Notes: generated by a model not told the origin, from the letters alone. 64,000 nt of DNA from Polymorphobacter sp. (GCF_025362435.1 NZ_JANYGL010000105.1:17467-81466); one strand, 5' to 3'. Positions 1 through 64,000 are shown, counted from the first letter of the stretch. Translations and numbers: made by a program.

Positions 1-61
1 CGCGCGCCGCCTGACGCGCCAGCTTGGCCTGTGTCTTGCGCTCGACGGCTTGGTTAGGCAT
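1..61 (-). CDS. 5' end of an unidentified gene, truncated by the window edge
   Basis: Only the first 20 codons are visible on the minus strand. They read MPNQAVERKTQAKLARQAAR, a basic, helix-prone start. The ATG is preceded by GGGGAAG at good distance, which supports a real start. The gene is divergent from acnA, and about 160 bases lie between the two starts. Too little is present to name a product; a small basic or DNA/RNA-binding protein is possible but unproven. Confidence 0.45.
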   Translation of the reverse strand, partial: MPNQAVERKTQAKLARQAAR

Positions 62-219
62 CGATAAACTTCCCCGGACAATAAGCGCGCGTCGTAGCCG
101 AAAGCGCGCGCGCGCGATAGCGGCACCCCGGATAGCGGCAAGATGGTCCAGCGGGCGTTGCCATGCGCGTCAACTACGCTACGACGCTGCGTAACATCGT
201 GAATGCAGGAGAGACGCCC

Positions 220-2904
<2,685 letters not shown>

Positions 2905-2988
2905 GCCCCGCCGCTGTCACGATTTCTTCGCTTGCTTCCTAACACCCGTCAATATTACGGGAAGTTAACGATGTCGCGAGGGGTAAGA

Positions 2989-4056
2989 ATGATGCGCGTT
3001 TTGGTAGCTTTAGGGTTTGTTGCGCTCGCTGGGGCAGCTGCTCCGGCGCTGGCGTTGAGTGCCCAGAGCGCGCTCGACCTGGCGAACTCGGTCGCCGCCC
3101 ATGGCCAGTATAGCGGCGTCGTCGGTGTCCGGGTCCAGACGAATGGCGGCCGCGCCGGATCGTGCACCGGCACGGTGATCGGCGGGCGGTCGATCCTCAC
3201 CGCCGCGCACTGCCTCAACATCGACGGTACGGGGGTCGCACATCTTCAGATCGTCCTGCCCGACCTGACGACGCCGCTCGGGAAGACAATCAACGTCTCG
3301 GCTTTCTACACCCCGTCGATCTACAGCGGCGTCGCGCAAGGCGGTGCCGACATTGCCGTCCTCCACCTCGACACCAACGTCCCGACCGGCACGACGATTT
3401 ATGCCCTCGATCACGGCACGCTGGCGAGCAACCTCGGGATCGAGATGATGGTCGGGCTCGGCAATACCGGGCTCGGCGCGACGGGGACGAACGTGACGAC
3501 CAACGACGGCCAGAAGCGGATCGGCTACAACCAGTACGAGACGACCTTCGACCAGATCCTCGCTGCGATCGGCGGCGGCACCCCGGGCCCGACCGATGCC
3601 TTCGGCGCGCTCAAGGGCAGCGAACTTGCCTACGACTTCGATTCTGGCCTGGCAGCAAACGACGTCCTTGGCGCCCTCGGCTTGCCGGGCCTTGGCTATG
3701 TCTCGGCAGACGGAACCTATCACGACACCATGGCGACCCCGGGTGATTCAGGCGCGCCGCACTTCCAGAACGGCAGGATCGTCGGCGTGACCTCGTTCGG
3801 TCTGAGCGGCTCGTTCCTTCAGGGCGGCGGGTGCGGAACCGGTTATATCGACCCGTCGCACAGCGCGACCTCGTGCACCAATTCGAGCTTCGGCGAGATC
3901 GGCGTCGATACACGGGTGTCGACCTATTACGACTTCATCAGGAGCCACATCACGACGCAGGTTCCCGAACCCGCGACATGGGCGATGATGATCGGCGGCT
4001 TCGGGCTGATCGGGGCGACGCAGCGCCGCCGGCGGAGCAATGCCGCAGCCGCGTAA
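2989..4056 (+). CDS. Secreted trypsin-like serine protease with PEP-CTERM anchor
   Basis: An N-terminal signal peptide (MMRVLVALGFVALAG...APALA) is followed by an S1-family protease domain. The catalytic triad is recognisable as TAAHC (His), GGADIAVLHLD (Asp) and GDSGAP (Ser). The C-terminus is a textbook PEP-CTERM sorting signal: PEPATWAMMIGGFG, a short hydrophobic helix, then QRRRR. Family knowledge says such tails are processed by an exosortase and tie the protein to envelope or exopolysaccharide export; no exosortase is in this window. Start choice is uncertain: ATG at 2989 follows GAGGGG, ATG at 2971 follows GGGAAG, and the track uses 2932. It converges with the HAD gene, five bases away. 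Confidence 0.85.
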   Translation: MMRVLVALGFVALAGAAAPALALSAQSALDLANSVAAHGQYSGVVGVRVQTNGGRAGSCTGTVIGGRSILTAAHCLNIDGTGVAHLQIVLPDLTTPLGKTINVSAFYTPSIYSGVAQGGADIAVLHLDTNVPTGTTIYALDHGTLASNLGIEMMVGLGNTGLGATGTNVTTNDGQKRIGYNQYETTFDQILAAIGGGTPGPTDAFGALKGSELAYDFDSGLAANDVLGALGLPGLGYVSADGTYHDTMATPGDSGAPHFQNGRIVGVTSFGLSGSFLQGGGCGTGYIDPSHSATSCTNSSFGEIGVDTRVSTYYDFIRSHITTQVPEPATWAMMIGGFGLIGATQRRRRSNAAAA

Positions 4057-4061
4057 CCCGT

Positions 4062-4709
4062 TCAGCGCCAATCGACGACCCGCCAGCCCCGGGCGGCCGC
4101 GAGCCGTCGCAGCGCGCGCGACGGGCTGACCGCGACCGGTTCGTCGGCCAGCGCGAACAACGCCGCGTCGGAGACATGGTCCGAATAGGCGCGGACGAAG
4201 TGTTCGCCGGGGAAAGCCGCCGCAACCATCGCCGCCTTTGCCGTGTCGTAGCAGTTGTCCCCGTCGATTCGCGCGCGGAGCCGGTCGCTGTCCCACACCG
4301 ACCCCGTCGCGACGACGCGGTCGACCCCGAGCGTGGCTGCGATCGCCCGGGCATAAAAAGCATAGCTGGCGGTGGCGATGACGATGTCATGCCCGGCTGC
4401 GGTGTCGGCGGCGAGTTGCGCCACCGCGCCGGGCATCAGTCCACGCGCGACGACCGTCGCCGCAAAGCCGGCGGCATGGAAGTTGACCCGATCACGCGGT
4501 GCTGCGTTACCCATCAGCAGCCGTTGCGCGAGTTCCTTGAGCCGCTCCCGCGACAGCAGGCCAAGGCGGAATCCGATCCCGGCGATGCCCGCCAGCGGCA
4601 GCAGGCCGAGTCGCCACGGCGCTTGACGTAGCGCCCAGTACACCAGCCACCGCGTATAGGTCGGCGCCCGCGTGATGGTTTTGTCCATGTCGTAGATTAC
4701 GCGGGTCAT
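4062..4709 (-). CDS. HAD-IB family phosphatase
   Basis: Haloacid dehalogenase superfamily hydrolase of 215 residues. Motif I is DMDKTIT (DxDxT) at residues 7-13, giving the nucleophile and acid/base aspartates. A later segment, AYSDHVSDAALF, supplies the motif IV acidic residues. The cap-region sequence and length resemble the HAD-IB group, which holds phosphoserine phosphatase and lysophospholipid-linked phosphatases. The substrate cannot be read from sequence. It is transcribed away from the Mla-type transporter, sharing a 100-base divergent region with it, so a lipid-phosphate role is conceivable but is inference only. Confidence 0.82.
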   Translation of the reverse strand: MTRVIYDMDKTITRAPTYTRWLVYWALRQAPWRLGLLPLAGIAGIGFRLGLLSRERLKELAQRLLMGNAAPRDRVNFHAAGFAATVVARGLMPGAVAQLAADTAAGHDIVIATASYAFYARAIAATLGVDRVVATGSVWDSDRLRARIDGDNCYDTAKAAMVAAAFPGEHFVRAYSDHVSDAALFALADEPVAVSPSRALRRLAAARGWRVVDWR

Positions 4710-4809
4710 CGTTCCGCCATGCCTAACGCAAAGTCATCACGCAACCGATCCGCACCGGCGGCGTTTGGCTCTTGCCGGGACCGTATCGATCCCCCAACAA
4801 TCGGATTCG

Positions 4810-5937
4810 ATGACCGACGCCACCATGACGCTCGACGACGCCGGAGAGGGAGCCCGCACGCTCCACCTCAGCGGTGAACTGACGGTCGCGTCGATCGGCG
4901 GCGTCGCGCCCGAAATGGCGGCAATCCAGCCCGACCGCGACCTCAATATCGATCTTGGCGGCCTCGACCGGATCGACACCACCGGCGCATGGCTGGTCCA
5001 CAAACTGCTCCGCGACTGGGAGAAAGCCGGCAAGTCGGCGACGCTCGACCATGCCTCACCCGACGCCAAGCGACTGATCGATCAGGTCGCGCTGAACGAC
5101 AAGCCGACCAAGCGCCGGCCGCCGCACGGCAACCGCGTAGTCGAGCGGCTCGAGGTGATCGGTGCCTCGGTTGTCCGCGCCGCGCACACGCTCGGCGAGT
5201 TCCTCGCTTTCCTCGGCCAAACGCTCGTCGCGCTGTTCCAGACGATCTTCGAACGCCGCCCGCTGCGGTGGAACGCCGTCATCCACCAGATGGAGGTGGT
5301 CGGCGCCAACGCGCTCGGCATCGTCGGGCTGCTGTCGTTCCTCGTCGGCATCGTGCTGGCACAGCAGGGCGCCGTCCAACTCCAGCAGTTCGGCGCCGAG
5401 ATCTTCGTCGTCAACCTGATCGGCCGCTCGGTCATCCGCGAACTCGGCATCCTGCTCACCGCGATCATGGTCGCCGGGCGCTCGGGCTCGGCCTTCGCCG
5501 CGCAGATCGGCTCGATGAAGCTGAACGAGGAGGTCGACGCGATGAGCTCGATCGGCATGTCGCCGATCGAGGTGCTTGTCCTCCCCCGCGTCATCGCGAT
5601 GGTCATCATGATGACCCTGCTCGCCTTTTTCGGCGCGGTCATGGCGATCATCGGCGGCGGCCTGTTCTGCTGGGTCTCGCTCGACATCCCGCCGGCAAGC
5701 TTCGTCCAGCGCATCCAGGACGTCACCCCGCTGTCTGACCTCGTCATCGGCATGATCAAGGCGCCGATCTTCGGCTTCATCATCGCCGTCACCGGCTGCT
5801 TCCAGGGGATGCAGGTCACCGGCAACGCCGAATCGGTCGGCGCGCGGACGACGCAGTCGGTCGTCCAGTCGATCTTCCTCGTCATCGTTCTCGATGCATT
5901 CTTCGCCGTCTTCTTCACCGCGCTGGGCTACGTCTGA
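4810..5937 (+). CDS. mlaE: STAS-MlaE lipid ABC transporter permease
   Basis: Inner-membrane permease of an MCE-type lipid transporter. The first ~90 residues form a STAS-like domain, normally a separate MlaB protein, here fused to the MlaE permease. The permease part has several membrane spans and the conserved stretch RELGILLTAIMVAGRSGSAF. The track starts at a TTG at 4765; ATG 4810 (MTDATMTLDD) is preferred as the first ATG, although no strong ribosome binding site is seen. Its stop overlaps the next ATG by one base (TGATG), so it is co-translated with the ATPase gene. Expected role: transport of phospholipid between inner and outer membranes. Confidence 0.92.
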   Translation: MTDATMTLDDAGEGARTLHLSGELTVASIGGVAPEMAAIQPDRDLNIDLGGLDRIDTTGAWLVHKLLRDWEKAGKSATLDHASPDAKRLIDQVALNDKPTKRRPPHGNRVVERLEVIGASVVRAAHTLGEFLAFLGQTLVALFQTIFERRPLRWNAVIHQMEVVGANALGIVGLLSFLVGIVLAQQGAVQLQQFGAEIFVVNLIGRSVIRELGILLTAIMVAGRSGSAFAAQIGSMKLNEEVDAMSSIGMSPIEVLVLPRVIAMVIMMTLLAFFGAVMAIIGGGLFCWVSLDIPPASFVQRIQDVTPLSDLVIGMIKAPIFGFIIAVTGCFQGMQVTGNAESVGARTTQSVVQSIFLVIVLDAFFAVFFTALGYV

Positions 5938-6881
5938 TGGGGACCGTCACCGCAGCGCCGACCGAGGTTCCCGCCAAGGGTGACGAGGACATCGTCATCC
6001 GCGTGGCGCATCTGCAGAACAGCTTCGGCGACCAGGTCGTCCACAAGGACGTCAACCTCGAGGTTCGCCGCGGCGAAATCCTCGGCGTCGTCGGCGGATC
6101 GGGGACCGGCAAGTCGGTCCTGATGCGCTCGATCATCGGCCTCCAGCAGTCGGACTCGGGGACGATCACCGTGCTGGGCGAAGAAGTGGCGACGCTCGAT
6201 GCGGAGGCGGCAAAGGACCTGCGCCGGCGCTGGGGCGTGCTGTTCCAGGGCGGCGCACTGTTTTCGTCGCTGACCGTCGCCGAAAATATCGAAGCGCCGA
6301 TGCGCGAGTTCTTCCACCTCGACCAGACGCTGATGGACGAGATCGCCAGCTACAAAATCGCGATGGTCGGCCTGCCCGAGATCGCCGGCCCCAAGTTTCC
6401 GTCGGAGTTGTCGGGCGGCATGCGCAAGCGCGCCGGTCTCGCCCGCGCCCTCGCGCTCGATCCCGATCTGCTGTTCCTCGACGAGCCGACCGCCGGGCTC
6501 GACCCGATCGGCGCAGCCGCGTTCGACGAACTGATCAAGGGCATGCGCGACACGCTCGGGCTGACAGTATTCCTGATCACCCATGATCTCGATACGCTGT
6601 ACGCGATCTGCGACCGCGTCGCCGTGCTTGGCGACGGCGTCATGCTCAAGGTCGGAACGATTCCGGAACTAATGGAGTTTGACCACCCGTGGGTCCGGGA
6701 ATATTTCTCGGGACCGCGCGGGCGAGCGGCGGCGGCGACCGATGCCACGACGCCGAAGGCGACCCAGGCCGATCGCGACGCGGCGCGCGCCCTCGAGGCC
6801 GGCGAAGGTGCAGTCGGGGCGGAAGCCACGACGGCAGGCACTGGGGCGACGGGCACCGGAACGGCAGAGGACGAGGACTGA
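5937..6881 (+). CDS. mlaF: MlaF-type ABC transporter ATP-binding protein
   Basis: Cytoplasmic ATPase powering the MCE lipid transporter. Walker A is GGSGTGKS, the ABC signature is LSGGMRKR (the variant typical of MlaF), Walker B is LLFLDEPTAGLD, and the switch histidine is in FLITHDLD. The ATPase core is of normal size, but the last ~50 residues form an Ala/Thr/Gly-rich, probably disordered tail after FSGPRGRAAAATD, longer than in E. coli MlaF. The gene overlaps the permease by one base and the next gene begins two bases after its stop. Confidence 0.93.
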   Translation: MGTVTAAPTEVPAKGDEDIVIRVAHLQNSFGDQVVHKDVNLEVRRGEILGVVGGSGTGKSVLMRSIIGLQQSDSGTITVLGEEVATLDAEAAKDLRRRWGVLFQGGALFSSLTVAENIEAPMREFFHLDQTLMDEIASYKIAMVGLPEIAGPKFPSELSGGMRKRAGLARALALDPDLLFLDEPTAGLDPIGAAAFDELIKGMRDTLGLTVFLITHDLDTLYAICDRVAVLGDGVMLKVGTIPELMEFDHPWVREYFSGPRGRAAAATDATTPKATQADRDAARALEAGEGAVGAEATTAGTGATGTGTAEDED

Positions 6882-6882
6882 C

Positions 6883-7857
6883 GTGGAAACCCGGAGCAAT
6901 TATGTCCTTGTCGGCGGCGTCGTCATCGCGTTGACGATCGCGCTGTTCGGCTTCGTCCTGTACCTGGCGAAATTCTCAGGGACCGACAAGCGCGAGTTCG
7001 ACATCTTCTTCCGTCAGTCGATCAGCGGCATCGCGATCGGCTCGCCGGTCCAGTTCAAGGGCGTTCCCGTCGGCCAGATCCGCGAGATCGCCCTCCTGCC
7101 CAAGACCCCCGACGCGGTCCGCGTGCGGATCGAGGTCGGCACCGATGTCCCGATCCTCCAGGGTACCACCGCGGCGATCGAAGGCGTCGGCTTCACCGGC
7201 GTCAGTCAGATCCAGTTGACCGGCGCGATGGCGGGAGCCCCGCCGATCACCGAGATCGGGCCGTTCGGTCGACCGGTGATCCCGCCGCGCGCCGGTGCGC
7301 TGGGGCAGTTGCTCGCAAGCGCGCCTGAGCTGCTCAACAACGTCTCGGCGCTGACCGCGTCGCTCAACGAACTGCTCAACCCGGCGAACCGCAAGTCGCT
7401 CGGCAACATCCTCGCCAACGCCGACCGGCTGACCGGCAGCCTCGCCGACCGCGGTCCCGAGATCGCCGCGACGCTGGTCGAAACCCGCGCAACGCTCAAG
7501 CAGGCGACCGAGGCGGCGGCGGCACTGACCAAGCTGACCGGTCATGCCGACACGATCTTGACGACCGACGCGGGCCCGCTGGTCCACGACCTGCGCCAGA
7601 CCGCCGGGCACGCAAATGCGACGCTGGCCAAGCTCGACGGCCTCGTTGCCAGCGCCCAGCCGGGGATCGATACTTTCACCGGCCAGACGCTGCCCGAGAC
7701 CGCGCAGTTGCTCCGCGAGGCGCGCGACGCCACCGCCCAGCTCGGCGCGATCGCGGCGAAGCTCGATCAGGACCCGGCGGGTGCCCTGCTCGGTGGTCGT
7801 CGACTCCCTGAATATGCCGCGCCGGGCTATGTGCCGCCGAAGAAGGGCAAGAAGTGA
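6883..7857 (+). CDS. mlaD: MlaD family MCE protein (periplasmic lipid-transfer subunit)
   Basis: A single N-terminal membrane anchor (YVLVGGVVIALTIALFGFVLYL) is followed by one MCE domain at about residues 40-115 (SISGIAIGSPVQFKGVPVGQI). A long helical C-terminal part then contains repeated short coils rich in Ala, Leu and Thr. The track ORF begins at 6679 inside the previous gene in another frame; the true start is the GTG at 6883 (METRSNYVLVGG), two bases after the mlaF stop. At 324 residues it is longer than E. coli MlaD and closer to PqiB/YebT-like or actinobacterial MCE proteins in tail length. It should form a ring with the permease and ATPase. Confidence 0.9.
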   Translation: METRSNYVLVGGVVIALTIALFGFVLYLAKFSGTDKREFDIFFRQSISGIAIGSPVQFKGVPVGQIREIALLPKTPDAVRVRIEVGTDVPILQGTTAAIEGVGFTGVSQIQLTGAMAGAPPITEIGPFGRPVIPPRAGALGQLLASAPELLNNVSALTASLNELLNPANRKSLGNILANADRLTGSLADRGPEIAATLVETRATLKQATEAAAALTKLTGHADTILTTDAGPLVHDLRQTAGHANATLAKLDGLVASAQPGIDTFTGQTLPETAQLLREARDATAQLGAIAAKLDQDPAGALLGGRRLPEYAAPGYVPPKKGKK

Positions 7858-8471
7858 TGATGCGCCAGGTTTCGTTCGTCGTCGCCGCCATCGCCCTTGC
7901 CGGCGTCGCTGGTTGCGGCCCGCTCGTCCAGATCGGCGGCAACGACAAGGCCCCGGTTGCGCTGATGGCGCTACGGGCAACCGCGACCCCCGTCGCTGGC
8001 GCGCCGACGAGCGATCGAACGGCGACGCTGCTCGTCCTGACGCCGACGGTCCCGGGGACGTTGCAGACGCTGCGCGTGCCGGTGGCGACGACCGACACCG
8101 AGGTCGCCTATCTCACCGGAGCGACGTGGGCCGAGCAGCCCAACCGCGAGTTCCAGCACGTCCTGTCCGACACGATCGCATCACGCGGCGTGGCGGTGAT
8201 CGACCCGCACCAGGCGACGCTCGCGCCGGGGCGGACGCTGTCGGGAACGCTGTTCGAGTTCGGCCTTGACGTCCGCAACCCCGGCGCCCCCGTCGTCCGC
8301 GTCCGCTACGACGCGACGCTAAGCGCGTCGGGCAAGTCCGCCGCCTTCGCCCTCCGCCGCTTCGACGCGGTCCAGCCGGTCGCGACGCAGAACCCCGCCG
8401 ACGTCGCGATCGCGCTCAACACCGCCGCGAACGCCGTCGCCGCGCAGGTCGCCGACTGGATCGCCCACTAG
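7857..8471 (+). CDS. ABC-type transport auxiliary lipoprotein
   Basis: Predicted lipoprotein with signal peptide and lipobox LAGVAGC near residue 20, placing it in a membrane facing the periplasm. The body (AEQPNREFQHVLSDTIASRGVAV) matches the PqiC/ABC-auxiliary lipoprotein family that accompanies MCE transporters. The start overlaps the mlaD stop (TGATGATG), so two adjacent ATGs are possible at 7857 and 7860. It is the last gene of the four-gene operon; no MlaC-like soluble carrier gene follows, so this lipoprotein may be the outer-membrane partner. Confidence 0.85.
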   Translation: MMRQVSFVVAAIALAGVAGCGPLVQIGGNDKAPVALMALRATATPVAGAPTSDRTATLLVLTPTVPGTLQTLRVPVATTDTEVAYLTGATWAEQPNREFQHVLSDTIASRGVAVIDPHQATLAPGRTLSGTLFEFGLDVRNPGAPVVRVRYDATLSASGKSAAFALRRFDAVQPVATQNPADVAIALNTAANAVAAQVADWIAH

Positions 8472-8504
8472 CTGGCTACCGGCGAAACGCGTCAACCAAC
8501 GACC

Positions 8505-8572
8505 GTCATCCCCGCGAAAGCGGGGAGCCATCTCCTGCAGTTGAAGTAAGGCCACGCTTTCGCGGAACGATG
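8505..8572. repeat. Dispersed palindromic repeat, degenerate copy
   Basis: The left arm GTCATCCCCGCGAAAGCGGGG is intact. The right arm (CACGCTTTCGCGGAACGAT) has diverged. It lies between the convergent lipoprotein and pepN genes and could help end transcription in both directions. The rest of this 240-base gap holds no convincing gene. Confidence 0.7.
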
Positions 8573-8713
8573 GCTCGAAAGGTTGCCCGCTTTACTCGCG
8601 GTCGGCTGCGCCCGTGCGAGAAGTGCTTCCGTGGGTACACTCCGATCGCATCGAGGTTCGGCGATGTGCGGGCTGCGTGCGCTCGGTCATGGCCCGCCAT
8701 TCGAACAATCAGG

Positions 8714-11278
8714 CTAACCAGCGAGGCTCTTGCTGACCATTTCGAAGACGTCCTTCGAAAGATCAGGCGTCGCCATGATCCGCTCAAGCTCTGTCCGCAT
8801 CAGCCCCGAACGAACCGGATCGAAGCGCTTCCACCGGCCCAACGGAACACTCAGCCGCGCCGCCGCACCGGGATTGGTCTTGCCGACCGCGAGGATCTGA
8901 TCGCCGAGGAAGCGATAGCCCGCGCCATCGATCGCGTGAAAGCGGACCTGGTTGACCCCGAACGCCCCGATCAGCGACCGCAAGCGATTGGGATTGTTCG
9001 CGTTGAAGTCGGGATGGCTGCGTAGCTCGATAACCCGCCCGAGCGTATCCGGACGGACCGACACCGCCTGCACCGCGAACCACTTGTCGATAACCAGCGG
9101 ATCGGAACGATAGCGCTCGTAGAACGCCGCAAACGCGAGGTCGCGCTCGGGCGCCATCGAATTAGCCAGGAACGACAATGCCGCCATCCGGTCGGTCATG
9201 TTGTCGGCATCGTTGAACTGCGCCCAACACGCCGCCACCGCTTCCGTGCCGTCCCCGACCATCAAGTAACCAAGCGCGGCATTCTTGAGCGCCCGTCGAC
9301 CCTTCGCTTCGGGCGTCAGCTCGTAGCGATTGGCGCCGTTCGAGCGATAGACCGACCAGAGTTTATCGTTCAACGTCAACGCGATCGCCGACCGCGCTGC
9401 CTTGCGCCGACGATGAATCGCATCGACGTCGACCACCGCGGCATGATCGCCGACGACGCTCTCGGTCGGGAGCAATATCGCCTCTGCGGTGAACTCGGGA
9501 TCGAGCCCGGCGTCGAGCGTCGCCGCCACCGTCGCCACAAGATCGTCCGCCGGACCGTCCCCCGACAGCACGTCGAGCGCGAGCCGCTGCGTCGCCTCCC
9601 AACGGGCAAAGGGATCGTCGTCATGCGCTGCAAGAAAGGCGAGATCACTCCGCGACTGCTTGGTATCGACGATCACCGGGGCAGAGAAGCCGCGGTTGAG
9701 CGACACCAGCGGCTCCTCGCCAACCCCTTCGAATCGCACGCTGGCTTCGCCGTCGACGGTAACGACACGCTCGTCACCGAGCCGTGCGCCGCTGTCGCGA
9801 CCGAACAACGCAACGCGGAACGGCATCGCCATCGGCACCTTGACCGGCTGCCCCGGTGTCGCCGGCACCGACTGCGTCAACTGCAGCGTTGCCGTTCCCG
9901 CCTCAGCATCATAGGTCAAGTCAGCAGAAACCCGCGGCGTACCCGCCTGGTTGTACCACTCCCTGAACGACCCGAGGTCATGCCCCGAAGCCTCGGCCAT
10001 CGCCGATAACCAGTCGTCAGTCGTCACCGCCTGCCCGTCATAGCGGTCGAAGTAGAGGTCGGTCCCGGCGCGAAAAGCCTTTTCGCCCAACAGGGTAGCG
10101 AGCATCCGGATGACCTCGGCGCCCTTGTTGTAGACTGTGGAGGTGTAGAAATTTCCGATCTCGATATACGCATTCGGCCGGATCGGGTGCGCCATCGGAC
10201 CAGCATCCTCGGGGAATTGCGCGCCACGGAGCATCCGGACATCGTCTATCCGGTTAACTGCACGCGATCCCTGGTCGCCCGAGAACTGCTGGTCGCGAAA
10301 CACCGTCAGCCCCTCCTTCAGCGACAGCTGGAACCAGTCGCGGCAGGTGATGCGGTTGCCTGTCCAGTTGTGGAAATACTCGTGCGCGACGACCGCCGCG
10401 ACGGCGTCGAAGTCGTCGTCGGTCGCGGTTTCCTGGTCGGCGAGAATATACTTCGAATTGAAGATGTTGAGGCCCTTATTCTCCATCGCCCCGGCGTTGA
10501 AATCCGACACCGCGACGATATTGAACTCGTCGAGGTCATATTCTCGGCCATAATTAACCTCGTCCCAGCGAAACGCCGCCTTGAGCGCCGCCATCGCGTG
10601 CCCGCAGCGTGGCAGGTCGGCGGGGTCGGTCCAGATCGCCAACGCGACCTCACGACCCGATGCGGTTACGAAACTATCTCGCAGCGCGCCAAGATCGCCC
10701 GCTACCACCGCAAAGAGATACGCCGGCTTGGGCCAGGGGTCGTTCCATTCGGCGAAGTGCCTTCCGTCGGGCAGCGCTCCCGTCGGTCCGCGGTCGCCGT
10801 TCGACAACAGGATCGGGTAGAGCGTGGCATCGGCCTCGAGGCGAACGCTGTACCGCGACAGCACGTCGGGACGGTCGGGGAAGAAGGTGATCCGACGAAA
10901 ACCCACGGCCTCGCACTGCGTGCACAGCTTCCCGCCGCTGCCGTAAAGCCCCATCAACACAGTGTTTTTTGCCGGCTCAATCTCGACGACAGTCTCGACG
11001 ACCGCGCTGTCGCCGTCGATCGCCAGCACAAGGTCACCGTCGGCCACCGCGACGTCGCGCGCCACACCGTCGACCGTCACCGAGACCAGCGTCACGTCTT
11101 CGCCGTCGAGCACGAGCGGCCGTGCATGCTCGCCGTTCCGGGTGACCTCCAGCCGCGCATGCACCCGCGTCTTCACCGCATCGAGTTCGAACCGCAGCGC
11201 GATGGTCGGAACGCGCCAATCCGGCACCTTGTAGTCGGAAAGCCGGATAGTCGGCGGAGCAATCGGAGCATGAAGCAT
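8714..11278 (-). CDS. pepN: Aminopeptidase N (M1 family)
   Basis: Zinc metallo-aminopeptidase removing N-terminal residues from peptides in the cytoplasm. With the start at 11278 the exopeptidase motif GAMEN falls at about residues 263-267 and the zinc motif HEYFHNW at 299-305, with the third ligand in the downstream LKEGLT. The length of 854 residues and the C-terminal helical domain fit the E. coli PepN subfamily. The track uses 11302, but ATG 11278 (MLHAPIAPPTIRLSD) has GAGGA six bases upstream. It is divergent from an SDR gene. Confidence 0.95.
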   Translation of the reverse strand: MLHAPIAPPTIRLSDYKVPDWRVPTIALRFELDAVKTRVHARLEVTRNGEHARPLVLDGEDVTLVSVTVDGVARDVAVADGDLVLAIDGDSAVVETVVEIEPAKNTVLMGLYGSGGKLCTQCEAVGFRRITFFPDRPDVLSRYSVRLEADATLYPILLSNGDRGPTGALPDGRHFAEWNDPWPKPAYLFAVVAGDLGALRDSFVTASGREVALAIWTDPADLPRCGHAMAALKAAFRWDEVNYGREYDLDEFNIVAVSDFNAGAMENKGLNIFNSKYILADQETATDDDFDAVAAVVAHEYFHNWTGNRITCRDWFQLSLKEGLTVFRDQQFSGDQGSRAVNRIDDVRMLRGAQFPEDAGPMAHPIRPNAYIEIGNFYTSTVYNKGAEVIRMLATLLGEKAFRAGTDLYFDRYDGQAVTTDDWLSAMAEASGHDLGSFREWYNQAGTPRVSADLTYDAEAGTATLQLTQSVPATPGQPVKVPMAMPFRVALFGRDSGARLGDERVVTVDGEASVRFEGVGEEPLVSLNRGFSAPVIVDTKQSRSDLAFLAAHDDDPFARWEATQRLALDVLSGDGPADDLVATVAATLDAGLDPEFTAEAILLPTESVVGDHAAVVDVDAIHRRRKAARSAIALTLNDKLWSVYRSNGANRYELTPEAKGRRALKNAALGYLMVGDGTEAVAACWAQFNDADNMTDRMAALSFLANSMAPERDLAFAAFYERYRSDPLVIDKWFAVQAVSVRPDTLGRVIELRSHPDFNANNPNRLRSLIGAFGVNQVRFHAIDGAGYRFLGDQILAVGKTNPGAAARLSVPLGRWKRFDPVRSGLMRTELERIMATPDLSKDVFEMVSKSLAG

Positions 11279-11359
11279 GGAAATTCCTCGGAGCGTCATC
11301 AAGAGTTAGGCCTCGACAGGGAATTTGTTAAGCGCGGCATCGCGCCATAAGCTTGCGCG

Positions 11360-12151
11360 ATGCATATGCTGATCCTCGGACTAGGCTACACGACGACACG
11401 ACTGGCGCGACGCCTGTTCAGCACGGGCTGGCAGGTCACGGCCACGCGACGGCAGGCCGATGGCGAAGCGATCGCCTTCGACAGCGACGACGTTGTCGCG
11501 GCGATCGCCACCGCGACGCACATCCTTTCCTCGGTGCCGCCGGTCGGCGAGCACGACCCGGTCCTGAACCGCTACGGCACGCTCCTCGCTGCTGCCCCTG
11601 CGCGATGGATCGGCTATCTCTCTTCGACGGGTGTCTATGGCGATGCCGGCGGGGCATGGGTCGATGAGGCGAGCCCGATAGGGTTCGGCCGGCGCAGCGC
11701 GCGGGTGGCCGCCGATCTCGCATGGCAGGCGCTGCGCGACGATGTCCGGGTCTTCCGCCTTCCAGGGATCTACGGCCCCGGCCGGTCGGCGATTGATCGG
11801 GTTCGCGCCGGCACCGCCCAGCGGATCGACGCACCGCAGCATCGCTTCAGCCGCATCCATGTCGACGACATCGTCCGTTGCGTCGAAGCCTCAATCGATC
11901 GCGGTGGGCTGGGGGTTTTCAACATCGCCGACGCCGAGCCCGCGACCAACGCCAAGGTGATCGAATACGCCTGCAACCTACTCGGGGTCGCCTACCCGGC
12001 GCTCCAAGCGCTCGAAGATGCGCATATGTCGCCGATGGCGCGGGGCTTCTATGCGGAATCGCGGCAGATCTCTGCCGGCAGGATGGTCCGCGAGCTTGGC
12101 ATCGAGCTAGCCTATCCAGACTTTCGCAGCGGCTTGCGCGCGTGCCTCTAG
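11360..12151 (+). CDS. SDR family NAD(P)-dependent oxidoreductase (YeeZ-like)
   Basis: A protein of 263 residues with a Rossmann nucleotide motif at its start (LILGLGYTTTRLARRL), then a short-chain dehydrogenase/epimerase fold. SSTGVYGD and the following region RVFRLPGIYGPGRSAIDRV are typical of extended SDR proteins, and the C-terminus FYAESRQISAGRMVREL resembles the YeeZ group. Substrate is unknown. It overlaps the 3' end of the convergent transporter gene by four bases. Confidence 0.8.
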   Translation: MHMLILGLGYTTTRLARRLFSTGWQVTATRRQADGEAIAFDSDDVVAAIATATHILSSVPPVGEHDPVLNRYGTLLAAAPARWIGYLSSTGVYGDAGGAWVDEASPIGFGRRSARVAADLAWQALRDDVRVFRLPGIYGPGRSAIDRVRAGTAQRIDAPQHRFSRIHVDDIVRCVEASIDRGGLGVFNIADAEPATNAKVIEYACNLLGVAYPALQALEDAHMSPMARGFYAESRQISAGRMVRELGIELAYPDFRSGLRACL

Positions 12152-13083
12152 AGCGTAGTGGCTGGAAGGACTGGCCTTTTCTTCCGGCTGCCGAGCGCCA
12201 CGACCAGTCCGGCCAGCGCCAGTGACGCGCCGACTGCGCTCGTGAAGCTCCAGCGATAGCCTTCGAAGATCGTTGAGAGCGTCATCGCGACGACCGGAAC
12301 GACGACGCTGGTGTAGGCGGCTGGGCCGGGGCCGATCCGGCGAATCAAGCGGTAATAGACGGTGAAGGCCACCGCCGACGCCGCCAGCGCAAGATATGTC
12401 AGGCCTGCGGCGTATTCGGGCCGGAAATCGAGCACCGGAGCTCCGCTCGTGGCGGCGGCGAAGGCGATGTCGCCGAGGGCGCCGTAGAACATCATCCAGG
12501 TCAGGGTCGGGAATGGCGCGAGCGAGCGGGCGAAGCTGCTCGCCTGCATGACGTTGCCAATCGAAGCGCAGAGCACGGCTGCACCGGCGAGGAGCAGACC
12601 GTCGAGGGTCGTGCCCCATGCTGCCGGATCGTGGCGATCGTCGGCAACGACCAGCGCGAGGCCAGTGATGCCGATGCCCGACCCGAGCAAGAACCTCAGC
12701 GATATCGGGGTCTTGAGGACGATCCGCGACAGCAGTGCGTTGGGCACGACGAGCAGCGCGAAGACCAGCGCGATCAGTCCCGATGTGACGTGGCGCTCGG
12801 ATGCGTAGACGAGGTTAAAATTGAGGGCGAACTGCGCGGTCCCGGCGATCGCGGCAAAGGCGTGGCCGCGGCGGCGCAGCGGCATCCAGCGCCCGGTGGC
12901 GATAGTGAATGCCGCCATCAGCGCGCAGGCGAGCGAGAAGCGGTAAGCGACCGACCATGGCGCCGGGACGACGCCGAGCTGGCCCTTGATCACCAGCCAC
13001 GTCGAGCCCCAGATCAGCGAGACGAGGACGAACTCGAGCGCCGGTAGCTTCGTCGTAAGTGCTGAGAGTTTCCGCGCTATCAA
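12148..13083 (-). CDS. EamA/DMT family transporter
   Basis: Integral inner-membrane protein with about ten predicted spans in two repeats, characteristic of the drug/metabolite transporter superfamily. The first span contains LEFVLVSLIWGSTWLVIKGQLG, the signature start of EamA proteins. The track ORF runs to 13371, but its first ~95 residues are an alternative reading of the threonine aldolase gene. The most plausible start is TTG at 13083, four bases after the aldolase stop, giving 311 residues, the usual family length. The start is therefore uncertain. Transported substrate is unknown; amino acid efflux would fit the aldolase neighbour. Confidence 0.82.
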   Translation of the reverse strand: MIARKLSALTTKLPALEFVLVSLIWGSTWLVIKGQLGVVPAPWSVAYRFSLACALMAAFTIATGRWMPLRRRGHAFAAIAGTAQFALNFNLVYASERHVTSGLIALVFALLVVPNALLSRIVLKTPISLRFLLGSGIGITGLALVVADDRHDPAAWGTTLDGLLLAGAAVLCASIGNVMQASSFARSLAPFPTLTWMMFYGALGDIAFAAATSGAPVLDFRPEYAAGLTYLALAASAVAFTVYYRLIRRIGPGPAAYTSVVVPVVAMTLSTIFEGYRWSFTSAVGASLALAGLVVALGSRKKRPVLPATTL

Positions 13084-13087
13084 GGAG

Positions 13088-14104
13088 TTAGGCGAGGCCT
13101 GCGACGGCCGTTGCAAGCGCGTCGATCGACCCGGCCGGGGTGTCCCAGGCAACGACGAAGCGCGCGATGTGCTCGGCGGGATCGCCCCAGTCGTAAAAGG
13201 TGAAGCCGGCGTCGCGGAGGCGGGTGGCGCCGCCGGGGCCGAGGTTGGCGAAGACCTCGTTTGCCTCGACCGGGTAGACGGCCCGGTCGCCGAGGACGGC
13301 GGCGAGGCGGGCGGCACCGGCGTTGGCCTGCGCGGCGTTGCGCAGCCACGCATTTGTCTCAACATATGCAAGGAGTTGGGCTGCGTTGAAGCGTCCCTTG
13401 CTCGGCATCTGGCCGGCGCGCTTGCGGCGGAAGCGGATCGCCTCGACCAACGTCGGATCGAAGATCACCATTGCCTCGGCCGTCATGCCGCCGTTCTTGA
13501 TCGCGCCGAGGCTGAGGATGTCGACGCCGGCGCGGCTGGTAATGTCGGCGGGGTGGCAGCCCAACGATACCAGGGCGTTGGCGAAGCGAGCGCCGTCCAT
13601 GTGGACCTTCCAGCCGCGCGATTTTGCGTAGGTCGCGAGCGCCGCGACCTCGTCGGGGGTGTAGATCGTGCCGCATTCGGTGGCCTGGGTCAGCGATAGC
13701 GCACCAAGTTGGACTTGATGGACCCCTCCCCGGTGCGCGGCGAGACTGGCGGCAACCGAGTCCGGGCTGAGTTTTCCGTCAACCCCCTGACAAAGCAGCA
13801 GTTTTGCGCCGCCGCTGAAAAACTCGGGGGCGCCGCATTCGTCGACGTGGATGTGCGCCTCCGCATGGCAGGCGACCGCGCCGTACGGCGGGACCATCGC
13901 GGCGAGGGCGAGGGCGTTCGCGGCCGTCCCGGTCGACACCGGCAGGACAGTGCAAGGCGTTGCAAAGACGTCGGAATATACTGCGTCGAGGCGTTCGGTC
14001 CACGGGTCGGCATCGTACGCTCCGGTGGTCGAGACATTGGCTTCGACGACTGCGGCAAGGACTTCGGGGCACACCGAGGCGGCGTTGTCGGACTGGAAAT
14101 TCAT
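13088..14104 (-). CDS. ltaE: Low-specificity L-threonine aldolase
   Basis: PLP-dependent fold-type I enzyme splitting L-threonine/allo-threonine to glycine and acetaldehyde. The N-terminus MNFQSDNAASVCPEVL and the Schiff-base lysine region LSLGAIKNGGMTAEAM match the beta-eliminating lyase/threonine aldolase family. HMDGARFANAL carries the PLP-ring aspartate. The length of 338 residues is normal. It is followed at once by the EamA transporter, probably in one transcript. Confidence 0.9.
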   Translation of the reverse strand: MNFQSDNAASVCPEVLAAVVEANVSTTGAYDADPWTERLDAVYSDVFATPCTVLPVSTGTAANALALAAMVPPYGAVACHAEAHIHVDECGAPEFFSGGAKLLLCQGVDGKLSPDSVAASLAAHRGGVHQVQLGALSLTQATECGTIYTPDEVAALATYAKSRGWKVHMDGARFANALVSLGCHPADITSRAGVDILSLGAIKNGGMTAEAMVIFDPTLVEAIRFRRKRAGQMPSKGRFNAAQLLAYVETNAWLRNAAQANAGAARLAAVLGDRAVYPVEANEVFANLGPGGATRLRDAGFTFYDWGDPAEHIARFVVAWDTPAGSIDALATAVAGLA

Positions 14105-14256
14105 CGTCCGGGGCTAGGCGGCGGTGCGGCGCGGGTCAACCGCACACAGGCCGCACATCGCCCAAACACCGTCACGACATCGTGCTCCCACGGAGGCGCA
14201 TCGCGAACCGCCCGGTGCATGCCACTGATATCGCAGTTGCCAACTCCGCGGCGAAG

Positions 14257-14901
14257 CTACTTCGTCGCGTCGGGCTGGCGTTCGGGCCGTGACGCCGCGA
14301 CCGCAGGAAGCGCGTTCAGGCGGACGTCGATCGCCGACAGCTTCGGGAAGCGGGCGATGTCGGCCTGGAGCCGCCGCGCGTTCCACATCTGCGGGACGAG
14401 GCAGATATCGGCGAGCGTCACCGTATCACCAAACAGGTACGTTCCCGTCGCGGCCTCGGCGATCTCCTCGAGCGCCTCGAAGCCGACCTCGATCCAGTGG
14501 CGGTACCACGTGTCGACGGCGTCCTGTGGCTGCGCGAGCGGCCCGCGCAGGTAGTTGAGCACACGGAGATTGTTGACCGGATGGATGTCGCAGGCGATCT
14601 GCTGCGCGATGCCGCGGACGCGGGCGCGACCAAGCGGGTCCTGCGGCAGCAACGGCGGCTCGGGATAGACCTCGTCGAGATATTCGACGATCGCGAGGCT
14701 TTGGTTGATCCCGGCATCGCCGTCGATTAGGTACGGCACCATCCCCTGCGGGTTGAGCAGCTTGAAGCCGATCCCCGACTGCGCCCCCTTCGCGAGGTTG
14801 ATAGGCACCTGTTCATAGGCAATCCCCTTGATCGCCAGCGCGATGCGGACGCGGTACGACGCCGACGAGCGCCAATAGCCATAGAGGGTGCGGGTGGTCA
14901 T
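14257..14901 (-). CDS. maiA: Maleylacetoacetate isomerase (zeta-class GST)
   Basis: Glutathione-dependent isomerase converting maleylacetoacetate to fumarylacetoacetate in tyrosine/homogentisate breakdown. The N-terminal thioredoxin-like domain shows the zeta-class signature SSASYRVRIALA with its catalytic Ser/Ser/Cys-type motif (here SSA). The C-terminal all-helical domain carries CDIHPVNNLRVLNYL, conserved in MaiA. The 214 residues fit. No homogentisate dioxygenase is nearby; the fumarylacetoacetase at 34.8 kb belongs to a different cluster, so a link between them is only conceivable. Confidence 0.88.
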   Translation of the reverse strand: MTTRTLYGYWRSSASYRVRIALAIKGIAYEQVPINLAKGAQSGIGFKLLNPQGMVPYLIDGDAGINQSLAIVEYLDEVYPEPPLLPQDPLGRARVRGIAQQIACDIHPVNNLRVLNYLRGPLAQPQDAVDTWYRHWIEVGFEALEEIAEAATGTYLFGDTVTLADICLVPQMWNARRLQADIARFPKLSAIDVRLNALPAVAASRPERQPDATK

Positions 14902-15071
14902 CGGAGAGCCTCGTTCGAATAGATGATCATCACCGCTGGGCGGTGGCGCAGCGACGTATCGCGTTTAACCGCCAAGGACAACGCGATGACCGGTTTCACC
15001 CCCGGTCTTCAATGTGGGCGGCTTTTGCATCGATCTCGGTTTCAGCCATGAACGAGTTGAGGCCGGTCGCT

Positions 15072-17639
15072 TCAAATGTTGGTAATCGTCGCAGCCAGTG
15101 GCTTCGCCAATGCCCGTGCGATGCAGTCGAGCGTATATGGCTTGGTGATCGACGGCGCCGAGCGATGCGCCAACGGATATTCTATGCCGCTGCCATAGCC
15201 CGTTCCGAAGACGTAGGGGATGCCGAGTTCACGCAGGCGATCGGCGATCGGCCAGCTCATCTCGGCGCCAAGGTTGACGTCGAGTAGCGCGAAGCTGGGG
15301 GTCTCAATGCGCAGGATGTCGAGCGCGTCGGCGACGTTGCCCGACACCAGCACGATGTCTGCACCCATCTCGAGCAGCAGGTCTTCGGCATCGAGCGCGA
15401 TGATCATGTTGTCTTCGACCAGAAGCACCGTGCCGGAAAGCCGGGTGGCAGCTTTGGTCGTGACGGCAGGTACCACCGCCGCCGCCGGACCGTCGCCGCG
15501 CACGACCTGCGTGGCGGGCACGACGAAGCGACAATGCAGACCGGCCGCCGCATAGTCGAGCGTCGCCTCCCCGCCGAGTTCGTGCGGGATCGAACGCTGG
15601 ATGATCTCCGAGCCGAAGCCGCGCCGGGTTGGCGGCATTACCAGCGCACCGCCGCTTTCCTGCCAGTCGATCACCAGCCTCGCGCTCCCGTCGAGATGCC
15701 ATGTGACACTGACCTGACCAGCCTCGCCGGTGAGCGCCCCATGCTTGGCGGCATTGGTCATCAGTTCGTGGACGACCAGCGCGACCGTCGAAAAGGCCTG
15801 CGGCTGGAGCAGCACGGTTGGCCCGCTGGAGACGACGCGCGCTGCCCCGGTGCCGAGGAACGCCGCCGCCTCGGTCGAAATCAATGTCGCCAGCGACCCC
15901 GGGCCCCAGTTCTTGGCGGTGATCTGGTCGTGGGCGCGCGCGAGGGCGTGGACGCGGTCGCCGAGCACGGTCGCGAACGTATCGAGATCACGAGCATTCA
16001 AGCGGCTTTGCGTGACCAGCCCGCGGATCAGCGTCAGGATATTCCGCACCCGGTGGTTGAGCTCGGCAATCAGCAGCTCCTGTTTCTGCGACGCTGCCCG
16101 GTTTTCGACTTCGGTCATGCCGGCTTGCTGGAGGACCATCTCGAGCAGCGTGACGCGCATGACCTCGGCCGCGGCCAGTTCCGCCGGGGTCCACGCGGCC
16201 GACTGACCGCGGACGATCTCGCGCCATGCCTCGAAGCTCTTGCGCGGCGACAGCCGGGGGCCGTCGGGGCCGTCGGTGATCAATTTGTCCGGCTTGCCGG
16301 CCCAACTTACGAAATGCGGCAGCTCGCGGCGGAAGAAGACGATATAGTCCCGCGGCGCACGCGAGATCGGCAGGACGAGCATGCCGGCAGCCTGGGCGAC
16401 GAAGCTGCTTCCCGGCGCATAAACCTGGCCCAGCTCCGCCGTGGCATAGATCCGGCCGGCAGCGTTGACCTCGAGAAAGCCTTGCAGAGCGTCACATTCG
16501 GCCGCCGTCGGCGTGCTGCCGTCGAGCGTCAGGGCGCCGTCGATACAGATCGCGATGCCGTCGCACGGGACCAGCTCGGACATCCGTTCGGCGAGCGTGG
16601 CGATGCTTTCGGCCGCCGATCCGCGCTCGATGACTGCGGCGACGAGGTCCTCGCGGAGCCGACGGGTGTGCGCCTCATACGCAGCGATGTCGGCCCGCTC
16701 GCGTTTCTCGATCAGAAGCGACAACATCTGGCCGAACAGCTCGACCGTGGTCCGCTGCTCGAAGCCGACATGCCGCGGCGCCATATGATGGCACGAAATC
16801 ATGCCCCACAGTCTGCCGTCGCGAACCAGCGAGACGGTCATCGTCGCGCCGACGCCCATGTTCCTGAGATATTCGATGTGCATGATCGAATGCGCCCGCA
16901 ATGTGCTCATCGACAGGTCGAGCGGCGTGTTCGACCGGGCCGGCAAGGTCATCAGGGGGCTCGGCTCGCCCTCGACATCGACGAGCAGCCGGACCGGGTT
17001 GCGCAGCAGCAACGCGCGCGCCTGCAGCGGAATGTCGGAGGCCGGATAGCGCAGCCCGAGATACGGCGGGAGGCCGGGCCGGACACGCTCGGCAACCACC
17101 TCGCCCGAACCGTCGGCCTCGAACCGATAGATCATCACCCGGTCGAAGCCGGTCAGCGCATGGACCAGCCGCGCGGCCTCCTCCACCAGCTTCGACGGCC
17201 CCTGCATCCGTCCCAGCATCGACCTGACCATGGCGCCGGCATTGAGCGTGCCGGCGGCGATATGCGGTTCGCCTTCGATCACCATCAGGTCGCCGGAACG
17301 ATGGATCGCGAGATCGTAAAGAGCGCCATCGTCCTGCAACTGGATGGCGAAGGCGCGTTCGACGGCATCGGGACCGCTCAGCACCGACAGGCGATTGCGG
17401 ACCTCGTGGATCGCCTCGTCGCGGAACACATTGCGGAATGGGCCGCCAAGCACTGCCTCGACCGCGAGGCCGAGGTGGTCGGCGACGTTCGCCGAAACCT
17501 GGGAAATCTGCCAGTCGCTGGTCAGGGCGAGAAGAAAGCCGATCGGCTGGATCGCGCCGATATACTGGATCGGCTCGCGGTCGCAGCTGGTCAGGTCGAC
17601 CGTGTACGGCTCGACCAGGTTCGTCTCGACGCCCGCCAT
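15072..17639 (-). CDS. Bacteriophytochrome hybrid kinase (PAS-GAF-PHY-HWE kinase-receiver)
   Basis: Red/far-red photoreceptor of 855 residues. The N-terminal Cys19 (LTSCDREPIQYIGAIQP) is the expected biliverdin attachment site. The GAF domain shows PASDIP at 199-204 and HIEYLRNMGV around 254-263. The PHY domain carries the tongue motif PRKSFEAW near 465-472. A histidine kinase of the HWE/HisKA_2 type follows, with phospho-acceptor His529 in ELNHRVRN. A C-terminal receiver domain starts at about 735, with acidic residues in VEDN, phospho-Asp787 in LLDVNLG and Lys833 in TKP. The start is supported by AAAGG upstream. No heme oxygenase (biliverdin supply) is adjacent. Partner and output are unknown; HWE kinases often act on general stress signalling. 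Confidence 0.93.
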   Translation of the reverse strand: MAGVETNLVEPYTVDLTSCDREPIQYIGAIQPIGFLLALTSDWQISQVSANVADHLGLAVEAVLGGPFRNVFRDEAIHEVRNRLSVLSGPDAVERAFAIQLQDDGALYDLAIHRSGDLMVIEGEPHIAAGTLNAGAMVRSMLGRMQGPSKLVEEAARLVHALTGFDRVMIYRFEADGSGEVVAERVRPGLPPYLGLRYPASDIPLQARALLLRNPVRLLVDVEGEPSPLMTLPARSNTPLDLSMSTLRAHSIMHIEYLRNMGVGATMTVSLVRDGRLWGMISCHHMAPRHVGFEQRTTVELFGQMLSLLIEKRERADIAAYEAHTRRLREDLVAAVIERGSAAESIATLAERMSELVPCDGIAICIDGALTLDGSTPTAAECDALQGFLEVNAAGRIYATAELGQVYAPGSSFVAQAAGMLVLPISRAPRDYIVFFRRELPHFVSWAGKPDKLITDGPDGPRLSPRKSFEAWREIVRGQSAAWTPAELAAAEVMRVTLLEMVLQQAGMTEVENRAASQKQELLIAELNHRVRNILTLIRGLVTQSRLNARDLDTFATVLGDRVHALARAHDQITAKNWGPGSLATLISTEAAAFLGTGAARVVSSGPTVLLQPQAFSTVALVVHELMTNAAKHGALTGEAGQVSVTWHLDGSARLVIDWQESGGALVMPPTRRGFGSEIIQRSIPHELGGEATLDYAAAGLHCRFVVPATQVVRGDGPAAAVVPAVTTKAATRLSGTVLLVEDNMIIALDAEDLLLEMGADIVLVSGNVADALDILRIETPSFALLDVNLGAEMSWPIADRLRELGIPYVFGTGYGSGIEYPLAHRSAPSITKPYTLDCIARALAKPLAATITNI

Positions 17640-17706
17640 TTGGCAGCCTTTCTGTTGCCGACCTTAAAACCGGGCTGCATCGGCGACAGCGAGGGAACTA
17701 TAACTG

Positions 17707-17716
17707 ATTGTACAAT
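17707..17716. promoter_or_regulatory. Perfect 10-base palindrome upstream of the phytochrome gene
   Basis: ATTGTACAAT is an exact palindrome in an AT-rich patch about 70 bases before the phytochrome start, within an otherwise GC-rich 180-base gap. It could be a regulator binding site or part of a promoter. No specific factor is recognised. Confidence 0.25.
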
Positions 17717-17820
17717 ATCGACTAATTCTTTCGGCGTTAATCTTGTGGCATGACCCGCCCGAACGCGCCGGCAGCTATGCAGCGCGTTCGCTGATCACGC
17801 GGGCCAGACCGCCCTTATCG

Positions 17821-19242
17821 TCAGCGCGTCTTTGCCCCGGCAACCGGGCGCGAGGCGTCGAACGGGTTCTTGCCGCCGCGGAAATTGAGGCGAATTGGCA
17901 CACCGTCGAAGCCGAGCTCCTCGCGCAACGAATTAACCAGATAGCGGTGGTAGCTCGCCGGCAGGTCTTCGGTGCGGTTGCCGAAGATGACGAAGGTCGG
18001 CGGCCGCGACGCGACCTGGGTGGCGTAGCGCAGCTTGATGCGCTTGCCCCCGGCGGCGGGGGGCGGGTTGCGTTCGAGCGCGGATTCGAACCAGCGGTTG
18101 AGCGCGCTCGTCGAGACGCGGCGGCTCCACCCCTCGCGCGCGTCGAATGCCGCCTTCATCAGCAGGTCGAGGTTGCGCCCCGTCAGCCCGGCAATGGCGA
18201 CGAGCGGCACGTTCCTGATCTGCGACAGGCCGTCGTCGAGCGCCTTGCGGACCCCCTGGAACAGCGACGACAGGTCGTGCGCGGCGTCCCATTTGTTAAG
18301 CGCGATGACCAGCGCGCGGCCTTCGCTCAAGACCATGTCGGCAATCCGCAGATCCTGCGCCTCGAGCCCGAGGGTCGCGTCGAGCAGCAGGACGACGACC
18401 TCGGCGAAGTCGACGGCGAACTTGGTGTCGACCGCCGACATCCGTTCGAGCTTGTCGGTGACCTTCGAGCGGCGGCGCAAGCCCGCGGTGTCGACCAGCC
18501 GGACCGGGCGCATGATGCCGTCGCGCTCCCACTCCCAGTCGATCGCGATCGAGTCGCGGGTGATACCCGCCTCGGGGCCGACGACGAGGCGGTCCTCGCC
18601 GAGCAGGCGGTTGATCAGCGTCGACTTGCCCGCGTTCGGGCGCCCGACGATCGCCAGCTTGAGCGGCTCGCTCGACAGCCGCGCCTCGGTCTCCTCCTCG
18701 GTTTCCTCGGCGATGATCTCCTCGCCGCGCGCGATCAGCGGGTCGAGGTGGGGGATCAGCGCTTCGTACAGGTCGGCCATGCCCTCGCCGTGTTCGGCCG
18801 AAATCTGCACCGGCTCGCCGAAGCCGAGTTCATAGCTTTCGGCGACCCCGACCTCGCCGGCGCGACCCTCGGCCTTGTTGGCGACGAGGATCAGCGGGGT
18901 GTCGTGGGCGCGGAGCCATTGCGCGAAGTGGCGGTCGAGCGGGGTGATCCCGGCGCGCGCGTCGAACACCATCAGCGCGACATCGCCGTCGACCAGCGCG
19001 GCGTCGGTCTGCGCGCGCATCCGCCCGGCAAGGCTGAGCGCGTCGGCTTCCTCAAGGCCCGCGGTATCGACGATGCGGAACTTGAGGTCGTACAGCATCG
19101 CGTCGCCCTCCCGCCGGTCGCGGGTGACCCCGGGGGTATCGTCGACCAGCGCGAGCTTGCGACCGACGAGGCGGTTGAACAGGGTCGACTTGCCGACGTT
19201 GGGGCGGCCGATGATGACGACGGTAGGATGGCGGGCAATCAT
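17821..19242 (-). CDS. der: Ribosome-assembly GTPase Der (EngA)
   Basis: Essential double-GTPase for 50S subunit maturation. Two G domains in tandem are visible: the first with GRPNVGKSTLFNRL, DTPG and NKAEG, the second with GRPNAGKSTLINRL, DTAGLRRRSK and NKWD. A C-terminal KH-like domain follows (FVIFGNRTEDLPASYHRYL). The 473 residues are normal for alphaproteobacteria, with an acidic linker (EEIIAEETEEETEA) between the G domains. It ends the minus-strand housekeeping run that begins at panB. Confidence 0.97.
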   Translation of the reverse strand: MIARHPTVVIIGRPNVGKSTLFNRLVGRKLALVDDTPGVTRDRREGDAMLYDLKFRIVDTAGLEEADALSLAGRMRAQTDAALVDGDVALMVFDARAGITPLDRHFAQWLRAHDTPLILVANKAEGRAGEVGVAESYELGFGEPVQISAEHGEGMADLYEALIPHLDPLIARGEEIIAEETEEETEARLSSEPLKLAIVGRPNAGKSTLINRLLGEDRLVVGPEAGITRDSIAIDWEWERDGIMRPVRLVDTAGLRRRSKVTDKLERMSAVDTKFAVDFAEVVVLLLDATLGLEAQDLRIADMVLSEGRALVIALNKWDAAHDLSSLFQGVRKALDDGLSQIRNVPLVAIAGLTGRNLDLLMKAAFDAREGWSRRVSTSALNRWFESALERNPPPAAGGKRIKLRYATQVASRPPTFVIFGNRTEDLPASYHRYLVNSLREELGFDGVPIRLNFRGGKNPFDASRPVAGAKTR

Positions 19243-19306
19243 CGGGGGGCTCTAGCACCACCCCCCGATTTCGGCCACCGCATAGGAACCGCGGTAAAAG
19301 CGGCGG

Positions 19307-20104
19307 CTATTGCTTGATCATCGTCGCCACCGACGTCGTGCCGTGGAGCAGGTCGTTCTGGTCGGCACGGATCGTCTTGCCGTCGGCGGCCACTGCAAAC
19401 GTGAAGATGCCGATCGCCTTGCCGTCGCGGTAATCGGTCTCGACCAGCGTGTCGGGCCCGGTCCGCTTGAGCGCGACGCTTGTCCAGCCGGCGTCGCCAA
19501 CGACCGGCGACTGCGGCCCGTCGATCGTCGTGGTGTACGACACCCCGGTCGGGGTCTTGATCGTCATCGCCTTGCCGTCGAGGTGCATCGTCATCAACAG
19601 GCCGGCGTCGCTGACCTCGGCCGCCGTCGTCGTGTCGATCCACGATCCCGACGCAGCGTGCGACCCTGCGGGACCGGCGGCGGCGCGCTTGGATATCTGC
19701 TTGCCGGTCACCGCGACACCGTTCACCGCGGTCATGTCGTTGAAGGTTGTCGTCTGGGTCGCGTCGTCGGCGGCGACGACCCGCGTCGAATCGACCATAG
19801 GCTTGCCGCCCTTGCGCGCATTCCACGTCATCGTCTGCGGGTCGACGACCGCGACCGCGACTTCGTCGTAATACGGGACGCCGACAACCGGGTGGAAGGC
19901 ACCGTCGGCGACGACGGTGTAGGCGGGGACGCAGCTCGGGCACGAGTAGTTGCCACCGGTCAAAAGATAGACGTTCGGCTTGGTCGAGAGCTGCATCGTC
20001 GCGACGTCGAACTTCCATGTCCCGTCGAACTTGCTCGCGGCAGTCGCGGGCGCGACGGCGGTCAGCAGGACGAACGCCGCGGTGATTCCGGTAAGACGAT
20101 GCAT
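19307..20104 (-). CDS. Secreted protein of unknown function with a CPSC motif
   Basis: The true start is ATG 20104 (MHRLTGITAAFVLLTAVAPATAA), with AAGGGGG a few bases upstream and a clear signal peptide; the track's 20188 start adds an unlikely leader. The mature protein is about 245 residues, rich in Thr, Ala and Asp, beta-rich in appearance, and has one CxxC pair (GGNYSCPSCVPAY) near its N-terminus. It starts with FDGTWKFDVATMQLS, resembling lipocalin-like or periplasmic sensor folds, but no family is recognised with confidence. It sits between the membrane acyltransferase and der. The two cysteines could form a disulfide or bind metal or heme. Confidence 0.72.
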   Translation of the reverse strand: MHRLTGITAAFVLLTAVAPATAASKFDGTWKFDVATMQLSTKPNVYLLTGGNYSCPSCVPAYTVVADGAFHPVVGVPYYDEVAVAVVDPQTMTWNARKGGKPMVDSTRVVAADDATQTTTFNDMTAVNGVAVTGKQISKRAAAGPAGSHAASGSWIDTTTAAEVSDAGLLMTMHLDGKAMTIKTPTGVSYTTTIDGPQSPVVGDAGWTSVALKRTGPDTLVETDYRDGKAIGIFTFAVAADGKTIRADQNDLLHGTTSVATMIKQ

Positions 20105-20228
20105 AGGGCCCCCTTGATGATCCCGGAGGCGGTGCGCCGGCGGGCAGCTCCACGCGACTCTAGATTTCGTACGCGCAATGACTGCCACCGCCCGGCGGAT
20201 AGAGCAATCCGTTTCGGCAGCTTACCAA

Positions 20229-21353
20229 TTAGGGCGCGGTCGCGGCAACCTCGCGGCGGGCGTGCCAGCCACGCATGGCGTTCTTGAACGCCGTCTGGAG
20301 CCAGCGTTCGGGGTAGGCCATGATCGCAATGCTGACGGTGAGGACGACCCCAAGCGCGGCGACGAAAACCAGCGGGCGCGACCAGCCGAGCGCGGCGAGC
20401 GCGGGGACGACGACGAGGCCGAGCGTATAGTGGTTGAGATATATGGGATAGCTCAGCCGGCCGAGGCGGCGGATCAGCGGGACCTGCCGCGGGTAGGCCT
20501 TGATCCAGCCGCTGCGCGCGACGCTGACCAGCAGCACGCCAAGCGACGCCCACCATAGGGCGAGGCTGACGAGGTTCGCGCCGAGCCCCGGCCGGTCGAT
20601 GCAGATCTCGACCGAGCAGAAGACGAGTAGCCCGGCGATCCAGGCATTACCGGCGCGGGTGAAGCCGCGATCGAAGCCGCTCCAGATCAGCATCCCCACC
20701 GCGAACAGGACGCCGTGGCGGAGGAGGAAGACCTTGAACGGGAAGCGCTGGAGGATACTCACGAGGTGCGTGGCGGCGGGGCCGGGCGTCGCCTCGGCGG
20801 TGACGAGGGCGATCAGATAGAACGCGCTGAGGACGCCCAGCACCTTGGCGACGCGCCCGAAGGTGGCGGTCCCGCCGCGCCACAGCACCGCGTAGATCAG
20901 CAGGTAGAAGACTGCCTCGACGATGAGCGTCCAGACGACGCCATCGATATACGGCCCGATCGGCGACAACACGGCGTAGCGAAGATAGTCAGCGGCGACC
21001 GACCCGAGCGGAACCCCGGTCGACAGCATCGCGACGCTGGCGACGAGTCCGCTGATCCACAGCGCGGGGAACACCCGGATCGCGCGGCGCAGCGCGAAGT
21101 CGTTGGGCGTGCTGCCGACCGCGCTCGCCGAGATGACGAACCCCGAGATCAGGAAGAAGATCTCGACCCCGATCGAGCCGATCGCCGACATCGGCTCGAG
21201 AAAGCCGAACGCGGCGTCGCGTACCGGCCCCGTCGCCGATGGATAAGCCCAGGCATACAGCCCGAAATGGTCGGCGATGACGAGGCCGGCGGCGGCAAAT
21301 CGCAACAGGTCGAGCCCGGCGAAATAGTCGCTCTTCGCCGCGCCGCCCGCCAT
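20229..21353 (-). CDS. Acyltransferase 3 family membrane protein (OafA/YrhL-like)
   Basis: Integral membrane acyltransferase of 374 residues with about ten spans. The N-terminus YFAGLDLLRFAAAGLVIADHFGLYAW carries the family's LDxLRFxAAxxVxxxH pattern with the conserved histidine, and FFLISGFVIS follows. Such proteins transfer acetyl or other acyl groups to sugars of O-antigen, exopolysaccharide or glycolipids. Its ATG overlaps the bamB stop by one base (TAATG), implying translational coupling with an outer-membrane assembly gene, an unusual pairing. The glycan acceptor cannot be inferred. Confidence 0.88.
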   Translation of the reverse strand: MAGGAAKSDYFAGLDLLRFAAAGLVIADHFGLYAWAYPSATGPVRDAAFGFLEPMSAIGSIGVEIFFLISGFVISASAVGSTPNDFALRRAIRVFPALWISGLVASVAMLSTGVPLGSVAADYLRYAVLSPIGPYIDGVVWTLIVEAVFYLLIYAVLWRGGTATFGRVAKVLGVLSAFYLIALVTAEATPGPAATHLVSILQRFPFKVFLLRHGVLFAVGMLIWSGFDRGFTRAGNAWIAGLLVFCSVEICIDRPGLGANLVSLALWWASLGVLLVSVARSGWIKAYPRQVPLIRRLGRLSYPIYLNHYTLGLVVVPALAALGWSRPLVFVAALGVVLTVSIAIMAYPERWLQTAFKNAMRGWHARREVAATAP

Positions 21354-22681
21354 TACCGGTACGCGGTCAACTTGCCGTCGTCGCTCATCAGGAAGACCAT
21401 GTTGCCCGCGACGACCGGGGGCAGATACGCCGGACGCTTGAGCTTGACCGACGAGATCAGCTTGCCGGTGTACGGCGACACCGACACCAGGGTCCGGTTC
21501 GAACCGGCGACGAGGAGCCGGTCAGATGCGAGGACCGGGCCGCTCCAGCTATAGGCGCCGGTCTTCTTCGCCGGATTGGCGAAGCGCGGCAGCTGGCGGA
21601 CCCATTTGATCTTGCCCTCGCCGCGCGTCAGGCAGACGAGTTCGCTGTCGAGCGTGACGAGGTAGATGAAGTCACCCGCGACCCACGGCGTGTTTACGCC
21701 GGCGAAGTTGCGCTCCCAGACGCGCTGGCCGGTGGCGAGTTCGAGCGCGGCGATGCGCCCGCCGTGGCCGATGGCGAAGACGCGGCCCTTGTCGATCACC
21801 GGCGAGGCGTCGATGTCGGTCAGCGCGTTGAGCGCGGTCGTCCGACCCGTCCGGGCGAGCGCGTCGGCCCACACCGTCCGCCCGTTCTCGACGCGGAGCG
21901 CGTTAAGCTCACCGCTCGAATAGCCGACGACGACGGTGTCGAGCGCGACCGCAGGGGCGCCGCCGCTCAGCGTGCCCGAAACCTCGATCGTGCCGGAGAC
22001 CGTCCACAGCGTGTTGCCGGTGTCGCCCGCGAGCGCGAACAACTGGTTGTCCTGTGTCAGCGCATAGACGCGGCCCCCGGCAACGGTCGGCGCGCCGCGG
22101 AACGGCGTCGTCAGTTCCTTGCGCCAGACGACGGTGCCCGAATTGGCGTCGAACGCGGCGGCGACGCCGAAGCCGGTCGTCGCATAGACCTTGCCGTCGG
22201 CGACGCTGACGCCGCCGCCGAACGCGGCATTTTCCTTCTTCTTGTAGCTGAGCGTCGCCGACCACTGCTTGTGGCCGGTGGCAACGTCGAAGGCGCTGAC
22301 GTCGCCGCTGGTGTCCATCGTGAAGACGCGGCCGCCCGACACGACCGGCGCGGCGTTGAGGCGGCGGGTGGCGGTGCTGCCCTTGCCGATCTGCGCGACC
22401 CATGCCTGCGACAGCGTATCGGGGAGCGCGAGCTGGCCCATCGACTTGGCCGGCGACCCGCCCGGCTGCGGCCAGTCGGCGTTGACCGCCGGCGGCGGCA
22501 GGACGACGGCGAGGTCCTTGAGCTCGGGATCGACCGTCGCCTTGGTCTCGGAATCGAGAACGGCGATGCGCGGGCCGGTCGTCGGCGTCTTCGGCTTGCC
22601 TGGCTTGAAGATGCTGCACGACGACAGCGCCGGAACGAGCGCGGCGGTGACCAGCAGCGTGATGAACGGGTTACGCGACAT
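21353..22681 (-). CDS. bamB: Outer membrane protein assembly factor BamB
   Basis: Lipoprotein of the Bam complex that inserts beta-barrels into the outer membrane. After correcting the start to ATG 22681 (MSRNPFITLLVTAALVPALSSC) a signal peptide with lipobox LSSC is seen. The mature part is an eight-bladed PQQ-type beta-propeller with recurring blade motifs such as GGRVYALTQDNQLFALAGDTG and ATGQRVWERNF. The 442 residues are slightly long compared with E. coli. The ATG overlaps the stop of the YfgM-like gene (TAATG). Confidence 0.92.
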   Translation of the reverse strand: MSRNPFITLLVTAALVPALSSCSIFKPGKPKTPTTGPRIAVLDSETKATVDPELKDLAVVLPPPAVNADWPQPGGSPAKSMGQLALPDTLSQAWVAQIGKGSTATRRLNAAPVVSGGRVFTMDTSGDVSAFDVATGHKQWSATLSYKKKENAAFGGGVSVADGKVYATTGFGVAAAFDANSGTVVWRKELTTPFRGAPTVAGGRVYALTQDNQLFALAGDTGNTLWTVSGTIEVSGTLSGGAPAVALDTVVVGYSSGELNALRVENGRTVWADALARTGRTTALNALTDIDASPVIDKGRVFAIGHGGRIAALELATGQRVWERNFAGVNTPWVAGDFIYLVTLDSELVCLTRGEGKIKWVRQLPRFANPAKKTGAYSWSGPVLASDRLLVAGSNRTLVSVSPYTGKLISSVKLKRPAYLPPVVAGNMVFLMSDDGKLTAYR

Positions 22682-23397
22682 TATTTGGCAAGTCCGCTGG
22701 TCGAAGTTCGGGGAGCGAGCAGGCTCGCGGGGTCGGTGCCGAGCGCGATCGCAAGCTGCGCCGCCCGGTTGCGGATCGATGGCGGCGACTGCTGGTCGCG
22801 GACGATCGCGACGAACAGCGGCACCGCGCGGTCGGGATGGTGGAGCTTCATCTCGGCGACGCCGGTCATCTCGGCGGCGACCGCAAACCACGGGTTACCC
22901 GGGACGCTGAACGGCTTCAACCGCGCGATGACCGTTGCCGGGGGCAGCGTGTCATACTCGAGCCGGGTCGCCTTGATCGTCGCGAGGTCGCGGTACGGCT
23001 GGGCCAGCGCGGTGTCGCCCGAAACGCTGCGATAGATCGTCAGCCCCTTCGGAATGTCGCCCGCCTGGACCGCGGTCCCCGCCTGCATCAGCTGTGCTAG
23101 CGCGCGGTAGCCGGGGGTACCCGACTTGGCGAGATCGGCGAGGACCGGGTTGGCCCCGGTGAAGTTGCCCGCCTCGATCTGCGCCAGCGCGAGGTTGAAG
23201 CGCTCGCCCGTCTCGCCGGCGCGGCGCGCGCGGTCCTGCCGCCAGAACAGCACCCCGGCCAATGCGACGAGGAAGACGACGATGCCGATCGCGAGCATCC
23301 GGCCATAGCGCTGCCAGAAGCCGACGAACTGTGAACGGCGGTATTCGTCGTCGACCTCGCGGAGGAAGGCTTCGTCGCGCACGTCGGGTTTCGCCAA
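22681..23397 (-). CDS. YfgM-like tetratricopeptide membrane protein
   Basis: Single-pass inner-membrane protein. A short cytoplasmic segment (DEAFLREVDDEYRRSQFVGFWQRYGR) leads into a membrane span (MLAIGIVVFLVALAGVLFW), followed by periplasmic helical TPR-like repeats. This is the YfgM/ancillary SecYEG translocon family, regularly located before bamB and der. The track start at 23637 runs through panB. TTG at 23397 is preferred because GGAG lies six bases upstream; ATG 23445 is the alternative. Expected role: helping secreted proteins pass from SecYEG to periplasmic chaperones. Confidence 0.85.
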   Translation of the reverse strand: MAKPDVRDEAFLREVDDEYRRSQFVGFWQRYGRMLAIGIVVFLVALAGVLFWRQDRARRAGETGERFNLALAQIEAGNFTGANPVLADLAKSGTPGYRALAQLMQAGTAVQAGDIPKGLTIYRSVSGDTALAQPYRDLATIKATRLEYDTLPPATVIARLKPFSVPGNPWFAVAAEMTGVAEMKLHHPDRAVPLFVAIVRDQQSPPSIRNRAAQLAIALGTDPASLLAPRTSTSGLAK

Positions 23398-23456
23398 GTC
23401 AGTCTCCAGTGAAAGCGCGGCGGACCATAGCGACGCACCCGGCATAGCGCAAAGCG

Positions 23457-24317
23457 TTAGGCGGGGGCGCCGTAGAGCTGGTCGACACCGGGAAAACTCC
23501 GCTCGCGAACCGCGGCGGCATAAGCGGCGGCGGCGCTGTCGATCCGCACCGCGAGATCGTCGAAGCGGCGGACGAAGCGCGGCGTCCGCTCGAACATCCC
23601 GAGCATGTCGTCCACGACGAGGACCTGCCCGTCGCACGCCGGCGACGCGCCGATGCCGATCGTCGGGCAGCCGACGGCCGCGGTGATCGCGCGGGCGAGC
23701 GGCTCGACGACGCCCTCGACGACGAGCGCGAACGCCCCGGCATCGGCGATCGCCTTGGCGTCACCGACGATCTTGGCGAACTCGGCGTCGCTCTTGCCGC
23801 GCGCGCCGTAGCCGCCGAGGACATTGACCGCCTGCGGGGTCAGCCCGACATGGCCGATCACCGGCACGCCGCGCTGGGCGAGGAAGGCAACCGTCGGCGC
23901 CATCGCGACGCCGCCCTCGAGCTTGACCCCCGCCGCGCCGGTCTCGGCCATTACCCGCGCCGCCGAGCGGAACGCGACTTCGGGGCTTTCCTCGTAGCTG
24001 CCGAACGGCAGGTCGACGATGACGACGGCGTGGTACGATCCGCGCACCACCGCCGCGCCGTGGGCACACATCATGTCGAGCGTCACGCGGACCGTCGTGT
24101 CGAGGCCGTAGATCACCTGGCCGAGGCTGTCGCCGACCAGCAGCAGGTCGCAATGCGGGTCGAGCAGCTGCGCCATTCGCGCGGTGTAGGCGGTCAGCAT
24201 GACGATCGGCTCGCCGCCCTTGCGCCCGGCGATCTGCGGCACCGTCAGCCGCTTCATCGGCGCGGGCGTCGGCGTTGCCCGGCTGGTCGCGGTATCGAGG
24301 GTGTAGGTGGCACTCAA
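23457..24317 (-). CDS. panB: 3-methyl-2-oxobutanoate hydroxymethyltransferase
   Basis: First committed step of pantothenate (coenzyme A) synthesis: adds a hydroxymethyl group from methylene-tetrahydrofolate to ketoisovalerate. Family motifs are plain: [30 protein letters not shown], and [17 protein letters not shown], plus [20 protein letters not shown]. The 286 residues fit a cytoplasmic TIM-barrel decamer subunit. It leads the panB-yfgM-bamB run and follows modC with a 32-base gap. Confidence 0.96.
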
Positions 24318-24349
24318 CTCGGGGGTTCACCTTCGGCCTTGGTCGCGCC

Positions 24350-24979
24350 TTATACCGCCACCACCCGCCCGCGGTCGAGCCGGATCGTGCGCGCCGCCAG
24401 CCGCGCGGCTTCCGCAGCGTCGTGGGTGACGTAGAACACCGGGATCGCGGCGTCGGCGAAGACCGCGTCGAGCAGGTCGAGCATTGCCCCGCGCGCCGCC
24501 GTATCGAGCGCCGACAGCGGCTCGTCCATCAGCAGCAGCCGCGGCTGGCCGAGCAGCGCCCGGGCGACCGACGCACGCTGCGCCTCGCCGCCTGACAGAG
24601 ACTTCGGCGACCGGTCGAGCAGGCCGGCGATGCCGGTGCGCGCGACGATGTCGGCGCGGTCGCCCGCCGCCCCCGCCCGGCGCGCGGCGTAGTCGAGGTT
24701 GCCGCCGACGGTCAGGTGCGGCAGCAGCCCCTGCGTCTGCGGGACGTAGCCGATCCGCCGCCGGTGCGCAGGCACGAAGACCGTCGCGCTCTGCCAGACC
24801 TCGCCGTCGACGCTCAGCGTCCCGCGCCGCCGGTCGAGCCCGGCGAGTGCGCGGAGGACGCTGGTCTTGCCCGACCCCGACGCGCCGAGCAGCGCGGTGA
24901 CCCCGCTCGACGGCACCGCGAAGGCGACATCGAGCGTAAAGTCGGGGCCGAGCCGGTCGGTGAACGCCGCCTCGATCAC
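24350..24979 (-). CDS. modC: Molybdate ABC transporter ATP-binding protein
   Basis: ATPase of the molybdate importer. Walker A is GASGSGKTS, the signature [15 protein letters not shown], Walker [13 protein letters not shown], and the switch histidine YVTHDAAE. The start is GTG 24979, overlapping the modB stop by four bases (GTGA); the longer track ORF runs through modB. At 209 residues it consists of the ATPase domain only and lacks the C-terminal molbindin (TOBE) domain of E. coli ModC, so molybdate feedback on the ATPase is probably absent. Confidence 0.93.
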
Positions 24980-25641
24980 GGACGGACCCCGCCGAGACGC
25001 CGCTCGACGAGGAGGAGCGCGAGCAAGGTGACGAAGGCGAACAGCGTCAGCGCCCCCGCGATGACGTGCGCCGCGCCGAACTGGAGGCTTTCGACGAGGC
25101 TGTAGATCCGCGTCGACAGCACCTCGGTCCGCCCCGGGATCGCCCCGCCGATCATCAACACGACGCCGAACTCGCCGATCGTGTGCGCGAAGACGAGGAT
25201 GCCCGCCGAGACGAAGCCGCGGCGGGCGAGCGGCAGTGCGGTGGTGACGAAGCGGTCGAGCGGCCCAGCACCCATCGTCGCGGCGAGATCGAGCGGCGCG
25301 TCGCCGATCGCCTCGAACGCGGTCCGCAGTGGCTGGACGGCGAAGGGGAGTGAATAGAATATCGAGCCGATGACCAGCCCGGTGAAGGTGAAAGCGAGCG
25401 AGCGGATGCCGAACGGATGGAGCAATGTCATCAACGGGCTGGCGGGGCCGAGCGCGACAAGGACGTAGAAGCCGATAACCGTCGGCGGTAGGACCAGCGG
25501 CAGCGCCGACAACGCGCCCGCTATCTCCTTCCACGCCGTCCGCGACCGCGCCAGCCACCACGCCAGCGGTGTCGCCAGCAGCAGGAGGAGGACGGTGGTG
25601 ACGAGCGCGAGCTCGACGGTCGTCGCGACGACGAGGTTCAT
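24976..25641 (-). CDS. modB: Molybdate ABC transporter permease
   Basis: Inner-membrane permease of 221 residues with five to six spans. The start [30 protein letters not shown] and the EAA-like loop [25 protein letters not shown], which contacts the ATPase, identify ModB. The motif [11 protein letters not shown] is conserved in the family. It lies between modA, 43 bases upstream, and modC, with which it overlaps. Confidence 0.94.
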
Positions 25642-25651
25642 GGTGTCCCGA

Positions 25652-25675
25652 TACTCGTCATCCCCGCGTAGGAAA
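25652..25675. repeat. Half copy of the dispersed palindromic repeat in the modA-modB gap
   Basis: TCGTCATCCCCGCGTAGGAAAG matches only the left arm of the GTCATCCCCGCGAA element. The partner arm is missing, so it cannot form the full hairpin. Confidence 0.45.
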
Positions 25676-25684
25676 GCTCGCCGC

Positions 25685-26431
25685 TCAATTCACCTCATAG
25701 CCATAGCGCTTGATGATCGCGACCGCCTCGGGACCGCGGAGGAACTTGGCGAATGCCGCCGCCGCCGGGTTCGCCGCGCCGGTCTTGAGCACCACCGCCT
25801 CCTGGTCGATCGGCTCGTGGTCGTTCGCCGGGACTAGCCAGCGCGAGCCGCCGGGGACGTTGATCACCTGGCTCTCCGCGACGAAGCCCAGTTCGGCCGC
25901 GCCGGTGGCGACGAACTGGTACGCCTGGGTGATCGAGCTGCCCTTGACGATCTTCGCTGCCAGCGGCGCCGTCAGCCCGAGCTTAGCGATCGTCTGCATC
26001 GCCGCGAGGCCGTACGGCGCCGCGGCCGGGTCGGCGATCGACAGATGCGCGAAGCTGCCGGTCTTGAGCACCGCGCCGCTCGCATCGACCACGCCCGAGA
26101 TCGCCGAGTACAGCACCAGCCGCCCGATCGCATAGGTGAAGCGGCTGCCGGGAACCGCGAGGCCGTCCTTTTCAGCCTTCTTCGGACGTTCGGCGTCGGC
26201 CGAGAGGAAGACCTCGAACGGCGCGCCATTAGCCATCTGGGTGTAGAACGCCCCCGACGAACCGAAGCTGAGGACCGCGGTGTCGCCGGTCGCCTTGGCG
26301 AATGCCGCCGCGATTTCCTTCGCCGGCTCGGTGAAGTTAGCGGCGACCGCGACCTGAGTCTGCGCCGCGAAGCTCAACGAAGCGGTCGACAACAGCACGC
26401 CGAACAGCGCGCTACGAGCCAGGGCGTGCAT
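25685..26431 (-). CDS. modA: Molybdate ABC transporter substrate-binding protein
   Basis: Periplasmic binding protein capturing molybdate or tungstate. A signal peptide ([23 protein letters not shown]) precedes [19 protein letters not shown], the standard ModA opening. [24 protein letters not shown] holds the oxyanion-binding serines. ATG 26431 is chosen because GGAG is at ideal distance; ATG 26434 is immediately upstream, and the track's 26542 is too far. It heads the modABC transcript and is next to the ModE-like regulator. Confidence 0.93.
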
Positions 26432-26466
26432 CATCTTCTCCGCGTCGAAAGTGGCGTTCGCGCCGC

Positions 26467-26488
26467 GACGTATGTCGCCGGATACAGC
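26467..26488. promoter_or_regulatory. Candidate ModE operator before modA
   Basis: The inverted repeat GTAT-N8-ATAC lies about 35-50 bases before modA, between the regulator and the transporter. Its spaced, AT-ended arms recall ModE boxes but are much shorter than the E. coli consensus. Offered only as a candidate. Confidence 0.28.
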
Positions 26489-26542
26489 GACGACCGCAAC
26501 CGGCAATTTCGCCGCCGGAGCAGGCCGCGACGATCTCGGCAA

Positions 26543-26947
26543 TCAGCCCTTACGCGGTCGCGGCACCGCGAGAAGGTCGGCGAGCAGCGCTTCGGCGGGG
26601 ATGACCGCCGCCGCCGCGAGCGCCGCCTCGAGGTCGCGATACCGCTTCAGGACAGCGCCGCCGAGATCGGTCAGCGTCGCCCCGCCGCCGTGGCTGCCGC
26701 CCTGTGCGGTCGCGACCAACGGCTCGCGCCAGCAGCGGTTCATCGTATCGACCATCAGCCACGTCCGCCGATAGCTCAGCCCGAGCGCCCGCCCCGCCGC
26801 TGAGATCGACCCCGTCGCGGCGATCGCGGCGAGCAGGTCGGCCTTGCCCGGGCCGATCGCGAACTCGCCGCCGCTGACGACCTGCGCCTTGAGCTTGAGG
26901 CCGTGGCTGATCGCGGCACCCGATCGCTCGTTCGGCAGCCCGCGCAT
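26543..26947 (-). CDS. ModE-type winged-helix regulator without molbindin domain
   Basis: Small DNA-binding protein of 134 residues. The core GKADLLAAIAATGSISAAGRALGLSYRRTWLMVDTMN is the LysR-like winged helix found at the N-terminus of ModE. The two C-terminal TOBE/molbindin domains that bind molybdate in E. coli ModE are absent, so how it senses the metal is unclear. Placed directly upstream of modA on the same strand, it probably controls the transporter. Such stand-alone ModE N-terminal proteins are common in alphaproteobacteria. Confidence 0.85.
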   Translation of the reverse strand: MRGLPNERSGAAISHGLKLKAQVVSGGEFAIGPGKADLLAAIAATGSISAAGRALGLSYRRTWLMVDTMNRCWREPLVATAQGGSHGGGATLTDLGGAVLKRYRDLEAALAAAAVIPAEALLADLLAVPRPRKG

Positions 26948-27577
26948 ACCCGTCTCCCCGACCGCCTAATCCCCAGCGTGTGATGCATTGCGGGAGCGCC
27001 TGCAATCGAATTGCGGTGCGGTTCGGGGTGCATGGCTGCCGCGCAAATCCCGCGATTGCGGTGGGTCCGCCGCCGTCGGAGTGATAGTGCCGGGTAGCTG
27101 TCTGAAGTCCGAGAGTGCCGGTTTGAACTTGTACCATATCGGCTAACGTTACAAAGATGACACTAAACGCATCTTGAAACTTGCGCGTTTCTGCCGGTCG
27201 ACTTTGCGATGATTGCGCGGAATCTACCGCCGTGAGCCGCAAATCACGAGGGAACGCCTCCCTTTCCCCCATCCGACTGTGACCCGGGCAGGGGACCTTA
27301 TGCTTGCGAGTGAGGTGTAGGACAGCGATATCCCGACCTTGGCCTGGCGGTCCGCGACGCGCGGCGATGTCCGCAAAGCGACGCATCACTTGCCTCCAGC
27401 CGGGTGACCGACCGGAACCTGCGACCTGCGCCGAGGATCTTTGCCCAGGTGCCGCCCCCTTTAACTGTCATCCCCGCGGAGGCGGGGATGACAGTCGTTG
27501 TTGCAGACCACGCTTTGATTATCGTTTCGGGGCAAGCTACCGATTGACCGCAAGCCACCGCCACACCACCGTCAGCA
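26948..27577. other. Intergenic region of about 630 bases without a convincing gene
   Basis: It separates the ModE-like gene from the TPM protein. Its ORFs are short and show poor codon bias. The stretch around 27115-27170 is less GC-rich (TTGAACTTGTACCATATCGG) and may hold promoters. A perfect palindromic repeat lies at 27465-27494. Nothing else is supported. Confidence 0.5.
27465..27494. repeat. Short copy of the dispersed palindromic repeat
   Basis: Two perfect 13-base arms, CTGTCATCCCCGC and GCGGGGATGACAG, flank the four-base loop GGAG. It is the minimal form of the family: the outer arm without the inner ACCCATCTCC segment. Confidence 0.8.
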
Positions 27578-28102
27578 ATGACCAAACTCCCCCTGCTGTT
27601 CGCGCTACTCGCCATCCCGTTCAGCGCACCCGCAGCGGCCCGCCCCGCAATCGCGCTTGCCGGGCGCGTCACCGACGAGGCGCACGTCCTCGACGCCCCC
27701 GCTAAAGCGCAGCTAAACCGCCAGCTTGCGGCGTGGGAGGCGGCAACCGGGCATCAGATGGTCGTCGTTACGGTCCGCTCGCTCCACGGGCGCGACATCA
27801 AGGCGTTCACGACGCAGCTCGGCACGAAATGGGGCGTCGGGCGTGGGCAATACGACGACGGCGTCATCCTCCTCGTTGCGCCCGTGGAGCGCAAAGTGCG
27901 GATCGCCGTCGGCTACGGCCTCGAACGCAGCCTGCCCGAAGCGTGGTGTCACCGCGTCATCCTCGGCGAGATGATCCCGCGCTTCCGCACGGGTGATCAC
28001 GCGGGCGGACTGACCGCCGCGGTCACCGCGATCGTGCAGCACGTCGGGACAACGCAACTCCCCGTCCGCCATCCCGCGCGCGCTGCCGTGCCTCCCGCCT
28101 GA
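27578..28102 (+). CDS. Secreted TPM domain protein (YgcG family)
   Basis: A signal peptide (MTKLPLLFALLAIPFSAPAAA) leads a TPM domain: GRVTDEAHVLDAPAKAQLNRQLAAWE, then HQMVVVTVRSLHGRDIKAF and GQYDDGVILLVAPVERKVRIAVGYGLE. TPM proteins have been linked to phosphatase activity in chloroplasts and to envelope or photosystem repair; the bacterial role is poorly known. Unlike YgcG, no C-terminal membrane span or Gly-rich tail is present: the protein ends in an Ala/Pro/Arg-rich stretch at residue 174, so it should be freely periplasmic. It converges with the FAA hydrolase. Confidence 0.83.
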   Translation: MTKLPLLFALLAIPFSAPAAARPAIALAGRVTDEAHVLDAPAKAQLNRQLAAWEAATGHQMVVVTVRSLHGRDIKAFTTQLGTKWGVGRGQYDDGVILLVAPVERKVRIAVGYGLERSLPEAWCHRVILGEMIPRFRTGDHAGGLTAAVTAIVQHVGTTQLPVRHPARAAVPPA

Positions 28103-28121
28103 CCAAGCCTCGCCACCGCGC

Positions 28122-28967
28122 CTAGGCCCCGTACCGCCGCACCACCTGCCGCTGCGCGCCGAGCCCGTCGATGCCGAGGGTGATGACGTCGCCCTCGGTC
28201 AGCCAGCGCTGCGGCTTCTTGCCCATGCCGACGCCGGGAGGGGTGCCGGTGCTGATGATGTCGCCCGGCTGGAGGCTCATGAAGCGGCTGACGTAGCTGA
28301 TGATGAACGGCACGTCGAAGATCAGTTCGGCGGTGCTGCCGGTCTGCATCCGCTCGCCGTTGACGTCGAGCCACAGCCCGAGCGCGTTCAAGTCGCCCGC
28401 CTCGTCGAGGGTGACGAGGTACGGTCCGAACGGCCCGAAGGTGTCGCAGCCCTTGCCCTTGTCCCACGTCCCGCCGCGCTCGAGCTGGTACTCACGCTCG
28501 GACAAGTCGTTGACGATGCAGACCCCGGCGACGTGGTCGAGCGCGTCCTCGACCGCGACGTAGCGCGCCTCCCGGCCGATGACGACGGCGAGCTCGACCT
28601 CCCAATCGGCCTTGGCCGACCCCGGCGGCAGGACGACATCGTCGTTCGGGCCGATGATCGCCGAGGTCGCCTTGGTGAAGATGATCGGCTCGGCGGGGAC
28701 CGCCTGCCCCGATTCGGCAGCGTGGTCGCGGTAGTTGAGCCCGATGCAGATGAACTTGCCGACCCGCGCGACGGGCTCGGCGAGGCGCACCCCGGCATCG
28801 ACGCGCGGCAGGCTGGTGACGTCGACCGCCGCGATCGCCGACAGCCCATTCGCCAGCGTGCCCGGGTCGATGTCGCCGATCACCCCGGCGAGGCAGCGGA
28901 TGCCGCCACCGGCGTCGAGCATACCCGGCCGCTCCTGCCCCTTCGGTCCGTACCGCAATAATCTCAT
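28122..28967 (-). CDS. Fumarylacetoacetate hydrolase family protein
   Basis: Metal-dependent hydrolase/isomerase/decarboxylase fold of 281 residues. KFICIGLNYRDHAAESGQ, PIIFTKATSAIIGPND and DWEVELAVVIGREARYV carry the acidic metal ligands. The C-terminal GDIISTGTPPGVGMG is the family hallmark. This short FAA subgroup includes ureidoglycolate lyase, acylpyruvases and 2-keto-3-deoxy-sugar-acid hydrolases, and the exact substrate cannot be told from sequence. It is a single gene divergent from glcDEF, with a palindromic repeat in the shared upstream region. Confidence 0.87.
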   Translation of the reverse strand: MRLLRYGPKGQERPGMLDAGGGIRCLAGVIGDIDPGTLANGLSAIAAVDVTSLPRVDAGVRLAEPVARVGKFICIGLNYRDHAAESGQAVPAEPIIFTKATSAIIGPNDDVVLPPGSAKADWEVELAVVIGREARYVAVEDALDHVAGVCIVNDLSEREYQLERGGTWDKGKGCDTFGPFGPYLVTLDEAGDLNALGLWLDVNGERMQTGSTAELIFDVPFIISYVSRFMSLQPGDIISTGTPPGVGMGKKPQRWLTEGDVITLGIDGLGAQRQVVRRYGA

Positions 28968-29338
28968 CGGGCTTCCTTGGGATTAGAGCACAAAGATTTC
29001 GGCTAATCGTCGTCGCGAAACACACATCGAGCACACAGCCGTCATCCCCGCGAACGCGGGGACCCATCTCCCGAGTTCAGGAGATGGGTCCCCGCTTTCG
29101 CGGGGATGACGACCTAGATAAGGGCATATCGCCCCCGGCGGAGCCGAGCGGGTAACGCCGTCCGGCAAGTATAAGATACAGCGACGCCATCGCAACCGCG
29201 GCCGCGCTGGTGGCGATGCGGCCCGACGACCGTCCGCGTCGTTCGTGCCATTGTCCGCTCGCCGCCAACTGCATACACATCAGCGACGGCAGCGACCCCC
29301 GCCTCCTGCCGCACCGCCACCGGAGCCCCCCCGACGCG
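28968..29338. other. Divergent intergenic region between the FAA hydrolase and glcD
   Basis: A region of 371 bases contains the full palindromic repeat at 29041-29110 and must hold the promoters of both flanking genes. The track ORFs inside it are repeat translations or frame shadows. No RNA gene or regulator gene is evident. Confidence 0.5.
29041..29110. repeat. Full-length dispersed palindromic repeat (best copy)
   Basis: This 70-base element has two 31-base arms matching at all but one position (GTCATCCCCGCGAACGCGGG... against its mirror). They meet at the nine-base loop CGAGTTCAG. Each arm itself contains the small palindrome CCCCGCGAACGCGGGG, so the RNA could fold as a cruciform. Confidence 0.9.
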
Positions 29339-30820
29339 ATGAAGATGCCGTGCCCCGACGACGCCGTGATCGCCGACCGCGTCGCGCTGGTTCGCGGCCT
29401 GCGCAGCGTCAGCGACGCGGTGATCGACGACCCCGCCGAACTCGCCGCCTACGCCAGCGACGGCCTGACCGCATACAGCCAGCTCCCCCTCGCGGTCGTC
29501 CTGCCGCGGACCACCGCCGACGTCGCCGCGATCCTAACCTATTGCCACGCTGCGGGAATCAAGGTCGTGCCGCGCGGGTCGGGCACGTCGCTGTCGGGGG
29601 GAGCGCTGCCGCTCGCCGACGGCATCGTCCTCGGTCTCGGGCGGTTCAACCGCATCCTCGACATCGACCTCGCCAACCGCTGCGCCGTCGTCCAGCCGGG
29701 GGTGACCAACCTCGCGATCAGCCACGCGGTCGCGGGCGACGGCTTCTACTACGCCCCCGACCCGTCGAGCCAGATCGCCTGCTCGATCGGCGGCAACGTC
29801 GCCGAGAACGCCGGCGGGGTGCATTGCCTCAAGTACGGGATGACGAGCAACAACCTGCTCGGCGTCGAGCTCGTCCTGATCACCGGCGAGATCGTGCGGC
29901 TCGGCGGCAAGGCGCTCGACGGCGCCGGCTACGACCTGCTCGGCATCGTCTGCGGATCGGAGGGGCTGCTCGGCGTCGTCACCGAGGTCACCGTCCGCAT
30001 CCTGCCGAAGCCCGAATGCCAGCGCGCGCTGCTGCTCGGCTTCCCGACGATGGTCGCGGCGGCCGAATGCGTCGCCGCGATCATCGGCGACGGCATCATC
30101 CCGGCGGCGATCGAGATCATGGACCGCCCGGCGATCCACGCCGCCGAGGCCTTCGTCCACGCCGGCTACCCGCTCGACGTCGAGGCGCTGATGATCGTCG
30201 AGGTCGACGGCACCCCCGCCGAGGTCGATCATTTGATCGCGGTGGTCGACGCGCTCGCACTGGTCAACGGCGCGACGACGATCCAGGCGTCGACGAGCGA
30301 CATCGAACGCACATTGTTCTGGGCGGGGCGCAAGGCCGCCTTCCCTGCGGTCGGGCGGATCGCATCGGACTATTATTGCGTCGACGGGACGATCCCGCGC
30401 CGCACCCTGCCCGCGGTGCTGACCGAGATCACCGCGATCGCCGCCGCGCGCGGGCTGTCGGTGGCGAACGTCTTCCACGCCGGCGACGGCAACCTCCACC
30501 CGCTGATCCTGTACGACGGCGACGTCCCCGGGCAGCTCGAAGCCGCCGAGGCGGTCGGCGCGGCGATCCTCGAGGAATGCGTCCGCGTCGGTGGTGTCCT
30601 CACCGGCGAGCACGGCGTCGGCGTCGAGAAGCGCGACCTCATGCTCCGCCAGTTCACCGCGGTCGACCTCGCCCAGCAGACCGCGATCAAATGCGCGTTC
30701 GACGCGCAGAATCTCCTCAACCCGGGCAAGGTCTTCCCCGAGCTGTGCCGCTGCGCCGAGATGGGCCGCGTCCACGTCCATCGCGGGGCGACGCGCTTCC
30801 CCGAGCTGCCGCGCTTTTGA
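29339..30820 (+). CDS. glcD: Glycolate oxidase FAD-linked subunit
   Basis: Flavin subunit of membrane-associated glycolate dehydrogenase, oxidising glycolate to glyoxylate. The FAD-binding PCMH domain shows VVPRGSGTSLSGGALPL and SSQIACSIGGNVAENAGG. The FAD-oxidase C-terminal domain has NVFHAGDGNLHPLILYD and LTGEHGVGVEKRD. ATG 29339 (MKMPCPDDAVIADR) gives 493 residues, matching GlcD; the track start at 29210 adds an unrelated leader. First gene of glcDEF, with glcE starting 13 bases after its stop. Confidence 0.94.
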   Translation: MKMPCPDDAVIADRVALVRGLRSVSDAVIDDPAELAAYASDGLTAYSQLPLAVVLPRTTADVAAILTYCHAAGIKVVPRGSGTSLSGGALPLADGIVLGLGRFNRILDIDLANRCAVVQPGVTNLAISHAVAGDGFYYAPDPSSQIACSIGGNVAENAGGVHCLKYGMTSNNLLGVELVLITGEIVRLGGKALDGAGYDLLGIVCGSEGLLGVVTEVTVRILPKPECQRALLLGFPTMVAAAECVAAIIGDGIIPAAIEIMDRPAIHAAEAFVHAGYPLDVEALMIVEVDGTPAEVDHLIAVVDALALVNGATTIQASTSDIERTLFWAGRKAAFPAVGRIASDYYCVDGTIPRRTLPAVLTEITAIAAARGLSVANVFHAGDGNLHPLILYDGDVPGQLEAAEAVGAAILEECVRVGGVLTGEHGVGVEKRDLMLRQFTAVDLAQQTAIKCAFDAQNLLNPGKVFPELCRCAEMGRVHVHRGATRFPELPRF

Positions 30821-30833
30821 CGATGGCGCGCAC

Positions 30834-32036
30834 GTGACAACCATCCGCGCCGACACCGCCGCCGCCGTCGCCGACGCCGTTCGCGAAGCATATGACGCCG
30901 GGCGGACCCTCGAAGTCGTCGGCAGCGGCAGCCGCCGGGGCTATGGCCGCCCGGTCGACGCCGACACGGTCCTCGACGTCTCCGGCCTGAGCGGCATCGT
31001 CGACTATGATCCGGCCGAACTCGTCCTGACCGCCCGCCCCGGAACGAGCATCGCCGAAATCACCGCGCTGGTTGCCGGAAGCGGCCAGCACCTCGCCTTC
31101 GATCCCCCCGACCTCGCGCCGCTGTGGGGCGGCGCTCCCGGAGCCGGGACCCTCGGCGGCCTGCTCGCCCTCGGCCTCGGCGGCTCGCGCCGGGTGTCGG
31201 CGGGAGCACCCCGCGACCATTTCCTCGGCTTCGCGGCGGTCAACGGGCGGGGTGAAAACTTTTCCGCCGGCGGCAAGGTGATCAAGAACGTCACCGGCTA
31301 CGACCTGCCGAAACTGCTCGCCGGATCGCTCGGGACGCTCGCCGTCCTAACCGAGGTGACGATCAAGGTCCTCCCCGCGCCGCGCGCCGGGACGACATTG
31401 ACGTGGTTCGGGCTCGACGACCGCGCGGCGATCGCGGCGATGACCCGCGCACTCAACAGCCCGATGGTGCTTCAAGCGGCTGCTCACGCTCCCGCTGCGA
31501 TCAGTCGATGTGCGGGCGAGGTGCGGGCGGCGACACGGCTCCATCTGGCGGGAGTTCCGGTCGCTGTCGCCGCAAATGCCGCTAATTTGACCGATCTGTT
31601 GGCGGATTTCGGCCAGCCCGAGGCGAATGACGACAATAACGCCATCTGGCACGATATCGGCAGCGTCGAGCCCTTCACCAAAGGGGGCGAAATCGTCTCG
31701 CGGGTCGTCCTGCCCCCCTCGACCGCCGCCGCCTTCACCGCCGCACTCGACCCGGCGAGCGACGCACGCTGGCTCTACGATTGGGGCGGCGGGCTCGTCT
31801 GGGTGATCCTGCCCGATGCCGAAGACGGCCATGCCGCCATGGTCCGAGCGGCCCTCGCAATGACCGCCGGAGCCGATGGCCACGCAACCCTCGTCCGCGC
31901 CCCCGACGCCGTCCGCCGCGCGGTCGCGCCGTTCCAGCCACTCGCACCCGCGCTCGCCGCATTGTCCGATCGCGTCCGCCAGCGCTTCGATCCGGGTGGC
32001 GTGCTCAACCCCGGGCGGATATGGGCAAGGCATTGA
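30834..32036 (+). CDS. glcE: Glycolate oxidase subunit GlcE
   Basis: Second flavoprotein-like subunit of glycolate dehydrogenase, with an FAD-binding PCMH fold similar to GlcD's N-terminal half. VVGSGSRRGYGRPV and FPPAGGKVIKNVTGYDLPKLL-type sequence (GGKVIKNVTGYDLPKL) are hallmark GlcE segments. The start is GTG 30834 (MTTIRADTAAAV), giving 400 residues; the longer track ORF runs through glcD in another frame. Its stop lies one base before the glcF ATG. Confidence 0.92.
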   Translation: MTTIRADTAAAVADAVREAYDAGRTLEVVGSGSRRGYGRPVDADTVLDVSGLSGIVDYDPAELVLTARPGTSIAEITALVAGSGQHLAFDPPDLAPLWGGAPGAGTLGGLLALGLGGSRRVSAGAPRDHFLGFAAVNGRGENFSAGGKVIKNVTGYDLPKLLAGSLGTLAVLTEVTIKVLPAPRAGTTLTWFGLDDRAAIAAMTRALNSPMVLQAAAHAPAAISRCAGEVRAATRLHLAGVPVAVAANAANLTDLLADFGQPEANDDNNAIWHDIGSVEPFTKGGEIVSRVVLPPSTAAAFTAALDPASDARWLYDWGGGLVWVILPDAEDGHAAMVRAALAMTAGADGHATLVRAPDAVRRAVAPFQPLAPALAALSDRVRQRFDPGGVLNPGRIWARH

Positions 32037-32037
32037 G

Positions 32038-33288
32038 ATGACGACGCAAACCGAAGCCCGCGAGGCGACCGGCATCATCCGCAAATGCGTCCACTGCGGC
32101 TTCTGCACGGCGACCTGCCCGACCTATCTCCTCCTCGGCGACGAGCTCGACAGCCCGCGCGGGCGGATCGTCCTGATCAAGGACATGCTCGCGTCGGACG
32201 CGCCCCCTGCCCCGTCGACGGTCAAGCACATCGACCGCTGCCTGAGCTGCCTCAGCTGCGCGACGACCTGCCCGTCGGGGGTCGACTACATGCACCTGAT
32301 CGACCATGCCCGCGAGCATATCGAGGCGACCTACTGCCGCCCGCCGGGTGAGCGCCTGCTTCGCTCGCTCCTCGCTAACGTCTTGAGCAGGCGCGGGATT
32401 TTCCGCTTCGCGACGGCGCTCTCCCGGCTGACCCGCCCCATCGCCGGCGTCCTCCCAAAGCAACTCCGCGCGATGGCAGCGGCTGCCCCTGCCCGTCCCG
32501 CACCTCGCGGCGTCGCCGACCGGCCCGGCTTTTTCCCGGCAACCGGTCCGCGCGTCGCCCGCGTCGCGATGCTGTCGGGGTGCGTCCAGCCGGTCCTCGC
32601 CCCGTCGATCGACGACGCCGCAGTGCGCCTGCTAATCCGCCACGGCGTCGAAGTCGTCATCGCCCGCACCGGCTGCTGCGGCGCGCTGTCCCACCACATT
32701 GGCAAGTCGGACGACGCGCGCCGCCTCGCTAAGGCCAACATCCTTGCGTGGGAACTGGAGATCGCCAAGGGCCTCGACGCGATCGTCGTGACGACCTCCG
32801 GGTGCGGCACGACGATCAAGGATTACGGGCACTTGTTCGCCGCCGACCCCGAGTGGCAGTCGCGCGCCGCGCGCGTCGCGACGCTGGCGAAGGACATCAC
32901 CGAAGTCATGGCGACGGTCGGATTACACTCGCCGGTGATCGCCCCGGGCACCGCAGTCGCCTATCATTCGGCGTGTTCGATGCAGCATGGTCAACAGGTT
33001 ACGGCGCAACCACGCGACCTGCTCGCAGCAGCAGGGTTCGCGGTCCGCGAGATCGCCGAGGGGCATATCTGCTGCGGCTCGGCGGGAACCTACAGCATCC
33101 TCCAGCCCGAACTCGCGACCGGGCTGCGCGACCGCAAGCTCGCGGCGATCGACCGGACCGGGGCCGCCATCGTCGCCACCGGCAACATCGGCTGCATCAG
33201 CCACCTCGCGTCCGGCGGCGCGACGATGATCCACACCGTCGAACTGCTCGACTGGGCGACGGGCGGCCCGCGCCCCGCCGGGGTCTGA
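32038..33288 (+). CDS. glcF: Glycolate oxidase iron-sulfur subunit
   Basis: Electron-transfer subunit linking the flavin subunits to the respiratory quinone pool. Two [4Fe-4S] ferredoxin motifs are seen at the N-terminus: CVHCGFCTATCP and CLSCLSCATTCP. Two CCG domains follow (RTGCCGALSHHIG and EGHICCGSAGTYSIL), typical of GlcF and heterodisulfide-reductase-like proteins. ATG 32038 gives 416 residues; the track's 31876 start lies inside glcE. Last gene of the operon, convergent with the next gene six bases away. Confidence 0.94.
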   Translation: MTTQTEAREATGIIRKCVHCGFCTATCPTYLLLGDELDSPRGRIVLIKDMLASDAPPAPSTVKHIDRCLSCLSCATTCPSGVDYMHLIDHAREHIEATYCRPPGERLLRSLLANVLSRRGIFRFATALSRLTRPIAGVLPKQLRAMAAAAPARPAPRGVADRPGFFPATGPRVARVAMLSGCVQPVLAPSIDDAAVRLLIRHGVEVVIARTGCCGALSHHIGKSDDARRLAKANILAWELEIAKGLDAIVVTTSGCGTTIKDYGHLFAADPEWQSRAARVATLAKDITEVMATVGLHSPVIAPGTAVAYHSACSMQHGQQVTAQPRDLLAAAGFAVREIAEGHICCGSAGTYSILQPELATGLRDRKLAAIDRTGAAIVATGNIGCISHLASGGATMIHTVELLDWATGGPRPAGV

Positions 33289-33294
33289 TGCCGG

Positions 33295-34617
33295 TCAGAT
33301 CGCGGCAAGCGCCTGGGAAAAGTCGGCGATCAGGTCGTCGGGATGCTCGACCCCGATCGAGACGCGGACGAGGTTGTCGGTGATGCCAAGCTCGGCCTTG
33401 CGCGCCGGCGCGACCGACAGATGCGTCATCGCCGCCGGATGCGAGGCGAGGCTTTCGGTGCCGCCGAGGCTGACCGCGAGCTTGACCAGCTTGAGGTTAT
33501 CGAGGAGCCGGAACGCCTCCGCCTCGCCGCCGCGGACGATGACCGAGAAGGTCGATCCCGCGCCAAGGCAATGGCGCGTGTAGATGTCGTGCTGGCGGCT
33601 GCCCGGCTCGAGGAAGCCGAGATAGCCGACGCGCTCGACCTTGGGGTGATCACGCAAGAATTCGCAGACGACGCGCGCGTTTTCGCCCGCCCGCGTCATG
33701 CGGAGTTCGAGCGTTTCAAGGCTCCGCAGCAGCATCCACGCGGTATGCGGGTCCGTGATCGTGCCGATCGTGTTGCGCGTCATCCGCACCGGCAGGATCG
33801 CCGCCTTGCTGCCGAGAACCCCGCCCGCGACGAGATCGCTGTGCCCGCCGACGTACTTGGTCAGCGAGTAGATGACGAGGTCGGCGCCCTGCCGCAGCGG
33901 CTGCGCCCACAGCGGCCCGAGGAAGGTGTTGTCGATGATGATCGGCGGCAGTTCACCGCCTTCGCCGTCACCGAGGACCACCGCCCGCGCGTCGCGCACC
34001 GCCTCGATGTCGACCAGCGCGTTGGTCGGGTTCGCCGGGCTTTCGAGGTAGATCGCCGCGATTCGGCCGCGCGCCTTGGCCTCGGCCAGCTTGGCCTCGA
34101 TCTCGGGCTGCGTCGCGCCCGCCGGGAAGTCGAGGAAGGTGACACCGAGCCGTCCGAGGATGCGCGCGATCAGCGTCTCGGTCGCGGCGTACAGCGGCGC
34201 CGAATGGACGATGACATCGCCCGGCTTGACCATCGCGAGGAAGGTCGTGGCGATCGCCGACATGCCGCTGGAAAAGACCAACGCGTCCTCGGCCTCCTCC
34301 CACAGCGCCAGCCGGTCCTCGAGGATTTCCTGGTTGGGACCGTTGAAGCGCGAATAGACCAGCCCCTCGGATCCGCCCGGACGGACCCCGGTGATGCCCT
34401 CGAAGAAGCGCTTGCCCTCGGCGGCGCTCTCGAAAACGTAGGTCGAGGTGAGGAAGATCGGCGGCTTGAGCGACCCCTCCGACAGCGCCGGATCGAAGCC
34501 GTAGCCCATCATCATCGTGCTCGGGTGGAGCTTGTGATTGCCCAGCGAGGTCGATTGCAGCGCGACCTTGCGCTTGCGCGGCACGCCGCTGAGGCCGGCT
34601 TCGGTCGAATCGGTCAT
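33295..34617 (-). CDS. Cystathionine gamma-synthase family PLP enzyme
   Basis: Cys/Met-metabolism PLP enzyme of 440 residues. Fold-type I features include SSGMSAIATTFLAMVKPGD (phosphate binding), IYLESPANPTN, and the Schiff-base lysine in YSLTKYVGGHSD. The N-terminal extension MTDSTEAGLSGVPRKRKV and its length match a sphingomonad branch labelled only as family member. Cystathionine gamma-synthase, gamma-lyase, O-acetylhomoserine sulfhydrylase and methionine gamma-lyase cannot be separated here. It lies downstream of the aromatic cluster but 243 bases away, so co-regulation is not implied. Confidence 0.87.
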   Translation of the reverse strand: MTDSTEAGLSGVPRKRKVALQSTSLGNHKLHPSTMMMGYGFDPALSEGSLKPPIFLTSTYVFESAAEGKRFFEGITGVRPGGSEGLVYSRFNGPNQEILEDRLALWEEAEDALVFSSGMSAIATTFLAMVKPGDVIVHSAPLYAATETLIARILGRLGVTFLDFPAGATQPEIEAKLAEAKARGRIAAIYLESPANPTNALVDIEAVRDARAVVLGDGEGGELPPIIIDNTFLGPLWAQPLRQGADLVIYSLTKYVGGHSDLVAGGVLGSKAAILPVRMTRNTIGTITDPHTAWMLLRSLETLELRMTRAGENARVVCEFLRDHPKVERVGYLGFLEPGSRQHDIYTRHCLGAGSTFSVIVRGGEAEAFRLLDNLKLVKLAVSLGGTESLASHPAAMTHLSVAPARKAELGITDNLVRVSIGVEHPDDLIADFSQALAAI

Positions 34618-34860
34618 CGCTACACCCTCGCAAATGTCGTTCGCTCAGCTCGTGCCGACATGCCGGCAGAGCCTTCGTCAGCTTTCGCGGGCGGTCCGGG
34701 TGCGCGATGCGGCGCGATCCGGGACCCACGCCCCTTGGTCGGGGGAATAGCCGAACTGGAGGGGGTGAGGCAACGTGCCGTTGTCGAGCGCGGACGATCT
34801 ACCGCCGCTCCCGCGTGTCGCGGATGGCGGCCGCGGACCTATGAAATCAGGTCGCGGCGA

Positions 34861-35832
34861 TCAGGAAGCTGCGGATTTTCTCGCTACGACCTGGTCGATC
34901 GCCCCGAATGGGGTCGATCCGTCGTCCATCGCGGCCTGCATCCGCACCCTGTCGCCGAATTTCATGAAGCCGGTCGTCTGCTTGCCGTCGGCGATCATCT
35001 CGATCGCGCGGCGTTCGGAGATGCAGCTCGACCCGACCTCGGCATAGCCGCGATTGGCGACGGTGCCCGAGCCGATGATGGTGCCGGCGACGAGATCGCG
35101 CGTTCCCGCCGCATGCGCGACGAGGTCGTGGAAGCCGTAATCCATCTCGCGGCCGTTCGCCCGGCCGAAGGGCTTGCCGTTCCACTCGATCGTCAGGTCG
35201 AGCCCGACACGGCCGTCGCGCCAATATTCACCGAGCGCGTCGGGGGTCACCGCGAATGGGGCCATCGAGCATGCCGGCTTGGCCTGGACCCAGCCGAAGC
35301 CGGTCCGCATCTCGGGCACCGCCAGCGCGCGCAACGACCAGTCGTTGATCTGGACGATCAGCTTGATGTGCGCCAGTGCGTCGGCGGCGGAGGTGCCCAT
35401 CGGCACCGCGTCGACGACGACGCCGAACTCGCCCTCGAAGTCGATGCCGTTCGCCTCGTCGATGAACGGCACCGGGTCGGTCGGGCCATAAAAACGGTCC
35501 GACATTCCCTGGTACATCAACGGCTTGTCGGTCACGATCGGCGCGGTTCCGAAGGCGACTTCCATCAAGCTGCCGTGCGTCGAGAACGCAGAGCCGTCGA
35601 GCCATTGCCACGACCGCGGCAGCGGCGCGCGGACGGTGCCCGGAGCCAGCGGCTCGCCCTCGGCGTCGGCACGGGCGGCGAGCGCGCGCAATTCGGGCTC
35701 GGCGCGGGTCCAGTCCGCAATCGCGGCGAGCAGGTTCGGCCAGCGCGTGCCGAACAGCGCCCGCGTGCCGTCGCCACTGACGACCCCGAGCTCACCGTCG
35801 GGCGTGCCGTTATTCCGCGTTACCAGTCTCAC
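34861..35832 (-). CDS. Fumarylacetoacetase-like hydrolase (homogentisate-pathway type)
   Basis: Hydrolase of 323 residues similar to the 330-residue bacterial fumarylacetoacetases. Landmarks are SWQWLDGSAFSTHGSLMEVA, KPLMYQGMSDRFYGP, GIDFEGEFGVVVDAVPMG with acidic metal ligands, VQINDWSLRAL, AGTIIGSGTVANRG and AEVGSSCISERRAIE. It should cleave a C-C bond in a beta-diketo acid. The start is taken as GTG 35832 (MRLVTRNNGTPDGELGVVS) because the track's extension to 35913 overlaps the cupin gene. It is the last gene of the aromatic-catabolism run, 26 bases after the cupin, and probably processes a late acyclic intermediate. Confidence 0.88.
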   Translation of the reverse strand: MRLVTRNNGTPDGELGVVSGDGTRALFGTRWPNLLAAIADWTRAEPELRALAARADAEGEPLAPGTVRAPLPRSWQWLDGSAFSTHGSLMEVAFGTAPIVTDKPLMYQGMSDRFYGPTDPVPFIDEANGIDFEGEFGVVVDAVPMGTSAADALAHIKLIVQINDWSLRALAVPEMRTGFGWVQAKPACSMAPFAVTPDALGEYWRDGRVGLDLTIEWNGKPFGRANGREMDYGFHDLVAHAAGTRDLVAGTIIGSGTVANRGYAEVGSSCISERRAIEMIADGKQTTGFMKFGDRVRMQAAMDDGSTPFGAIDQVVARKSAAS

Positions 35833-35858
35833 GCTGCGTATTCCTTGTCTCGAACGGC

Positions 35859-36422
35859 TCAGGCTAGCCCGTCGGTATAGGCGCCGTCGATCAGGATGAA
35901 GGCGATCCGGCAATTGCGTCCCGACCGGTTGGCCCAGCCGTGGTTGGTGCCACGCTGGACGACGATGTCACCGGCGCGGACCACGGTCTCGCCGTCGTCG
36001 ACGATCAGCACCAGCTCGCCCTCGAGGACGATGCCATAGTCGACCGTCTGCGTCCGGTGCATCATCGCATGGCGCGATCCCGACGCATGCGACGATGCCG
36101 CGCCGGCCCCGACCTCGGCGAAATGCGCCGCCGCCTCCTCGGGCGTCAGCGTCGCCATCCGCGCGTCTTCGGGCGGGATGTCGAGGACGCGGATGCGCGT
36201 GCCGTTCTGCGGCGGGGCGAGCTTGATGCCGTCCTCGGCCGGCTCGCCCGAAGCACGGTCGATCTGCGCCGGGGTCTCGCGCGTGTTCCACACCTCGTAG
36301 AACATCGGCCCGATGTCGCCGCCGATGCGCTGGACGCGCGGCGGCGGGCCATCCTCCTGGATGATCGCGTTGCCCTGCGCGTCATGGCCGGTGACGATGC
36401 GGCGGAAAGGGGCTGTCGGCAT
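35859..36422 (-). CDS. Cupin-domain protein of unknown activity
   Basis: A protein of 187 residues with an N-terminal ~100-residue part (FRRIVTGHDAQGNAIIQEDG...) and a C-terminal single cupin. Cupin motif 1 is altered to HRTQTVDYGIVLEGEL. Motif 2, GDIVVQRGTNHGWANR, keeps the His and Asn. Relatives recur next to aromatic-degradation and polyketide genes, but their reaction is not established to my knowledge; a dioxygenase, isomerase or decarboxylase role is possible. It is encoded between the small membrane protein and the fumarylacetoacetase. Confidence 0.8.
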   Translation of the reverse strand: MPTAPFRRIVTGHDAQGNAIIQEDGPPPRVQRIGGDIGPMFYEVWNTRETPAQIDRASGEPAEDGIKLAPPQNGTRIRVLDIPPEDARMATLTPEEAAAHFAEVGAGAASSHASGSRHAMMHRTQTVDYGIVLEGELVLIVDDGETVVRAGDIVVQRGTNHGWANRSGRNCRIAFILIDGAYTDGLA

Positions 36423-36438
36423 TGCTCGCTCCTGTGGA

Positions 36439-36921
36439 TCAGCGGGACGGGATCAGCGGTGAAGTGCCGTGCAACGCGGCGCGGACGCCGATCGGCGTGA
36501 CGATCGCGGCGAGCGCGGCACCGTAGGCGATCTTGATCGCGGCACCGGCGAGCCATGTCACCGTCGCGAAACCGCCGGCTGCAGCAACTGCGCCGCCGAT
36601 GGCCGCACCAACGGCGGCAGCGATTGCCGCCATCAGCAGCGCGCGCAAGACCAGCGACCGCGGCAGCAGCGACCGGCCCGACAGCGGCGCGATCAGCCCC
36701 GCGGCGAGGCGGCGGCGCGTCAGGAAGCCGGGGACGAGGACCGACATCAAGGTGATCGCGAACGACTGCGGGATGAAATCGAAGCCGAGGCCGCCGGTCC
36801 ACGCCAGCGCGACGTCGTGCATCGGCGGGAAGAAGGCGACGTAGAACAACAGGCTGAGCACCGAATTGATCGCGATGCTCAGCCGCGTCTCGCGCCGCAG
36901 ATAGTCGGCCAGCGAGGTCAC
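36439..36921 (-). CDS. Small membrane protein in the aromatic cluster
   Basis: Predicted integral membrane protein of 160 residues with about four spans: AINSVLSLLFYVAFF, FAITLMSVLVPGFL, VLRALLMAAIAAAVGAAIGGAV and an Ala/Gly-rich last span. The N-terminus MTSLADYLRRETRLSIAINS is conserved-looking, and its ATG overlaps the hydrolase stop by four bases (ATGA), so it is translationally coupled. No transporter family is recognised. It could aid uptake, anchor an enzyme, or handle a toxic intermediate; all are inference. Confidence 0.75.
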   Translation of the reverse strand: MTSLADYLRRETRLSIAINSVLSLLFYVAFFPPMHDVALAWTGGLGFDFIPQSFAITLMSVLVPGFLTRRRLAAGLIAPLSGRSLLPRSLVLRALLMAAIAAAVGAAIGGAVAAAGGFATVTWLAGAAIKIAYGAALAAIVTPIGVRAALHGTSPLIPSR

Positions 36922-38072
36922 CCGACGCGGCCGAGGGTGTCGGCGAACCAGTCGGCGATATAATCGCGGCCGAACGCCATGTTGTCCGCCCCGACGTGCT
37001 CGACCCCGCCCTCACGCTCGGTGAAGATGCGGAGTTCGCGGCGGCGGCTGTTGACCAACTGGTCGAAGCTCTGGTGGGCGTAGTCGACCGAGATCTGGCG
37101 GTCCTTCGCGCCGTGGGTGACGAGGAACGGCACCTCGATCCGCGACATGTGGCCGTCGAGTCCCATCTCGGCGGACTTGGCGAGGAAGTCGTCCATGTCG
37201 CTCGCGCCGAACGCCCAGAAGACGTGCGCCCAGTAATGCGGGATCGGGTTCTCGCCTTCCTTGCGGATGCGCTTGTCCTGGACCTCGCGCCAATTGTGGT
37301 TGGCGCCCCACACCGCGCCCGAGGCGAAGCGCGGTTCATAGGCGACCGCGCGCGGGGCGAAGTGCCCGCCGAGGCTGATCCCGGTCATGCCGATCCGTGT
37401 CGCATCGACGTCGGCCCGCGCTTCGAGCCAGTCGACCGCCTTCGATGCCCAGCTCTCGCTGTGCGGATCGACCGGCAGACCTTGGAGGCGCAGAGCCTCG
37501 CCCGAACCGGGCTGGTCGACACACAAGGTCGAGATGCCGCGGCGGGCGAGCGCCTCGGGCAGCCCCGACCAGTAGAGCAGTTCCTTGCAGCTATCGAGGC
37601 CGTTGCAATAGACCACCGTCGGCTTCGGCCCGTCGCCGGGCGCACGGGTGAACAGCGCCGGCATCGTCCCCGACGCGAGCGAAATCTCGACGCGCTCGCG
37701 GCCCATCTTGCCGAGCACGGTCGACCTTTCGAAGGTCGCCAGTGCGCGGGCGTAGATCGCGGCGCGGCCCGGCGAGCCGTGCCCCTGCATGCGTTCGGCG
37801 ACGAACAAATAAAGCGCGGCGCGTTCGAGCTTGTTCGACGCGGAGATGCCGCGGCCGAGCTGCTCATCCTCGTCGGCAAGCCCGGTCAGGCGGTCGGCCA
37901 TCTCGACCCAGCGCGCCATGAACTGCGGCGTGCCGGCGTCGCCCCCTGCCGCCGCGGCGTCGCGGATCGGCTGGCACATGTCGATGATCTCGCCGATGCG
38001 CCCGCCGCTTTCGAGGGCGATCGCGACCGACAGGTTCCAGATATAATTGGGGAAGTATTCGAACAATGACAT
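36918..38072 (-). CDS. Alpha/beta-hydrolase, 2,6-dihydroxypseudooxynicotine hydrolase-like C-C hydrolase
   Basis: A protein of 384 residues starting at ATG 38072 (MSLFEYFPNYIWNLSVAIALE). A helical N-terminal lid domain of ~150 residues precedes the hydrolase core: GDGPKPTVVYCNGLDSCKE (oxyanion region), nucleophile elbow GMTGISLGGHFAPR, acid in THGAKDRQIS and histidine in GGVEHVGADN. This architecture is that of 2,6-dihydroxypseudooxynicotine hydrolase and FrsA-like proteins, which break a C-C bond next to a ketone. It begins four bases after the dioxygenase stop and overlaps the membrane-protein gene. It may act on the ring-cleavage product or deacylate an aromatic ketone before cleavage. Confidence 0.85.
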   Translation of the reverse strand: MSLFEYFPNYIWNLSVAIALESGGRIGEIIDMCQPIRDAAAAGGDAGTPQFMARWVEMADRLTGLADEDEQLGRGISASNKLERAALYLFVAERMQGHGSPGRAAIYARALATFERSTVLGKMGRERVEISLASGTMPALFTRAPGDGPKPTVVYCNGLDSCKELLYWSGLPEALARRGISTLCVDQPGSGEALRLQGLPVDPHSESWASKAVDWLEARADVDATRIGMTGISLGGHFAPRAVAYEPRFASGAVWGANHNWREVQDKRIRKEGENPIPHYWAHVFWAFGASDMDDFLAKSAEMGLDGHMSRIEVPFLVTHGAKDRQISVDYAHQSFDQLVNSRRRELRIFTEREGGVEHVGADNMAFGRDYIADWFADTLGRVG

Positions 38073-38076
38073 CGCG

Positions 38077-38979
38077 TCAGACGTCCGACGGCTGGAACAG
38101 GCACGGATCGGGATGCGGCTTGGGCATCGTTTGCGGGCCGCCGACACCGGTACCCCACTGGTCCATGACGTGCGGGCCGGGCTCGTAGACGCGGTGCTCG
38201 TGGGTGTCGAAATCGACCTCCTCGAGCTCGGAGGTGTATTCTACCGCGAACCCGTTCGGCGTCGTGAAATAGCTGAAGGTGTTGTTCCCCGCGGTGTGGC
38301 GCCCTGGCCCCCACAGCAGGTCGGTCCCCATCTTCCGCAGCCGGCTCGCGCCGCGCATCATGTCGTCGGCGCTGAGCATGTCGAAGGCGACGTGGTTCAA
38401 GTGCGGCGGTCCGGGGAGCAATGCGAGGCGGTGGTGCGCTGTGTTGCAGCGCAGGAAGACCATGAACTCGCCGAGCCAGTCCGAGACGCGGAAGCCGAGG
38501 ACGTCGGTGAAGAACGCCGCCATCGCCACGTTGTCGGGCGAGTGGAGGACGATGTGGCTGATCTTGACCGGCATCCCCTCCCACTTCGCCATCGTCCGGG
38601 CGTCGCCGCGGCCGACGTCGCTCGAAATCTCGAACGGCAGCCCGTCGGGGGAGAAGAAGCGGAAGCCGTAGCCGCCGCCCGGCGCGTCAAGGTCGCGCGG
38701 GGCGTGGATCATCTTGCAGCCCGCCGCGATGACCTTGTCGTGGAGCGCGTCGACGTCGGTGCGGGCGTCGGCGGCGAGCGCGATCACCTCGATGTGGTTG
38801 ACCGCCGACTTGCGCAGCCGGACGACGTGGTGCTCGGCCGAGCCGTGGGTCTTGAACCACGCCATGTCGTCGGTCGCTGCGACTTCGACGAGGCCCCAGC
38901 TGTCGGCGTAGAATTTGCGCTCGGCGTCGAAGTCCTCGACCCCGTAGCCGACGTAACGAATATCGGTGACACGGCTCAT
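38077..38979 (-). CDS. Type I extradiol ring-cleavage dioxygenase (VOC superfamily)
   Basis: A protein of 300 residues with two vicinal-oxygen-chelate modules. The N-terminal module begins VTDIRYVGYGVEDFD. The C-terminal module holds the Fe(II) facial triad: His in ISHIVLHSPDN, His in LNHVAFDML and Glu in FAVEYTSELE. This matches 2,3-dihydroxybiphenyl/catechol 2,3-dioxygenase-like enzymes that open catechol rings between a hydroxylated and an adjacent carbon. It follows the FAD hydroxylase by 13 bases and precedes the C-C hydrolase by four, the order expected for sequential reactions. Confidence 0.9.
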   Translation of the reverse strand: MSRVTDIRYVGYGVEDFDAERKFYADSWGLVEVAATDDMAWFKTHGSAEHHVVRLRKSAVNHIEVIALAADARTDVDALHDKVIAAGCKMIHAPRDLDAPGGGYGFRFFSPDGLPFEISSDVGRGDARTMAKWEGMPVKISHIVLHSPDNVAMAAFFTDVLGFRVSDWLGEFMVFLRCNTAHHRLALLPGPPHLNHVAFDMLSADDMMRGASRLRKMGTDLLWGPGRHTAGNNTFSYFTTPNGFAVEYTSELEEVDFDTHEHRVYEPGPHVMDQWGTGVGGPQTMPKPHPDPCLFQPSDV

Positions 38980-38992
38980 CGTCGGTCCTTTC

Positions 38993-40108
38993 TCAGATCG
39001 GTTGCGCGGTGCGCTTGAACATTTCCGCAGTGGCGACGGCGTTGTCGACCGGCGGTCCGAAGCCGAGCTGGCCGCGGCAGATCGCCAGCGACGCGTCGAC
39101 GATGTACTGGCAGCGGTCGTAGCGGCGGTCGTGGTACGCGGTGAAGGCGGCTTCGGGGGTGTCGTGCCGACCGATCTCGTCGGCGAGGACGAGCGAGTCC
39201 TCGATCGCCATTCCCGCGCCCTGCCCGAGATGCGGTGTCGTCGCGTGGACGGCGTCGCCGAGCAGGACGACCCGCCCCTTGTGCCACGGTCCGATCACGA
39301 GGATCGTCTCGAGCGGGCGGTAGACGACGCTGTCATCATCGACGATCGAGTCGGCAAGCGCGCGGATATCGGGCGCATGGCCGTCGAGTTTAGCGCGCAT
39401 TGCTGCCGCTAGTCCCTCGCGGGGATAGCGTGGATTGCCGGGCTCGGGCGTCGTCACATAGACGTACATCAGGCTTTCGCTGATCGGCACGAGTCCGGCG
39501 CCGATCCGTCCGTTATAGACGTGGAGCGCGTCGAGCCCCTCCGGCCGTGGCACATTGTACCGCCACACCGCCTGCCCGGTGAACTCGGGCTCGGGGGCGT
39601 CGGGCAGGAGGTGCTTGCGCGTTTCGGAATACAGCCCGTCGGCGCCGATCACGATGTCGAAGCGCTCGCTGCTGCCGTTGGCGAAGGTGACATTGACTCC
39701 CGCGCCGTCGTCGTCGAGCGACGTGACGCTGACGCCGAGCCGAACGTCGGCCCCCGCCGCCTTGGTCCGGCTGCCGAGGACTGCGTGGAGTGCCTTGCGG
39801 CTGATCCCGAGGTTGGCCGGATAGCGCTCGACGAGGCGCGGCGACGGCACCTGGGCGACGAGCATCCCGTTGGGAGCGTGGACCGCGACCTTGTCGAAGC
39901 CGACCCCGGCGGCGAGATAGTCGTCGATCACCCCGAGATCGGTCATCGCGCGGATGACGTTGCCCTGCTGGATGATGCCGACGCCGTAAACCGACCATGT
40001 CGGATCGCGCTCGATCACCGTGACGCGGTGCCCAGCGGCTCGGAGGGCGATCGCCGCGGTCAGCCCGCCGATGCCGCCGCCGATGATCAGGATCGACTGG
40101 TCTTTCAA
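38993..40108 (-). CDS. FAD-dependent aromatic hydroxylase (PHBH fold)
   Basis: Class A flavoprotein monooxygenase of 371 residues. The Rossmann motif is GGGIGGLTAAIALRAAGH with the ribose-binding acid in VIERD, the DG motif is GADGLYSETRKHLL, and the GD motif is LLGDAVHATTPHLGQGAGMA. Such enzymes hydroxylate phenols, benzoates or pyridines using NAD(P)H and oxygen. The start is TTG 40108, with AGGAG seven bases upstream; the track extension to 40474 lies in the receptor gene. It should create the vicinal diol for the next enzyme. Closest named types would be salicylate, 3-hydroxybenzoate or 6-hydroxynicotinate hydroxylases. Confidence 0.9.
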   Translation of the reverse strand: MKDQSILIIGGGIGGLTAAIALRAAGHRVTVIERDPTWSVYGVGIIQQGNVIRAMTDLGVIDDYLAAGVGFDKVAVHAPNGMLVAQVPSPRLVERYPANLGISRKALHAVLGSRTKAAGADVRLGVSVTSLDDDGAGVNVTFANGSSERFDIVIGADGLYSETRKHLLPDAPEPEFTGQAVWRYNVPRPEGLDALHVYNGRIGAGLVPISESLMYVYVTTPEPGNPRYPREGLAAAMRAKLDGHAPDIRALADSIVDDDSVVYRPLETILVIGPWHKGRVVLLGDAVHATTPHLGQGAGMAIEDSLVLADEIGRHDTPEAAFTAYHDRRYDRCQYIVDASLAICRGQLGFGPPVDNAVATAEMFKRTAQPI

Positions 40109-40152
40109 GATCCCGCTCCTTCGCTCGTTGTCCGAACCCGCATCGTCACCCC

Positions 40153-42582
40153 TTAGAAGGTATAGCCGGCGCGGACGCCGAAGGTCCGCGGTGCCGAGGT
40201 CGTCGCCACCAGCGCACTGGCGACACTGACGGTCGGGGTGTTGACGATGATCCGGTCGTTCTCGAGGTTGCGGATGAACCCCGTCACCTGCCAATGCCCG
40301 CCATCGGGGCCGAAGCCGAGCTGGAGGTTGGTCGTCCACGTGCCGTGGACCAGTTCCTCGGGGAGGAACTCGGCCTCGACGTAGCGCTTCGAACGATAAT
40401 GCGTGTCGACGCTGCCGACGACCTTGTACCCGCCGACGCGAACCGTCTGCTGCGCCGCGACTGTGAGCGTCCACTTTGGCGCGTTGAACGCCGGGAAGCC
40501 CGAGCAGTTGATCGTATAGACCCCGGTGTTGAGCGTCGTCGGGCAGCCGGTCAGCGGCGGCGTTGCTTGTGCGGGCTGGTTGTAGCTGAAGCTCTTGTAC
40601 TTGGTGTCGAGGTACTGGACCTCGCCGGTCAGCAGTGTGTCGGGGAGCGGCAGATACTCGATATTGCCCTCGGCGCCCTTGATCGTCGACTGGCCGATGT
40701 TCTGACTGAACTGCCCCTGGTTGCCGTTGGCATCGACCCCGATCCGCCCGATCTGCTGGTCTTTATAATCCCACCAGAACGCTTCGACGTTGAGCTGGAG
40801 CTTGTTGTCGAAGAAGCGGTTCTTCACCCCGACGGTGTAGGCGGTGATGAATTCCGGCTTGTACGTCTCGTAGCCGGCGGCGAGCGAGAAGCCGCCCGAG
40901 CGGTAGCCGCGCTCGACGCTGGCATAGCCGAGCGACCGCGGCGCGATATCGAACTCCGCCGCGCCGCGCCACGTCACCTGGCTCGACGGCAGCGTCGCGT
41001 CGACGATCGTCGCGACGCGGCTGAGGATCGCGCCGGACGTGCCGATCGGACGCGCCTGCCCCGCGGGCGGGACGATGAACGGCGGCTGGAGCGCGTTATA
41101 GTTGCTGCCGACCGGGAGCAGCGGCGTCGTCGGGCAGCTCGGCACGCCGAACGCGTTGCGCTGGGTACAGACGACGACGAAGACATCGGCCCGGCCGTCG
41201 AAATCCTTATGATCGTCGGTATAGCGGACCCCGCCGATCAGCCGGAAGCGATCGGTGACGTTGGCCACGACGCGCCCAAACACCGCCCAGCTTTTTGTGC
41301 TCGAATTGAAGAACTGATAGGCGTTGAGCGCCTGCTGCGCGAAGGTATAGTTGCCGTTGACCTTCTCGTTGAAATAATATCCGCCGACGACATAGTCGAA
41401 AGGGCCGATGCGCTTGCCGTTGAAGCGCGCCTCGAGGCTGTACTGCTCGTCCTTTTCGCGGATCAGGCCGACGAACGCGGCGGCACCGAAGTTGTAGTTG
41501 AGATCGGCCTTGCGATAGGCCGGAATGACGGTCAGCGTGCCAGCCCCGGTATCCCAGTTCAGCTCGCCGTTGACCCCGTAGAACTTGTTGTCGAGGTAAA
41601 CATTGCTGTCGAGCGACGCGGCGGTGCGGCCCGAAACACCTAGAAACAGCGACTGCCGGTAGGCCTGCGCGCGCGGGTCGTACAGCCCGACCTGTGCACC
41701 GAGCCCCGACGGCACGAAGCCATACGCCCCGGTCTGGAAATTGAGCGCATAGGCACCGTCATACGACGAGCCGACGCCCTTGCCGCCGCTGTGGGAATAG
41801 TCGGCGGCGACACGGAGTTTGAGTTCTGACGACGGCTCGACGAGGAGCTGGATGCGCCCCGCCTGCGTCTTCTCGTCGGAGGTTCCATCGGTCAGGTAGC
41901 CGTCGCGCGAGACGACGTTGCCCGACACGCGGACGGCGGCGATGCTGCCGATCGGCAGGTTGACCGCGCCCTGGACGTTGACCGCGTTGTAATTGCCGTA
42001 ACTGGCGTCGACGAAGCCCGAGACATCGCCGAGCTTAGGCCGCGCCGGGAGGATGTTGATCGCGCCCGCGGTGGCGTTGCGTCCGTACAGCGTGCCCTGC
42101 GGCCCCTTGAGGACTTCGAGGCGCTCGAGGTCATAGAACAGGCCCGAGGTTGACGTCGGGCGGCCGAGATAGACGCCGTCGTAGTTGACCGCGATCGCCG
42201 GGTCGGAATAGCCGTTGACGGTGAAGTTGCCGACGCCGCGAAGGAAGAAGGTCTTGTTGGCGCCGCCCGCGTCCTGGGCCTGGAGCGACGGGACGATCCG
42301 GTTGAGGTCGGACGGCTGAGTGATCCCCTGCGCCAGAACTTGGGTGCCTGATACGACGTCGATCGCGACACCGGCGCGCTGCGAGGATTCGACCCGGCGC
42401 TGCGCGGTAATGACGATGTCGGTAAGGCCCTGGCTTTCGCCGCCGCCCTGAGACGGAGCCGCCGTAGTGGGGGCCGCCTGCGCGGGGGCCGGTGCCGGTG
42501 CGGGTGTCTCGGCGACCTGCGCGAGCGCCGGACAGCTGATCGACAGCGTCAGCGCAGTTCCAGCCAGCAATAGACGCCGCAT
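40153..42582 (-). CDS. TonB-dependent outer-membrane receptor
   Basis: Outer-membrane gated channel of 809 residues. A signal peptide (MRRLLLAGTALTLSISCPALA) is followed by a Pro/Ala-rich linker, the TonB-box-like region DIVITAQRR, a plug domain (AGVAIDVVSGTQVLAQGITQPSDLNRIVPSLQ, LERLEVLKGPQGTLYGRN) and a 22-strand-type barrel ending in the terminal aromatic YTF. ATG 42582 follows GGGAGA at good distance. In sphingomonads this receptor style often serves uptake of aromatic or other carbon compounds, not only siderophores. It heads the catabolic run, divergent from the LysR gene. Confidence 0.93.
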   Translation of the reverse strand: MRRLLLAGTALTLSISCPALAQVAETPAPAPAPAQAAPTTAAPSQGGGESQGLTDIVITAQRRVESSQRAGVAIDVVSGTQVLAQGITQPSDLNRIVPSLQAQDAGGANKTFFLRGVGNFTVNGYSDPAIAVNYDGVYLGRPTSTSGLFYDLERLEVLKGPQGTLYGRNATAGAINILPARPKLGDVSGFVDASYGNYNAVNVQGAVNLPIGSIAAVRVSGNVVSRDGYLTDGTSDEKTQAGRIQLLVEPSSELKLRVAADYSHSGGKGVGSSYDGAYALNFQTGAYGFVPSGLGAQVGLYDPRAQAYRQSLFLGVSGRTAASLDSNVYLDNKFYGVNGELNWDTGAGTLTVIPAYRKADLNYNFGAAAFVGLIREKDEQYSLEARFNGKRIGPFDYVVGGYYFNEKVNGNYTFAQQALNAYQFFNSSTKSWAVFGRVVANVTDRFRLIGGVRYTDDHKDFDGRADVFVVVCTQRNAFGVPSCPTTPLLPVGSNYNALQPPFIVPPAGQARPIGTSGAILSRVATIVDATLPSSQVTWRGAAEFDIAPRSLGYASVERGYRSGGFSLAAGYETYKPEFITAYTVGVKNRFFDNKLQLNVEAFWWDYKDQQIGRIGVDANGNQGQFSQNIGQSTIKGAEGNIEYLPLPDTLLTGEVQYLDTKYKSFSYNQPAQATPPLTGCPTTLNTGVYTINCSGFPAFNAPKWTLTVAAQQTVRVGGYKVVGSVDTHYRSKRYVEAEFLPEELVHGTWTTNLQLGFGPDGGHWQVTGFIRNLENDRIIVNTPTVSVASALVATTSAPRTFGVRAGYTF

Positions 42583-42639
42583 CGATAGTCTCCCCAAAGC
42601 GCATGGCCTCTTCCGGGCCCGGCAGCGAAGTCGCAGACG

Positions 42640-42695
42640 CTTGCCTATTCGTCGAGTTTATAGTTTTAATCGTTGACCACAAATTGGATTGATGG
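42640..42695. promoter_or_regulatory. Divergent promoter/operator region between the receptor and LysR genes
   Basis: An AT-rich patch (GAGTTTATAGTTTTAATCG) stands out in the 113-base gap between the TonB receptor and the LysR gene. LysR proteins typically bind such divergent regions and respond to a pathway intermediate. No exact T-N11-A operator is claimed. Confidence 0.4.
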
Positions 42696-43598
42696 ATGCG
42701 CCTCGATCGCTTCGACCTCAACCTGCTGGTTGCGTTCCATCTTCTGATGGAGGAGCGCAGCGTCACCGCTGCCGCACGCCGCCTCAACGTCACGCAATCG
42801 GCGATGAGCGCCTCACTCAAGCGGCTGCGGGATGCTTTCCAGGACGAGATTCTGGTCATGCACAGTAAGACGATGGTGCCGACGCCGCGCGCGCTGACCC
42901 TCGCCCCCGAGGTCGAGCGTGCCATCGTCATGCTGCGAGGCCTGATCTCGTCGACGGCGCAATTCGATCCGGCGACGTCGGATCGCTCGTTCCGCATTGC
43001 CGCGTCGGACTATATCACGACGGTGCTCGTCGTACCGCTGTGCCGCGACCTTGTCCGCGAGGCGCCGTCGATCCGCTTCGACATCTCGCTGCCGACCGAG
43101 GAGACGTCGCACCGGCTAGCGAAGGGCGAGTTCGATCTCGCCCTGACGCCGCACGAGTTCGTCGATCCCCAGCACCCGACCGAATTGTTGCTCGAGGAGA
43201 GCCACGTCGTCGTCGGCTGGGACGCCAACCCGCTACTCGGCGGCCCGCTGACGCTCGAACAGTTCGTCGCCGCCGGGCACGTCGCGGTGCAGATCGTCGG
43301 GCGCAATACCTTCATCGAGAACGTGCTGGCGCAGCAGGGCATCGTCCGCCGTATCGAGGTCGTCGCGCCGTCGTTCATCCAGGTGCCGTGGCTGTTACCG
43401 GGGACGATGCGGCTGGCGCTGATGCACGGGCGGCTGGCGCGGTTGATGGCGCCCGAACTGTCGCTCAAGGTCGTGCCCTGCCCGTTCGAGGTGCCGCGGA
43501 TGCGCGAGGTCATGCAGTATCACTCAACCCGCGCGCGCGACGAGGGGCTGCTGTGGCTGCGCGCCAAGCTGCGGGCGATGGCCGATCGCACGCCTTGA
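42696..43598 (+). CDS. LysR-family transcriptional regulator
   Basis: A protein of 300 residues with an N-terminal winged helix (RFDLNLLVAFHLLMEERSVTAAARRLNVTQSAMSASLKRLR) and a C-terminal inducer-binding domain. The opening sequence resembles the NodD/NahR/LinR-type LysR subgroup, many of which respond to aromatic compounds. It is transcribed away from the catabolic genes, the standard arrangement for a local activator. It converges with guaA 26 bases away. Confidence 0.92.
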   Translation: MRLDRFDLNLLVAFHLLMEERSVTAAARRLNVTQSAMSASLKRLRDAFQDEILVMHSKTMVPTPRALTLAPEVERAIVMLRGLISSTAQFDPATSDRSFRIAASDYITTVLVVPLCRDLVREAPSIRFDISLPTEETSHRLAKGEFDLALTPHEFVDPQHPTELLLEESHVVVGWDANPLLGGPLTLEQFVAAGHVAVQIVGRNTFIENVLAQQGIVRRIEVVAPSFIQVPWLLPGTMRLALMHGRLARLMAPELSLKVVPCPFEVPRMREVMQYHSTRARDEGLLWLRAKLRAMADRTP

Positions 43599-43624
43599 CT
43601 ACAATCGCTACAGGCCGGTGAATC

Positions 43625-45199
43625 TTATTCCCACTCGATCGTCCCGGGCGGCTTCGAGGTATAGTCGTAGACGACGCGGTTGATGCCGGCGACTTCGTTG
43701 ACGATGCGGGTGGCGACGTTGCTCAGGAAGGCGGCGTCGAACGGATAGATGTCGGCGGTCATGCCGTCGACCGAGGTTACCGCGCGCAGGGCGCAGACGA
43801 AGTCGTAGGTCCGCCCGTCGCCCATGACGCCGACGGTCCGCACCGGCAGCAGCACCGCGAACGCCTGCCAGATCGCGTCGTACAGTCCGGCGGCGCGGAT
43901 TTCGTCGAGGTAGATCGTGTCGGCAGCGCGGAGAATATCGCATTTAGCGGCGGTAACCCCTCCCGGGATGCGGATCGCCAGGCCCGGCCCGGGAAACGGG
44001 TGGCGGGCGACGAATGCCTCGGTCAGCCCGAGTTCGCGACCGAGGACGCGGACCTCGTCCTTGAACAGTTCGCGGAGCGGCTCGACCAGCGCCATGTTCA
44101 TGCGTTCGGGCAGGCCGCCGACATTATGGTGGCTCTTGATCGTCACCGACGGACCGCCGGCGTAGCTGACGCTCTCGATGACGTCGGGATAGAGGGTTCC
44201 CTGTGCGAGGAACTTCGCCCCGCCGATCTTCTTCGCCTCGGCGTCGAACACCTCGATGAAGGTCTTGCCGATGAACTTGCGCTTGGCCTCGGGGTCGGTG
44301 ACCCCGGCGAGCCCCGACAGGAACAGGTCGGCGGCGTCGACGTGGACGAGCGGAATCCTATAGTGTTCGCGGAACAGGCCGACGACCTGCTTTGCCTCGC
44401 CGGCGCGGAGCAGGCCGTGGTCGACGAAGACGCAGGTCAGCTGGTCACCGATCGCTTCGTGAATCAGGACCGCGGCGACCGACGAGTCGACGCCCCCCGA
44501 CAGGCCGCAGATGACCTTGCCGTCGCCGACCTGCTCGCGGATCGCGGCAACCTTGGCGGCGCGGAACCCGGCCATGCTCCACGTCGCCTCGACGCCGGCA
44601 ACCTTGCGAACGAAGTTGGCGAGCAGCTTGGCACCGTCAGGGGTGTGGACGACCTCGGGGTGGAACAGGACGCCGTAATAGCGCCGGTCGTCGTCGGCGA
44701 TCGCGGCGAACGGCGCGGCGTCCGATCGGGCGACGACGCGGAAGCCGTCGGGGATCGCGTCGATCCGGTCGCCGTGGCTCATCCACACCTGGTGGCGCTC
44801 GCCGCTCGCCCACAGGCCGTCGAACAGCGCGCAGTCACCGGTGATGTCGATGAAGGCGCGGCCGAATTCGCGGTCACTGGCGGGAGAGATCGCGCCGCCG
44901 AGCTGGGCGCACATCGTCTGGTCGCCGTAGCAGATGCCTAGCACCGGCACTCCGGCAGCGAACGCCTCGGCGGGGGCGCGCGGGCCGCCGAGGTCGGCGA
45001 TCGAGGCGGGGCCGCCCGACAGGATGATCCCGCGCGGCTGCATCCGGGCAATCGCCGCGGCGCCGAGCTGGAACGGGACGACCTCGCAATAGACCCCGGC
45101 CTCGCGGACGCGGCGGGCGATGAGCTGGGTGACCTGGCTACCGAAGTCGAGGATCAGGATCGATTCGGGCGGGATAACGGCGGGCGCTTGATCGGTCAT
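43625..45199 (-). CDS. guaA: GMP synthase (glutamine-hydrolysing)
   Basis: Last step of GMP synthesis, converting XMP, glutamine and ATP to GMP. The N-terminal class I glutamine amidotransferase has the catalytic Cys in [12 protein letters not shown] and the His/Glu pair in LFHPEVVHT. The PP-loop ATP pyrophosphatase motif is [13 protein letters not shown], and the C-terminal dimerisation domain ends [13 protein letters not shown]. The 524 residues fit. It is transcribed alone, with a 455-base repeat-containing region upstream. Confidence 0.97.
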
Positions 45200-45261
45200 G
45201 GGGGCGGGTACACCGGCGCGGGTGGTGTGTCCAGTTTTGGGGGCGATGGCGCGGGGTGGCT

Positions 45262-45311
45262 CGCTAAGTTCAAAATAAGTTCACACAGAAACGTGTGTTC
45301 TGCGCCTTCCG
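45262..45311. repeat. 50-base direct repeat, copy 1
   Basis: It starts CGCTAAGTTCAAAATAAGTT and ends in TGCGCCTTCCG. It includes the tandem AAGTTCA-AAAT-AAGTTCA and the small inverted repeat CACAC-AGAAAC-GTGTG. It matches copy 2 at 49 of 50 positions. Confidence 0.92.
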
Positions 45312-45396
45312 TTCGCCGCAGATTTGGTGCTCATATGAGCTGACCTAACCCCACGAACGTCGTGACACATTTCCGGTGCGGTATGGTGCAGCTCAG

Positions 45397-45446
45397 CGCT
45401 AAGTTCAAAATAAGTTCACACAGAAACGTGTGTTTTGCGCCTTCCG
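45397..45446. repeat. 50-base direct repeat, copy 2
   Basis: Same sequence as copy 1 except one base (GTGTTT in place of GTGTTC), starting 135 bases later. The sequence between the copies is unrelated to either, so this is a spaced duplication, not a tandem array. Confidence 0.92.
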
Positions 45447-45503
45447 GTTCCTCCGCGAATGATGATGGCAGGTCGGCGACACTTGTGTCCAACGCCAACA
45501 AAC

Positions 45504-45531
45504 TGTCATCCCGGTAAGGGCCGGGATGACA
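45504..45531. repeat. Short copy of the dispersed palindromic repeat
   Basis: TGTCATCCCGG and CCGGGATGACA form perfect 11-base arms around TAAGGG. This copy has the CCCGG variant of the outer arm also found at 47.4 and 51.8 kb. Confidence 0.8.
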
Positions 45532-45654
45532 TCGAGAATGAAGCATTCCGCCCGAAGGTGCACACTACAGGCTGACAATGAGAAAGAGCCGCCGAACCGC
45601 CCGGATGGCGACTCGACGGCTCGTTCTTATGCCTCAACCGACGTGTAGGACAGC

Positions 45655-46389
45655 CTAGCCGAAGCGGAAGCTCGTCACGTGGCCGTAGTCGGCGGTGCAG
45701 GTGAAGCGGGCGCGCTCGGTCGACTGGTTGCGCTTGAAAACCTCGAGCGTCCCGATCACGCGCGCGCCATTCTCGTGCGGTACGACCTGATCGACCGACA
45801 GGACCCGACCGCTGTCGCCGTTCGAGTTCGCTTCGCCCACCGCCGCGCTCGAGCACTGAGCGACCGGATCGTTCGAAGCGTACTGCTGCGGCGGCGGTGC
45901 CAGCGGCGCGTAGCCTGCGGGCGGAGCATAGGCACCCGGGGGCGCGTAGCCGGGGTCGTACACCGGCGGCGGCGCTTCATAGACCGGATATGTGTCGTAC
46001 ACCGGGCGATCGTTCGATGCGATGATTGCCGCGGTGCCGCCGACCAAAGCCGCGCCGAGCAGGAAGTCGTCGAAGCCGTAACCGCCGTAATAGCCGCCAT
46101 AGCCGAAGCCGCCATAGCCACGGTAGCCATAGCCGCCGCGATAACCGCCGTAACCGCCACGATACCCACCGAAGCCGCCGCCGTGGTAGCCGCCGCCAAA
46201 GCCGCCGCCACCGTGAAATCCGCCACCGCCGCCATGGTAGCCGCCGAAACCGCCACCACCGTGAAAACCGCCGCCGCCGCCGCGCTGCGCCATCGCTGCT
46301 GATGGCATCAGCGACAGCGTCGAAATATCACCCGCAAACAGCGCGAGGCCCAGAGCTGCTCCGGTCAGGGCGCGAAAACCAACTCGCAT
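45655..46389 (-). CDS. Secreted Gly/Tyr/His-rich protein with conserved-looking C-terminus
   Basis: A protein of 244 residues with a signal peptide ending AAMAQ. A low-complexity block of Gly, Tyr, Phe and His repeats (GGGFHGGGGFGGYHGGG, GGYRGGYGGYRGGY) spans about residues 35-105. A short hydrophobic segment (FLLGAALVGGTAAIIASN), a Pro/Tyr-rich stretch and a globular C-terminus with two Cys (VAQCSSAAVGEA, RARFTCTADYG) follow. ATG 46389 is favoured because GGGAG is seven bases upstream; 46395 is too close. Such proteins are common in sphingomonads and presumably sit in the cell envelope; function is unknown. Confidence 0.75.
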   Translation of the reverse strand: MRVGFRALTGAALGLALFAGDISTLSLMPSAAMAQRGGGGGFHGGGGFGGYHGGGGGFHGGGGFGGGYHGGGFGGYRGGYGGYRGGYGYRGYGGFGYGGYYGGYGFDDFLLGAALVGGTAAIIASNDRPVYDTYPVYEAPPPVYDPGYAPPGAYAPPAGYAPLAPPPQQYASNDPVAQCSSAAVGEANSNGDSGRVLSVDQVVPHENGARVIGTLEVFKRNQSTERARFTCTADYGHVTSFRFG

Positions 46390-46449
46390 CGTCATTCTCC
46401 CAGTCGATACCGGTAGGTAACATCGGGCGATTGTACCCGCGATGAACCG

Positions 46450-46887
46450 TCAGACCGATATTGCGGCGAGGGCGGCGCGCCACTCCGGAGTGAATGCCAG
46501 CGGGCGGCGGCCGTCGCGGTCGACGTGGACGTGGACAAAGAAGCCTTCGGCCGCGGCGGTCCGCTCGCCGGCAATGAACAGGCCGACCTCGTAGCGGACG
46601 CTTGAGAGGCCGATGTGAACGACGCGGATACCCGCCTCGACCGACTGCGGGAAGGTGACCGACTGGGCGTAGCGGCAGCCGGTCTCGACGACGACGCAGA
46701 TCGTCGGGCTCGCGGCGATACTCAGCACCCCCGCGTCCACCAGATAACCGTTCACCACGGTATCGAACCAGCTGTAATAGACGGTGTTGTTGACGTGGCC
46801 GTAGGCGTCGTTGTCCATCCACCGCGTCGAGATGGTCCGCCACGCGCGATACGCCTCACGCGGCCGGAAAGGCGCGCGCAAGGCCAT
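46450..46887 (-). CDS. Acyl-CoA thioesterase, 4HBT/hotdog family
   Basis: Hotdog-fold thioesterase of 145 residues. The family signature is clear: TRWMDNDAYGHVNNTVYYSWFDT, in which the Asp is the usual catalytic residue, followed by CRYAQSVTFPQSVEAG. It hydrolyses an unspecified acyl-CoA. Its ATG is only three bases after the rplQ stop, so it is probably the last cistron of the alpha ribosomal operon, an odd metabolic passenger. Confidence 0.88.
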   Translation of the reverse strand: MALRAPFRPREAYRAWRTISTRWMDNDAYGHVNNTVYYSWFDTVVNGYLVDAGVLSIAASPTICVVVETGCRYAQSVTFPQSVEAGIRVVHIGLSSVRYEVGLFIAGERTAAAEGFFVHVHVDRDGRRPLAFTPEWRAALAAISV

Positions 46888-46890
46888 CGC

Positions 46891-47310
46891 TTAGTCTTCC
46901 ATCGCTTCCATGTTGTTCTCAGCCGGGCCGCTGTCGAGGCCCTTGGCATCGACGTCGCGATCGACGAACTCGACGACGGCCATCGGCGTCGCGTCGGAAC
47001 GGCGGATGCCTGCCTTGACGATGCGAATGTAGCCGCCGGGACGGTCGGCGTAGCGCGTCGCGATCGTGTCAAAAAGCTTGATCAGCTGGTCGTCGTCCTG
47101 CAGCCGGGCATGGGCGAGACGGCGGTTCGACAGGCCGCCAGACTTCGCCAGCGTCACCAGCTTCTCGACGTAGGGACGGATTTCGCGGGCCTTGGGCAGC
47201 GTCGTCGTGATCTGCTCGTGCTTGATCAGCGAGGCGGCCATGTTCCGGAACATGGCAAGGCGGTGGCTGGTCGTGCGACCGAGTTTGCGATGGGCATTAC
47301 CGTGACGCAT
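46891..47310 (-). CDS. rplQ: 50S ribosomal protein L17
   Basis: Large-subunit protein near the exit tunnel. [41 protein letters not shown] is the canonical L17 opening. The 139 residues include an acidic C-terminal tail ([14 protein letters not shown]) typical of alphaproteobacteria. It is separated from rpoA by a 162-base gap that contains a palindromic repeat, yet it remains the expected next gene of the alpha operon. Confidence 0.97.
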
Positions 47311-47389
47311 GTGTCTGTTCCTGTTCGTTCGGGAGCCGTATCAGGTACTCCGGACCAGGCGACGCGGGAGCGCGTCGCCAATTTTAAAG

Positions 47390-47465
47390 TGTCACCCCGG
47401 CGAAGGCCGGAGCCCATGGTCTCGATCGGTTGAGATCATGGGCCTGGGCCTTCGCCGGGGAGACA
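47390..47465. repeat. Full-length palindromic repeat between rpoA and rplQ
   Basis: The left arm TGTCACCCCGGCGAAGGCCGG and the mirrored right arm CCTTCGCCGGGGAGACA enclose inner arms GCCCATG/CATGGGC and a loop GATCGGTTGAGATC-like centre. It will appear in the alpha-operon mRNA as a strong hairpin and may alter rplQ expression relative to rpoA. Confidence 0.85.
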
Positions 47466-47472
47466 CGCTAGC

Positions 47473-48534
47473 TCAATATTCCTGCTCGAGCTTCTTCGCC
47501 ATCTCTTCGATGTTCTCGGGCGGCCAGCCGGGGATTTCCATGCCGAGCCGCAGGCCCATCGCCGACAGCACTTCCTTGATCTCGTTCAACGACTTGCGGC
47601 CGAAGTTCGGGGTCCGCAGCATCTCGCTCTCGGACTTCTGGACGAGGTCGCCGATGTAGATGATGTTGTCGTTCTTGAGGCAGTTCGCCGAACGCACCGA
47701 CAGCTCGAGCTCGTCGACCTTCTTGAGCAGGTAACGGTTGAGCGCGGTGGTGTCGTCGATCTCGACCGGCCCGAGCGGCATCGGCGCGCTGCCGCCGGTC
47801 GAAACCGGGTGGCCGTGCGCGGGCTCCTCGAAGTTGACGAACAGCGCAAGCTGGTCCTGGAGGATCTTCGCGGCATAGGCGAGGGCGTCCTCGGGGGTCA
47901 ACGTGCCGTCGGTTTCGACCGACATCGTCAGCTTGTCATAGTCGAGCTCCTGCCCGACGCGGGTGTTCTCGACCTTGTACGACACCTGGCGGACCGGCGA
48001 GTATAGCGCGTCGACGGGGACGAGGCCGATCGGCGCGTCGGCCGGACGATTCATCGACGCCGGGACATAGCCCTTACCGGCCTCGACGGTGAGTTCCATG
48101 TTGAGCGTCGCGCCCTCGTCGAGGGTGCAGATCATCAGCTCGGGGTTCATCACCTCCATGTCGCCCGAAACCGTGATCTGGCCGGCGGTGACGGCACCGG
48201 GTCCGGTCGCCGTCAGATTGATCCGCTTGGGCTGATCGCCCTGCATGCGGATCGCGATCTGCTTGATATTTAGCACGATGTCGGTCACATCTTCGCGGAC
48301 GCCGGCGAGCGACGAGAACTCGTGGAGCACGCCGTCCATCTTGATCGCGGTGACCGCCGCGCCCTGGAGTGACGACAGCAAGACGCGACGCAGGGCGTTG
48401 CCCAGCGTCAGGCCGAAGCCACGCTCGAGCGGCTCGGCGACGAAGGTGCCCTTGCGGCGATGGTCGGAGCTCGGGCGGGTCTCGAGCGTGTTCGGCTTCT
48501 TGAGTTCGGTCCAGTTCTTTGCGATCACGGCCAC
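47473..48534 (-). CDS. rpoA: RNA polymerase alpha subunit
   Basis: A protein of 353 residues. The N-terminal assembly domain includes [31 protein letters not shown]. The C-terminal DNA/activator-binding domain includes [25 protein letters not shown] and [18 protein letters not shown]. Full length and intact, part of the alpha operon after rpsK, with an 87-base gap. Confidence 0.98.
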
Positions 48535-48621
48535 GGCTTCACCTCGGGGGCTGGGAGGCGCGTCGTCACGCTGCCTCCATCAATGGTATATCCGCCGGAC
48601 ACGTCCCCGGCGGCGGCCGCG

Positions 48622-49011
48622 TCAGACGCGGCGGCGCTTCGGCGGACGGACGCCGTTGTGCGGGATCGGGGTCACGTCGCGAATCGCGGTGATGTTGAAT
48701 CCGACCGCCTGGAGCGCGCGCAGTGCCGACTCGCGACCCGAACCGGGGCCGCGGACTTCGACTTCGAGCGTCCGGACGCCGTGCTCGGCGGCCTTCTTGC
48801 CGGCGTCCTCGGCGGCCATCTGGGCAGCGTAGGGCGTCGACTTGCGGCTGCCCTTGAAGCCCATCGTTCCGGCCGACGACCACGCAATGGCATTGCCCTG
48901 CGCATCGGTGATGGTGATCATCGTGTTGTTGAAGCTGGCGTTCACGTGGGCGACGCCGGAGGTGATGTTCTTGCGCTCACGGCGCTTGATGCGGGCTGGT
49001 TCGCGGGCCAT
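48622..49011 (-). CDS. rpsK: 30S ribosomal protein S11
   Basis: A protein of 129 residues with [22 protein letters not shown] and the C-terminal [24 protein letters not shown], both diagnostic of S11, a platform protein at the mRNA exit. It lies between rpsM and rpoA. Unlike E. coli, no rpsD (S4) gene follows. Confidence 0.98.
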
Positions 49012-49067
49012 CGGATTATCCTGATATTACGAAGCGAAAAGACGGACGAAAGGAAGCGGGGACGGCC

Positions 49068-49436
49068 CTACTTCTTCTTGCCGGCGATCGGCTTCGGCTT
49101 GCCCTTGCGGGTGCGCGCATTGGTGTGGGTGCGCTGGCCGCGCACGGGGAGGCCGCGACGATGGCGCAGGCCGCGATAGCAGGCGAGGTCCATCAACCGC
49201 TTGATGTTCATCGCGGTCTGGCGGCGCAGGTCGCCCTCGACGGTAATTTCCTTGTCGATCATCTCGCGGATCTGGAGGACTTCAGCGTCGGTCAGGTCCT
49301 GGACGCGGCGGTCACGCGGCATTTCCAGCTTCTCGACGATGCCGAGCGCCTTGGTCCGGCCGATGCCGTGGATATAGGTGAGCGCAATCTCGACGCGCTT
49401 GTTGGTCGGGATGTTGACGCCCGCGATACGTGCCAC
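49068..49436 (-). CDS. rpsM: 30S ribosomal protein S13
   Basis: A protein of 122 residues starting at GTG 49436 ([26 protein letters not shown]), with GGGAG upstream; the track start at 49481 is too long. The basic tail [20 protein letters not shown] contacts tRNA and the subunit bridge. First gene of the alpha operon, preceded by a structured 220-base leader after adk. Confidence 0.97.
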
Positions 49437-49544
49437 AGATATTTCTCCCAAGCTCCACGGGACCGCTGGGCGCAGCCCCATCTCAAAGCACCAGTCGCAT
49501 ATGCGACCATGATAAAGGCCGCTCGCACGACCTTCAAAACAAAT

Positions 49545-49575
49545 GACCGGAGCGCCAACGGGCGTTCCGGCCTGA
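49545..49575 (-). terminator. Hairpin with T-rich tail in the adk-rpsM gap
   Basis: Read on the minus strand, GGCCGGAACGCCC-GTT-GGCGCTCCGGTC forms a stem of about ten pairs, followed by ATTTGTTTT. It has the form of an intrinsic terminator for secY-adk transcripts or an attenuator within the rpsM leader. A second small hairpin (ACTTCCG...CGGAAGT) lies just before it. Confidence 0.55.
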
Positions 49576-49598
49576 CTTCCGGGTAAACGGAAGTGGGG

Positions 49599-49627
49599 TA
49601 GCTAGGCAGCGAATCCCCATTAGTCAA
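49599..49627 (-). promoter_or_regulatory. Candidate sigma-70 promoter before rpsM
   Basis: On the minus strand, TTGACT, a 17-base spacer and TAGCTA lie upstream of the hairpins. The -35 box is strong and the -10 box weak. If real, it gives the alpha operon its own start with a long structured leader. Confidence 0.35.
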
Positions 49628-49657
49628 GAACGAACTCGCAGCCGAACCCGCGAACCG

Positions 49658-50308
49658 CTATTTTGTTCCGAGCACCGCTTCGATTGCTGCCTCGACATGC
49701 GCCATGTCGGCCATGCCGTCGACCCGGGCAACGAGTCCCCGGGCGTCGTAGTAGGGCAGGATCGGCGCGGTCTTGGCGCGGTACTCGGCCATCCGCGTCC
49801 GCACCGTCTCGGCATTGTCGTCGGGACGGCGCTTGAAGTCGTGACTGCCACAGACGTCGCAGGTGACTGCGACCTTCGGCAGCTTGTAGCGATCGTGATA
49901 GCCCTCGCCACAGACCGCGCAGGTGAAGCGCCCGGTGATGCGGTCGACGAGCGCGTCCTCCTGCACCTCGAGCTCGATGACATGATCGAGCTTGAGCCCC
50001 TTGGCCTCGAGCATCGCGTCGAGCGCCTCGGCCTGGACCTGGGTGCGCGGATAGCCGTCGAGGGTGAAGCCCGCGCGCGCATCGTCGGTGTCGAGCCGAT
50101 CGGACAGGATGCCGTTGACGATGTCGTCGGAAACCAGTTCGCCCGCCGCCATCACCGCCTTGGCCTTGAGCCCGACCGGCGTTCCGGCAGCGACCGCAGC
50201 GCGCAGCATGTCACCGGTCGAAAGCTGGACCATGTGGTGTTCGCGTTCGAGGCGGCTCGCTTGCGTGCCCTTGCCGGCACCCGGCGGCCCGAGCAGGATG
50301 ATATTCAC
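49658..50308 (-). CDS. adk: Adenylate kinase
   Basis: Interconverts ATP, AMP and ADP. The P-loop is GPPGAGKGTQA and the AMP-binding segment STGDMLRAAVAAGTP. The long lid carries a four-cysteine zinc motif (CAVCGEGYHDRY...CDVCGSHDF). The 216 residues are the long form. It follows secY by 28 bases, as in most bacteria. Confidence 0.97.
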   Translation of the reverse strand: MNIILLGPPGAGKGTQASRLEREHHMVQLSTGDMLRAAVAAGTPVGLKAKAVMAAGELVSDDIVNGILSDRLDTDDARAGFTLDGYPRTQVQAEALDAMLEAKGLKLDHVIELEVQEDALVDRITGRFTCAVCGEGYHDRYKLPKVAVTCDVCGSHDFKRRPDDNAETVRTRMAEYRAKTAPILPYYDARGLVARVDGMADMAHVEAAIEAVLGTK

Positions 50309-50336
50309 GCGGGGCGCCCCGCGGCTTGTCGGTCGG

Positions 50337-51695
50337 TCAACGGCGATTTCCCCTCAGCTTGGACTTCTTGATCAGTCCTTCGTACTGATGAGCTAGCAGA
50401 TGGCTTTGAATTTGCGCAACGGTATCCATCGTAACATTGACGATGATCAGCAGCGACGTCCCACCGAAGCTCGCCGCAATCCCGACCTTCGAGGTGAGGA
50501 ACTCGGGCAGCAGGCAGATGACTGTGAGGTATGCTGCGCCGATCACGGTGATGCGGGTCAGGACATAGTCGAGATATTCGCTGGTCCGCACGCCAGGCCG
50601 AATGCCGGGGATGAAGCCGCCATATTTCTTGAGGTTCTCGGCGGTTTCCTCGGGGTTGAACACGACCGCGGTATAGAAGAAGCTGAAGAAGATGATCCCC
50701 GCCGCGTACAACGCCATGTATACCGGCGCGCCGCGCTGAAGCTGGGTCGTTACCGTCAGCAGCCAGTCAGGGCCGTTACCGCCCTTGCCGAGAAACTGCG
50801 CGACGGTCAGCGGCATCAGCAGCAGCGACGATGCGAAGATCGGCGGGATCACACCACTCGTGTTGATCTTGAGCGGCAGGAACGAGCTGTCGCCCTGGTA
50901 CTGGCGCGATCCGACCTGTCGCTTCGGATACTGGATCAAAATCTTCCGCTGCGCCCGCTCCATCACGCAGATGAACGCGATCGTTCCGAGGCCCAAGATT
51001 GTGACCATCAAGACGAAGCCGAGCGAGATCGCCCCGGTCCGCGTCTGCTCGAACAGCTGGCCGACCGAGATCGGCAGGCGGCTGACGATGCCGGCCATGA
51101 TGATCAACGAAATGCCGTTGCCGATGCCGCGGCTGGTGATCTGCTCGCCGAGCCACATCAGGAACATCGTCCCGCCGATCAGCGTGATGACGGTCGAGAT
51201 GCGGAAGAACCAGCCCGGGTCGATGACGGCGGCGATCCCCTGCCCTGCGCCCCAGCCCTCGAGCCCGACGGCAATGCCGTAGCCCTGGATCGCGGTGAGC
51301 AGAACGGTGCCGTAGCGGGTGTATTGGTTGAGCTTCTTGCGGCCCGACTCACCCTCTTTCTTGAGGGTCATCAGCGACGGCACGAGGCTGGTCATCAGCT
51401 GGATGATGATCGACGCGGTGATGTAGGGCGTAACGCCAAGCGCGATCAGCGACATCCGCTGGAGCGCACCGCCCGAGAACATGTTGAAGAAATCGAGAAC
51501 GCCGCCCTGCGTCTTGGCGAACAGCGAGTTGAGCGCCTCGGGGTCGATCCCCGGCAGCGGCACGAACGACACCAGCCGGAACACGATCAGCGCGCCGAGG
51601 GTAAACCACAGCCGCTTCTTGAGCTCGGTCGCCTTCGAGAAGTTCGCCAGGCTGAGACTTGCGGCGAGTTGCTGCTGTTGCGCGGATGACGCCAT
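50337..51695 (-). CDS. secY: Protein translocase channel subunit SecY
   Basis: A protein of 452 residues with ten membrane spans forming the Sec channel. Recognisable segments are VPLPGIDPEALNSLF, GVTPYITASIIIQLM, GNGISLIIMAGIVSRLP and the C-terminal YLTVICLLPEFLTSK. The start is ATG 51695 (MASSAQQQQLAASLSLANF); the track's upstream M is not needed. It follows rplO with a repeat-containing gap of 170 bases. Confidence 0.97.
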   Translation of the reverse strand: MASSAQQQQLAASLSLANFSKATELKKRLWFTLGALIVFRLVSFVPLPGIDPEALNSLFAKTQGGVLDFFNMFSGGALQRMSLIALGVTPYITASIIIQLMTSLVPSLMTLKKEGESGRKKLNQYTRYGTVLLTAIQGYGIAVGLEGWGAGQGIAAVIDPGWFFRISTVITLIGGTMFLMWLGEQITSRGIGNGISLIIMAGIVSRLPISVGQLFEQTRTGAISLGFVLMVTILGLGTIAFICVMERAQRKILIQYPKRQVGSRQYQGDSSFLPLKINTSGVIPPIFASSLLLMPLTVAQFLGKGGNGPDWLLTVTTQLQRGAPVYMALYAAGIIFFSFFYTAVVFNPEETAENLKKYGGFIPGIRPGVRTSEYLDYVLTRITVIGAAYLTVICLLPEFLTSKVGIAASFGGTSLLIIVNVTMDTVAQIQSHLLAHQYEGLIKKSKLRGNRR

Positions 51696-51783
51696 CGGTA
51701 TTCCCAACTGTCGGCGACCCCCCGGGGCCAACCCTATGCGCTGCCTAGATAGGGAGTGGCGGGCGCGTCACCAACCACAAAAC

Positions 51784-51857
51784 TGTCATCCCGGCGGAGG
51801 CCGGGACCCATGAACTCAAACTGCGGAGATCATGGGTCCGGCTTTCGCCGGGATGAA
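51784..51857. repeat. Full-length palindromic repeat between rplO and secY
   Basis: Outer arms TGTCATCCCGGCGGAGGCCGG and CCGGCTTTCGCCGGGATGA, inner arms GACCCATGA and TCATGGGTC. It is placed inside the spc operon, between two co-oriented essential genes. Confidence 0.87.
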
Positions 51858-51865
51858 AGGTCAAG

Positions 51866-52396
51866 TCAGGCCTTGGCCTTCGCGGCGCGCGTAGCGGCGC
51901 GGGCCGCCTTGGCGGCGTCGGCGTTGATCACGTCCTTGACCACCGGCAGTTCGACCGTGCCGCCAGCCGCTTCGACGGCCGCCTTGGCAGCGGCGCTGGC
52001 GCCGGCGACCTTGAGGTTGAGCACGGCGGTAAGCACGCCCTTGCCGAGCAGGCGGATGCCTTCGCGGGCGTGGCTGATGACGCCCGCCTCGACGAGTGCG
52101 GCACCGTCAAGCGTCGCGCCGGCAACGATCTTGCCGTCGTCGATCGCCTTCTGCAGCGTGCCGAGGTTGATCTCGGCCATGTACTTGCGGAAGATGTTGT
52201 TGAAGCCGCGCTTCGGGATACGCATGTGGAGCGGCATCTGCCCGCCCTCGAAGCCCTTGATCGCGACACCCGAGCGCGACTTCTGGCCCTTCTGTCCACG
52301 ACCGGCAGTCTTGCCGACGCCCGAGCCGATACCACGGCCGACGCGAACGCGCTTCTTGCGCGCGCCGTCATTATCTCGAAGATCGTTCAGTTTCAT
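51866..52396 (-). CDS. rplO: 50S ribosomal protein L15
   Basis: A protein of 176 residues with [43 protein letters not shown]-type opening ([18 protein letters not shown] is diagnostic). The C-terminal Ala/Lys-rich tail ([14 protein letters not shown]) is longer than in E. coli. Flanked on both sides by palindromic repeats. Confidence 0.97.
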
Positions 52397-52436
52397 GGTG
52401 CACTCGCTTTCGCTTTAGTCGCGCATTGATGGAAAG

Positions 52437-52508
52437 TTCGCCCCGCTAAAGCGGAGACCCAAGGCCACTGAAGATAGCGTCCTTGGGTCCCGTTTCGCGG
52501 AGATGATC
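52437..52508. repeat. Diverged palindromic repeat between rpmD and rplO
   Basis: TTCGCCCCGCTAAAGCGGAGACCCAAGG and its mirrored partner CCTTGGGTCCCGTTTCGCGGAGATGA show the same plan (outer arm, inner GACCCAAGG arm, central loop) with more mismatches than other copies. Confidence 0.75.
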
Positions 52509-52519
52509 TAATCGGAGGC

Positions 52520-52699
52520 TTATTCGCCCTCGACCTTTACGAGATGCGCCACCTTCTTGATCATGCCACGAACCGAGGGAGTATCCTCGAGCTCGCGGCT
52601 GCGGTGCATCTTGTTGAGGCCGAGACCGATCAGCGTCGCCTGCTGGTCGGGCTGGCGGCGGATGTGCGATCCGACCTGGGTAATCTTGACAGTCGCCAT
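52520..52699 (-). CDS. rpmD: 50S ribosomal protein L30
   Basis: A protein of 59 residues, [31 protein letters not shown], with the usual L30 length. ATG 52699 is preferred over 52705 because AAGGAAG is seven bases upstream. Between rpsE and rplO in the spc operon. Confidence 0.95.
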
Positions 52700-52711
52700 C
52701 GTCATTCTTCC

Positions 52712-53425
52712 TTACGCGACCGCAGCTTCGGCGTCGGCTTCAACGACCCGGCTCGACGCGTCACCGCGGCGTGCCATCAGGTCGGCGATCTTCTTGCCGC
52801 GACGCTGCGCGACCGACTTCGGGCTGGTCTGCTCGCCAAGCGACGCAAAGGTCGCACGGATCATGTTGTACGGATTGTTGGTCCCGACCGACTTGGTCAC
52901 GACGTCCGCGACGCCGAGCGCCTCGAACACCGCACGCATCGGCCCGCCGGCGATGATGCCGGTTCCCTGCGTCGCCGAGCGGACATAGACCTTGCCCGCA
53001 CCGAAATGGCCGTAGCCGTCGTGGTGGAGCGTGCGACCGTCGCGCAGCGGAACGCGGATCATCGCCTTCTTCGCTGCAGCGGTGCCCTTGGCGATCGCCT
53101 CGGGAACTTCGCGCGCCTTGCCATGACCGAAGCCGACGCGACCCTTGCCGTCGCCGACGACGACGAGCGCGGCGAAGCCGAAGCGCTTACCGCCCTTGAC
53201 CGTCTTCGAGACGCGGTTGATGTGGACCAGCTTCTCGATCAGCTCCTCGCCGCCGTCACCGGTCGGGCCGCCACGGCCGCCACGGTTGTTGCGATCGTTG
53301 TTGCCGCGATTGCCGCCGGGGCCGCCACGGTTGTTGCCGCCGGGACCGCTGCGATTGCCGCCGGGTCCGCCGCGTCCGCCACCGGGACCACCGCCGCCGG
53401 GACCGCTACGAGGTTCCATGCCCAT
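52712..53425 (-). CDS. rpsE: 30S ribosomal protein S5 with Gly/Arg/Asn-rich N-terminal extension
   Basis: A protein of 237 residues against about 166 in E. coli. The core begins near residue 58 ([20 protein letters not shown]) and carries all S5 landmarks, such as [17 protein letters not shown] and [19 protein letters not shown]. Residues 1-57 form a low-complexity tract of GPGG, GNNRGG and GGRGG units. This RGG-like tail is likely disordered and exposed near the mRNA entry site. ATG 53425 has GGAG upstream. Confidence 0.96.
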
Positions 53426-53428
53426 GTC

Positions 53429-53785
53429 TTAAAACTCCAGTCCGGCTTCGCGGGCGCCCTCGGCGAGCGCACGGACGCGGCCGTGGAAAAGGAAACCGCC
53501 GCGATCGAACACGACGGTGGTGACGCCGGCCGCCTTGCTGCGCTCGGCGAGGCGCTTGCCGACATCGGCAGCAGCCGTCGTCGTTGCGCCGGTGACGTCG
53601 CGAACGTTCTTCTCGAGCGTCGAGGCGGCAGCGATCGTGATCCCCTGCGCATCGTCGATGACCTGCGCATAGATGTGCTGCGACGAGCGGTGGATCGACA
53701 AGCGCGGGCGCTCGCCGCCCTTGGCGCGAAGTGCGGTACGGACGCGGCGACGCCGCTTCTCGAAGAGGGAGAGACCCTTGCTCAT
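53429..53785 (-). CDS. rplR: 50S ribosomal protein L18
   Basis: A 5S-rRNA-binding protein of 118 residues. [23 protein letters not shown] and the C-terminal [19 protein letters not shown] identify L18. Its ATG overlaps the rplF stop by one base. Confidence 0.97.
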
Positions 53786-54318
53786 TACTTCTTCTTCCCT
53801 TCCTTGCGGAAGATATACTCGCCGCGATACTTGATGCCCTTGCCCTTATAGGGTTCCGGCTTGCGCCAGCGGCGGATCTCGGCAGCGACCTGGCCGACCT
53901 TCTGCTTGTCGGCACCGGTGATCTCGACCGTCGTCTGGTCGGGCGTCTTGATCGCGATACCCTCGGGGATCGGATAGTCGACGTCGTGGCTGTAGCCGAG
54001 CTGAAGCTTGAGGTTCGAGCCCTGGACGCTGGCACGGTAGCCGACGCCGGTGATCTCGAGCACCTTGGTAAAGCCCGCGGAAACGCCGACCACGAGGTTC
54101 GACACCAGGGTCCGCTGCATGCCCCAATAGGCGCGCGCCTGCTTGCTATCGTTCGCCGGCTGGACGCTGATCGCGTCGCCCTCGACCGCATAAGCGATGT
54201 CGGGGACCATCGACAGTGTCAGCAGGCCCTTGGGGCCCTTGACGCTGAGCGTCGCTCCCTCGATCGTCGCAGTCACACCGGCTGGAACCGGGACCGCCCT
54301 CTTGCCAATCCGTGACAT
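53785..54318 (-). CDS. rplF: 50S ribosomal protein L6
   Basis: A protein of 177 residues, [31 protein letters not shown], with the C-terminal [25 protein letters not shown], both L6 signatures. Two-domain protein near the sarcin-ricin loop. Two bases after rpsH. Confidence 0.98.
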
Positions 54319-54320
54319 CG

Positions 54321-54719
54321 TTAGAATACCTGACAGAGAACTTCGCCGCCGACATTCTGCTCGCGCGCTTCCGCGTCGGACAGAACACCCTTGGGCGTCG
54401 AAACGATGACGATACCGAGACCGTTACGGACGCGCGGCAAATCCTGCGCCCCCGAATAGACCCGGCGACCCGGCTTCGAGACGCGAGCGACGTGCTGAAT
54501 CGCCGGCTGGCCTTCGAAATACTTCAGGTCGATGCGGAGCGCAGCGGCGGGGCCGGTGTCGGCGGCGTCGCTGTAGCCGCGAATATAGCCTTCGCGCTGG
54601 AGCACGTCGAGAACGCGGGCACGCAGCTTCGACGCCGGCGTCAGGACGGAATCCTTGCGCGCCTGCTGGCCGTTGCGGATGCGGGTGAGCATGTCACCCA
54701 GCGGATCGGTCATCGACAT
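54321..54719 (-). CDS. rpsH: 30S ribosomal protein S8
   Basis: A protein of 132 residues. [17 protein letters not shown] at the start and [20 protein letters not shown] near the end are conserved S8 segments. In E. coli S8 represses the spc operon at the rplX-rplE region; the same gene order here makes that plausible but no target stem was verified. Confidence 0.97.
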
Positions 54720-54723
54720 AGCG

Positions 54724-55029
54724 TTACCAGCTCGACTTGGTCAGGCCGGGGATCAGGCCCTTGTTGCCCAGTTCCCGCAGCATGATCCGCGACAGTTTGA
54801 ACTTGCGATAGACCGAGCGGCTACGCCCGGTCAGCTCGCAACGGTTACGAACACGACAAGGGGTCGCGTTGCGCGGCAGCTCGGACATCTTGAGGCGGGC
54901 CATCAGGCGCTCACCCTCGTCCTTGGTCTCGTCGAGGGCAATCGCCTTCAGCGCCGCGAACTTGGGAGCATACTTCTTGACCAGCGCCTTGCGGTGCTCG
55001 TTCTTGTTCACCGAACTCTTCTTGGCCAT
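54724..55029 (-). CDS. rpsN: 30S ribosomal protein S14 (zinc-independent type)
   Basis: A protein of 101 residues in the long, zinc-free S14 class: the CxxC pairs of the zinc ribbon are absent, and the conserved [21 protein letters not shown] is present. It ends [11 protein letters not shown]. Between rplE and rpsH. Confidence 0.97.
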
Positions 55030-55031
55030 GC

Positions 55032-55613
55032 TTAAGCTGCCTTCTTCGCGTCGACCATGCCGGTGAACGGCAGGCCGAAAGCAAACAACAACGCCCGCGC
55101 CTCGTCGTCCGACTTGGCGGTCGTGGTGATGATGACGTCCATTCCGCGGACCTTGCCGATCCGGTCATAGTTGATCTCGGGGAACACGATCTGCTCCTTG
55201 AGACCCATCGCGTAGTTGCCGCGACCGTCGAACGACTTCGGGTTCAGCCCGCGAAAGTCGCGGACGCGCGGCAGCGCGATCGTGACGAGGCGGTCGAGGA
55301 ACTCGTACATCTTCTCGCGACGCAAGGTCACCTTGCAGCCGATCGGCATGCCTTCGCGCAGCTTGAACACCGCGACCGACTTCTTCGCCTTGCAGATCAC
55401 CGGCCTCTGGCCAGCGATCAGCGCCATTTCGGCAGCGGCGGCGTCGACCAGCTTCTTGTCCTGGGTGGCGTCGCCGACACCCATGTTGATAACGATCTTG
55501 TCGATCTTGGGAACCTGCATGAGGTTCTTGTAGCCGAACTGCTCGCTCATCTGGCCGCGGATCTTGTCCACGTACAGCTGCTGCATCCGGGTCAGGTTTG
55601 CCGCGTCAGCCAT
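55032..55613 (-). CDS. rplE: 50S ribosomal protein L5
   Basis: A 5S-rRNA-associated protein of 193 residues. ATG 55613 ([20 protein letters not shown]) has GGGAGAG upstream; the track's 242-residue version reads through rplX. Landmarks: [19 protein letters not shown] and [19 protein letters not shown]. It overlaps rplX by eight bases. Confidence 0.97.
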
Positions 55614-55929
55614 CGATCGTCTCTCCCGACCGCTTGGCGATACGCACCTTGCGACCATCTTCCAGTATCTTGAAGCCGACGCGCGTCGGCTTGCCCGTCT
55701 TCGGGTCCTCGATCGCGACCTTCGACACGAACATCGGCGCTTCGATGCGCTCGAGGCCACCCTGCGGGTTGGCCTGGCTCGCCTTCTTGTGGCGCGTCAT
55801 CATGTTGATGCCGCCGACGATGACCTTGCCTTCCTTCGGCATGGCCTTGGTGACTTCACCGTGCTTGCCCTTGTCCTTGCCGGACAGGACGACGACCTTG
55901 TCGCCCTTCTTGATCTTGGCGGCGCTCAT
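55606..55929 (-). CDS. rplX: 50S ribosomal protein L24
   Basis: A protein of 107 residues with a KOW motif at the N-terminus ([22 protein letters not shown]) and the L24 segment [20 protein letters not shown]. Its ATG overlaps the rplN stop by one base. Confidence 0.97.
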
Positions 55930-56297
55930 TACAGCACCTCCGGCGCAAGGCTGATGATCTTCATGTGGCCCGACGCGCGCAGTTCGCGCACCACCGGCCC
56001 GAAGATACGGGTGCCGATCGGCTCCTCGTTCTTGTTGATCAGGACCGCGGCGTTACCGTCGAAGCGGATCACTGAGCCGTCCGAGCGCCGGATATCCTTC
56101 GCCGTGCGAACGACGACGGCGCGATGGACATCGCCCTTCTTGACCTTGCCCTTCGGCGCGGCTTCCTTGATCGAGACGACGATGACGTCACCCACGCCGG
56201 CGAACCGACGCTTCGAGCCACCGAGCACCTTGATGCACATCACCCGCTTGGCACCGCTATTGTCGGCGACGTCGAGGTTCGTCTGCATCTGGATCAT
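55929..56297 (-). CDS. rplN: 50S ribosomal protein L14
   Basis: A protein of 122 residues, [31 protein letters not shown], an almost invariant opening, ending [18 protein letters not shown]. First gene of the spc set, 37 bases after rpsQ. Confidence 0.98.
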
Positions 56298-56334
56298 TAG
56301 TTCGATCCTTCTTTCTTGTTACGGAAGGTCGTCA

Positions 56335-56571
56335 TCAGCCGACCTTCTCCATGACCTTGAACGTCTTCAGCTTGGACATCGGGGCGCACTCCTGGATGCG
56401 GACCTCGTCGCCTTCCTTGATGACGTTGCCCTCGTCGTGGGCGTGATACTTCTTCGAGCGGCGCATGATCTTCCCGTAGACCGGGTGGGTGATCTTGCGC
56501 TCGATGAGCACGATGACGGTCTTGTCGCCCTTGTCGGAAACGACTTTGCCCTGGAGGATACGCTTCGGCAT
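56335..56571 (-). CDS. rpsQ: 30S ribosomal protein S17
   Basis: A protein of 78 residues, [47 protein letters not shown], typical S17. ATG 56571 overlaps the rpmC stop (TGATG); the long track ORF is a read-through of upstream frames. Confidence 0.97.
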
Positions 56572-56789
56572 CAGGCTTCCTTCGTCGCGCTGGAGACCTG
56601 AGCGGCGGCGCGCTGGCCCTGGAGCGTCTTGATCTTGGCGATCGTGCGGCGAACCTCGCGGACTCGGCTCGGTTTTTCCATCTGGCCGGTGGCCGCCTGG
56701 AAACGCAGGTTGAACTGCTCGCGCTTCAGCTCGCCCAGCGCGGTCGCGATCTGGTCGTCGGTCTGCGGGCGCAGGTCCTTGGTCTTCAT
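56571..56789 (-). CDS. rpmC: 50S ribosomal protein L29
   Basis: A protein of 72 residues starting [48 protein letters not shown], the L29 signature. An alternative GTG at 56801 would overlap the rplP stop and add four residues; ATG 56789 fits homologues better although its ribosome binding site is weak. Confidence 0.94.
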
Positions 56790-56797
56790 GTCCGTGC

Positions 56798-57232
56798 TCA
56801 CTTCGTGACTTCGCCGATCGGCTCGCCGAGGCGGACGACGGTCTTGACCTTGATCGGCAGCTTGGCCGCGGCACGCTCGAAGGCGCCCTTGGCGACGTCG
56901 TGCGGAACGCCGTCGAGCTCGAACAGGATGCGGCCCGGCTTGACCTTGGCGGCCCAGAACTCGGGAGCGCCCTTACCCTTACCCATGCGGACTTCGGCGG
57001 GCTTCGACGTGACCGGCACGTCGGGGAAGATGCGGATCCACAACCGGCCGGCACGCTTGATGTGACGGCTGATCGCGCGACGAGCGGCTTCGATCTGGCG
57101 GGCGGTAAGCCGGTCGGGCTCCATCGCCTTCAGGCCGAACGCGCCGAAGTTCAGTGCAGTGCCGCCCTTGGCGTCGCCGTGGATGCGACCCTTGAACTGC
57201 TTGCGGAACTTGGTTTTCTTAGGCTGCAACAT
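56798..57232 (-). CDS. rplP: 50S ribosomal protein L16
   Basis: A protein of 144 residues. [41 protein letters not shown] and [19 protein letters not shown] are diagnostic of L16, which organises the tRNA A-site region. Two bases after rpsC. Confidence 0.98.
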
Positions 57233-57234
57233 GA

Positions 57235-57939
57235 CTAGCGACCCTCACGCGCGGGGCGGACGCCCGACGTCTGCGCTTCCATCATCAGACGGTCCTGCGA
57301 CATCGGATCGTGGCCAAGGATCTCGCCCTTGAAGATCCACACCTTGACGCCGCAGACACCGTAAGCGGTGTGCGCCTGCGCCTCGGCAAAATCCATGTTC
57401 GCGCGCAGCGTGTGCAACGGCACCCGGCCTTCGCGATACTGCTCGCTCCGCGCGATCTCGGCGCCGCCGAGACGGCCGCCGCACGAGACCTTGATGCCGT
57501 CGGCACCGAGACGCATCGCCGACTGAACCGCGCGCTTCATGGCGCGACGGAACGCGATACGACGCTCGAGCTGGTCGGCGATGCCCTGCGCAACGAGGCG
57601 CGCGTCGACTTCCGGCTTGCGGATCTCGACGATGTTGAGCGACACGTCGGACTTGGTCATCGTCGCGACCTGCTGGCGCAGCTTCTCGATGTCCGCACCC
57701 TTCTTGCCGATGATGACCCCGGGACGGGCAGCGTAGATCGAAACGCGGCACAGCTTGGCCGGGCGCTCGATGACGACCTTCGAGATCGCTGCCTGCGGCT
57801 GCGACTTCATGATGAAGTTACGGATCTTGATGTCTTCGATCAGCAGGCGGCCATAGTCTTCGCCTTCGGCGAACCAGCGGCTGTCCCACGTCCGGTTGAT
57901 CTGGAGCCGAAGCCCGATCGGGTTGCTCTTATGACCCAT
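57235..57939 (-). CDS. rpsC: 30S ribosomal protein S3
   Basis: A protein of 234 residues: [22 protein letters not shown] at the start, a type II KH domain ([20 protein letters not shown]), and the C-terminal [19 protein letters not shown]. Part of the mRNA entry tunnel and helicase. Its ATG overlaps the rplV stop. Confidence 0.98.
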
Positions 57940-58373
57940 TATGCCTGCTCCGACGCGTTGGTCTTGCCAGCCTTCGCCTCACGCGCGGCCGCATAATCGG
58001 CCTCGCCGAGTTCGCGGACGACGATGCGGATGCGGCTGAACGGCTTGATGATCGCCGAGGCGCGACCGCGTGCCCGCGGCGTGAAGCGCTTCATCACGAT
58101 CGCCTTGCCGACGCTGGCTTCCTTGACGATCAGCGCGTCGACATCGAGATTGTGGTTGTTCTCGGCGTTGGCGATCGCCGAGGCGAGCACCTTGCGGACG
58201 TCGGGCGCCATGCCCTTGGTCGAGAACTGCAGGATGTTGAGCGCTTCCGATGCCTTGCGGCCGCGGATGAGACCGGCAACGAGGTTGAGCTTGTACGGCG
58301 AGCCGCGAACGGTCGTCGCGATCGCCAGCGCTTCCTTGTCGCCGACCTTGCGGGGTGCGGAGGGCTTGCCCAT
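57939..58373 (-). CDS. rplV: 50S ribosomal protein L22
   Basis: A protein of 144 residues including an Ala/Lys-rich tail ([18 protein letters not shown]) beyond the ~110 of E. coli L22. [21 protein letters not shown] and [21 protein letters not shown] are conserved; the latter is the exit-tunnel loop region. Confidence 0.97.
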
Positions 58374-58651
58374 CAGCGCTTGGCCTTCTTGTCGGCGGCA
58401 TGGCCGGTGAACGTGCGCGTCGGCGCGAACTCGCCGAGCTTCATGCCCACCATGTCCTCGTTGACCGAGACCGGGATGAACTTGCGGCCGTTATAAACGC
58501 TGAAGACCAGACCGACGAACTGCGGCAGAATCGTCGAGCGGCGCGACCAGGTCTTGATCGGACCACGGCCACCGCCACCAGCTTGCGCGGTTTCGGCCTT
58601 CTTCAGAACGTGGAGGTCGACGAACGGACCTTTCCAGACGGAGCGGCTCAT
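58373..58651 (-). CDS. rpsS: 30S ribosomal protein S19
   Basis: A protein of 92 residues: [20 protein letters not shown] at the start, then [15 protein letters not shown] and [21 protein letters not shown] 58651 is the true start; the track's longer ORF enters rplB. Confidence 0.97.
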
Positions 58652-58653
58652 GC

Positions 58654-59490
58654 CTACCTCTTCTTCTTCGCGTGACGCGAACGAATGATCATCTTGTCGG
58701 TCGACTTGTTCGACCGGGTCTTCGCACCCTTGGTCGGCTTGCCCCACGGCGTAACCGGGTGACGGCCGCCCGAGGTCCGGCCTTCACCACCGCCGTGCGG
58801 ATGGTCGACCGGGTTCTTGGCGACGCCGCGCGTCAGCGGGCGATGGCCGAGCCAGCGGGTCCGACCGGCCTTGGCGTGGTTGGTGTTCGAATTGTCGGGG
58901 TTCGACACGGCGCCGACCGTCGCCATGCAATTGGCGTGGGTGTAGCGCTGCTCGCCCGAGTTCAAACGGATGATGACCATGCCGCGGTCACGACCGACGA
59001 CCTGGACGAAGGTCCCTGCCGCGCGCGCCATCTGGCCGCCCTTGCCGGGCTTCAGCTCGACGTTGTGAACGATCGTACCGACCGGCATCTGGCCGATTTC
59101 CATCGCGTTGCCCGGCTTGACGTCAACCTTCTTGCCCGCGGTGACGCTGTCGCCGACGGCGAGGCGCTGCGGCGCAAGAATGTAGTTCTGCTTGCCGTCG
59201 GAGTATTTGATCAGCGCGATGAACGCCGAGCGGTTGGGATCATACTCGATCCGCTCGACGGTCGCGGCAACGTCCCACTCGCGACGCTTGAAGTCGACGA
59301 TGCGATACAGCTGCTTGTGGCCGCCGGCGATGCCGCGCGCGGTAGCGTGGCCCATGTTGTTGCGGCCGCCCGACTTGCGGAGACCCTCGGTCAACGCCTT
59401 GACCGGACGCCCCTTATGGAGCGCCGAGCGGTCGACGAGGATCAGGCCGCGGCGGCCCGGCGACGTCGGATTATAATGCTTGAGAGCCAT
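58654..59490 (-). CDS. rplB: 50S ribosomal protein L2
   Basis: A protein of 278 residues near the peptidyl-transferase centre. [21 protein letters not shown] opens it, and [21 protein letters not shown] contains the functionally important His-rich loop. Intact, two bases before rpsS. Confidence 0.98.
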
Positions 59491-59491
59491 C

Positions 59492-59806
59492 TCAGATTCC
59501 CGTGGTCACGTCGATGCGGTCGCCTTCGGCGAGCGTCACGATCGCTTTCTTCTCATCCGAGCGCGTGTAGGGCTTGCCCTTGAAGCGCTTGTTTTTACCC
59601 TTCTGGATCAGCGTGTTGACCGACAGGACGCGGACGCCGAAGAGCGCCTCGACCGCAGCCTTGATCTCGGGCTTCGACGAATCCTTGGCCACCTTGAACA
59701 CGACCTGGTTGAACTCGCTGACCAGCGTCGACTTCTCGGTGATGACCGGCTTCACGACGATGTCGTAATGCTTAAGGTCAATCGTTGCGGGTTGCGGCTT
59801 AGCCAT
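59492..59806 (-). CDS. rplW: 50S ribosomal protein L23
   Basis: A protein of 104 residues at the tunnel exit, where trigger factor and SRP dock. [25 protein letters not shown] and RTYTRSD-like loop ([19 protein letters not shown]) are L23 features. Overlaps the rplD end by eight bases. Confidence 0.97.
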
Positions 59807-60422
59807 TGACGCGTGCCTCCAGGGCAGCGACCGCGGCGCGGGTCAGCACCAGCATGTCGTGGTTGAGGATGTCGTACACGTTGGCGCCGACTGCGGGCAT
59901 GATGTCGATCTTCTCGAGGTTGGCGCATGCCATCCCGAAGTGCTGATCGATTGCGCCGCCATCGACGAACAGGCCGTTGGTGACGCCGAGACCGGCGAGC
60001 CGCGCGAGCAGCGTCTTGGTCTTGGCCTCGCCAAGGGCGAAGTCCTCGACGACCATCAGCTTGCCCTCGGCCTGCTTGACCGACAGCGCGATGCCGAGGC
60101 CGAGCCGACGGATCTTCTTGTTGAGGCCCGGATCGAAGTCGCGGACCCGCGGGCCGTGCGCCTTACCACCGCCGGTGAACTGCGGCGCGCCGCGGTTACC
60201 GTGGCGGGCGACACCGCCGCCCTTCTGGTTGCCGAGCTTCTTGCCGGTGCGCGAGACATCCGAACGCTCACGAGCGCCCCGGGCCGTCGCACGGCGCTTC
60301 TCGAGCTGCCACGTCACGACGCGGTGAAGGATGTCGACGCGGGCTTCCTTGCCGAAGACGGTCTCGTCGAGTTCGATATCACCGCTGGCCGCGGCGTCGA
60401 GGGTGCGTACATCGAGCTTCAT
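59799..60422 (-). CDS. rplD: 50S ribosomal protein L4
   Basis: A protein of 207 residues. The extended tunnel loop carries [20 protein letters not shown], and the end [23 protein letters not shown] is conserved. In E. coli L4 also autoregulates the S10 operon; no leader structure was verified here. Confidence 0.97.
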
Positions 60423-60425
60423 GGC

Positions 60426-61166
60426 TCAGCCCTCCTGCGTTTCGGTTTCGGGGGCGTCGACGTGATCGACCTGCGGAGCGGCATCGTTGGCGGCGCTCTT
60501 CAGCGAAGCCGGATACGGCGCGGCGTCAGGGCGCGGACCCTTGACCGCATCCTTGACCAGAAGCCAGCCGCCCTTGTGCCCAGGAACCGAGCCCTTGACG
60601 AAGATCAGGCCGCGCTCGACGTCGGTCGAGACGATCTCGAGGTTCTGCTGGGTGCGCTGGCGGTCGCCCATGTGGCCCGCCATCTTCTTGTTCTTGAACA
60701 CCTTGCCGGGATCCTGGCGCTGGCCGGTCGATCCGAGCGAGCGGTGCGAGACCGAGACGCCGTGGGTCGCGCGGAGACCGCCGAAGTTCCAGCGCTTCAT
60801 GCCGCCCTGAAAACCCTTACCGACGGTGTCGCCAGTGATGTCGACGAGCTGGCCGGGGACGAAATGGTCCGCGGAGAGCGACGCGCCGGCTTCGAGCAGC
60901 GCATCTTCCGAAACGCGGAACTCGGCGACACGCGCCTTGGGCTCAACCTCGGCAGCGGCGAAGTGGCCGCGCTCGGGCTTGGCCGTATTCTTGGCTTTCT
61001 TGGAGCCGGCACCGAGCTGCACCGCGACGTAACCGTCGCGCTCGGTCGTGCGTTGCGACACGACCTGGCAGTCTTCGAGGCTCAGCACCGTTACCGGGAC
61101 GTGGCGACCATCGTCCTTGAACAGGCGGGTCATCCCCATTTTCTTCGCGATCACGCCACTGCGCAT
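60426..61166 (-). CDS. rplC: 50S ribosomal protein L3 with acidic C-terminal extension
   Basis: A protein of 246 residues versus 209 in E. coli. ATG 61166 ([28 protein letters not shown]) follows AAGGA. The core includes [25 protein letters not shown]-type sequence ([15 protein letters not shown]) and GHMGDRQRT. The last ~35 residues ([23 protein letters not shown]) are acidic and lineage-specific. Confidence 0.97.
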
Positions 61167-61242
61167 GATCAATTCCTTTCCCTCAGAGGCCCCCGTGGGG
61201 GCATGACTAATTAAAGTTCGCACCGCGTATGTTCAGTCAGAT

Positions 61243-61557
61243 CTAGCTCTGGAGCTTGATCTCCACATCGACACCCGCGGCGAGGTCGAGTTTCATCAGC
61301 GCATCGACCGTCTGCGGCGTCGGGTCGACGATGTCGAGCAAACGCTTGTAGGTGCGGACTTCGAACTGCTCACGCGACTTCTTGTCGACGTGCGGCGAAC
61401 GGTTGACCGTGAAACGCTCGAACCGCGTCGGCAGCGGGATCGGGCCGCGAATGGCCGCGCCCGTCCGCTTCGCCGTGTCGGCGATCTCACTGGTGGCCAT
61501 GTCGAGCACGCGGTGATCGAAGGCCTTCAGGCGAATGCGGATGTTCTGCGTTTCCAT
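61243..61557 (-). CDS. rpsJ: 30S ribosomal protein S10
   Basis: A protein of 104 residues, [19 protein letters not shown], with the exposed loop [30 protein letters not shown]. It also serves as NusE in antitermination. First gene of the S10 operon, 76 bases before rplC and separated from tuf by a terminator. Confidence 0.98.
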
Positions 61558-61590
61558 CGTTTCTTTTCGTTTCCGGCAATCAATGTTCGT

Positions 61591-61620
61591 ACAAAAAATA
61601 AGGCCCGGGCGAACCGGGCC
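61591..61620 (-). terminator. Intrinsic terminator after tuf
   Basis: On the minus strand, GGCCCGG-TTCGC-CCGGGCC is followed by TTATTTTTTG, a seven-pair GC stem with a T-rich tail. It lies 38 bases after the tuf stop and before rpsJ, separating the str and S10 transcripts. Confidence 0.82.
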
Positions 61621-61657
61621 GCTCTCACCGAATCATCGGGAGAACGGCCCTATACGC

Positions 61658-62848
<1,191 letters not shown>

Positions 62849-62874
62849 GATCCCTCATCCTTCGTCGAATTGCT

Positions 62875-62896
62875 GCCGCGCCCGGCAAGGCGCGGC
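62875..62896. other. Hairpin in the fusA-tuf gap
   Basis: GCCGCGCC-CGGCAA-GGCGCGGC forms an eight-pair stem in the 100-base spacer. No T-run follows on the minus strand, so it is more likely a processing or pausing structure than a terminator. Confidence 0.4.
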
Positions 62897-62948
62897 GTCT
62901 AGTTTCTGTGTCCGAAAATGTAAAGCAGCCAGAATCTCGCGGGCAGCT

Positions 62949-64000
62949 TTAGGCCATCTTCGCCTTGATTTCCTCGGCGACGTTCGACGGCACTTCTTCG
63001 TAGTGGCTGAACTGCATCGAATACTGCGCCCGGCCCTGGCTCATCGAACGGAGCTGGTTGACGTAGCCGAACATGTTCGCCAGCGGCACCTGCGCCTCGA
63101 TGACCTGCGCGTTGCCGCGGCTGTCGGTGCCCTGGATCTGGCCACGACGGCTGTTCAGGTCGCCGATGACGTCACCCATGAAGTCCTCGGGCGTGACGAC
63201 CTCGACCTTCATCACCGGCTCGAGCAGCTTGATGCCGGCCTTCTGGGCCGCTTCACGCATCGCGCCACGCGCGCAGATCTCGAATGCCAGTGCCGACGAA
63301 TCGACGTCATGGTATTTGCCGTCGATCAGCTGCACTTCGAAGTCGATGATCGGGAAGCCGATCAGCGATCCGGTCTCCGCCGTTTCGCGCATACCCTTCT
63401 CGACCGACGGGATATATTCCTTCGGAACGTTACCGCCCTTGATCTGGTCGGAGAAGACGAAGCCCGAGCCACGCTCGCCGGGAATGACCTTGATCTTGAT
63501 TTCGGCAAACTGACCCGAACCACCCGACTGCTTCTTGTGGGTATAGCTCAGATCGACCGGCTTGCCGAGATACTCGCGATACGCGACCTGCGGCGCACCG
63601 ACATTGGCCTCGACCTTGAACTCGCGACGCATGCGGTCGACGATGATGTCGAGGTGCAGTTCGCCCATGCCCTTGATGATCGTCTGGCCCGATTCGTGAT
63701 CGGTCGAAACGCGGAACGAGGGATCCTCGGCCGACAGGCGGTTGAGCGCGACGCCCATCTTTTCCTGATCGGCCTTGGTCTTGGGTTCGACCGACAGTTC
63801 GATAACCGGCTCGGGAAACTCCATCCGCTCCAGCACGATCGGCTGGCGTTCGGCGCACAGCGTATCGCCGGTGGTGGTTTCCTTCATCCCGGCCAGCGCG
63901 ACGATATCGCCCGCGAACGCCTCGTCGATGTCCTTACGGTCGTTGGCATGCATCTCGAGGATGCGGCCGACCTTCTCCTTCTTGTCCTTCACCGAGTTCA
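62949..64000 (-). CDS. fusA: Elongation factor G, C-terminal half (cut by window edge)
   Basis: About 350 C-terminal residues of EF-G, the translocation GTPase, are present; the G domain lies beyond the window. Visible parts are the end of domain II ([20 protein letters not shown]), domain III, domain IV ([19 protein letters not shown]) and domain V ([36 protein letters not shown]). The track's M at 63992 is an internal GTG valine; the frame stays open to the edge. Confidence 0.97.

Follow-up and report, generated by a model that had tools for sequence, protein, structure and literature searches.

What compound is broken down by the enzymes encoded at positions 34861 to 43598 of the window, a 64,000-nucleotide stretch of Polymorphobacter sp. 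DNA? We consider it probable that the locus is a self-contained operon through which the cell takes up a plant flavonoid aglycone and opens its A-ring by meta-cleavage; the likeliest substrate is a 5,7-dihydroxyflavone, for example apigenin or luteolin. Flavonoids figure prominently among root exudates and serve as signals between plants and microbes. In the literature that we found, aerobic bacterial catabolism of their A-ring is described only for Herbaspirillum and Variovorax. A preliminary description had regarded the locus as an undescribed pathway, a view that we abandon, as the same combination of genes characterizes flavonoid A-ring catabolism (PMC11069340, PMC8552027, PMC11303751). 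The pathway type is already known; what is new, as far as the literature searched shows, is the sphingomonad version and its exact substrate. The proposal assigns a function to a conserved operon, found in about one tenth of the sampled genomes of the order, whose annotations go no further than VOC protein, alpha/beta hydrolase, cupin, and FAH, and ties this operon to the machinery of C-glycoside deglycosylation.

Layout and gene content of the cluster

The cluster consists of a minus-strand run of seven close-set genes (34861-42597) facing a divergent LysR gene (42696-43598), and all eight ORFs are present and intact. The gaps along the minus-strand genes are 44, 13, 1, −4, 16, and 26 bp; because they span only −4 to 44 bp on one strand, the layout is consistent with a single transcript. 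Scans for sigma-70 sites and terminators returned no informative site. Pfam identifies FAA_hydrolase with FAA_hydro_N_2, Cupin_2, an alpha/beta hydrolase (FrsA-like), Glyoxalase/dioxygenase, FAD_binding_3, a TonB receptor with its plug, and LysR across the cluster, and NCBIfam agrees with the family calls. The preliminary description had proposed both this tight seven-gene arrangement and these enzyme families, and both stand, the families being borne out by Pfam, NCBIfam, and the solved relatives 2jbw, 3b59, and 3lzk. Two start sites were revised by homologue length and reading frame. The hydroxylase more likely begins at a TTG codon (38993-40108), giving a 371-aa protein of homologue length, and the FAH gene at a GTG codon (34861-35832, 323 aa), a longer ORF reaching 35913 being unlikely.

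Next to the intergenic region stands the gene for a TonB-dependent outer-membrane receptor (40153-42597, minus strand; PF00593 and PF07715), which occupies the same place in the homologous loci L052, L005, L008, and L044. It is followed by the hydroxylase, a group A FAD mono-oxygenase on the minus strand (PF01494; NCBIfam subfamily PRK06847, 469 bits), and by a type I extradiol ring-cleavage dioxygenase (38077-38979, minus strand; PF00903). Among solved structures the dioxygenase matches 3b59 at 490 bits, and type I extradiol enzymes also match. Alignment with BphC (1han) locates its metal ligands at H142, H196, and E247, all conserved, and the second-sphere positions HH (182/183), GRH (228), and Y237 are kept as well.

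The alpha/beta C-C hydrolase (36918-38075, minus strand) is of the DHPON-hydrolase kind, with S234, D325, and H360 kept in 42 homologues; its best solved relative is the DHPON hydrolase 2jbw. The adjoining small membrane protein (36439-36921, minus strand; 160 aa) belongs to no family in Pfam or NCBIfam and has same-slot homologues in L052, L005, L006, L044, and L071-L073. Because MFS genes occupy that slot in other clusters, it possibly has a role in inner-membrane transport. A cupin (35859-36422, minus strand; PF07883) and the FAH-superfamily C-C hydrolase (minus strand; PF01557 and PF18288) complete the run. The best solved relative of the FAH protein is 3lzk (252 bits), and its E136, E138, and D167 (326-aa numbering) are at least 95% conserved in 44 homologues. 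This protein had been called a homogentisate-type fumarylacetoacetase. The superfamily assignment (PF01557) holds; the narrower name does not, the fum_ac_acetase equivalog model scoring 30 bits against a cut-off of 375, and a homogentisate route was dropped on that ground.

The divergent regulator (42696-43598, plus strand), with a LysR helix-turn-helix and a substrate domain, is NodD/FdeR-like. It shares 40% identity with S. terangae NodD2, 39% with the LysR of the fde-like locus L050, and 32% with the L085 LysR encoded beside a ring-hydroxylating dioxygenase gene. Outside the sphingomonads, its best plasmid relatives are rhizobial (36-40%), the top one being annotated NodD2, and the LysRs of the homologous clusters form one supported clade. 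FdeR is a divergent, flavonoid-responsive LysR activator that has been described as NodD-like (PMC10799723). From its sequence, the window LysR is presumably a flavonoid-responsive activator as well; NodD-likeness by itself is no proof of a flavonoid ligand. The region between the receptor and LysR genes (42598-42695) is the putative divergent promoter/operator. Within the 150 bases before the LysR gene, the nod-box half-site pattern ATC-N9-GAT occurs in 12 of 32 loci (2.2 expected) and a TTTTGTTTT block in 10 of 32 (0.3 expected), and the window's own LysR upstream region carries no exact copy of either. An ad hoc pattern, YCA-N12-GAT, is unenriched across the loci (1 observed, 3.2 expected).

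Distribution and genomic associations among sphingomonads

The window's own genome encodes the dioxygenase once, and of 301 genomes sampled across the order, 29, this one among them, have a relative at E<1e-60; the core of hydroxylase, dioxygenase, and hydrolase is likewise found in ≈10%. We assembled 39 loci with a dioxygenase of at least 60% identity, three of which are additional copies within a strain or species that is represented already. Within 10 kb of the dioxygenase, these loci encode the C-C hydrolase in 37 cases, the hydroxylase and the FAH protein in 35 each, and the LysR in 28. The closest relative, L052, repeats the full order of FAH, cupin, membrane protein, hydrolase, dioxygenase, hydroxylase, and receptor facing a LysR gene, at 64-86% identity, with pobA and ligB lying past the FAH end. 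The preliminary description had suggested searching other sphingomonads for this order; it is found whole in L052, and its core is co-conserved in most of the 39 loci. Given this co-occurrence and the L052 order, the gene set is a real unit of patchy distribution rather than a chance neighborhood. The family of L007 and L076-L078 (dioxygenase 51%, no adjacent C-C hydrolase) was regarded as a paralogous cluster type and left out.

One slot of the cluster is variable. Across 37 loci, 16 have only the cupin, 14 only a cyclase-family gene (PF04199), five both, and two neither (Fisher p=2e-4), and where both occur the cupin is divergent (35-55% identity). Cultured relatives with an operon of this kind include Sphingomonas sp. 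R1 (L008) and Novosphingobium pentaromativorans US6-1 (L005), in the latter of which a cyclase takes the cupin's place; L045 likewise encodes the cyclase. We hypothesize that the cupin and the cyclase-family enzyme replace each other at one step, most likely the hydrolytic opening of a pyranone; we go no further because the fde-like loci L050 and L010 have both.

Three independent signs point to flavonoids: an association with C-glycoside deglycosidases, the NodD-like LysR, and neighboring pobA and ligB genes. Of the 301 genomes, 12 encode a member of the C-glycoside deglycosidase beta family (PF19906), and all 12 are among the 29 that carry the dioxygenase (hypergeometric p=5.6e-14, an optimistic value since the genomes are related); in 11 of the 37 loci the PF19906 gene lies within ≈10.5 kb of the cluster. 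The commonest plant C-glycosides are C-glycosyl flavones. A soil enzyme of this deglycosylation type acts on C6- and C8-glycosylated flavonoids (PMC12724307). In the host itself, a genome search found neither PF19906 nor a GH106 rhamnosidase, and two GH3 genes are present; the host may feed on aglycones or simple O-glucosides. The genes pobA and/or ligB stand beside 6 of the 37 loci, L052 among them, and the host genome carries homologues of both (67% and 79% identity, respectively) elsewhere than the cluster, which is what release of the B-ring as 4-hydroxybenzoate or protocatechuate would lead one to expect.

Proposed pathway and substrate

The pathway that we infer for the window cluster draws on characterized relatives for three of its steps and on analogy for the chemistry of the two hydrolases and the flavone substrate. 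C8 hydroxylation, extradiol cleavage, and cupin action on a pyranone have been shown by others in related enzymes. The ifc cluster of Variovorax sp. V35 serves isoflavone degradation (Aoki et al. 2024, PMC11069340): the FAD enzyme IfcA yields 8-hydroxydaidzein, deletion of the dioxygenase gene ifcB causes 8-hydroxydaidzein to build up, the IfcD cupins consume 2-hydroxy-5-(4-hydroxyphenyl)-4H-pyran-4-one, and a DHPON-hydrolase-like enzyme is also encoded (PMC11069340). Naringenin is hydroxylated at C8 by FdeE with the Rieske protein FdeD before its A-ring is cleaved (PMC8552027), and the substrate range of FdeE covers flavanones, flavones, isoflavones, and flavonols (PMC11303751).

In our proposal, the NodD/FdeR-like LysR would sense a flavonoid and switch the operon on, and the TonB receptor would import the aglycone or glycoside. 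The FAD enzyme would hydroxylate the flavonoid at C8 to give the 7,8-diol, converting apigenin (C15H10O5) to isoscutellarein (C15H10O6), and the dioxygenase would cleave between C8 and C8a with addition of O2 to give C15H10O8. As C8a bears the ring oxygen, it would become a lactone carbonyl, the product being a 3-acyl-4-hydroxy-2-pyranone with an acylpyruvate side chain. The DHPON-like hydrolase would then cut the acyl C-C bond (C4a-C5) with water, releasing C11H8O4 and a C4 acid, which would be oxaloacetate (C4H4O5) when C5 carries a hydroxyl; DHPON hydrolase carries out reactions of this sort, in which an electron-rich hydroxylated ring loses an acyl group. The cupin would open the resulting aryl-hydroxypyranone to 5-aryl-3,5-dioxopentanoate, which from apigenin would have the formula C11H10O5. 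The FAH protein would split this aryl-CO-CH2-CO-CH2-COOH into an aryl carboxylate and acetoacetate, as fumarylacetoacetase splits fumarylacetoacetate, and the B-ring would exit as 4-hydroxybenzoate or protocatechuate via PobA and LigAB. Because pyranone opening would yield a fumarylacetoacetate-like R-CO-CH2-CO-CH2-COOH, neither a hydratase nor an aldolase would be needed and an FAH enzyme would come last. The lack of the standard hydratase and aldolase, remarked on in the preliminary description, follows from flavonoid A-ring chemistry, and the sequence of events that it had proposed, from uptake through hydroxylation to a vicinal diol and extradiol ring opening to a first C-C hydrolysis, a cupin step, and a further C-C hydrolysis, agrees with ifc/fde enzymology and with the conserved gene order.

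Applied to daidzein, which has no 5-hydroxyl, the same logic would give C11H8O4 and C4H4O4. The intermediate X3 of the ifc work has the formula C11H8O4 (PMC11069340), which, in a hand check in which the formulae balance, is the one predicted from C8-C8a cleavage followed by C4a-C5 scission. In Variovorax, loss of daidzein continued after deletion of the alpha/beta hydrolase (PMC11069340), perhaps because without a 5-hydroxyl the cut is a retro-aldol reaction rather than the hydrolysis of a diketone. The scheme thus offers concrete intermediates for two steps left open by the ifc work, namely which enzyme forms X3 and how the final C-C bond is cleaved.

As to the flavonoid class, an NAD-dependent epimerase/dehydratase accompanies the fde-like clusters and 8 of the 37 sphingomonad loci. 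It is absent from the host genome and from the nearest relative, with positive controls in five other genomes, and from all 11 C-glycoside-linked clusters (p=0.08). We propose that this enzyme oxidizes a benzylic alcohol that arises only from flavanones; if so, the lack of it favors flavones. We rate as rather unlikely a pathway for isoflavones or flavanones, which would be a special case of the flavonoid assignment with the same operon type and another C-ring. The core enzymes alone do not tell C-rings apart, and Sphingopyxis is among the listed holders of an IfcA homologue (PMC11069340), yet the missing epimerase in the host and in the C-glycoside-linked clusters speaks against this option, as does the low identity (36%) between the window hydroxylase and its counterpart in the ifc-like locus L013.

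The same chemistry could also serve another fused or acylated plant phenolic, such as xanthones (norathyriol from mangiferin), chromones, dihydrochalcones, or acylphloroglucinols. Such compounds, too, could be degraded by hydroxylation, a ring opening that gives an acyl-pyranone or polyketone, and a pair of C-C hydrolyses, and the window dioxygenase is distant from the fde/ifc-like ones. Mangiferin and carminic acid likewise undergo C-glycoside deglycosylation, so the PF19906 link does not single out flavones. We nonetheless judge such a substrate improbable: the regulator is NodD-like, the pobA and ligB neighbors suit a 4-hydroxyphenyl B-ring, and the hydrolase, cupin, and FAH protein have evident homologues in fde-like clusters. 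A hydroxypyridine or nicotine-type pathway, suggested by 2jbw being the best solved relative of the hydrolase, is rejected as highly improbable on sequence distance and context. The 2jbw match reaches only 63 bits over 207 residues, against hydrolases 55-56% identical in the fde-like clusters; the surroundings are not those of nicotine catabolism, the operon shows no enzymes for a pyridine ring, and neither the NodD-like regulator nor the C-glycosidase neighbors fit.

Relation to known catabolic systems

The fde operon reportedly serves naringenin degradation in Herbaspirillum seropedicae SmR1, as described by Marin et al. in 2013 and 2016. For the comparisons, loci chosen by layout stood for the Fde and Ifc proteins: L050, L010, and L011 as fde-like and L013 as ifc-like. 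The L050 order, on a Burkholderia anthina plasmid, reproduces the fde labels, with a divergent LysR, a Phenol_MetA_deg porin (as FdeA), hydrolase, EthD protein, dioxygenase, Rieske protein, FAD enzyme, MFS transporter, cyclase, cupin, FAH, and epimerase. The Diaphorobacter (L010) and Massilia (L011) clusters resemble it, and these clusters lie on named betaproteobacterial plasmids. L013, from a soybean symbiont plasmid, looks ifc-like, since its identities to L050 (dioxygenase 61%, FAD enzyme 32%) are near the published values for IfcB/FdeC (65.8%) and IfcA/FdeE (36.3%) (PMC11069340).

Set against L050, the window proteins show 55% identity for the hydrolase and the FAH protein, 46% for the cupin, 39% for the LysR, 38% for the hydroxylase, and 25% for the dioxygenase. 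The wider set of representatives gives a similar picture: 55-56% for the hydrolase (L050, L010, L011), 52-55% for the FAH protein (L010, L050), 46-49% for the cupin (L050, L010; 42% to L013), and 38-42% for the hydroxylase (fde-like clusters). The dioxygenases of L050, L010, L011, and L013 share 55-75% among themselves and only 25-28% with the window enzyme, which, judged on these representatives, is not an ortholog of FdeC/IfcB and by sequence appears to belong to another branch of type I extradiol enzymes; at this distance, the ring-opening position and substrate could differ. With an FAD mono-oxygenase, a type I extradiol dioxygenase, a C-C hydrolase, and a cupin in one operon, the window cluster is very probably a sphingomonad version of flavonoid A-ring catabolism of the fde/ifc type with a complete gene set.

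The literature searched yielded no paper on sphingomonad flavonoid gene clusters, nor any account of this lineage, its dioxygenase branch, or the C-glycoside linkage. We tentatively suggest, as something short of an even bet, that this is a separately assembled route for flavones, often C-glycosyl flavones, with a dioxygenase of another branch, no need for a Rieske partner, and a cupin or cyclase-family hydrolase interchangeable for pyranone opening; its ring opening or intermediates may differ from those of fde and ifc.

With the fde operon, the window cluster shares a divergent NodD-like LysR and an FAD hydroxylase and extradiol dioxygenase in one operon, and with the fde-like L050 and L010 a hydrolase, cupin, and FAH protein at 46-56% identity. 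Whereas fde has the Rieske partner FdeD and an FdeA-type porin, the window operon has no Rieske ORF (nor does the L050 Rieske protein match anything in window positions 25001-52000), and a TonB receptor stands in the porin's stead. The MFS transporter, cyclase, and epimerase are features of L050 and L010, and the small membrane protein and TonB receptor are features of the window. The ifc cluster shares an FAD hydroxylase (acting at C8 in ifc), an extradiol dioxygenase, a DHPON-hydrolase-like enzyme, and a cupin (acting on an aryl-hydroxypyranone in ifc), and differs in being far larger, with two redundant cupins, a hydroxylase specific for isoflavone aglycones, and a dioxygenase of the FdeC kind. 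The soil C-glycoside systems CarABC and PurABC supply the aglycone and do not open the ring; genes of this type are absent from the window genome, and in other sphingomonads the genes for CGD alpha and beta, frequently accompanied by one for a GMC oxidase, adjoin homologous clusters, as CGD genes adjoin a related cluster in Deinococcus aetherius. With classical catechol or homoprotocatechuate meta-cleavage, the window cluster has the type I extradiol dioxygenase in common, but in place of the semialdehyde dehydrogenase, hydratase, and aldolase it encodes two C-C hydrolases and a cupin.

Genomic surroundings of the operon

The operon adjoins guaA, with the rpoA/rplQ ribosomal-protein region close by (window 43625-63992), and such housekeeping surroundings are an unusual site for a catabolic cluster of patchy distribution. 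A further gene of the fumarylacetoacetase (FAH) superfamily (28122-28967) lies about 6 kb from the operon and is adjoined by ORFs (29210-33288) resembling the GlcD, GlcE and GlcF genes of a glycolate or lactate oxidase. The product of this FAH-superfamily gene is near 2,4-didehydro-3-deoxy-L-rhamnonate hydrolase, scoring 404 bits against that model, below the cut-off of 500. A maleylacetoacetate isomerase gene, maiA (14257-14901), scores above its model cut-off; no fumarylacetoacetase was noticed adjoining it.

Paralogous and mosaic clusters in other genomes

A second, paralogous cluster type, found at the related loci L007 (9514-14009) and L076-L078, comprises a TonB receptor, a FAD hydroxylase and a dioxygenase 51% identical to that of the window, with additional FAH and amidohydrolase genes at L007. 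The DHPON-like hydrolase is absent beside these clusters. The Novosphingobium aromaticivorans plasmid pNL2 carries a mosaic cluster (L012, 1-17300) of FdeC-like dioxygenases (29-33%), a FAD enzyme, a DHPON-like hydrolase (45%), an FAH (65%), a cupin and an epimerase, together with histidinol-dehydrogenase-like and sulfatase genes.

C-glycoside deglycosidase genes beside ring-cleavage clusters

Genes for the TIM-barrel alpha and the PF19906 beta subunits of C-glycoside deglycosidase adjoin flavonoid-type ring-cleavage clusters at L004, L014, L045, L046, L048, L057, L061, L066-L069 and L071, where a GMC oxidase and a Gfo/Idh dehydrogenase are frequent companions; one such pairing of deglycosidase and ring-cleavage genes is on a Deinococcus plasmid.
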